Shown one piece after another: positions 1 to 24,835 of a stretch of DNA of 24,835 nt. The stretch lies in the IMG/VR virus record IMGVR_UViG_3300031703_000051, positions 1-24,835 of that record, one strand, 5' to 3'. The translations under genes were made by a program, and so were the position numbers. Numbering within the stretch: position 1 is the first letter of the stretch; the number at the start of each line of letters is the position of its first letter. Below the pieces are notes generated by a model. It saw only the letters and a list, made by a program, of their open reading frames with translations. It did not search any database and was not told the origin of the DNA. The DNA comes from a virus.

Positions 1-2
1 TA

Positions 3-878
3 TTAAGCCCAGGTACTATGAAGAATATTCGTAAGAACGCTAGGAAATTTAATCATTATGATTTAGAAGAGTTTGAGAACATACATATAGAGACTGATGG
101 TTTCTTGTCATTCGATCCTGAATTTGATGTGGAGTCCGCTGCAAACTCAAACAAATATTATTTATTTTCAGTAGATATTGCTGAAGGTAACGGTGGAGAT
201 TTCTCTGTAGTTAACATTTTTGAAGTCGAACCGATGGAAGATATTGATATCGAGAATTTCGTAAGCCCAGGTGCAATGTATGATTTCTTTAAGATTAATC
301 AAGTTGCAGTTTTTAGAAGTAATGAGCATCCACTTGAGGATTTCGCGAAGGTATTGTATACATTAGCAATTGATGTATTTAATTCAGAGAATGTAAAGAT
401 GATTATTGAGTTTAATACATACGGGAGTATACTTTTAAAATATTTACAAACAATATTTCCAGGTAGAAACGAGTTTGAAGATGAGATGGTACTTAGATTT
501 AAACACCGCCATGATTCTAGGGTACCAAAACCTGGATTAAGATTAAAGGCAGATAACAAATCAGTATTTTGTCAAAACTTTAAAAAGCTCATAGAAATGA
601 ACAAAATCAAAGTTAATGATATAATAACAGTACAGGAGGCAAGTTTGTTCGGTACAGTGAAGAATGGTAGCTATGGTGCACAAATGGGAAATGACGATAG
701 TATAATGACATGTATTATTGCAACAGAGTTCTTTGGAACAACAGATTATGCAGATTACGTAGAGGAATTACTAGATATAATTGACCCAGCTAAACATAAG
801 TTAATGGAAAGTATTCTATATAAGGGAACAGACAATGTCGATGGTTCACTACAATACGATATATACGACCTTCTTTAG
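3..878 (+). CDS. terL: Large terminase subunit, C-terminal nuclease part (5' end outside window)
   Basis: The reading frame is open to the left edge (Leu-Ser-Pro-Gly-Thr precede the first Met at 18), so this is the 3' part of a longer gene and the ATPase domain must lie upstream. What is visible aligns with the RuvC/RNase H-like nuclease of T4 gp17: YLFSVDIAEGNGGDFSVV matches the first catalytic-Asp strand, MIIEFNTYG the catalytic-Glu strand, and GNDDSIM near the C-terminus the last catalytic Asp. In the family this enzyme cuts concatemeric DNA and drives packaging into the prohead at the portal. It is followed, as in T4, by sheath and tube genes. An independent start at ATG 18 is possible but less likely, because conserved sequence would then begin almost at once. 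Confidence 0.88.
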   Translation, partial: LSPGTMKNIRKNARKFNHYDLEEFENIHIETDGFLSFDPEFDVESAANSNKYYLFSVDIAEGNGGDFSVVNIFEVEPMEDIDIENFVSPGAMYDFFKINQVAVFRSNEHPLEDFAKVLYTLAIDVFNSENVKMIIEFNTYGSILLKYLQTIFPGRNEFEDEMVLRFKHRHDSRVPKPGLRLKADNKSVFCQNFKKLIEMNKIKVNDIITVQEASLFGTVKNGSYGAQMGNDDSIMTCIIATEFFGTTDYADYVEELLDIIDPAKHKLMESILYKGTDNVDGSLQYDIYDLL

Positions 879-918
879 GAAAATAAACACACTTGTTGTA
901 AAAGTACAAGATAAATTT

Positions 919-928
919 AGATATATAA
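919..928 (+). promoter_or_regulatory. Candidate late promoter AGATATATAA ahead of sheath gene
   Basis: AGATATATAA lies 29 nt before the sheath start codon. The same 10-mer precedes the tube, tape measure and 12744 genes. It recalls T4 late promoters (TATAAATA) in being a lone AT-rich -10-like element. The function is inferred from recurrence only. Confidence 0.45.
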
Positions 929-957
929 TAAAACACAAAAAACACACTCAAAAAATT

Positions 958-3498
958 ATGGCACTATCCCCACAATTATTAAATTTTAAGAGTTCAGGAG
1001 TCTATAGACTCGAGTTTGATAAGTCGCAAACGGCTAATATCAACGTTGAAACTCTTAGATTAGTTGTAGGTCACTCTAGGAAGGGACCTTATAACACACC
1101 GGTATTAATTGACTCACAGGAAACATTTAACAATGTTTTTGGTTCTATTGATAAAGGATTAGAAAAAAAAGGAATGTTTTTCCATAGATCATGTATTGAA
1201 GCTCTTTCAAGAGGTCCTATCTTGGCGTTAAACCTAGGTATGTTCGAAGCGGCTGATGTTGCAAACTATACTGCCCCGTCAACAACTGGATCAGTTGATG
1301 GTAACTCTTCAATAGCAAGTTCTGCTGAATATACAAAGTTTTTTGACAATGATAAATTCATGATACCTTCAGATACCGAGACATTAGAGACGATCGCTAC
1401 AACTGGAGATAATAACTTACTAAATTTTGTAAATATTAAACAAGATTCAATTACAATTATCGTAAGACAAGCGGCTGACGTTGCTGAATTTAATTCAACA
1501 GCAAGAGATTGGTATGGCCAAGGAAATGTTCCAGAATATTTAAACGATTTTGACAGAATGTCAGATTATATGATGGATGTATTCGTATTTAAAGGAGAAT
1601 TTGATGCAGCATCAATGGCAAACGATCCTATCTATTCTAAATTCTTTACAACAGATGGTCTAGACAAGGCAAAGTTAAACGAATTTGCAAACTTAAGACA
1701 AGTTACTTTACTTGCACAATATACTGGTTCTATTTTACCTGGATTTAAAGATCTAGAAGGACGAAACCTATATATTGAATCAATGGTTAATGCTGAGGCA
1801 AGAAGAACAGGTTTATTCTGTGCAGTTGATGAGGACAAGGTAATCGATGAAAATGGAACAAACATTGATTTTGTTGGACATATTGTTGATGAAGATCAAG
1901 ATTTCGAACTATTATCACATGCAGTTAAACAAACTGTTGTTGCAAACACACCGACTGTTGATTTAACATCACTAGGTACAGCTTACACTATATCAACTAC
2001 AACACTAACAATAGAAGGTACTGATGCCACTTCATCGTTTACAGAAGGAGAGTTCTTAGAAGGAGCTACACTTGGTGAATATGTTGAGATCACAGATGTT
2101 GATTATACTTCACCTGACACTGTAATAACATGCGATGGTAATATTATACCATCACCTTCAGATGACGCAGTATTCCCGTCATACACTGTTTCTAATTCAA
2201 GGGTAACTGAAGAAGACTTTTCAACAGGAACTGGAGCAATTGAACATACATCAGGAAACACTGATTTTACTGTAACATACACTAATGCAAATACACCAAC
2301 TTCCGTATTTCCAATATCAATAGGTGATTACATAAATTCAGTTACATCTGGGAGAATCGCCAGAGTTAATAAGGTATCGAAATCAATTGGTACTGCCGAT
2401 ACTGTATATACAATATATACGGATGTTGAACCTGATTATAACAATCAAATCATCAAGTCTTTTGAAAATGCATCTGATTATTACAAGACATTCGTTTTAT
2501 CTAAGGCTAAAATATCTGTTAAGAATTTAAGCGATTACTTAGCAACATTAACGGGAGGTATGGGACTATATGATGCACTGATCGATAAAGATATTATTGA
2601 TTTCAGATACGTTGTAGATACGTTCGCGTCATTCGATGAAAATGGACTAAACAATAAGCATAATTTATCACAATTAGCTAAGGACAGAATGAATGCATCC
2701 GCAATCGTAAATGCACCTACAGTGGAGGACTTTAAAAAATCAAAAGATCCATCATTTACTGATGCTAACAAATCGTTTAGTACATCATACGTGAAGGACG
2801 GTGGAAATCAAGACAAAAATCCAACTGGAAATTATGCATTACCTAGTATTGCGCAAGGAGCAAATTACGCATTTTACTTTGCACCTGGATTAATAGTATC
2901 TGACAATGGTAAAGATATCATCGTACCAATGGCTGCATACATATCTAATAACTACATGGACAAATACACGAACGCTTTACCTTGGTCAATCGTTGCAGGT
3001 CCAAGACGTGGGGTTGTTGCAGGCGCAAACGTTAAGGGAGTTGAATATTCATTTGACAAAAGCGATAGAGATAACCTAGAGCCATTCGGAATCAACCCAG
3101 TTGTATTCCAAAGAGGAGTTGGTCTAACTATATTAGGAAACAAAACAGCACAACAATCTATTAAATCGGCACTTTCTTCTGCACACGTTAGAGAAGCAAT
3201 GATTTATATACAAGATGGTATGGCACAAATCCTAAAGGATTATGTATTTGAGTTTAACAATACACAAACAAGATTAGAGATTAAAACTCTTGCAGATTCT
3301 TTCTTGGAAAGTATCAAACAAGATGGCGGTGTTTATGAGTTTAAGAATGTAATGGATAGCACAAATAATACAAACGAAGTTATCGACAACAATATGGGTA
3401 TTATAGATACATTTGTTGAACCAGTTAAAGGGTTAGAGATCGTAGTTCATAGAACAACAATCTTAAACACAGGAGACATTCAATCAGGTAATTTATAA
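958..3498 (+). CDS. gp18: Contractile tail sheath protein (T4 gp18-like)
   Basis: An 846-residue protein starting MALSPQLL. The frame is open further upstream to 835, but that extension overlaps the terminase end and reads as low-complexity leader; the ATG at 958 has a typical A-rich leader and a late-promoter-like motif. The N-terminal region (VYRLEFDKSQ, then LVVGHSRKGPYNTPVLI) and the C-terminal region (LPWSIVAGPRRGVV, then NLEPFGINPVVFQRG) are typical of sheath proteins. Sheath subunits polymerise around the tail tube and contract to drive it through the host envelope. It is longer than T4 gp18 (659 aa). Residues ~331-505 form a Thr/Ser-rich, beta-looking insertion that may be surface exposed. 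The tube gene follows 33 nt later, matching T4 18-19 order. Confidence 0.92.
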   Translation: MALSPQLLNFKSSGVYRLEFDKSQTANINVETLRLVVGHSRKGPYNTPVLIDSQETFNNVFGSIDKGLEKKGMFFHRSCIEALSRGPILALNLGMFEAADVANYTAPSTTGSVDGNSSIASSAEYTKFFDNDKFMIPSDTETLETIATTGDNNLLNFVNIKQDSITIIVRQAADVAEFNSTARDWYGQGNVPEYLNDFDRMSDYMMDVFVFKGEFDAASMANDPIYSKFFTTDGLDKAKLNEFANLRQVTLLAQYTGSILPGFKDLEGRNLYIESMVNAEARRTGLFCAVDEDKVIDENGTNIDFVGHIVDEDQDFELLSHAVKQTVVANTPTVDLTSLGTAYTISTTTLTIEGTDATSSFTEGEFLEGATLGEYVEITDVDYTSPDTVITCDGNIIPSPSDDAVFPSYTVSNSRVTEEDFSTGTGAIEHTSGNTDFTVTYTNANTPTSVFPISIGDYINSVTSGRIARVNKVSKSIGTADTVYTIYTDVEPDYNNQIIKSFENASDYYKTFVLSKAKISVKNLSDYLATLTGGMGLYDALIDKDIIDFRYVVDTFASFDENGLNNKHNLSQLAKDRMNASAIVNAPTVEDFKKSKDPSFTDANKSFSTSYVKDGGNQDKNPTGNYALPSIAQGANYAFYFAPGLIVSDNGKDIIVPMAAYISNNYMDKYTNALPWSIVAGPRRGVVAGANVKGVEYSFDKSDRDNLEPFGINPVVFQRGVGLTILGNKTAQQSIKSALSSAHVREAMIYIQDGMAQILKDYVFEFNNTQTRLEIKTLADSFLESIKQDGGVYEFKNVMDSTNNTNEVIDNNMGIIDTFVEPVKGLEIVVHRTTILNTGDIQSGNL

Positions 3499-3501
3499 AC
3501 A

Positions 3502-3511
3502 AGATATATAA
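3502..3511 (+). promoter_or_regulatory. Candidate late promoter AGATATATAA ahead of tube gene
   Basis: Second copy of AGATATATAA, 20 nt before the tube start codon and directly after the sheath stop. It would let tube protein be made independently of sheath read-through. Assigned by recurrence, not by experiment. Confidence 0.45.
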
Positions 3512-3531
3512 AAAAACAAAAACATTAAAAC

Positions 3532-4086
3532 ATGGCTTTACCACATTATTCACAAGATCAGACATCTAGAAAAGGTAGGAACTTTGAACCAGTACAAGGA
3601 AACTTATTCGAAGTTACGGTTCTTCCTCCAGCTGGAGTATCTGACGCGCCACTAATGCTTCAACATATTAACTCAATCTCAGGATTGGATTTATACAAAG
3701 AAGTATCGGCAGTAGAACAAAAATATAAATTCGCAACAAGATCATTCGCAGGAATGCCTGATGGAACTGCTGTTGATGTTACTATTGGTTTTTCATTAAA
3801 TTTAAACGAGGCTAATCAAGCTTACCTTTATAAATCAATGAGACAATGGTACAATATGCAATATGACCCACAATCAGGTGCAATGGGACTTAAGAGAGAT
3901 TACGTAGGTACTATCGTTATCGTACAGTTCAACAGAGCTGGAGATATCTATAGAACAGTTACTCTAGAAGATTGTACAATGACGTCAGGTCTAGGTTTCA
4001 CTAACGAACTAAGTTATGAGTCTGCAGATCCTGCAACTTTAGAAGTTGGTTGGAGATGTGACGCTTGGAAAGAAGTATTAGCATAA
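3532..4086 (+). CDS. gp19: Tail tube protein (T4 gp19-like)
   Basis: 184 residues, close to the family length (T4 gp19 is 163 aa). The N-terminal RNFEPVQGNLFEVTVLPP, the central FATRSFAGMPDGT and the C-terminal LGFTNELSYESADPATLEV are the expected strands and loops of a phage tube protomer. It forms the rigid inner tube through which DNA passes and around which the sheath assembles. It sits directly after the sheath gene and is closed by a strong terminator, which fits a very highly expressed structural gene. Confidence 0.93.
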   Translation: MALPHYSQDQTSRKGRNFEPVQGNLFEVTVLPPAGVSDAPLMLQHINSISGLDLYKEVSAVEQKYKFATRSFAGMPDGTAVDVTIGFSLNLNEANQAYLYKSMRQWYNMQYDPQSGAMGLKRDYVGTIVIVQFNRAGDIYRTVTLEDCTMTSGLGFTNELSYESADPATLEVGWRCDAWKEVLA

Positions 4087-4101
4087 ATATATAATTATAG
4101 G

Positions 4102-4134
4102 TGGAGGATAGTTAAAATGATCCTCCATTTTTTT
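4102..4134 (+). terminator. Rho-independent terminator after tube gene
   Basis: Perfect 8-bp stem TGGAGGAT / ATCCTCCA (4102-4109 with 4120-4127), a 10-nt loop, then seven T. It lies 16 nt after the tube stop codon. Confidence 0.9.
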
Positions 4135-4190
4135 GTAATTAAAATATAATATAATGATAGTATAATATAAGAAAGACAACATAACAAAAC

Positions 4191-4406
4191 ATGGATAAAC
4201 TAACAAAGAAGTTACAAGTTCTCCTGTCGGAGCGTGAAGTATCTTTAATCAATAGAATTATCCTTAACGAAGCGATAGAATCAGGTGAAAGACCGGTTTC
4301 GATTTCTGCATTTATTAGGGAAATCATACGAATAGAAATAGACAAACAGGTTAACGATGGAAAGCCTTTAGAAAAAATAGACATCAGACAACTTAAAGAT
4401 AAATAA
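4191..4406 (+). CDS. Small RHH-like protein
   Basis: 71 residues, MDKLTKKLQVLLSEREVSL..., with a predicted short strand followed by two helices (residues ~13-52). The segment VSISAFIREIIRIEI resembles the second helix of ribbon-helix-helix (CopG/MetJ-type) DNA-binding proteins, in which a Ser-x-Phe/Ile-Ile-Arg pattern is common. Such proteins usually act as dimeric repressors; that role here is inference from a weak pattern. The gene sits between tail genes, 2 nt before the gp26-like gene, so it is probably cotranscribed with it. Upstream is an AT-rich stretch (4139-4180) with several TATAATA-like runs but no promoter I can single out. Confidence 0.6.
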   Translation: MDKLTKKLQVLLSEREVSLINRIILNEAIESGERPVSISAFIREIIRIEIDKQVNDGKPLEKIDIRQLKDK

Positions 4407-4408
4407 AT

Positions 4409-5377
4409 ATGAACAACCAAGACGATTTAAATCTAGAGGATCAATATAAGAATATTGTTCAAGGAGATGAGATTAAGAATAATGCACAGGAATCAGTTGC
4501 TGAAGAGAAGCAACCCGATTTGGGCAGAGTTAATATGGAAAGATTCGGAGCGCCTAAGGCTGAAGGAGCAGATTTTCATTTAGGATATCATAAAATTCCA
4601 TCAAATTCATTACCATCAGGTGGTATGTTTTACCCAGTAGGAACTGAGATATCAATCAGATCTGCGAAAGTCGCAGAGATTAGACATTTTTCAACAATCG
4701 ACGAAGCTAATGTATTAGATATTGACGAGAAGTTAAATCAAATAGTAGAGTCGTGTATACGAATCACATCATCATCAAGACGATTATCATATAAAGATCT
4801 TCTAGAGGAAGATAGATTCTTTGTTATTTTTTCAATTAGAGATTTAACATTTCCAGAACCAGAGTCTAGTTTAAAGATAGATCATAGATCAAGAAATGGT
4901 GAAAAGCATGAAATTGAAATCAAGAAAGATTATTTTCAATATTTCAAGATACCTGTTGAACTAGATAAATATTATGATGCAGATAAGAGAACGTTCTTAA
5001 TTGAAACGAAATCATTCGGTACGATATCAATGAGACCTCCTGTTATTGGAGTTATGCAGAAGATAACATCATACATTAAAGAGAAACAACAAAAAGGCGA
5101 AGTAGTTGACCAGTCAATACTACAAATCATACCATACCTTCACCATGATTGGAGAGGATTTAATGATAAAACATTATTCGATTTCGAAATTGAATTAAAC
5201 GGATGGTCTAATAAAAAATATAACTTGATATACACATTAGCTGAGAAGATGAAAGTCGGAATTCAGCCAAATATGTCAGTACAGATTGGAGATGACGTGG
5301 AGGAGATTCCTATTAGTTTTCGTGACGGGGTCAAGTCTCTTTTCATTGTTCAAAATTTCGCTGGAGAACTTCTTTAA
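4409..5377 (+). CDS. T4 gp26-like baseplate hub / tail assembly protein
   Basis: 322 residues. Residues ~1-45 are an acidic, probably disordered N-terminus. The block HKIPSNSLPSGGMFYPVGTEISIRSAK followed by VLDIDEKLNQIVESCIRI and EEDRFFVIFSIRDLTF is the signature of the T4 baseplate protein family that includes gp26 (I recall Pfam T4_baseplate, PF12322). Members assist assembly of the baseplate hub and tape measure. The C-terminal ~25 residues overlap an ORF in the +1 frame that ends at 5594, and the stop codon is preceded by two CTT Leu codons (CTT CTT TAA G), a plausible +1 slip site. Position just upstream of the candidate tape measure gene matches the place where tail assembly chaperones with programmed frameshifts are found in other tailed phages. 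Confidence 0.75.
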   Translation: MNNQDDLNLEDQYKNIVQGDEIKNNAQESVAEEKQPDLGRVNMERFGAPKAEGADFHLGYHKIPSNSLPSGGMFYPVGTEISIRSAKVAEIRHFSTIDEANVLDIDEKLNQIVESCIRITSSSRRLSYKDLLEEDRFFVIFSIRDLTFPEPESSLKIDHRSRNGEKHEIEIKKDYFQYFKIPVELDKYYDADKRTFLIETKSFGTISMRPPVIGVMQKITSYIKEKQQKGEVVDQSILQIIPYLHHDWRGFNDKTLFDFEIELNGWSNKKYNLIYTLAEKMKVGIQPNMSVQIGDDVEEIPISFRDGVKSLFIVQNFAGELL

Positions 5378-5594
5378 GACTAAATTTCACATTTATCTTA
5401 AATTACATCTCGCACCAAGCGAACTTGAAAATTTGGAATATTATGAATTTCACTATATGGTGAAGGACCTAATTGAACATCTTAAATCGGAGAATAAACA
5501 GAACGAGGGGCAACAGGAGGCCACTTCCGGTATAGCGAGCAGCATGAAAATGCCAAACTTTAATATGCCAAATATGAAAATTCCTAAAGTATAA
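5292..5594 (+). CDS. Overlapping downstream ORF; probable tail assembly chaperone partner or frameshift extension
   Basis: This frame is open from TTG 5286 to the stop at 5592-5594 and overlaps the gp26-like gene by ~86 nt in the +1 frame. The part beyond 5376 looks genuine: KTKFHIYLKLHLAPSELENL, then YYEFHYMVKDLIEHLK, an amphipathic helical stretch, then a Gly/Met/Pro-rich tail with NMPNMK. 'SELENL..YE' helices of this kind are what I associate with tape-measure chaperone extensions, and T4 encodes a separate assembly factor (gp51) in the same functional slot. No convincing independent start is visible: ATG 5292 lies deep within the upstream gene and ATG 5456 would remove half the domain. 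Expression by +1 frameshift, giving a ~394-residue fusion, is therefore attractive. The alternatives are translational coupling or a sequencing indel. Confidence 0.6.
   Translation: MTWRRFLLVFVTGSSLFSLFKISLENFFKTKFHIYLKLHLAPSELENLEYYEFHYMVKDLIEHLKSENKQNEGQQEATSGIASSMKMPNFNMPNMKIPKV
5363..5378 (+). promoter_or_regulatory. Candidate +1 programmed frameshift site
   Basis: GGAG at 5363-5366, then CTT CTT TAA G with the zero-frame stop at 5375-5377. Leu-tRNA on CTT (5372-5374) can slip to TTT (5373-5375), after which AAG ACT AAA continues in the downstream ORF. The layout resembles the prfB CTT-stop slip site, though the stop here is TAA, not TGA, and the GGAG-to-CTT distance (5 nt) is longer than in prfB. 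Confidence 0.4.
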
Positions 5595-5596
5595 TC

Positions 5597-5623
5597 AAAG
5601 GGTCCTTAACGGGACCCTTTTTT
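5597..5623 (+). terminator. Rho-independent terminator after baseplate genes
   Basis: Perfect 9-bp stem AAAGGGTCC / GGACCCTTT (5597-5605 with 5612-5620) with a 6-nt loop and a T-tract. It begins 3 nt after the stop codon and separates the chaperone genes from the tape measure gene. Confidence 0.92.
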
Positions 5624-5627
5624 ATTT

Positions 5628-5637
5628 AGATATATAA
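5628..5637 (+). promoter_or_regulatory. Candidate late promoter AGATATATAA ahead of tape measure gene
   Basis: Third copy of AGATATATAA, 43 nt before the GTG start of the tape measure gene and immediately downstream of a strong terminator. A fresh promoter is needed here, which strengthens the case that the motif is functional. Confidence 0.5.
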
Positions 5638-5680
5638 ATTCAAGATACTCTGTATACTTAAAAAAAACAAACAAGAACAC

Positions 5681-8194
5681 GTGATTAATAATTCAAAGTC
5701 AATTTCATTATTAGTATCGCCATTACAGAAGATACAGGCCGCAACTGAAGCGACGGCAAGTACTCTATTTCAAATGCATCAGGTTGTTATCAGTCTAAAT
5801 ACATCAGCGATTGAAACAGTTAAACAACTAAAGGCGCAGACAGTTATATTATCAGATATACGAAGTCTTATAAAACAACAGGTTAAATCATCATCAAATG
5901 ACTCGAAGGGAGGAAAGGGTGGTAAAGGAGGAGGATTAGGTAAAGGTCTGGCAGGCGCTGGCGTTGCTATTATAATAATGGCTGCTTCGGTAGTTGTTGC
6001 ATCAGGATTACTTGGAATGATCGCAGTGGTAACCCCTGCACAGATCCTCTCAGCCATATTAATTGCGGGAGTATTCCTGTTATTAGCCCCCGTCTTCTCG
6101 AAAATATCAAAGGCATTAATGGGTGATCCCTTATTTGGTAAGGGCAAAAAAACAAAAGCATCTGACATAACGTCAGGATCTCCAATGAAGGTTGCAGGTC
6201 AAACTGCATTGGCAATGGCTGGAATGGCAGCAGGAATAGCATTAACATCATGGATCCTTAGACTAGTTGCACCAGTTGCTCTATGGCAAATTGGAACTGC
6301 ATTTCTATTAGGAGTTGCAATGATTCCTATTTCATTCGCGTTTGTATTATTAATGAAAGGATTCGCAAGGGCTAAGATTGAAATGAATAAAAAGGGTATT
6401 GGTAAATTAATAATGACAGGGTTGGCCATGGCAGTAATGGCAGCAGGGATTGTTGCAATAGCTTACATATTTGAAGCGTTTCCATCAGCACCAGCAGCAC
6501 CACCATTATTATGGACAATACAAGCAGGATTAGCGATTGCGTTATTTGCAATAGGTTTCAGTTTTATATTAAAGTCAATAAAGGGTGCATCGATTAAGGA
6601 CCTTATATTTGCAGGATTAGCAATTCCAGTAATAGGGATAGCTTTATCGGCATTAGCTTATATATGGGAAACGTTCCCTACTGCAATTGCAGCACCTGAT
6701 TTAATGTGGGTATTGAAGGTTGCCATTGCTTTAACATTATTTGCAATTCCATTCTATTTAATATCAAGGGCAATTGATGGGATGAATGCCAAGCAATTAT
6801 TATTTATGACATTGGCAATCCCTATTGTTGCCTTTGGGATATTAGCAACGGCCTGGATTTTCCAGGGGTTAGCTGGAATTACATGGGAAGCACCTGAAAT
6901 TGGATGGACAGTAGACGCAGGTCTTGCCGTATTAGCATTTGGTATAATACTATTCCTAGCAGGTAAGACTATAGGTAAGATGAGTTTGGGAGATATGCTG
7001 AAGGCCTTAATCGGCACGGTTGTTAGTGCGTTTGCAGTAGTGGCAGTCGCATGGATATTTACATTACTACCTGGTACATTTATTGCCCCTCCATTAGATT
7101 GGACAACAAATGCTGGAGCAGCATTAGGCGTGATGGGATTAGCTATAGTAGCAATGGGAATTGCAGTTACAGCGATGACACCAGTTACATTGTTATTAGG
7201 AGCACTTGGTATTATAATAACTGCTGTTGTTATATTGGCAGTCGGATGGATCTTTGCAGGATTGTCACCAATAATGCCATCACTAGTTACCGTCTCTGAA
7301 GGCTTTACTACAACGTTAATGACACCAATGAATGCCATGGTAGATTTATTTGCAAGATTTAAGAATGAAATTGGAGTTGACAATATGCTAGATCTTGCAA
7401 TAGGGATTGCCGCATTAGGTGGGGCATGGTTTCTATTTACATTATCACTTGCAGGAGGAAGCGCAGTGGGTGGTTTTGCTAGTATAGTTTCAGGAGTCGC
7501 TGACGCTATTGGATCCATTTGGAACGCAGCTACTGGTCAAGAAAAGAAAAAGGCACCAGATACTCCAATAGAGATATTACAGAAGCTAGCAAATATTGCA
7601 CCTAAGGTAAAATTACTTGCCGGACCAATTGAAAAGGTTGGTATCGCATTCCAGAAAATGAGTAGTTCACAGGTAGGTGCTATTAAAGGATTTGAAGCTA
7701 TTAAAAGTTTTTATTTTAGTATGGACAATGTACGTCTTGCCGAACAAGGTGAACTTGTTGCAAAAATTGGAGATTCATATACCAAGATTGCGAATGCAAG
7801 TAAGCGAGTAAATATTAAAGCTGTCGATGCAACTACTAACATGTTTAAGGCTCTTAATGATTTGGCTAAAAACAATGGAGAATCAGCAATGCAGGTACTT
7901 GCTGACCAGTTATTAATGGCAGTCGAAAAATTAGCAGCAACTGTTAACCACTTAGAAACTGCAGTTGATTCACAAGGATCTACTACATCTAGTTATACTG
8001 ATTCAATAAGTAAAGCAGTAGACACTGTCAAGACAACATTGATGGGTGTACAAAAGAATGCAACATCGATCAACAACGATACTAAAGAAGCGGCAATGGA
8101 CTTACAACCACTTGTACTTGCAATACAGGCACTGGAGGAAAGATTTGACCGTTCAATCGAAATAGTAGATGTAACACCTGTTGAATTAAAATAA
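5681..8194 (+). CDS. Candidate tail tape measure protein with six membrane-like repeats
   Basis: 837 residues from a GTG start that follows an A-rich leader; the first in-frame ATG is 31 codons in. Order: helical N-terminus (1-70), a Ser/Gly/Lys-rich hinge with KGGKGGKGGGLGKG (~74-90), a long hydrophobic region (~90-545) and a soluble helical C-terminus (~575-837). The hydrophobic region holds six diverged repeats of ~65 residues, each with a (S/A/G)(W/Y)I(L/F/W) core near residues 189, 260, 325, 390, 457 and 522, several followed by an APP- or AP-x-x-W segment. Tape measures set tail length and often carry hydrophobic segments thought to reach the host membrane. By the usual ~1.5 Å per residue, 837 aa would suggest a tail near 125 nm (inference). 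Assignment rests on position, size and hydrophobicity; a phage membrane protein is the alternative. Confidence 0.68.
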   Translation: MINNSKSISLLVSPLQKIQAATEATASTLFQMHQVVISLNTSAIETVKQLKAQTVILSDIRSLIKQQVKSSSNDSKGGKGGKGGGLGKGLAGAGVAIIIMAASVVVASGLLGMIAVVTPAQILSAILIAGVFLLLAPVFSKISKALMGDPLFGKGKKTKASDITSGSPMKVAGQTALAMAGMAAGIALTSWILRLVAPVALWQIGTAFLLGVAMIPISFAFVLLMKGFARAKIEMNKKGIGKLIMTGLAMAVMAAGIVAIAYIFEAFPSAPAAPPLLWTIQAGLAIALFAIGFSFILKSIKGASIKDLIFAGLAIPVIGIALSALAYIWETFPTAIAAPDLMWVLKVAIALTLFAIPFYLISRAIDGMNAKQLLFMTLAIPIVAFGILATAWIFQGLAGITWEAPEIGWTVDAGLAVLAFGIILFLAGKTIGKMSLGDMLKALIGTVVSAFAVVAVAWIFTLLPGTFIAPPLDWTTNAGAALGVMGLAIVAMGIAVTAMTPVTLLLGALGIIITAVVILAVGWIFAGLSPIMPSLVTVSEGFTTTLMTPMNAMVDLFARFKNEIGVDNMLDLAIGIAALGGAWFLFTLSLAGGSAVGGFASIVSGVADAIGSIWNAATGQEKKKAPDTPIEILQKLANIAPKVKLLAGPIEKVGIAFQKMSSSQVGAIKGFEAIKSFYFSMDNVRLAEQGELVAKIGDSYTKIANASKRVNIKAVDATTNMFKALNDLAKNNGESAMQVLADQLLMAVEKLAATVNHLETAVDSQGSTTSSYTDSISKAVDTVKTTLMGVQKNATSINNDTKEAAMDLQPLVLAIQALEERFDRSIEIVDVTPVELK

Positions 8195-8221
8195 CTAGCA
8201 GGTAATATATCACAATATTAA

Positions 8222-8249
8222 AAATAGCTCAGTTCACTCTGGGCTATTT
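8222..8249 (+). terminator. Hairpin after tape measure gene, probable terminator
   Basis: 11-bp stem AAATAGCTCAG / CTGGGCTATTT with one T:G wobble and a 6-nt loop, 28 nt after the stop codon. The 3' arm ends in TTT but no longer T-tract follows, so termination may be weak or the hairpin may protect the 3' end. Confidence 0.65.
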
Positions 8250-8302
8250 CTATGAAACATTAACAGTTTTCTGTATATAATAATCATTAACAAACAAATG
8301 AT

Positions 8303-8587
8303 ATGAATAGAGACAGCGTTATTAAAAGATTATTGGAACAAGGACATGTTACAGTACATGTGGCTGGGGATATTATTAATAGAACAGATTTTTATATGGA
8401 AAGAATTAATAGCCTGTATATTGATGGTAATATAGATGCATCCGAGGTTATCTTATTAATCAACGAAGGATCACCTTTATTGTATAGTCATTATCCTAAA
8501 ATTCCCCCTAATCAATTTAACCCAACTTGTTCGACATTCCTGCCGACTTATAGTATACGTGACAAACTACATACTTGGCATAGATAG
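8303..8587 (+). CDS. Hypothetical protein
   Basis: 94 residues, MNRDSVIKRLLEQGHVTVHV..., not recognised. The N-terminal half is predicted helical with a short strand (HVTVHVAG); the C-terminal third is Pro/Ser/His-rich (HYPKIPPNQFNPTCSTF). No signal peptide or membrane segment. It stands alone between the tape measure terminator and the first long promoter cassette. An ATG five bases upstream (8298) runs straight into a stop, so 8303 is the start. Confidence 0.7.
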   Translation: MNRDSVIKRLLEQGHVTVHVAGDIINRTDFYMERINSLYIDGNIDASEVILLINEGSPLLYSHYPKIPPNQFNPTCSTFLPTYSIRDKLHTWHR

Positions 8588-8590
8588 GAT

Positions 8591-8619
8591 TTCTTATTTA
8601 TACTGAATATAAATAAGAA
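8591..8619 (+). terminator. AT-rich perfect hairpin ahead of promoter cassette A
   Basis: Perfect 12-bp inverted repeat TTCTTATTTATA / TATAAATAAGAA with loop CTGAA, 4 nt after the upstream stop. Related hairpins ending in TATAAATAAG precede the cassettes at 15731, 19271 and 21132. No long T-tract follows, so it may be a weak terminator or an RNA-stability element. Confidence 0.5.
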
Positions 8620-8632
8620 CTTTAGTGAAACT

Positions 8633-8684
8633 AAGTGCTCTAAAGTTTTCTTGATTCAAATAAAATGATTATATTTACATATAA
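8633..8684 (+). promoter_or_regulatory. Promoter cassette copy A (TTG-N16-TATATTTA)
   Basis: TTG at 8651-8653 and TATATTTA at 8670-8677, 16 nt apart, within a ~52-nt block that recurs nearly unchanged at 15731, 17831, 19271 and 21132. The -7-like element fits the Bacteroidota TAnnTTTG consensus except for its last base. It drives the phosphatase gene at 8706. Here a 7-bp inverted repeat AACTTTA ... TAAAGTT flanks the upstream part of the block. Confidence 0.7.
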
Positions 8685-8705
8685 TTAAAAACTAAAAACA
8701 ATATT

Positions 8706-9158
8706 ATGACAAAAACAGTAATTTTTGACCTAGATGGTACTCTAGCTCTTATCGATAAACGAAGAGCATTGGCATCAAATAGTAATGGTAAAATCGATTG
8801 GAAAACTTTCTTTAAACCAGAGAACATTTCTTTAGACGAACCTAATATACCAGTAATCGAGTCATTTAATGCCCTCCAGCATGCTGGATTTATCGTGGGA
8901 ATCTTCAGTGGCAGAGATGATATTAGTAAAACTGAAACTGAAAGTTGGTTAGCTGAAAACGGAATTCAACCTGCATTCTTGAGAATGAGAAAATCCGGAA
9001 CATTTATTCCAGATGAAAAATTGAAGAAAATGTGGTTGGGTGATTTGCAAGCAATTGGACATACCATAATGTGTGTGTTTGACGACAGAAATAAAGTAGT
9101 AGATATGTGGAGAGAAAACGGAATTCCATGTTTCCAGGTTGAAGAAGGAAACTTTTAA
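8706..9158 (+). CDS. Polynucleotide 3'-phosphatase-like HAD protein (T4 PNKP phosphatase domain)
   Basis: 150 residues. HAD motif I is VIFDLDGTLA (residues ~5-14), with both catalytic Asp present. GIFSGRDD is motif II, the later Lys residues (EKLKKMW) provide motif III and VFDDRNKVVDMW is motif IV. The pattern SGR...ET..WL, RMRKSG and FDDR..VV.MWR..GIPCFQV is specific to the phosphatase half of T4 polynucleotide kinase-phosphatase. In T4 it removes 3' and 2',3'-cyclic phosphates from nucleic acid ends before ligation. The kinase half is absent, so this is a stand-alone end-healing phosphatase; a DNA ligase lies ~12 kb downstream. It is the first gene after promoter cassette A, and a small membrane-protein gene follows 3 nt later. 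Confidence 0.85.
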   Translation: MTKTVIFDLDGTLALIDKRRALASNSNGKIDWKTFFKPENISLDEPNIPVIESFNALQHAGFIVGIFSGRDDISKTETESWLAENGIQPAFLRMRKSGTFIPDEKLKKMWLGDLQAIGHTIMCVFDDRNKVVDMWRENGIPCFQVEEGNF

Positions 9159-9161
9159 TAT

Positions 9162-9371
9162 ATGTACACTTTCTTAATAACATACAATGTGATCGGCCTT
9201 ATATTTGGCATAGCCATGGGTCGATTAAATCATAATCTATCAAATAGCACAGGAAACGAAGCAGATAGGTTCAAGACATCTGAACTAATATTCCTACAAT
9301 TACTCTGGCCAGCATATCTGATAGTGTTTATTTCTGCGCACTTTACCAATAATACAAATGACAATGAATAG
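9162..9371 (+). CDS. Small membrane protein
   Basis: 69 residues. Two hydrophobic segments are visible, TFLITYNVIGLIFGIAMG (residues 3-20) and LIFLQLLWPAYLIVFISA (~42-59), separated by a polar Asn/Ser/Glu-rich linker, so a two-pass inner-membrane hairpin is likely. Function unknown. It begins 3 nt after the phosphatase stop and its end overlaps the next start by 14 nt, so all three are probably one transcript. Confidence 0.7.
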   Translation: MYTFLITYNVIGLIFGIAMGRLNHNLSNSTGNEADRFKTSELIFLQLLWPAYLIVFISAHFTNNTNDNE

Positions 9372-9843
9372 TAAAATAGCAATAGTAGGAGCAGGCGCAA
9401 GCGGTAAGGATCATTTACGTAAACAAATGGAAGGTCGTGGAATGATATCAGGGATATCATGTACCACTCGCCCGATGAGGGACAATGAAACTAACGGAGT
9501 GGATTATTATTTCCTAACAGACTTAGAATTTGAAAATGGAATAAAGAACGATCTATTTGTGGAATGGCAATCATTTAAGGATTGGAAATATGGAATAAGC
9601 AAGGTGGAATTCATACGAAGTGACGTTATGATTTTAAACGCAGAATCAGTAGAAACATTAGAACCATCGTATAGGGACAAATTGTTTGTAATCTATATAA
9701 ACATATCCGAGGAAACCAGGAGAAAGAGGCTTGTCAATCGAAGTGACACAAACGATATGGTCGAACGAAGAATAGAAGCCGATAATAAACAATTCGGAAA
9801 CTTTTTAGACTTTGACTGTATAATAACTAATGAAAATTTTTAA
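9358..9843 (+). CDS. Guanylate kinase-like nucleotide kinase
   Basis: 161 residues. The N-terminus IAIVGAGASGKD is a P-loop; the pattern SCTTRPMRDNETNGVDYYFLT, then EFENGI...FVEW and YGI, is that of guanylate kinases, where the TTR-x-R/P and E-x-x-G-x-DY residues bind GMP. Later ISEETRRKRLVNR fits the lid region. Guanylate kinase converts (d)GMP to (d)GDP, feeding dNTP pools for phage replication. Two points are unusual: the Walker A Ser/Thr after Lys is Asp, and the protein is shorter than cellular enzymes (~200 aa). Start could be ATG 9358 or 9364; both overlap the preceding gene. Confidence 0.8.
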   Translation: MTMNSKIAIVGAGASGKDHLRKQMEGRGMISGISCTTRPMRDNETNGVDYYFLTDLEFENGIKNDLFVEWQSFKDWKYGISKVEFIRSDVMILNAESVETLEPSYRDKLFVIYINISEETRRKRLVNRSDTNDMVERRIEADNKQFGNFLDFDCIITNENF

Positions 9844-9870
9844 TAATATATAATACCTAAAACAAACAAC

Positions 9871-10383
9871 ATGGCAAAAGCAAAAACAATTACAGAATTA
9901 AAGGACTTAAGATCTCAATTAGAAGTTGAAGTTAACGAGGCACAAGAAGAGTTAGCAACTAGAGAATATTCAGTAGACGTTGAAGACGCATCCAACGCTA
10001 ATGCAATCTTAAAGCAAATCGATAAGAGTTACACATGGGATATTAAGAACGCAGCTTTCTTGATTAATTTATATGATAACATCTCAGATCAAAGGAAAAT
10101 TAGTATTAATGATAAAGAAGCAACTAATACAACTTTATTATTGAATGGTATGCAGTTGAATACATTATATACTGTATTAACAAACATCACAGGAGTTGGA
10201 ATTGAATCTGCAAGAAGATTTACAAGACTTTTAACTAACGTAGGTTCACAGATATCAGAAGCATTGAACGAAATGACAGAGAATAACAAAGATATTCAAG
10301 CAAAACATGTTCAATTAGCTGAAATCGATTTGGAAATTTCAAACGCTGAAAAACCAACAGTTGAAGCAGTAGAAGAAGCATAA
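9871..10383 (+). CDS. Hypothetical helical protein
   Basis: 170 residues, starting MAKAKTITELKDLRSQLEVEV. Residues ~7-35 and ~133-160 form charged heptad-like helices, so the ends may pair as a coiled coil; the middle (NTTLLLNGMQLNTLYTVLTN) is a more hydrophobic helical core. Not recognised. Acidic C-terminus (PTVEAVEEA). The start follows a leader AAAACAAACAACATGG like those of the tube and H1-like genes, suggesting strong translation. The nuclease-like gene begins 10 nt after its stop. Confidence 0.75.
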   Translation: MAKAKTITELKDLRSQLEVEVNEAQEELATREYSVDVEDASNANAILKQIDKSYTWDIKNAAFLINLYDNISDQRKISINDKEATNTTLLLNGMQLNTLYTVLTNITGVGIESARRFTRLLTNVGSQISEALNEMTENNKDIQAKHVQLAEIDLEISNAEKPTVEAVEEA

Positions 10384-10393
10384 TTCGTTTAAT

Positions 10394-10930
10394 ATGAAAC
10401 TAGCAAGTAAATCTAAGAAAAGATTAGATCTACTAGAAGCTATCCAGGAAGGAATCACTACCCGTGATGTTTTCGAAACAATTGACTATAAGTCTCAGAG
10501 TGAGGATAAGATAAAGCAATTTATCTATCCTCACCTTCTAGACCAGATAGCAGAATATATTGTTGAGAAGAAAGGCTTTAGTAGAGGGCTCGCAAGGGAA
10601 CGAGCGAGAACCATGATCAAGTGGGAAGGTAATGTTAACACGACTGTTAAAAACATTCAATTCATGGGAACTGGTAATAGACCAGACATGACAATTGAAA
10701 GCGACGGGGTACGAATAGCAATTGAATTTAAGAAAGGTGATAGAGGATCAGGATTAAGAGAAGGATTCGGACAGTCAATTATTTATTCAACAGCATTCGA
10801 CTTTGTTATTTACATGTTTATTGACACATCACCTGAGGGAAAGATCCTAAATGGATCTACATCAATTACGGAACAAAGGTTCCTAGACAATTTATGGGAT
10901 AATTTTAATGTAAAATTTGCAATAGTATAA
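10394..10930 (+). CDS. PD-(D/E)XK-type nuclease-like protein
   Basis: 178 residues. An N-terminal helical part (1-60) is followed by a nuclease-like core: NRPDMTIESDGVRIAIEFKKG gives an Asp strand and the E-x-K strand of the PD-(D/E)XK fold, followed by a helix with GFGQSIIYSTAF (conserved Gln position) and a strand FVIYMFID. These are the catalytic pieces of restriction-endonuclease-like proteins, which act in phages as repair, recombination or host-DNA-degrading nucleases; the substrate cannot be told from sequence. The next gene starts at 10930 inside its stop codon (one-base TAATG overlap), which implies translational coupling to the phosphoesterase-fold protein. Confidence 0.7.
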   Translation: MKLASKSKKRLDLLEAIQEGITTRDVFETIDYKSQSEDKIKQFIYPHLLDQIAEYIVEKKGFSRGLARERARTMIKWEGNVNTTVKNIQFMGTGNRPDMTIESDGVRIAIEFKKGDRGSGLREGFGQSIIYSTAFDFVIYMFIDTSPEGKILNGSTSITEQRFLDNLWDNFNVKFAIV

Positions 10931-11451
10931 TGAAAATATTTGTAACATCAAACCAACAATTTGGTAGAAAGGGTGCCATTAAAAAGTATAAAAGGCCATT
11001 CAATAGTATAAAGGACATGAACTCTAATCTAATAGATGCATGGAATTCAGTAGTAACTGATGAGGATACTGTATATGTATTAGGTAATTTTGCATGGGAC
11101 CCTGAATCATTCGAATTAGCCTCAAACTCTTTGAATGGGGATATAATAATCCTTAAGGGAGAGTACGACAAGGCGTCACATGAGGTAATAGACACAGGTG
11201 GTGGTGGAAATATTGACTACATATATGATTCAATTCTAGGAATCCCTGAGGCATCGGCTGTATTGTCATACTGGCCATTATCAGAGTGGCCTTTAAAATC
11301 AAAGGGATCATATTCCGTAATCGGATATCCTGATACTAAATATAAAACAGATTACAAAACTAAGGTAATTAACTGCTCATGCGACCTAAGTGATTACAAG
11401 CCAATTGAATTAAGAAAATACGTTGCATTGTTAAACGATGTTAACAGTTAA
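10930..11451 (+). CDS. Metallophosphoesterase-fold pseudoenzyme
   Basis: 173 residues. The scaffold follows phage calcineurin-like phosphoesterases closely: IFVTSNQQFG where active relatives have SDTHFG, RPFNSIKDMN..LIDAWNSVV..DTVYVLGNF where they have LGDF, LNGDIIILKGEYD where they have KGNHD, and LSYWPLSEWP...GSYSVIGYPD where they have SHYP and HGHxH. Thus Asp8→Asn, His10→Gln, Asp53→Asn, Asn78→Glu, His79→Tyr and the late His residues are all replaced. I see no way for it to bind the usual two metals, so a binding or structural role is inferred. It is coupled to the upstream nuclease-like gene by a one-base overlap. Confidence 0.75.
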   Translation: MKIFVTSNQQFGRKGAIKKYKRPFNSIKDMNSNLIDAWNSVVTDEDTVYVLGNFAWDPESFELASNSLNGDIIILKGEYDKASHEVIDTGGGGNIDYIYDSILGIPEASAVLSYWPLSEWPLKSKGSYSVIGYPDTKYKTDYKTKVINCSCDLSDYKPIELRKYVALLNDVNS

Positions 11452-11510
11452 TTGTTCATAACTTCCGGAAAATAAATCATCAAATATTTTTTTAATACAA
11501 ATAAAATGAT

Positions 11511-11518
11511 TATATTTA
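11511..11518 (+). promoter_or_regulatory. Promoter cassette copy B (diverged) ahead of sigma gene
   Basis: TATATTTA with the same downstream sequence as the full cassettes and the same spacer end (CAAATAAAATGAT), but the TTG is changed to TTA (11492-11494) and the upstream conserved part is replaced by an AT-rich run. It is 28 nt ahead of the sigma factor gene, so that gene may be controlled differently from the cassette genes. Confidence 0.55.
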
Positions 11519-11546
11519 CATATAATTAAAAACTAAAACAAATAAT

Positions 11547-12146
11547 ATGGCAATAACTTACAGAGAAATGACGGGTAACTTTTTAAGAACGAGATCAGAT
11601 GCTGATTTCACAGTAATATTTTATAGAGTTAAACCGGGTTTAACTGCATACGTTAACAAGATAGTTAAGGACAGAGATTTAGCAGAAGATATTGCAATTA
11701 ACACATTAACTAAATTATGGACTAAAATCGATCAATATAACCCAGATTATCAAATCACAACATGGTTATATCGTATCGCATTTAATGATGCATTAGGACA
11801 TATTAATCAAAGAAAGAAGAAATCATCTCTAACATCTTTATCTGAATTTGGTGTTGAAGTAAATGAGGCTGGAGAAATCGGTAAAGATTTACAAGGTGCA
11901 TTTGATGATTACGAACAAAAAACAGAACAAGATTTCATTGATGAAGATGAAGATTTAATGGAAAGATATGGAAGTGCTCTTAAGGCAATCGATTCATTAA
12001 AGGAAATGTATAAGGGTATCGTTGTTGATAGACTTATTAATAACATGAAATATGAGGATATCGCAGAGAAACATGATATCAGTTTACAAACGGTAAAGAA
12101 TAGAATCCGTAGAGGTAAAGCAATCATTGCAGAAACAGTATCATAA
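11547..12146 (+). CDS. Phage-encoded sigma-70/ECF-type RNA polymerase sigma factor
   Basis: 199 residues, near the length of ECF sigma factors and of the T4 late sigma gp55 (185 aa). Region 2 spans ~20-95: DRDLAEDIAINTLTKLWTKI is helix 2.1-2.2 and TTWLYRIAFNDALGHINQRKKK is 2.3-2.4 with a basic end. A Glu/Asp-rich linker (~105-145) follows. Region 4 (~148-195) has YEDIAEKHDISLQTVKNRIRRGKAI, a clear helix-turn-helix for -35 contact. It should redirect host RNA polymerase to phage promoters; the AGATATATAA motifs are candidates (inference). The following small gene overlaps its stop by one base. Confidence 0.88.
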   Translation: MAITYREMTGNFLRTRSDADFTVIFYRVKPGLTAYVNKIVKDRDLAEDIAINTLTKLWTKIDQYNPDYQITTWLYRIAFNDALGHINQRKKKSSLTSLSEFGVEVNEAGEIGKDLQGAFDDYEQKTEQDFIDEDEDLMERYGSALKAIDSLKEMYKGIVVDRLINNMKYEDIAEKHDISLQTVKNRIRRGKAIIAETVS

Positions 12147-12361
12147 TGATTGTTGTTGTTTATAGAAAGTCTGAGAATGCCAGAAAGAAATACATGAAGG
12201 TATTCATTAACCATCAGACCCCTGACGTTATTATAAACGGAAGGGCTAGAAAGCCATTAATCCCAGATGGATATGTCATTGACGAGTTAGGTATGGGAGA
12301 ATCATTTATACAGGTTTATAAAAAACAGCATAATATTAAAAATCATGAGACTATTAAATAA
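12146..12361 (+). CDS. Hypothetical protein coupled to sigma factor
   Basis: 71 residues. It starts with a hydrophobic strand MIVVVYRK, then basic and strand-forming segments (KYMKVFINHQTPDVIINGRARKPLIPDGYVIDELGMG). No known domain recognised. Its ATG shares one base with the sigma gene stop (TAATG), so translation is likely coupled; a role as sigma partner or anti-sigma is conceivable but unsupported. Confidence 0.65.
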   Translation: MIVVVYRKSENARKKYMKVFINHQTPDVIINGRARKPLIPDGYVIDELGMGESFIQVYKKQHNIKNHETIK

Positions 12362-12680
12362 AATTGCATGGAAATCCCGTAAGATGAACATCGATATTAA
12401 ATTACTAAATATACATCTGAATAGCGGAGGTCAAACGTGGGGCCTTGAAATGTTAGCAATCACCAATAAATATAGAACATACTCTTTGTTTGCATGGGAG
12501 TTTAGACTACCAAACCAAACAAGTGTACAATCATTTACAACAGATCATTTTGACATCTTATTCTTGCGAAATAAATTGTCAGATGTTTATCTTAGATTAG
12601 ATGACAGATCATTATGGGGAGGACACATGTCAGTTATCTCTACACTCAAATTAAACATACTTAATAGAATGTTTAATTAG
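12345..12680 (+). CDS. Hypothetical protein
   Basis: 111 residues with a basic N-terminus (MRLLNKIAWKSRKMN) and alternating strands (YRTYSLFAWEFRLP, FDILFLRNKL). Several Trp and the WG(L/G) repeats (QTWGLEML, SLWGGHMS) stand out. Not recognised. The start at 12345 overlaps the preceding gene by 17 nt; ATG 12384 is an alternative that avoids the overlap. The stop codon lies inside an AT-rich hairpin. Confidence 0.62.
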   Translation: MRLLNKIAWKSRKMNIDIKLLNIHLNSGGQTWGLEMLAITNKYRTYSLFAWEFRLPNQTSVQSFTTDHFDILFLRNKLSDVYLRLDDRSLWGGHMSVISTLKLNILNRMFN

Positions 12681-12702
12681 AATAGCAATACATCCTCTAA
12701 TT
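12675..12702 (+). terminator. Weak AT-rich hairpin at end of sigma operon
   Basis: 7-bp inverted repeat AATTAGA / TCTAATT with a 14-nt loop, spanning the stop codon and followed by a few T. It may end the sigma operon just before a late-promoter-like motif. Confidence 0.3.
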
Positions 12703-12707
12703 TTCGT

Positions 12708-12717
12708 AGATATATAA
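12708..12717 (+). promoter_or_regulatory. Candidate late promoter AGATATATAA ahead of tagged-protein cluster
   Basis: Fourth copy of AGATATATAA, 26 nt before ATG 12744. It is the only copy not directly ahead of a tail gene, and it sits at the head of the cluster whose products look like packaged head proteins. That is consistent with late expression. Confidence 0.5.
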
Positions 12718-12743
12718 CAAATAATATAAATAAAACTAAAATT

Positions 12744-13271
12744 ATGAAACATGTAATGATGTTTGAAAAGTATCTTAATTATAAAGACATTAAGAATACA
12801 TCGCCTGATGACCAGGCAAAGGACGCCCTTAACATAATTAAAAAGATCCTTCCAACATTCGACGAAAAATGGATTGATAATATTGAAGACCAATCAAGCG
12901 ATAAGGGAATTAAATTCCAGGTTGAATTGTCAGGCGGAGATACGATCCATATGTATAAGACTAGTAAGTGGATTTCAAATGAATCATCATGGGACTTCTT
13001 TATTAATAAGAAGAAAATTAAACCATCTGATTTGAGGAATTCCCTAGAATTAAAATATCTAAGTGATCTTGATGCATTTCTTAAATATGCATTCTCATAC
13101 AATTTTGAATCAGAGTACATTAATAATGGCAAGCAACATAAAGCAGCCGTTGATAATAATACTAAGATACTACAATCGTTTAACGACCTGAATTCATCTG
13201 ATAAAAAAGAAGCGATCAAGCAACTTAAATCAAAATTCGACGCAAACGATGTCGATTCCCTCTTTAAATAA
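12744..13271 (+). CDS. Candidate internal head protein with CTS-like N-terminus (cluster member 1)
   Basis: 175 residues. The N-terminus MKHVMMFEKYLNYKD is a variant of the MKHTKLFEEFLNE leader of the following genes, but the Glu expected before the cleavage point is Tyr. The rest is acidic/basic mixed and helical (KDALNIIKKILPTF, KKEAIKQLKSKFDAND), with strands in the middle (KFQVELSGGDTIHMYK, WDFFINKKKIK). No known domain. It heads a run of five closely spaced genes behind a late-promoter-like motif. Packaging into the capsid is inferred from the leader; with the variant leader it may be targeted but not cleaved. Confidence 0.7.
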   Translation: MKHVMMFEKYLNYKDIKNTSPDDQAKDALNIIKKILPTFDEKWIDNIEDQSSDKGIKFQVELSGGDTIHMYKTSKWISNESSWDFFINKKKIKPSDLRNSLELKYLSDLDAFLKYAFSYNFESEYINNGKQHKAAVDNNTKILQSFNDLNSSDKKEAIKQLKSKFDANDVDSLFK

Positions 13272-13283
13272 ATAAAACTAATT

Positions 13284-13673
13284 ATGAAAAAAGTACAATT
13301 ATTCGAGAACTATTTAAATGAAGCGATATCATTTAACGCAGACGTTCAAGAACCCTTTGAAATAAAGGACGAGAAAAAAGCACAGAAACAATTTAAGATC
13401 ATCGCCGAACCTATTACTATGGTGTCAGTTGACGGAGACATCGCTGAGAGAATGGCAGATGTAACTATTTTCTTTAGCAACCGCGATTCTATCAGTAGAG
13501 TATGGGAGCAAACTCCAGTAAAGGCTAACACAAACAGTATAGTTATTTCACCAAGGGACTCATCAGACATTGATGTTACATTACATACTGATAAATATGT
13601 TGGTTCAACAGGTACTGTTGTAGGAGATCTTGGATTAATCTACAGAGATTGGAAATTAGGAAAAATAAATTAA
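13284..13673 (+). CDS. Candidate internal head protein with CTS-like N-terminus (cluster member 2)
   Basis: 129 residues. The leader MKKVQLFENYLNE|A has the L-x-E|A form cut by T4-type prohead proteases, so a mature protein starting at Ala14 is predicted. The body is strand-rich (KIIAEPITMVSVDGDIA, DVTIFFSNRD, SIVISPRDSSDIDVTLH, GTVVGDLGLIY), and I recognise no domain. It starts 12 nt after the previous gene and 4 nt separate it from the next. Confidence 0.7.
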   Translation: MKKVQLFENYLNEAISFNADVQEPFEIKDEKKAQKQFKIIAEPITMVSVDGDIAERMADVTIFFSNRDSISRVWEQTPVKANTNSIVISPRDSSDIDVTLHTDKYVGSTGTVVGDLGLIYRDWKLGKIN

Positions 13674-13677
13674 CACG

Positions 13678-14109
13678 ATGAAACATACAAAACTATTTGA
13701 AGAATTTCTTAACGAAGGCTTAGAGTCTATCGTTCATGAAGCAAAGTCGGTTAATCCAAAACAAAGAGGAATTGGTAAATTCCTAGGATCAGTGGATAGC
13801 ACTGACGTATATACTTATGATATATTCCCGAAAGTATTATCATCATCAGATGAATTTAAGGACATGACTTTGGATAATATAGAAGCAATACAATCAATGG
13901 TATATGACGCACGTGACAATATGCATGATACTGCGTTGAACGGTAAACCTGGCAAATTAATTAAGAAAAACATCAATAATCTTACTTTTTTAAAATCTAA
14001 GAAAGATGGATCATTTGATAAACCGTCATCTACTAGGAAGGATACTGGTAACTTCGACAGAATGGTAAAAAATTCAACGAAAGATCAACTACTCCGTGGT
14101 TTTAATTAA
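13678..14109 (+). CDS. Candidate internal head protein with CTS-like N-terminus (cluster member 3)
   Basis: 143 residues. Leader MKHTKLFEEFLNE|G, predicted cut before Gly14. Its first 38 nucleotides are identical to those of the gene at 14127. After the leader the protein is a mixed alpha/beta stretch (LGSVDSTDVYTYDIFPKVL) and a basic C-terminal half rich in Lys, Asn and Ser (KLIKKNINNLTFLKSKKDG), which would suit DNA contact inside the head (inference). No known domain. Confidence 0.72.
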   Translation: MKHTKLFEEFLNEGLESIVHEAKSVNPKQRGIGKFLGSVDSTDVYTYDIFPKVLSSSDEFKDMTLDNIEAIQSMVYDARDNMHDTALNGKPGKLIKKNINNLTFLKSKKDGSFDKPSSTRKDTGNFDRMVKNSTKDQLLRGFN

Positions 14110-14126
14110 ACAAATAAATTAATAAT

Positions 14127-14720
14127 ATGAAACATACAAAACTATTTGAAGAATTTCTTAACGAGAATACAAGTGGCGAGATCTTCAATCCAAAACGAGG
14201 GAAAACTGTCAAATTTGACCATACCAAGCATCCTGAATTATCAGGAGAATTCTTTGATTTGATTGCAACAGCTTACGCTGAAATAGGAGGTCATTCGAAG
14301 ATCAAGACGCCCGCTGATGTATTCGGTGATAAGGATTGGAATTATTGGGAAGGTGTTGATTTACATGGAACCAAGGATTTCGATATGATTATGTTTGGTA
14401 AGAAAACAAAATACGGGATTAAATATTCAGGTGTTGGACATGATGGAACTAAGGATGCAAAACGTGCATACATTTCTACTAGAGGAAAGGAACTTAATAA
14501 ACTAGGTTTTTATATTGAGGTTTCAGGGAAAATTGCTGAAATCTTACTAAATTCGTATGATGTACCTGTTATATCAGATGAAGATACTATAAATAAAGTA
14601 TTAGGTAAGAACGTGACATTTATAGGAACTATTGATGGTAAGCCAGGGAATGGATGGTATTCTAGAAAACTAGGTGGAAGCAGCAAAGAAAAAATATTAT
14701 TAGGACGACCTAAAATATAA
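14127..14720 (+). CDS. Candidate internal head protein with CTS-like N-terminus (cluster member 4), conserved unknown domain
   Basis: 197 residues. Leader MKHTKLFEEFLNE|N, identical in DNA for 38 nt to cluster member 3. The body looks like a folded domain of a type I associate with conserved phage proteins without assigned function: FDLIATAYAEIGGHSKI, DWNYWEGVDLHGTKDFDMIMFG, KYSGVGHDGTKDAKRAYI, GFYIEVSGKIAEILL and a C-terminal GNGWYSRKLGG...ILLGRP. Conserved Trp, His, Asp and Gly suggest an enzyme, but I cannot name the reaction. If the leader is a capsid-targeting sequence, this activity would be injected with the DNA. Confidence 0.75.
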   Translation: MKHTKLFEEFLNENTSGEIFNPKRGKTVKFDHTKHPELSGEFFDLIATAYAEIGGHSKIKTPADVFGDKDWNYWEGVDLHGTKDFDMIMFGKKTKYGIKYSGVGHDGTKDAKRAYISTRGKELNKLGFYIEVSGKIAEILLNSYDVPVISDEDTINKVLGKNVTFIGTIDGKPGNGWYSRKLGGSSKEKILLGRPKI

Positions 14721-14729
14721 ATTAGTATT

Positions 14730-15272
14730 ATGAAGATAGCATATTTACACGGACTCGAATCAAGTATTGATCAGAAGGATCCGAAGATCATATTCCTAAA
14801 TGATAAATTCGATAAAGTATACACACCCCAGATTAACTATAGGGATGATAATACATTTGACAAATTAATCAAGGATATCAAATCCCTTAACCCTGATCTG
14901 ATAGTAGGCTCATCAATGGGAGGGTATGTATCTTATCTAATTGGTAGTAAACTATCAATACCGACACTCTTATTTAACCCAGGTGTTGTTGGCAGATCCT
15001 TTGAGCCAGTTGTTGACGATTCCAATTTAAAAGGATCTAACCATACCGTACATCTAGGAAAAAATGATAATGTCATTAATGGTAAAAACGTAAAAACATT
15101 CTTCACGCATGAAGGTATTGGCAAGTTTTCATACCATCAATATGATGGAGGACACAGAGTACCTGCTGGCGTATTTATTAATGCGATAAAGAATGTCCTA
15201 AAAATGGACGAAGCGACTAAGCTGCAACGCTTTAAGATATTTGAAGAGTTTATTAACGATGCACTAAACTAA
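14730..15272 (+). CDS. YqiA-like alpha/beta hydrolase with C-terminal LFEEFLNE-like tag
   Basis: 180 residues. IAYLHGLESS is the strand and oxyanion turn; GSSMGG (Ser62) is the nucleophile elbow; GKND supplies a likely acid and GGHRVP the catalytic His. This matches small UPF0227/YqiA-type esterases, so carboxyl-ester hydrolysis is plausible; the substrate is unknown. The last 14 residues, RFKIFEEFINDALN, resemble the N-terminal leader of the four preceding genes but sit at the C-terminus after a KMDEATKL linker. It is the last gene of the cluster, 9 nt downstream of member 4, and is followed by a strong terminator. Confidence 0.8.
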   Translation: MKIAYLHGLESSIDQKDPKIIFLNDKFDKVYTPQINYRDDNTFDKLIKDIKSLNPDLIVGSSMGGYVSYLIGSKLSIPTLLFNPGVVGRSFEPVVDDSNLKGSNHTVHLGKNDNVINGKNVKTFFTHEGIGKFSYHQYDGGHRVPAGVFINAIKNVLKMDEATKLQRFKIFEEFINDALN

Positions 15273-15301
15273 CATTGTTAATAACTTTTTAAAAAATAAT
15301 T

Positions 15302-15331
15302 AGCCATACATTAATTTGTATGGCTTTTTTT
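15302..15331 (+). terminator. Rho-independent terminator after hydrolase gene
   Basis: Perfect 9-bp stem AGCCATACA / TGTATGGCT (15302-15310 with 15317-15325), 6-nt loop, seven T. It closes the tagged-protein cluster. The TTG of the next promoter lies in its 3' arm. Confidence 0.92.
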
Positions 15332-15342
15332 GTTTATATTTA
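15316..15342 (+). promoter_or_regulatory. Promoter copy C embedded in terminator
   Basis: TTG at 15316-15318 and TATATTTA at 15335-15342 with exactly 16 nt between, as in the full cassettes, but the TTG and spacer are supplied by the terminator hairpin and T-tract. Downstream sequence (CATATAATTAAAA) matches the other copies. The SWIM-domain gene starts 15 nt after the -7 element. Confidence 0.6.
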
Positions 15343-15357
15343 CATATAATTAAAAAT

Positions 15358-15702
15358 ATGAAATATAAAATACAACGTCACCCTTCGTTTAGGGACTTTG
15401 CATTGGTGAAATTACCAGGAGCTACATATATATGTCCCGGATGGATAAGAGTTGCCGAGGGAACATCAAGGGAGGACATAGAATTCGAAAGTGATATAAT
15501 TATTGAAAAAAGACAAGTATCCTCAGATGTCATCTCTGAATCTCCAGTAAAGCATGAATTCCATGTAGCTTCGTCTAATGGAAGATCAGAATACATGGTC
15601 ACTAGTATGAATGGTATATGGAATTGTGACTGCCCTGCTTCAACATATCGTAGAGGACATTGCAAACATATCAAAACCATCATCGAATCTTCTTGTTTAT
15701 AA
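15358..15702 (+). CDS. SWIM zinc-finger protein
   Basis: 114 residues from ATG 15358. The frame is open back to 15316, but that region is the terminator and promoter, so the later ATG after AATTAAAAAT is chosen. The C-terminus has WNCDCPASTYRRGHCKHI, a CxC-x(n)-CxH SWIM zinc finger, preceded by strands (EFHVASSNGRSEYMVTSMNG) as in other SWIM domains. SWIM domains bind zinc and mediate DNA or protein contacts. The N-terminal part (KYKIQRHPSFRDFALVKL) is not recognised. The stop codon lies in the terminator hairpin of cassette D. Confidence 0.75.
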   Translation: MKYKIQRHPSFRDFALVKLPGATYICPGWIRVAEGTSREDIEFESDIIIEKRQVSSDVISESPVKHEFHVASSNGRSEYMVTSMNGIWNCDCPASTYRRGHCKHIKTIIESSCL

Positions 15703-15724
15703 TGAGTATAAATAAGCTTTTTTT
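15692..15724 (+). terminator. Terminator ahead of promoter cassette D
   Basis: 10-bp stem CTTGTTTATA / TATAAATAAG (one G:T wobble) with loop ATGAG, then C and seven T. The 5' arm includes the stop codon of the SWIM gene. Confidence 0.75.
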
Positions 15725-15730
15725 GAAACT

Positions 15731-15782
15731 AAGTGCTCTAAAGTTTTCTTGATTCAAATAAAATGATTATATTTACATATAA
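15731..15782 (+). promoter_or_regulatory. Promoter cassette copy D (TTG-N16-TATATTTA)
   Basis: TTG 15749-15751, TATATTTA 15768-15775, in the conserved ~52-nt block. It is followed by the leader AATTAAAAACTAAAAC and the 37-codon gene at 15804. Confidence 0.72.
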
Positions 15783-15803
15783 TTAAAAACTAAAACAAAT
15801 AAT

Positions 15804-15917
15804 ATGAATTACTCAATAATACACAAAATTGCTAAAGAACGTTTCAATAAATTGCCTAACAAATTAACAGGCACTGAAAAATCGATAGTACTTAACATTT
15901 ATTGGGATTTCTATTAA
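15804..15917 (+). CDS. Small hypothetical protein (37 aa)
   Basis: 37 residues, MNYSIIHKIAKERFNKLPNK..., basic N-terminal half and an aromatic end (NIYWDFY). It is too short for routine calling, but its ATG stands at the position where the other promoter cassettes place their first gene, behind the same leader as the genes at 8706 and 11547. Not recognised. It could be a short host-takeover protein, as early phage genes often are (inference). Confidence 0.6.
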   Translation: MNYSIIHKIAKERFNKLPNKLTGTEKSIVLNIYWDFY

Positions 15918-15929
15918 TTTATTAACAAT

Positions 15930-15959
15930 TTGAAACAAAAGAGGGGAATGCTAATATAA
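15930..15959 (+). promoter_or_regulatory. Possible promoter TTGAAA-N18-ATATAA
   Basis: TTGAAA at 15930 and an AT-rich element 18 nt on, ~55 nt ahead of ATG 16015. A similar TTGAAAC-N18-TATAAT pair occurs at 24334. Weak evidence. Confidence 0.3.
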
Positions 15960-16014
15960 CTTAAGTATTTAAGCCTCCGAGTAAGATACCATGAACTTTA
16001 TAACTATTTAACAT

Positions 16015-16272
16015 ATGCGAATAAGAACAACTGAACAATACATTAAAATGGTAGGAGAAGATATTCAGTTTGATCAAACCAAGGATGGATATACTGGATC
16101 AATTAAGATCGATCCTAACAATTGTTTATTCGGGATTAATATTTCATACAGTAAATTTGCTAATGAAATAATAGATCAACCGGAAAAATGGGAAAGGATA
16201 GCAAACTTATATGGATTATACATAGAGACTGCAAATAACACAGAATTAATCCTACATGACAGATACCAATAA
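16015..16272 (+). CDS. Hypothetical protein
   Basis: 85 residues, MRIRTTEQYIKMVGEDIQFDQ..., with two strand regions (YTGSIKIDP, LFGINISYSKF) and a helical end (QPEKWERIANLYGLYI). Not recognised. One base separates its stop from ATG 16274 of the phosphoesterase, so the two are probably coupled. Confidence 0.7.
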   Translation: MRIRTTEQYIKMVGEDIQFDQTKDGYTGSIKIDPNNCLFGINISYSKFANEIIDQPEKWERIANLYGLYIETANNTELILHDRYQ

Positions 16273-16273
16273 T

Positions 16274-16972
16274 ATGAAACATACGATAACCGTAATATCA
16301 GATACGCATACACAACATAAATTATTGGATCTTCCAGGTGGAGATACTTTAATATTTGCAGGTGATCTTATGAATAATGGTCATAGCGTTTACGAGGTAC
16401 ATGACTTCTTACGATGGTTTATGTCTCAGGATTATGACAACTTAATATTTATCGCAGGTAATCATGAAAAACGATTCGAAGATAATCCCGAGGATACTGC
16501 TGAGATCTTAAAAGAATATGAAGATCTAGTAACATACTTACAGGATAATTCATGTATAATATCAAATGAAGAAGGAGAAAGCTTTAATATATATGGAAGT
16601 CCATGGCAACCTGAATTTTACAACTGGGCATTCAATTTGCCTAAGGATGGTGCAGAACTGACTGCTAAGTGGGAAGCTATTCCAGACAACACAGATATTT
16701 TAGTGACACATGGCCCTCCATATGGTATATTAGATACAAGTGGACATCCATATAACGAAACGGGACTGGGATGTGCTATCTTACGCAAGAGAGTAGATTT
16801 AATCAAACCAAAAATCCATATATTTGGACACATACATGGTTCGTATGGACACGAGAAAATTAACGGTACTCATTTTATCAATGCAAGCGTATTGAATGAG
16901 CAATATAAACAAACAAATAAACCCATCACATTTGAATGGGACATTGAAAACAATAACATACATATCATATGA
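16274..16972 (+). CDS. Calcineurin-like metallophosphoesterase (active site intact)
   Basis: 232 residues from ATG 16274; an in-frame ATG six codons earlier would overlap the previous gene. All family motifs are present: VISDTHTQH (DxH), FAGDLM (GD), IAGNHEKRF (GNH-E), LVTHGPP (H) and FGHIHGSYG (GHxH). The layout matches small calcineurin-type phosphoesterases that hydrolyse phosphodiesters or phosphomonoesters using two metal ions; the substrate is unknown. It contrasts with the metal-ligand-free relative at 10930. Its stop overlaps the next start by four bases (ATGA). Confidence 0.88.
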   Translation: MKHTITVISDTHTQHKLLDLPGGDTLIFAGDLMNNGHSVYEVHDFLRWFMSQDYDNLIFIAGNHEKRFEDNPEDTAEILKEYEDLVTYLQDNSCIISNEEGESFNIYGSPWQPEFYNWAFNLPKDGAELTAKWEAIPDNTDILVTHGPPYGILDTSGHPYNETGLGCAILRKRVDLIKPKIHIFGHIHGSYGHEKINGTHFINASVLNEQYKQTNKPITFEWDIENNNIHII

Positions 16973-17238
16973 TAGAAATTACAAAAGAAAACTTCGAAGA
17001 AATGTCAATACCTACAAACTTTGTTAATTCATTCGAAAGTAAGGATGAGTTTAGGAAATGGTGCGACGGAGGAACATACATTGATTTACAATATGCATTA
17101 GAATCGTTTAAAGAATATGACGAGATATATGAGTATTGCACGATAATTAAAGAGGTAATGGATAGTAAAGAAAGAATAGAGTTTGAACATGTCCTAGATA
17201 CTGAATTAGTACTCTCGAACATAATGGAAATATATTAA
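16969..17238 (+). CDS. Hypothetical acidic protein
   Basis: 89 residues, strongly acidic and helical (EEMSIPTNFVNSFESKDEF, LESFKEYDEIYEYC). Its first six residues, MIEITK, recur in the protein at 18359. The four-base ATGA overlap with the phosphoesterase gene suggests translational coupling. Not recognised. Confidence 0.68.
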   Translation: MIEITKENFEEMSIPTNFVNSFESKDEFRKWCDGGTYIDLQYALESFKEYDEIYEYCTIIKEVMDSKERIEFEHVLDTELVLSNIMEIY

Positions 17239-17267
17239 ACAAATCGATCTTTTAACATATAATAAAC

Positions 17268-17474
17268 ATGGCATACTATAATGGACCAAGGAGAAAGAAG
17301 AAGGTTGATCGATCAATAGTACGTCGTAGAACTACTTCTGAGGATTTTGAAAATACACTAAGCAAATTAAAAAAAGAAGATTTGCATGTTGACTTCAGAG
17401 ATAAGATACGAACAATTGATGGTATACCACATAAACACAGGGAAGGTACATGGATCCCATTGACAAAGATATAA
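17268..17474 (+). CDS. Small basic hypothetical protein
   Basis: 68 residues with a very basic N-terminus (GPRRKKKVDRSIVRRRTT) that could bind nucleic acid, followed by a charged helix and a DGIPHKHREGTWIP end. Not recognised. Its stop shares a base with ATG 17474 of the next gene. Confidence 0.65.
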   Translation: MAYYNGPRRKKKVDRSIVRRRTTSEDFENTLSKLKKEDLHVDFRDKIRTIDGIPHKHREGTWIPLTKI

Positions 17475-17797
17475 TGATGAACAAAATTAGACAGAACGAA
17501 ATACCTTTAAATTTATCAGAGGATGAATCTAGCAAGCCTACGACATCATGGAAATTAGTAAGGGAACGTGATGGATTAATAATGGAATCAAGTAGAATCA
17601 AGTGGATAGGATGGGACCATGAGAATATGTACACTGGAGATTTCAGTAAACCCAACATTGGACTTAGTTTACTGATGTCACCCTTCACTATGGAATTTAC
17701 ATGGCATACCACTAGGATTACAGAAATATTAGAAGAATCAAGTGGATATGTCAAATTCAAAACAATGAATAGTACATATGAGCTACGAACATGTTAA
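17474..17797 (+). CDS. Hypothetical protein
   Basis: 107 residues from ATG 17474, chosen because it forms a TAATG overlap like those at 10930 and 12146; the frame also has an ATG at 17450 inside the previous gene. Trp-rich strands (SWKLVRERDGLIM, IKWIGWDHENMY, MEFTWHTTRITEIL) suggest a small beta fold. Not recognised. Confidence 0.65.
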   Translation: MMNKIRQNEIPLNLSEDESSKPTTSWKLVRERDGLIMESSRIKWIGWDHENMYTGDFSKPNIGLSLLMSPFTMEFTWHTTRITEILEESSGYVKFKTMNSTYELRTC

Positions 17798-17830
17798 TAA
17801 CATAGCATTGTTCATAACTTTAATGAAAAT

Positions 17831-17882
17831 AAATGCTCTAAAGTTTTCTTGATTCAAATAAAATGATTATATTTACATATAA
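17831..17882 (+). promoter_or_regulatory. Promoter cassette copy E (TTG-N16-TATATTTA)
   Basis: TTG 17849-17851, TATATTTA 17868-17875, in the conserved block with one change upstream (AAATGCTC for AAGTGCTC). The preceding TATAAATAAG hairpin is absent here; instead ATTGTTCATAACTT occurs. It drives the gene at 17908. Confidence 0.72.
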
Positions 17883-17907
17883 CAAATAATTAAAAAACAA
17901 ACAATAT

Positions 17908-18105
17908 ATGAATACAGAAATCGGAGATTTAAGAATTGAATTAAGTGTAGATACTATTTTAATCAGAGAAGTAAAAACTGGAAGATTAATGAAAGCAAAA
18001 ACAGTTAGAGCATCTGAAGCAGTTGACGAATATCATGCATTAGTAAAAAAACTAAAAGCTATACATATTGAAAGAGTTGCAAAGGAACGTGCACAACGTT
18101 CATAA
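17908..18105 (+). CDS. Small hypothetical protein
   Basis: 65 residues: N-terminal strands (IGDLRIELSVDTILIREVKTG) then a long basic helix (DEYHALVKKLKAIHIERVAKERAQR). Not recognised. First gene after promoter cassette E. Confidence 0.68.
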   Translation: MNTEIGDLRIELSVDTILIREVKTGRLMKAKTVRASEAVDEYHALVKKLKAIHIERVAKERAQRS

Positions 18106-18123
18106 CTATTAAAAACAAACGAA

Positions 18124-18351
18124 ATGATTAAGACACAGCAAAACATATATGATTCAAGCACTGTAGTATCGTCGGTATATGACTTTAAAACAGAAGAATT
18201 AATAGTTGCATTCAAATTCGGGGAGTATTCATACAAGGATGTATCTCTTGAAGATTATGATTTATTTGCGGATGCTGATTCCCAAGGAACCGGACTTAAC
18301 AAATACATTAAAGGAAAATATAAATACGAGAAGATCGAAGAAACTAAATAA
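18124..18351 (+). CDS. KTSC-domain protein
   Basis: 75 residues. SSTVVSSVYDFKTEELIVAF, then FGEYSYKDVSLEDYDLFADA, then SQGTGLNKYIKGKY matches the KTSC domain pattern (an SS-x-I/V start, YD...L.V.F..G..Y.Y..V, then A-x-SxGxxxNxxI). The family is common in phages and bacterial genomes; I recall no established general function, though some members are fused to or near nucleic-acid enzymes. The Lys of KTSC is replaced in the SQG segment. It lies between two small genes of the cassette E transcript. Confidence 0.72.
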   Translation: MIKTQQNIYDSSTVVSSVYDFKTEELIVAFKFGEYSYKDVSLEDYDLFADADSQGTGLNKYIKGKYKYEKIEETK

Positions 18352-18358
18352 ACACATT

Positions 18359-18640
18359 ATGATAGAAATAACAAAAACTAAAAAATTAAATAGTACAACA
18401 AAGGTAACAGGGACAATCGTACAAATGTCAGACGGAGAATGGTATTGTGTTACATTATTCAGACCTGCTAGGAATCCATGGTTCCTTAGAGGTTCTAAGT
18501 CTACGACAACAGGCAGAGTATCAGATGTGGATATATTCTTAAAGAAATATATTAATCAACCAGATATTCAGGAAGGAATTGATATGTTATTAGGGGTATT
18601 GAATGGAGAAACGCCAATACTTGATAAAATGGCCTTTTAA
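18359..18640 (+). CDS. Hypothetical protein
   Basis: 93 residues from ATG 18359; the frame extends back through the KTSC gene but the upstream part is its out-of-frame shadow. N-terminal MIEITK matches the protein at 16969. Strands (STTKVTGTIVQMSDGEWYCVTLF) then an Arg/Pro/Gly loop and a helical end (DVDIFLKKYI, IQEGIDMLLGVLNG). Not recognised. Seven bases separate it from the KTSC gene. No terminator follows; a ~0.7 kb gene-free stretch begins. Confidence 0.66.
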   Translation: MIEITKTKKLNSTTKVTGTIVQMSDGEWYCVTLFRPARNPWFLRGSKSTTTGRVSDVDIFLKKYINQPDIQEGIDMLLGVLNGETPILDKMAF

Positions 18641-19226
18641 ACAATGGTTAAACCTATGACCGTTAAACCTATGACGGATGATTAGAAAGAGTAATAATTT
18701 GAACGCTGGATTAACTTCCCGGCTGATATGTGTTATTTAGTTTACAAGTTGGCTTGTATGATTATGAATAAAGGTAGAATATAAATTGTAGTATCTCAAG
18801 ATTGTAGGTATATTTTAGAAGGGTGTTAAAGGAGATAACATACACCATACTGCATATTAAATCTACCAAGTGTACCAACTGTATTGTAATATGTTGGATA
18901 ACGGATTGAGGAGAACTCCAATATTATCTTAGAAAACACTTAGGAGTTTACAGCAAGAGATGAAGAAATGGTGAGATAATCATTGAAAGAGTTAAATCAT
19001 TTATCTCGTGACCATTTATAGTAGTGGTAATGGACCTTAATTTTGCCTACTACGGAGCTATTATATATATGGTGCTAATATTAAATACTTACAATTCAAC
19101 AAGGCATTCAAACTTTTCATAGGGTTCAAAAAGACCTTGGATTAATAATCAATTGCAAACTAAATAAAATATTATGGAAACTAGACAAACATGTAACCCT
19201 TAACCATGATTAATTAAAAAACAAAT
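18641..19226 (+). other. Gene-free region with direct repeat and RNA-like hairpins; possible ncRNA
   Basis: No coding frame longer than ~30 codons. The longest is 19030-19122, which starts MDLNFAYYGAIIYM, is hydrophobic, and has no clear leader. The left end has a tandem 14-mer GTTAAACCTATGAC at 18647 and 18662. Hairpins: ACAAG-TTGG-CTTGT (18744-18757), whose loop side AGTTGG is complementary to CCAACT at 18875-18880; GGAG-AA-CTCC near 18911; and a two-part stem AAATGGT/ACCATTT with GAGATAA/TTATCTC (18966-19017) broken only by a GTG bulge. This looks like a structured RNA or the 3' UTR of the upstream gene, or a decayed gene. I could not match it to tmRNA, RNase P RNA or a group I/II intron core. 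Confidence 0.4.
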
Positions 19227-19229
19227 ACA

Positions 19230-19254
19230 CTTGTTTATAATCATTATAAATAAG
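19230..19254 (+). terminator. Hairpin ahead of promoter cassette F
   Basis: 10-bp stem CTTGTTTATA / TATAAATAAG with loop ATCAT, then CTTTTAA. Nearly the same hairpin as at 15692. It is the right boundary of the gene-free region. Confidence 0.6.
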
Positions 19255-19270
19255 CTTTTAATTGAAACTA

Positions 19271-19321
19271 AGTGCTCTAAAGTTTTCTTGATTCAAATAA
19301 AATGATTATATTTACATATAA
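19271..19321 (+). promoter_or_regulatory. Promoter cassette copy F (TTG-N16-TATATTTA)
   Basis: TTG 19288-19290, TATATTTA 19307-19314, full conserved block. It drives the small gene at 19338 and probably the membrane-protein genes after it. Confidence 0.72.
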
Positions 19322-19337
19322 CAAATAATTAAAGAAT

Positions 19338-19565
19338 ATGATCAGAGAAAAACAACCAACAAACGGACCAATTATTATTGATCTTACAGGACCTCAAGGA
19401 AACGCATTCGCTTTAATGGGAACAGCAAAGAACCTAGGAAAACAATTAGAAATGACTACAGAACAAATAGATGGACTAATATCGGATATGATGTCAGACG
19501 ATTATGAAAACCTATTAAATGTATTTGATAAGGCATTTGGTGCTTTCGTAATATTAGAACGATAA
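19338..19565 (+). CDS. Small conserved-looking hypothetical protein
   Basis: 75 residues. The N-terminal segment GPIIIDLTGPQGNAFALMGTAKNLGKQL is compact and Gly-rich, then an acidic helical C-terminus (TTEQIDGLISDMMSDDYENL). I associate the IDLTGP-x-GNAF-x-L pattern with small phage proteins of unknown function but cannot name one. First gene after cassette F. Confidence 0.72.
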   Translation: MIREKQPTNGPIIIDLTGPQGNAFALMGTAKNLGKQLEMTTEQIDGLISDMMSDDYENLLNVFDKAFGAFVILER

Positions 19566-19566
19566 T

Positions 19567-19611
19567 ATGAAAGGAAGTAAAAACATAAAAAACATAAAAA
19601 ACGAAATATAA
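19567..19611 (+). CDS. Possible 14-residue ORF, MKGSKNIKNIKNEI
   Basis: A 14-codon frame filling the gap between two genes: its ATG begins one base after the previous stop and its TAA shares a base with the next ATG (TAATG). Contains a tandem Lys-Asn-Ile repeat. It could be a leader peptide for coupling, or chance. Confidence 0.3.
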   Translation: MKGSKNIKNIKNEI

Positions 19612-19952
19612 TGAATTTATTTGAAATAGGATCAATTTTAGGTGCAATTACAGCACCGACCTTCTTAATACTTACGTTGAAAAGGAGATGGCTATATGAT
19701 GAATTTCTAGAGGATTTATTTAAATGGTGGGACGGAAACATAAAAGGCTATAATAATGTAGATGTAATATTGGGAGGAGCCTTGTTATTTTTTGTTACAT
19801 TATTTATATTTTTATTAACATTAATCGCGTGGCCATTTGTAATACCTATTGCAATATTAGCATATATCGTTAATATGATTAGAAACAAGCGAGTTGCTAA
19901 AATGAAAAAACAAGCACTTAAAGATGCGTATTATGGTACTAAAAATAAATAA
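19611..19952 (+). CDS. Membrane protein
   Basis: 113 residues. A first hydrophobic stretch (FEIGSILGAITAPTFLILTL, 4-23), then a soluble loop with WLYDEFLEDLFKWWDG, then one or two more membrane segments (~52-90, ILGGALLFFVTLFIFLLTLI onwards), and a basic Lys-rich C-terminus that should face the cytoplasm. No known family. The next gene also encodes a membrane protein 2 nt later, so the pair may work together. Confidence 0.72.
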   Translation: MNLFEIGSILGAITAPTFLILTLKRRWLYDEFLEDLFKWWDGNIKGYNNVDVILGGALLFFVTLFIFLLTLIAWPFVIPIAILAYIVNMIRNKRVAKMKKQALKDAYYGTKNK

Positions 19953-19954
19953 TA

Positions 19955-20209
19955 ATGATTACATACAATAAAGACGAAGAAGGTAGAAGGAACGTAAAGG
20001 TAAACTTAATACCTAGAGTAAACTTCACACTGCTATTACAACTAGTGGCAGTATTAACTTCATGGGCACTTCATGAAAGTGTTATTAGAAGTTTTGTAGC
20101 CTTTCTATCCGGAGGACTTTACCTAATTGCTTGGATACTCTTTGGAGACTCAGCAACAAAAGAAGGAATGGACTACATTATAGAATATTACAGAACAAGC
20201 TTCAACTAA
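19955..20209 (+). CDS. Small membrane protein
   Basis: 84 residues. Charged N-terminus (NKDEEGRRNVKVN) followed by two hydrophobic segments (FTLLLQLVAVLTSWALH, ~24-40; IRSFVAFLSGGLYLIAWILF, ~44-63) and a polar tail. Probably a two-pass inner-membrane protein. It has no holin-specific feature beyond size and two helices, so lysis function is only a possibility. Confidence 0.68.
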   Translation: MITYNKDEEGRRNVKVNLIPRVNFTLLLQLVAVLTSWALHESVIRSFVAFLSGGLYLIAWILFGDSATKEGMDYIIEYYRTSFN

Positions 20210-20244
20210 CATAGAATAACAAACCATAATAAACAACAATCATC

Positions 20245-20541
20245 ATGTCACACAAATTAATATCAATAGGATTAATCGAAACAACAACCGATAGCCAAAT
20301 GAACAATGGTACCAGAGAATTCATGGATCCGAATACAAATGCATTATATTCTAGTTATTCTAGTGGATATATTCGCAGAAAGCCAATCAGGAGTGGATCA
20401 TATCAATTAAACAAAAAAATATCAATCGAGCAATCTCCAAATGGGATAAGATATCAGCGTATCATGGAATTTAATCCAGATAATAGAATTGATATAATTG
20501 CACATGCTGTTGTGAATTATCGAGCATTTTTAAATAGGTAA
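20245..20541 (+). CDS. Hypothetical protein
   Basis: 98 residues, Ser/Tyr/Asn-rich middle (NALYSSYSSGYIRRKP) and a C-terminal strand and helix (RIDIIAHAVVNYRAFL). Not recognised. Its stop directly abuts the ATG of the oxidoreductase gene. Confidence 0.65.
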   Translation: MSHKLISIGLIETTTDSQMNNGTREFMDPNTNALYSSYSSGYIRRKPIRSGSYQLNKKISIEQSPNGIRYQRIMEFNPDNRIDIIAHAVVNYRAFLNR

Positions 20542-21102
20542 ATGAATTGCCTGTTAATAATAGCACATCCTAATCCGTTGTCATTTGAAAATAATAAATT
20601 ATTGAAGACGATTGGTATGTCATACAAGAGGGAAGGGCATAACATTAATGTCATCGATCTATATAAGGATGGGTATAATCCTTCAATGTTTGTCGGGGAT
20701 CTTTCTAAAATAAACAACAATGCATTTTCAAAATCATACAGACATCAGATCAAGACATCAGATCACATATGGATAATTTCCCCGACGAGGTGGCTAACAT
20801 TATCCCCCCTTATTGAGGGGTTTATTGACCAGGTTTTTATTAATGGATTTGCGTTTAGTGGAGGTAAGGGACTCCTCACCGACAAAAAAATAGGTGTAGT
20901 AATAACATCAACAGCAAATAGATCATTGATGTGGAGATCCCTTGACATTCTTAGGATACGCTTAAGATTCATGGTGTTTCCACAAATATTCAAATTCAAG
21001 AATATCAAAATACACCAAATATGGGATGTTAATCGTTTAAGTAACCTTGAACAAATGAAGGAACTTCTTAAAATAAAGAAAACAATATATCGTTATTTAT
21101 AA
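20542..21102 (+). CDS. Flavodoxin-like NAD(P)H oxidoreductase (NQO/MdaB-type)
   Basis: 186 residues. The fold signature is clear: CLLIIAHPNPLSFENN (FMN phosphate loop), INVIDLYKDGYNPSM, SDHIWIISPTRWLTLSPLIEGFIDQVF and GFAFSGGKGLLTDKKIGVVITS, as in NAD(P)H quinone reductases and related FMN proteins (~190-200 aa). Such enzymes use FMN to pass two electrons to quinones or other acceptors. Finding one in a phage is uncommon. In the usual 'P-x-WW' stretch the motif here is PTRWLT, so substrate access may differ. It ends inside the hairpin preceding the ligase promoter. Confidence 0.8.
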   Translation: MNCLLIIAHPNPLSFENNKLLKTIGMSYKREGHNINVIDLYKDGYNPSMFVGDLSKINNNAFSKSYRHQIKTSDHIWIISPTRWLTLSPLIEGFIDQVFINGFAFSGGKGLLTDKKIGVVITSTANRSLMWRSLDILRIRLRFMVFPQIFKFKNIKIHQIWDVNRLSNLEQMKELLKIKKTIYRYL

Positions 21103-21115
21103 TCATTATAAATAA
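21093..21115 (+). terminator. Hairpin ahead of promoter cassette G
   Basis: Perfect 9-bp stem TTATTTATA / TATAAATAA with loop ATCAT, overlapping the oxidoreductase stop codon. No T-tract; related to the hairpins at 8591, 15692 and 19230. Confidence 0.5.
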
Positions 21116-21131
21116 GAACTTTAATGAAAAT

Positions 21132-21183
21132 AAGTGCTCTAAAGTTTTCTTGATTCAAATAAAATGATTATATTTACATATAA
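21132..21183 (+). promoter_or_regulatory. Promoter cassette copy G (TTG-N16-TATATTTA)
   Basis: TTG 21150-21152, TATATTTA 21169-21176, full conserved block, with the AACTTTA ... TAAAGTT inverted repeat as in copies A and E. It drives the DNA ligase gene. Confidence 0.72.
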
Positions 21184-21199
21184 CTAATAATTAAAGAAT

Positions 21200-22492
21200 A
21201 TGAAAACAGACTTCCAATTAATACGCGAATTTGTAGATCAATCAAACTCAACAAATTCAAATACAGACAAACTTAATGTTCTGAGAACGTATACTAAACA
21301 TGATGTTGTTGCTATGGCATTACATTATACATATAATACATTTAAACAATATGGCGTAACATCGAAGAACTGTAAAAAGAATCATAAATTGTTAGGATAT
21401 GCTAATACATACGGAAACTTCTTCGGTTTATTAGACGATTTGGCCAATAGAGTAATGACTGGACATAATGCGATTGCAAATATCAATAGATTTGTCCAGG
21501 AGAATAAGGAATTTGAAGATATCATTTGGAATATTTTAGATAGAAATCTTAAAACAAGATCAACAACATCAATGATTAATAAGGTGATGCCTGGTTTAAT
21601 TCCAACATTTGACGTTGCATTGGCAGAGTCGTACGATGAGAAGATGGCAAAGAAAGTTGATTGGAATGATGGCTGGTATTTGTCAAGAAAATTAGATGGT
21701 GTAAGATGTATATGTATAATTGATGAAAACGGGAATCCTGATTTTTTCAGTAGAGCAGGTAAGGACTTTTTAACATTAGACACATTGAAGCCTTCAATTA
21801 AAAAGTTAGGATTATCCAATATGATTTTAGATGGTGAGATTTGTATGACTGATGCTGATGGAAATGAAGATTTTCAAGGAATCATTAAAGAGATCAAACG
21901 AAAGAATCATACAATTGAAACTCCTAAATTCTTCGTATTTGATATGTTAACTATGAAAGAATTTACAGATAAAGAGTCCGATACATTATTTTTAGAAAGA
22001 ATAACAAAGGCTGATAATGCTATTGTAGAAGATGAATTTATTCAAGTGCTTCCACAGATATTAGCAAATGATGATAATTTAGCAACATTTATGGAAACAG
22101 TTAAAGAAGAAGGTTGGGAAGGTTTAATGCTCCGTAAGAATACAACATATAAAGGAAAGCGAAGTAAAGATGTTCTTAAAGTTAAGAAATTCCATGATGC
22201 TGAATACACTGTAGTAGATATTGAAAATGCAATAAACAGAGTTATCGTTGATGAAAAGGAAGTTGAAGAAATGATGATGAAGAAAGTAGTAATAGAACAT
22301 AAAGGAAATAGAGTTAGTGTAGGAAGCGGATTCTCACATGAACAGAGACGACATTATTTTTTAAATCCTAATGACATAGTAGGTAAACAAATATGTGTTC
22401 AGTACTTTGAAGAAACATTAAACGAAAAAGGAACTAACTCATTACGATTTCCCACAGTCAAAGCAGTTTACGAAACGAAACGAAACTTTTAA
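21200..22492 (+). CDS. ATP-dependent DNA ligase
   Basis: 430 residues. A helical N-terminal region (1-140) precedes the nucleotidyltransferase domain. Motif I is SRKLDGVR, with Lys as the adenylated residue (K-x-DG); FFSRAGKDF is motif III, ILDGEI the metal-binding Glu strand, FFVFDML motif IIIa, EGLMLRK motif IV and LKVKKF motif V. The C-terminal ~110 residues should be the OB fold. It seals nicks in replication and repair using ATP, as T4 gp30 (487 aa) does. It stands first in a transcript from promoter cassette G, with a Nudix gene 8 nt downstream. Confidence 0.93.
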   Translation: MKTDFQLIREFVDQSNSTNSNTDKLNVLRTYTKHDVVAMALHYTYNTFKQYGVTSKNCKKNHKLLGYANTYGNFFGLLDDLANRVMTGHNAIANINRFVQENKEFEDIIWNILDRNLKTRSTTSMINKVMPGLIPTFDVALAESYDEKMAKKVDWNDGWYLSRKLDGVRCICIIDENGNPDFFSRAGKDFLTLDTLKPSIKKLGLSNMILDGEICMTDADGNEDFQGIIKEIKRKNHTIETPKFFVFDMLTMKEFTDKESDTLFLERITKADNAIVEDEFIQVLPQILANDDNLATFMETVKEEGWEGLMLRKNTTYKGKRSKDVLKVKKFHDAEYTVVDIENAINRVIVDEKEVEEMMMKKVVIEHKGNRVSVGSGFSHEQRRHYFLNPNDIVGKQICVQYFEETLNEKGTNSLRFPTVKAVYETKRNF

Positions 22493-22500
22493 TAAAGCGT

Positions 22501-22950
22501 ATGAAATTAACACAGAAATATTCAGCAGGACTTGCAATAATATATAACAAGAATGTATTATTGGGACATACTACGGGGAGGAAGGGTTCTCATTCGTATG
22601 GGATATCAAAGGGCGGAATTCATGAAGGCGAAAGCAAGAGGGATGCAGCCCTCCGTGAAACATTTGAGGAATTCGGAATCAATGTCCCTGTTAATTTGAT
22701 CCAACCACATGAATTCAATTTCAGTGTAATTTCAAAACGATACGGATACAACAAGACCGTGTATTATTACATAGTAGAGATTAATGATTTAAAACAAATA
22801 GGACTTAGTGGATATGATGTTCCTCGTTCACAATTACAACTAGAGGAAGTAGACATTGCAAAATTCGTAGATTACAAACATGCAATGCAATTAGTCATGA
22901 AATCCCAAATCCCATTGATTACTAATTTATTATCGAAGGGATTGATTTAA
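22501..22950 (+). CDS. Nudix hydrolase
   Basis: 149 residues. A complete Nudix box is present: G-x5-E-x7-RE-U-xEE-x-GU in GGIHEGESKRDAALRETF followed by EEFGI. Nudix enzymes cleave nucleoside diphosphates linked to other groups (mutated dNTPs, ADP-ribose, NAD(H), capped RNA); which one cannot be read from the box. The N-terminal strand SAGLAIIYNKNVLLGHT and the loop GRKGSHSYGISKGG are typical. Cotranscribed with the ligase, which suggests nucleotide clean-up or cofactor turnover during replication. Confidence 0.9.
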   Translation: MKLTQKYSAGLAIIYNKNVLLGHTTGRKGSHSYGISKGGIHEGESKRDAALRETFEEFGINVPVNLIQPHEFNFSVISKRYGYNKTVYYYIVEINDLKQIGLSGYDVPRSQLQLEEVDIAKFVDYKHAMQLVMKSQIPLITNLLSKGLI

Positions 22951-22990
22951 CCTAACGAATCAACATATGAACTAAATATTAATAGAAGAC

Positions 22991-23620
22991 ATGGAACCAG
23001 AAAAAGGTATATTTGAACAATGGGCTGACGAAAGAGATGCCAAATCATGGATTAGAAAAAAACTAGAATTCATTCCATTATGGTGGGATCATGATGGTAG
23101 ATATATGCACATTGAATTTGCAAGAGGAGTAAAGAATCTTATTTATTGGTTTCCTATCATATGGAAAGATCGTAACTGGGATTCTCATTATATCTTTGAG
23201 ATCTTAAAACATAAACTAACAGCACAATCAAATTATATTGCAGAACAAAATAGACATGTGAATGCCCAGACAGATGCAAGAGATATGAGACTTTGTGTTG
23301 AGCTAATGAAATTAGTGGATGATGGTTTTTATGAAGGAGAATATGCAGATTATCAAAAAACAAAGAATTGGTTTGAACCAATAGGAAATGGTTCATCAAC
23401 ATGGGAATCTAAAGAACTAGAAGAAAACTTCGATGACTATTTCGCTAAATATCCATTGATTTATAAAAGAACATTAAACGGAGAAGGACCGTTCGGTATG
23501 GAAGGTACTGAAAGGAGTAAACAGGTAATTGCAATGAACATAGGGCATATTAATCAAGAGAGGGCACATGCTCTATTATTTACAATATTGAAACAAAACA
23601 TATTAGGATGGTGGGATTAA
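22991..23620 (+). CDS. Conserved phage protein of unknown function
   Basis: 209 residues. The central segment RYMHIEFARGVKNLIYWFPIIWKDRNWD, followed by YIFEILKHKLTAQSNYI and DARDMRLCVELMKLV, is of a type I associate with a family conserved in large myophages with no assigned function. It is soluble, helical and Trp-rich. A C-terminal part (SKQVIAMNIGHINQERAHALLF) is also ordered. It overlaps the next gene by 13 nt. Confidence 0.78.
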   Translation: MEPEKGIFEQWADERDAKSWIRKKLEFIPLWWDHDGRYMHIEFARGVKNLIYWFPIIWKDRNWDSHYIFEILKHKLTAQSNYIAEQNRHVNAQTDARDMRLCVELMKLVDDGFYEGEYADYQKTKNWFEPIGNGSSTWESKELEENFDDYFAKYPLIYKRTLNGEGPFGMEGTERSKQVIAMNIGHINQERAHALLFTILKQNILGWWD

Positions 23621-24063
23621 ACGATACAAGTAACGAGAGCTATAGCCTAGGTCAATTGACAGGCGAGATAATAGAGCATAAATATTTACCAACAATGGAA
23701 ACAGATATGCTTAAAACATTTAATGTTATTAAGGTCGATGACACTGATATCGCAGAAAATAAAAGACTTGATGGTATATTAGATAACACATACAGGATGG
23801 CCAAGGGACCTGTGCATTCCAAGATTGCCCATACGAAATGGATTGAACATACATATACATTGGCTGATAAATATTTACCATCAGAAATAACATGTTTAAT
23901 TACAAAGATAGAACCAAAGGATATTAATGCATTCAAGGAAGGATTAATAAGTTACCTATGGAATACTGATTTAAGCTGGTATATGCCGGAGGATGATTTC
24001 TTTAAACCAAATAATCCACATGCATGGTGTTCAACAATAGTATTAACAAGAACTAGGCGTTAA
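23608..24063 (+). CDS. Hypothetical protein
   Basis: 151 residues starting inside the previous gene (13-nt overlap). N-terminal half mixed, middle helical (TKWIEHTYTLADKYLPSEI), C-terminus Trp/Pro-rich (LSWYMPEDDFFKPNNPHAWC). Not recognised. Likely cotranslated with the upstream conserved protein. Confidence 0.7.
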   Translation: MVGLNDTSNESYSLGQLTGEIIEHKYLPTMETDMLKTFNVIKVDDTDIAENKRLDGILDNTYRMAKGPVHSKIAHTKWIEHTYTLADKYLPSEITCLITKIEPKDINAFKEGLISYLWNTDLSWYMPEDDFFKPNNPHAWCSTIVLTRTRR

Positions 24064-24102
24064 TTAAATTGAAACAAAAATAAACCTTTGAGTATAATAA
24101 TC

Positions 24103-24321
24103 ATGGAAGAAACAAAATCAACTATAATATCGAAACAGATTAATAGATCAAACCCACTATCACATAAGGAAACGTCTAATGTAATCGCAATACATTATAA
24201 TAACAGGGTAATGGTTTATGATAACATCCACTATCCGAAGGCATATGTTGCAAAATTAGTGCATAACCCAAATGATCCGATTGTTGCAATAACGTACAAC
24301 GGGAAGAACATTGAATTTTAA
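24103..24321 (+). CDS. Hypothetical protein
   Basis: 72 residues from ATG 24103, preferred over a TTG at 24088. Strand-rich (NVIAIHYNNRVMVYDN, DPIVAITYNGKNIEF), perhaps a small beta barrel. Not recognised. A TTGAAA-N18-TATAAT pair (24069-24098) ends only 4 nt before the ATG, too close for an ordinary leader. Confidence 0.65.
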   Translation: MEETKSTIISKQINRSNPLSHKETSNVIAIHYNNRVMVYDNIHYPKAYVAKLVHNPNDPIVAITYNGKNIEF

Positions 24322-24333
24322 AAGCAATAAAAA

Positions 24334-24363
24334 TTGAAACTTTTTAAAACAGTACAGTATAAT
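24334..24363 (+). promoter_or_regulatory. Possible promoter TTGAAA-N18-TATAAT ahead of H1-like gene
   Basis: TTGAAA 24334-24339 and TATAAT 24358-24363, 37 nt before ATG 24401 and following a gene end. Classical sigma-70 look, differing from the cassette promoters. Confidence 0.4.
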
Positions 24364-24400
24364 AACAGAACAATAATTAATATAAATTAAAACAAACAAC

Positions 24401-24583
24401 ATGGAAGAATTATTAAATCAAATCGTAGAGACAGTAGATTCAATTAGAGAAGATGCTGCTAAATTTGAAGAAAAAGGAAATGGTGCTGCAGGAACAAGAG
24501 TTCGTAAAGCAATGCAAACTATCAAGACATTAGGTCAAGATGTGAGAGTTCATATCTCTGAAGCTAAGAAGGTGAAAGCATAA
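24401..24583 (+). CDS. Histone H1-like (Hc1-type) DNA-binding protein
   Basis: 60 residues. The pattern AAKFEEKGNGAAGTRVRKAMQTIKTLGQDVR, split here as FEEKGNGAAGTRVRKAMQ and TIKTLGQDVR, matches the conserved core of bacterial H1/Hc1-like proteins (EKGNKAAG-x-R-x-RK), which are common in Bacteroidota and Chlamydiae and bind DNA non-specifically. This is the short form without a long Lys/Ala-rich tail. A phage copy could compact phage DNA or compete with the host protein (inference). Leader AAAACAAACAACATGG as in the tube gene suggests high expression. Confidence 0.78.
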   Translation: MEELLNQIVETVDSIREDAAKFEEKGNGAAGTRVRKAMQTIKTLGQDVRVHISEAKKVKA

Positions 24584-24719
24584 ATAAATGATAGTATTAA
24601 TGTCTCTGTAATAATGGGTGAAACCCCATAAAAACATAGATATATACTATCTGAAAGTCATTAGCTAAAGACTTAAAAATAAGCTTACCGATTAGCCTGG
24701 TATTAAATAAAGGCTTAAT
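24584..24719 (+). other. Intergenic stretch with hairpins ahead of tRNA
   Basis: No gene seen. Contains ATGGG-TGAAAC-CCCAT (24614-24629), a near-perfect 20-nt palindrome around TTAGCTAA (AAGTC ... GACTT, near 24656-24675) and a nested TAAGC/GCTTA with TACC/GGTA structure just before the tRNA. One AGATATATAC, one base off the late motif, is at 24638. Confidence 0.4.
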
Positions 24720-24774
24720 GGGGAATTAGCTCATTTGGCCAGAGCGCTTGCCTTGCACGCAAGAGGTAATCGGT
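24720..24774 (+). tRNA. tRNA-Ala(UGC), 5' exon, interrupted by a group I intron
   Basis: Acceptor strand GGGGAAT, D-arm GCTC/GAGC, anticodon arm CTTGC-CTTGCAC-GCAAG with anticodon TGC (24754-24756), variable loop AGGTA and 5' T-stem ATCGG follow in perfect register. The expected T-loop TTCGAAT and 3' T-stem CCGAT are missing after the first T (24774). The following sequence has group I intron features, so the 3' exon should lie beyond the window. UGC reads GCA/GCG Ala codons. Confidence 0.85.
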
Positions 24775-24835
24775 TTTTAAACGAGCCGCTTTAAGTAGTG
24801 ATACTTATCGAATAATTGGATGAATTGCTGGAAAT
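24775..24835 (+). other. Group I intron, 5' part (continues past window)
   Basis: P1: exon CGGT plus the first intron T pair with AGCCG (24784-24788), placing a U:G wobble exactly at the 5' splice site after 24774. P2: AAGTA-GTGA-TACTT (24793-24806) with a GNRA tetraloop. P element: AATTGCTGGAAA (24823-24834), the conserved P4 5' strand of group I introns. The Q, R and S elements and the guanosine-binding site should follow outside the window. Confidence 0.82.

Follow-up and report, generated by a model that had tools for sequence, protein, structure and literature searches.

One short, removable tag on dozens of otherwise unrelated proteins very probably loads these proteins into the virus head. 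We examined it in a viral fragment of 24,835 bases (the window, i.e. the whole stretch of DNA that was analysed), which belongs to a large T4-like myovirus, and in the relatives of this virus. The tag, its sharp end, the preference for Ala, Ser or Gly behind it, the protease, the gene context, the common promoters and the match to T4 cleavage sites are read from the sequence. On this basis we take the leader, with good confidence, to be a capsid-targeting sequence, which would direct proteins to the head and be cut. That the leader proteins are injected effectors is probable, and we say so with less assurance.

From these features we infer scaffold binding, cleavage, presence in the virion and injection. 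The tagged proteins would be made late in infection, together with the head, and the M-K-x-[IV]-K-L-F-E-[QE]-F tag would attach them to the prohead's scaffold core. A T4-type prohead protease, fused to the scaffold, would cut after the Glu of F-[ILV]-N-E. The mature protein would be freed inside the head, enter the next host together with the ejected DNA and act there early, in counter-defence or host takeover.

The window and its relatives

The tail sheath protein of the window is closest to that of the uncultured huge phage LR756500 (44% identity); next come those of more uncultured huge phages, of Lak and PTm1, and of additional phages, most of which belong to Bacteroidetes hosts. The leader-bearing group consists of large uncultured T4-like phages, with Bacteroidetes as the probable hosts. 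The sister contig G011 shares 22,181 bases with the window at 99.99% identity and upstream reaches no farther than a partial MCP gene. A more complete relative of the window is IMGVR_UViG_3300042318_001127 of 234,467 bases, here called G001.

A five-gene cluster with a common tag

The preliminary description had pointed to four consecutive ORFs that begin alike and then diverge. All four are present at the positions and with the N-termini it gave, and their bodies are unrelated to each other, Table 1. The bank is, however, larger than four, as a fifth copy had been overlooked at the C-terminus of the next ORF, p5, within the same coordinates. In three of the four the leader was described as ending in L-N-E followed by Ala, Gly or Asn; these are p2, p3 and p4, which open with MK-x3-LFExxLNE in the same register, and p1 has a variant without Glu. 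A scan of all window ORFs of at least 60 aa with a scoring matrix (see below) gives three N-terminal matches and one C-terminal match, where the shuffled expectation rounds to 0.00.

Table 1. Position of the tagged genes and neighbouring elements in the window and in G001. A slash marks the putative cut.
Feature	Record	Position	Strand	Description
Sigma-70-family factor	window	11547-12146		regions 2 and 4
Late-type promoter GATATATAA	window	12709..12717	+	heads the leader-gene cluster; same 9-mer ahead of sheath and tube
p1	window	12744..13271	+	175 aa; N-terminus MKHVMMFEKYLNYK; leader variant MKHVMMFEKYLNY without cleavage Glu
p2	window	13284..13673	+	129 aa; N-terminus MKKVQLFENYLNEA; leader MKKVQLFENYLNE/A (13284-13322); matrix score 21.2
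p3	window	13678..14109	+	143 aa; N-terminus MKHTKLFEEFLNEG; leader MKHTKLFEEFLNE/G (13678-13716); matrix score 27.0
p4	window	14127..14720	+	197 aa; N-terminus MKHTKLFEEFLNEN; leader MKHTKLFEEFLNE/N (14127-14165); predicted GNAT-like (acetyltransferase fold) domain
p5	window	14730..15272	+	180 aa; UPF0227-type alpha/beta hydrolase; C-terminal tag RFKIFEEFINDALN (15228-15269)
AAGTGCTCTAAAGTTTTCTTGATTCAAATAAAATGATTATATTTACATATAA element, ~120 bp	window	8591-8709, 15690-15807, 19212-19341, 21072-21203		intergenic, four copies
Polyprotein-like ORFs (two)	G001 (L116)	181563-184652, 174251-176992	-	each behind a late promoter
623-aa protein	G001	177017-178888 (L116:6017-7888)	-	Pfam cytidylyltransferase-like domain; ends ...ESVTNEIMTFEQFINKDI
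Leader peptide with E13				MKHIKLFEQFINEAKS

The variant of p1 reads FEKYLNY, and relatives of p1 keep [MT]FEKYxTY or a similar start, so p1 is probably without a cleavage site; it may be an uncut or unrelated variant. For p2 no homologs were found outside the same species among the viral loci collected. By inspection, p3 contains a second possible site, ESIVHE21/A.

Relatives of p4 occur in 45 viral loci and mostly bear the leader; the residue after Glu13 is N in p4 and K or R in many of its orthologs. The AlphaFold2 model of p4 (pLDDT 87 from 35 input sequences, pLDDT 42 from 12) has a confidently predicted globular domain, before which residues 1-15 are disordered. Of the 50 PDB folds listed as matches to the model, nearly all are GNAT, though the matches are weak (best E 4e-4, TM ~0.4), and p4 is predicted to be GNAT-like; a PDB sequence search with p4 gave no credible match. 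A partial-length fold match (TM 0.72) was obtained with the viral model A0A8S5PWR1, annotated as an esterase of 406 aa, which may be a p4-p5 fusion.

The hydrolase p5 matches Pfam PF05728 (6e-10), and its ORF ends in ...QRFKIFEEFINDALN. A fusion of the hydrolase with an internal leader and a second domain occurs in L277/L218. In p5 and in five other relatives the tag is C-terminal, with an altered L-N-E site (FKNLD, FINDALN) and with QRIKMFEEF kept in relatives; two relatives are tagless.

The leader in related viruses

In related viral contigs we found 173 distinct leader proteins with non-homologous bodies, which follow MKH[IV]KLFE[QE]F[IVL]NE with A, S or G behind the Glu, and a genome carries up to ~20-23 of them. 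In G001 alone there are 23 N-terminal matrix matches in 387 ORFs, against 0.4 expected anywhere. Over the 173 proteins the relative entropy lies between 1.8 and 5 bits for every residue from 1 to 13, drops to 0.8 at residue 14 and is ~0.1-0.2 beyond. The conservation within the leader is partly selected, because K-L-F-E-[QE]-F and E13 are fixed both in the DNA pattern by which some of the proteins were found and in the regular expression used to collect them; residue 14 onward is in neither pattern.

The leader DNA pattern has 2 matches in 257 Gb of cellular genomes against at least 119 stretches in IMG/VR. No cultured phage with the leader was found: a loose version of the pattern has no match in PTm1, pT24, PAU, MaF61, MA9V-2, Lak-C1 or T4, no leader is present within the 25 kb of Mel-JY01 examined, and among the phages compared only the uncultured LR756500 (8) and LR756502 (1) match. 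Searching the phage collection by tblastn with the leader alone gave no match, as expected for so short a query. The motif letters are not mentioned in the literature searched, which mostly excluded subscription papers.

At the DNA level the 173 leaders comprise 172 different 39-mers, and this synonymous variation in the leader codons implies selection at the protein level. The leaders of p3 and p4 are identical because of a recent copy, seen in this pair as a direct repeat of 53 bp (94%; window 13663-13715 and 14112-14164) that spans both starts including upstream bases. Such a stretch would suit an artefact of translation or recombination, in which an upstream cassette (promoter and first codons) is copied before many genes and the peptide has no function. 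We give this explanation next to no weight, as it is contradicted by the synonymous variation, no single cassette is common to the upstream regions, and the tag is also found internally and at the C-terminus.

The end of the leader and T4 cleavage sites

In the 173 proteins the conservation stops abruptly at Glu13. This Glu is present in 168 of them, residue 11 is I, V or L, and V replaces I/L in a third. Residue 14 is A, S or G in 99 (57%) against 33 expected (p=2e-28); Ala is found 52 times (10.6 expected) and Ser 32 times (10.6 expected), Gly is barely raised (15 vs 11.9), and positions 15-20 are at background. In 29% of the leaders, p4 included (N), the residue after Glu13 is K, E, N or R, so cleavage of some leaders may be inefficient or absent.

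The scoring matrix was trained on these leaders only, with no T4 data, and applied to eleven proteins of the T4 record. Its top position is E10/A in both IPII and IPIII (score 13.8, above the 99.9% shuffle level), E65/A66 in gp23 (10.5, above the 99% shuffle level) and E9/A in gp22 (5.2); it finds nothing in IPI, gp24 and gp68. The capsid targeting sequence (CTS) of IPIII has 10 residues and is cut by gp21 (PMC10229621), and gp23 loses a propeptide of 65 residues (PMC5694885). The abrupt end at Glu13, the A/S/G at residue 14 and the recovery of T4 gp21 sites lend support to the capsid-targeting reading of the preliminary description.

Prohead protease and core gene

A T4-type prohead protease in the genome had been named as essential to this reading. 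The window contig, part of an incomplete genome, does not reach the protease gene, and the protease is found in the relatives: an S77 (T4-type) protease is present in 11 of 11 leader-bearing contigs of at least 130 kb and in 15 of 22 overall, where contigs were chosen by the leader alone. The seven contigs without it are all shorter and are probably fragments. It is also present in 14 of 18 relatives chosen by their tail sheath; the S77 protease is a necessary component and not proof, because it is common in the lineage anyway (PTm1 has the protease and, by matrix scan, no leader).

The leader adjoins the head genes, where the preliminary description had suggested looking for it. Of 20 relatives, most have the leader or a variant at the start of the gene between the portal and the protease-scaffold, 11 of them in strict form. 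This gene is usually acidic, with 23-37% Asp+Glu (exceptions: in L137 the portal was itself the ORF picked, and L246 and L241 have a leader gene that is not acidic), and T4 genes 67 and 68 occupy the same position. The scaffold-protease and the polyproteins described below rank near the top of all proteins for enrichment in [LIV]xE[AGS].

Protease and scaffold form one fused ORF of ~600-800 aa in L114, L122, L211, L265 and others. Most MCPs start with MANLINE/A or MANLINE/S, like the end of the leader.

A late-type promoter

The preliminary description had noted a motif that precedes both the tail genes and the cluster. This motif is GATATATAA, found at 920 (sheath), 3503 (tube), 5629 and ahead of p1. 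In G001 the coding strand has 28 copies and the opposite strand 1, and the motif lies ~30 bases before the start codons of the protease-scaffold, MCP, sheath and tube genes and of leader operons. It stands directly ahead of 7 of 23 leader or polyprotein genes against 13 of 264 others (Fisher p=3e-4), where three genes (two polyproteins and one MNKFKTYGQFLNES protein) were added to the leader class by hand; the 13 include protease-scaffold, sheath and tube. The common motif would fit a late expression of the leader genes, alongside the head genes. The G001 ortholog of p4 has no late promoter directly upstream and is preceded by a TATATTTACA-type element, as in other gene classes.

The T4 late promoter TATAAATA was rejected as the element of the leader genes, as it precedes 0 of 20 in G001. 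The Sigma-70-family factor encoded shortly upstream of the cluster is conserved in relatives and is a candidate late sigma factor for GATATATAA. The intergenic AAGTGCTCTAAAGTTTTCTTGATTCAAATAAAATGATTATATTTACATATAA element is probably a second promoter class.

Cargo of the leader

Among the 145 leader proteins scanned there are three Acb1 anti-CBASS members (two above the Pfam cutoff), three GNAT acetyltransferases, 5-6 ATP-grasp/RimK-like ligases, and cytidylyltransferases (one by Pfam, four by PHROGs). Further families are DUF5824, one PNK phosphatase and one DUF2201 protein. A leader found mainly on replication proteins would have spoken against the preliminary description; no polymerase, helicase or primase is among the 145. 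The DNA ligase, guanylate kinase, NUDIX and other metabolic genes of the window are without leader. For the leader proteins PADLOC gave only scattered weak matches. The recognisable cargo resembles host-modifying or counter-defence proteins (Acb1, GNAT, ATP-grasp), not replication proteins.

Alternatively, the proteins could be placed by the tag in the prohead core and serve there in assembly or DNA condensation, without being injected as effectors. Both the leader on the acidic core gene at the gp67/68 position and the many cargo proteins without a recognisable enzyme domain would agree with this. We consider it unlikely, since ~20 different, lineage-variable cargo genes per genome, with Acb1, GNAT, ATP-grasp and nucleotidyltransferase domains among them, make little sense as structural parts, and T4 IPI and Alt provide a precedent for injected cargo (PMC3012670, PMC5512222).

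Polyproteins and the position of the tag

G001/L116, L149, L169, L213, L218 and L260 contain polyprotein-like ORFs, 640-1330 aa long, in which ES[VT]V[NT]E/[AGS] linkers recur. At least three ESVVNE/A-type linkers are present in 13 ORFs and in none of the shuffles, which shows only that the strings are not due to chance, because the linker pattern was drawn from the same proteins. Modules are shuffled between polyproteins. In a few cases a module also matches a leader protein that stands alone, beginning right behind its leader: an L169 module corresponds to residues 14-76 of L109, and L213 matches L247 from residue 15 and L282 from residue 15; other module matches start elsewhere. Their likeness to the leader site suggests that the linkers are cut.

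These linkers also bear on the idea that the leader addresses a membrane, the replication compartment or another phage organelle, or controls turnover, its resemblance to T4 being convergent. Some leaders are without a cleavable site and some leader genes without a late promoter directly upstream, as this would allow. The matrix nevertheless recovers T4 sites, A/S/G is preferred behind the Glu, the leader sits at the core-gene position, the late promoter is held in common, and the same type of motif separates polyprotein modules; taken with these, such an address is very improbable.

Under the head-targeting reading, the 623-aa protein of G001 is a case of a C-terminal tag: ESVTNEIMTFEQFINKDI lies behind a possible cut site. 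By eye the protein contains an NMNAT-like motif, GRFQPFTLGH, and it is possibly an injected nucleotide- or NAD-repair enzyme.

We are evenly divided on whether all this forms a general cargo-loading code. One address, be it N-terminal, inter-domain or C-terminal, would send ~20 or more interchangeable effectors per phage into the head, the prohead protease would split the ESVVNE/A polyproteins into effectors, and anti-CBASS nucleases, acetyltransferases and nucleotidyltransferases would be in the host at the onset of infection.

Comparison with known systems

The system is of the kind of the T4 internal proteins; new are its scale, the ESVVNE/A-punctuated polyproteins and the internal and C-terminal tags. 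The CTS of T4 IPII and IPIII, cut by gp21 (Mullaney and Black 1996; PMC3012670, PMC10229621), is likewise a short N-terminal peptide, MK...[FY]xxF[IL]xE, on unrelated proteins, with A after the cut in IPII/IPIII and an S77 prohead protease, and the leader-bearing core gene takes the place of gp67/68 between portal and protease. In contrast to the T4 CTS of 10 residues, the leader has 13, with an extra K-L-F-E part. T4 has a handful of cargo genes where ~20 are found here, its protease is not fused to the scaffold as it is here, and the cargo here also includes polyproteins and proteins with internal and C-terminal tags.

Should the proposed mechanism hold, effectors packaged in the virion could be recognised by their tag. 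Searching for the motif would then list candidate injected proteins of uncultured phages, mostly of unknown function, and predict their mature N-termini. The T4 internal-protein strategy would extend to an abundant phage group, anti-CBASS-type enzymes would join the predicted injected repertoire, and protein-loading tools would gain another short packaging tag.

Many head-packaged ejection proteins are also found in phiKZ and SPN3US, where the prohead protease cuts after xxE and the paralogs gp53 and gp54 have identical N-terminal 15 residues (PMC5694885). These phages differ in their mostly long propeptides (>100 aa), in their S80 protease and in having no short tag on dozens of unrelated proteins (PMC5694885). 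In P1, an N-terminal stretch of DarB, tested as 30 residues, suffices to send a reporter into the head, and the Dar cargo counters host defence (PMC9024508). Polyvalent proteins are multidomain phage proteins that are also predicted to be packaged and injected (PMC5512222), whereas the modules found here are split by repeated sites of the prohead-protease type and some also occur as single leader proteins.

Follow-up and report, generated by a model that had tools for sequence, protein, structure and literature searches.

What interrupts a tRNA gene that is canonical up to U54 and then runs into foreign sequence just as its record stops? We address this question in the window, by which we mean the whole of a 24,835-base virus contig (IMGVR_UViG_3300031703_000051), whose end at 24835 falls inside the interrupted tRNA. 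The best explanation, to which we assign a probability of about 0.93, is that a functional tRNA-Ala(UGC) of a T4-like phage with a Bacteroidota-type host is split between U54 and U55 by a small self-splicing group I intron of a bacterial structural-RNA lineage.

The interrupted tRNA-Ala and its phage

The window is part of a T4-like phage genome and encodes terminase, tail sheath, tail tube, guanylate kinase, ATP-dependent DNA ligase, Nudix and histone H1-like (Hc1) proteins; similarity of the tRNA suggests that its host probably belongs to the Bacteroidota. A 90-nt element lies upstream of several window genes (8627-8716, 11468-11557, 15725-15814, 17825-17914, 19264-19353 and 21126-21215), with many more copies in the phage L026 described below, and is probably a common promoter or leader module.

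The original prediction placed the interrupted gene at 24720-24835, and this is right, with the exon ending at 24774 and the intron beginning at 24775 (Table 1). The Q, R and S elements and the 3' exon are missing from the window because the contig stops, and ARAGORN calls no tRNA here while Rfam at gathering thresholds reports nothing, both as expected for a truncated feature. Shuffling reproduces the match of the guide to the exon junction (CGAGCCG opposite CGGU|UCG) in 3.4% of cases if G-U pairing is permitted, and the window letters alone make a weak case for a group I intron. Given the homologue in L026, we regard it as certain from sequence comparison that the window holds a tRNA-Ala interrupted by such an intron.

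Table 1. Positions of the interrupted tRNA-Ala, its intron elements and neighbouring genes (window coordinates unless L026 is named).
Feature	Positions	Strand	Basis or remark
ATP-dependent DNA ligase gene	21200-22492	+	Shared syntenic landmark for the interrupted tRNA in the three phages
Histone H1-like Hc1 protein gene	24401-24583	+	Pfam PF07432, E 8.7e-20; neighbour, given as context
5' exon of tRNA-Ala(TGC), G1-U54: acceptor GGGGAAT, D-arm, anticodon TGC, T-stem ATCGG, U54	24720-24774	+	Rfam tRNA, truncated, 23.2 bits
P1 exon strand CGGU, U54 at splice site	24771-24774	+	Pairs with GCCG, 24785-24788
Group I intron, 5' part, 61 nt to contig end	24775-24835	+	Rfam Intron_gpI, partial
Internal guide CGAGCCG: GCCG pairs with 5' exon (P1, U:G), CGA with 3' exon UCG (P10)	24782-24788	+	Sequence
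P2 hairpin TAAGTA-GTGA-TACTTA, GNRA loop	24792-24807	+	Sequence and comparison with L020
P3 5' strand TTGGA	24816-24820	+	L026 sequence; partner TCCAA in the missing half, present in L026
P element AATTGCTGGAAA	24823-24834	+	Homologues in L026 and L020
P4 5' strand TTGCTG, inside P element	24825-24830	+	Partner CAGCAG in L026
L026 tRNA-Ala 5' exon	2616-2670
L026 intron	2671-2898
L026 3' exon	from 2899

A complete copy and a diverged third copy

A scan of IMG/VR for tRNAs without C56 recovers a second phage contig, IMGVR_UViG_3300020187_000009 (L026), in which the gene is complete. The covariance search that the original prediction had proposed gives 103.2 bits (E 6.5e-28) for the 228-nt L026 intron over all 253 positions of Rfam Intron_gpI (RF00028), and 14.5 bits (E 0.23) for 24775-24835 of the window, which covers the 5' quarter of the model only. 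The L026 intron has the conserved P3-P8 core, the P, Q, R and S elements, the U:G pair in P1 and the terminal G of group I; it is too short for a homing endonuclease gene and contains no endonuclease reading frame. The terminal G is G2898, after which comes the 3' exon (TCGACTCCGAT), so that both exon junctions are exact; this exon, TCGACTCCGATATTCTCC, completes the T-stem, T-loop and acceptor. A complete 3' exon of this kind is found by chance in 2 of 3000 random 1.5-kb stretches, and that of L026 also sits exactly behind the terminal G. The forecast 3' exon is found exactly in its TCGA and following CCGAT, whereas the acceptor strand reads ATTCTCC, not the ATTCCCC that was expected, a difference that creates the tRNA-Ala hallmark G3:U70. 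This pair is the main identity element for alanyl-tRNA synthetase. Spliced in silico, L026 is called tRNA-Ala(tgc) by ARAGORN, with the UGC anticodon, an anticodon arm, G3:U70 and a full cloverleaf; the window contains only the 5' exon of this tRNA. Unspliced, L026 yields no call; ARAGORN as run misses tRNAs interrupted in the T-loop, and counts of phage tRNAs can therefore miss such genes.

Window and L026 have highly similar 5' exons and share 92% DNA identity over all 116 nt of the tRNA-intron stretch (E 2e-41), the last 50 nt of the window being identical to L026 2680-2729; ligase DNA is 71% identical and longer gene matches 66-73%. Such identity would reflect either recent exchange or strong constraint. 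The guide reads CGCGCCG in L026 and CGAGCCG in the window and in a third phage, L020, which carries a diverged copy of the intron at the same site of a tRNA with a very similar exon. This copy ends at the contig end, and the truncated intron scores 33.5 bits against Rfam; its core differs (GAATTCGGTGAAGCC), with P4 formed by ACCGAG and UUCGGU. P1 consists of the same four pairs in all three phages, with U54 opposite G in each, and across P1, P2, P4 and P6 100% of cells are paired and no pair is broken. Eight pairs are changed on both sides (two in P2, four in P4, two in P6), compared with 0-2 doubly changed pairs in strand-sliding controls. The P2 loop changes from GTGA in the window to GAAA in L020, both GNRA, while the P2 pairs are compensated. 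The structure of the intron, not its sequence alone, is conserved across the three phages. These homologues bear out what had been read from the window, namely a group I intron in a phage tRNA-Ala, inserted in the T-loop after U54, with U:G at the splice site, a GNRA-capped P2 and a P element.

The same site in three phages might instead have been hit independently, rather than inherited or exchanged, and differences between L020 and L026 in P2, P4 and the length of P5 fit such a history; we consider this improbable, given the good alignment of P6, the guide and the joining segments, the compensation of the differences and the ligase neighbourhood that recurs in all three. The three phages are T4-like relatives in which the DNA ligase gene is followed, 1-3 kb downstream and on the same strand, by the interrupted tRNA, with ligase proteins 69% (L026) and 57% (L020) identical to that of the window. 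In a further phage, L010, a tRNA-Ala(TGC) of different sequence and without intron lies near the ligase.

Bacterial relatives and searches for further cases

Rfam searches of two partly overlapping Bacteroidota samples of 395 genomes each (about 790) yield about 45 group I introns. Those whose flanks were read interrupt tRNA anticodon loops or 23S rRNA, and tRNA introns in these samples are in anticodon loops only. The sole exception to the two locations is L099, a tmRNA intron of Bacteroidia at T-loop site 55|56 with a 5-bp P10, one nucleotide away from the phage site 54|55. Among 40 introns compared, L099 aligns best with the phage intron by a wide margin (score 149, against 97 for the next), with 80% identity in aligned columns, and the two have in common a P7.1 extension and TTAATAACCA. 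A tree of 41 introns, with which a first tree of 22 agrees, places both in an 8-member clade (support 99/98) that also includes anticodon-loop introns, of which several have the same type of P7.1; branching within this clade is weakly resolved (81/62), and the anticodon-loop introns L101 and L106 fall in the same subclade as the phage intron and L099. The phage intron is closer to the tmRNA intron than to most others, a kinship of core sequence that is not exclusive, is drawn with one tmRNA T-loop intron and does not extend to the host gene, which is no tmRNA. From this kinship and from the surrounding clade of structural-RNA introns, we assign the phage intron to a bacterial structural-RNA lineage. 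The same Bacteroidia have uninterrupted tRNA-Ala genes that match the spliced phage tRNA at up to 97% identity.

The pattern for tRNAs without C56 has 12 viral matches in IMG/VR, with introns only in L026 and L020; most of the others are tRNAs with altered T-loops. Among 52 matches in genomes, checked by motif only, group I R/S motifs are absent apart from a single weak case, L035, where the insert resembles a palindrome. IMG/VR and about 85,000 genomes give no other group I case among tRNAs without C56; the patterns used demand either a common D-arm or specified core motifs and do not admit C at 56, so that they would miss some cases as well as other T-loop subsites. In the full records of twelve phage contigs and of Dulem virus 42, nothing else scores above the cut-off as an intron. 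Exact-pattern scans for the window's P1, intron core and 3' half return L026 or nothing; L086 and L087 match coding DNA by chance, L118 looks like another chance match, and L119, although a genuine group I intron, interrupts a protein gene.

The sequence CGGUUCG is common in tRNA T-arms. A guide directed at the T-stem could accordingly allow spread among many phage and host tRNAs, a possibility that the original prediction had raised, and the tmRNA relative shows that the lineage is not confined to a single RNA. No such spread is seen, however: all three tRNA cases involve the same tRNA-Ala, beside a shared ligase neighbour in one phage clade, and the pattern scans found no other tRNA. We give the idea little weight. 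That the window copy is a dead remnant, a tRNA pseudogene whose 3' half is absent from the genome, is very unlikely: the record ends at 24835 and no contig found contains the window's own 3' half, but the feature reaches the very last base, as an assembly break predicts, and its exon and intron show no damage and match the complete L026 copy at 92% identity.

Several other tRNA-like arrangements came to light. GC-rich palindromic hairpins replace or extend T-loops in one Parcubacteria and one Chitinophagales genome (L031 3688-3737 and 4002-4051; L079 73-121), and similar palindromic inserts lie behind tRNAs in Omnitrophota (L035, L049, L064). In Oscillospiraceae and Clostridia (L030, L033, L036, L041, L043, L045-L047, L052, L054-L056, L067, L074, L075), the 5' parts of tRNAs whose anticodon loop is TTCGTAA end in GGT and continue into a recurrent T[GA]TnnnTAAGG in place of a T-loop, which probably marks where an integrated mobile element begins or ends. 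Two related phages (L010, about 14187-14330; L006, about 13655-13800) carry the 3' half of a tRNA-Leu-like gene, comprising variable arm, T-arm (GTAGGTTCGAGTCCTAC) and acceptor strand, and immediately after it the matching 5' half with acceptor strand, D-arm and anticodon strand, the ends pairing as GGTTCC/GGAACC; rearranged into the usual order, the halves give a tRNA call in ARAGORN, with junction and identity uncertain, and the locus looks like a circularly permuted tRNA gene.

Proposed splicing pathway and comparison with known systems

From these sequences we infer splicing, use of the tRNA, and the direction and route of transfer. The phage intron can probably cut itself out. The guide CGAGCCG would hold the T-stem 5' strand CGGU54 in P1, with U54 opposite G, and exogenous guanosine would attack after U54; P10 would then bring the 3' exon UCG, the 3' side of the T-loop, to the same guide, and the second transesterification would join U54 to U55, releasing the intron and sealing the T-loop of a normal tRNA-Ala. 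A sealed T-loop would be needed for docking of the D-loop and T-loop and, probably, for normal processing, so that maturation of this tRNA-Ala would depend on splicing.

The intron would derive from a bacterial group I lineage of structural RNAs that includes the T-loop introns of Bacteroidia tmRNA, and may have occupied 54|55 already in the common ancestor of these phages or have moved among them since. As 228 nt hold no endonuclease gene, mobility would need recombination, a trans-acting homing enzyme or reverse splicing. We tentatively suggest, as a possibility that we do not favour, that phages are a stepping stone for a lineage moving between the T-loops of tmRNA and tRNA-Ala, which have the same charging synthetase and common T-arm features, with the site shifting by one nucleotide as the guide adapts.

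In tmRNA, four T-loop positions are documented as sites of group I introns, one of them restricted to Bacteroidia (PMC11915505). As a separate integration site, the phage position predicted at the outset does stand apart from the anticodon-loop tRNA introns dominant in Bacteroidota, but the T-loop itself is known ground for group I introns in tmRNA. What appears to be new is such an intron in the T-loop of an ordinary tRNA, of which we found no report in the open-access literature, which is no proof of absence. Like the phage intron, L099 occupies the T-loop of an alanine-accepting RNA and has the same core with P7.1 and TTAATAACCA, and one published tmRNA subsite, position 2 in our reading of the numbering, corresponds to the phage 54|55 (PMC11915505); they differ in that the phage intron interrupts a canonical tRNA-Ala, complete with anticodon arm, and that L099 lies at 55|56.

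The bacterial anticodon-loop introns of tRNA-fMet and tRNA-Ile2 (PMC8450103; reviewed in PMC3984707) are likewise small, without an open reading frame and hosted by structural RNAs, but differ in site, and most of those in Bacteroidota lack P7.1 and are distant. The phage T-loop intron contradicts the generalization that tRNA group I introns occupy the anticodon loop. Phage protein-gene introns (the T4 td type, L119 in a terminase gene, the capsid introns of Dulem virus 42) share with ours a phage host and a P element similar to AATTGCTGGAAA, but interrupt protein genes and often carry a homing endonuclease. L119 (6004-6080, minus strand) has a similar P element (GTGAATTGCTGGAAAGC) within a phage gene resembling a large terminase, an endonuclease-like reading frame behind the intron, and a core only 31% identical in alignment. 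According to a 2014 review, every group I intron known from phages at that time interrupted a protein gene, although phages have many tRNA genes (PMC3984707), a rule that the T-loop intron also contradicts. The T-loop emerges as a group I target in tRNA and tmRNA alike, and phages may link the two.
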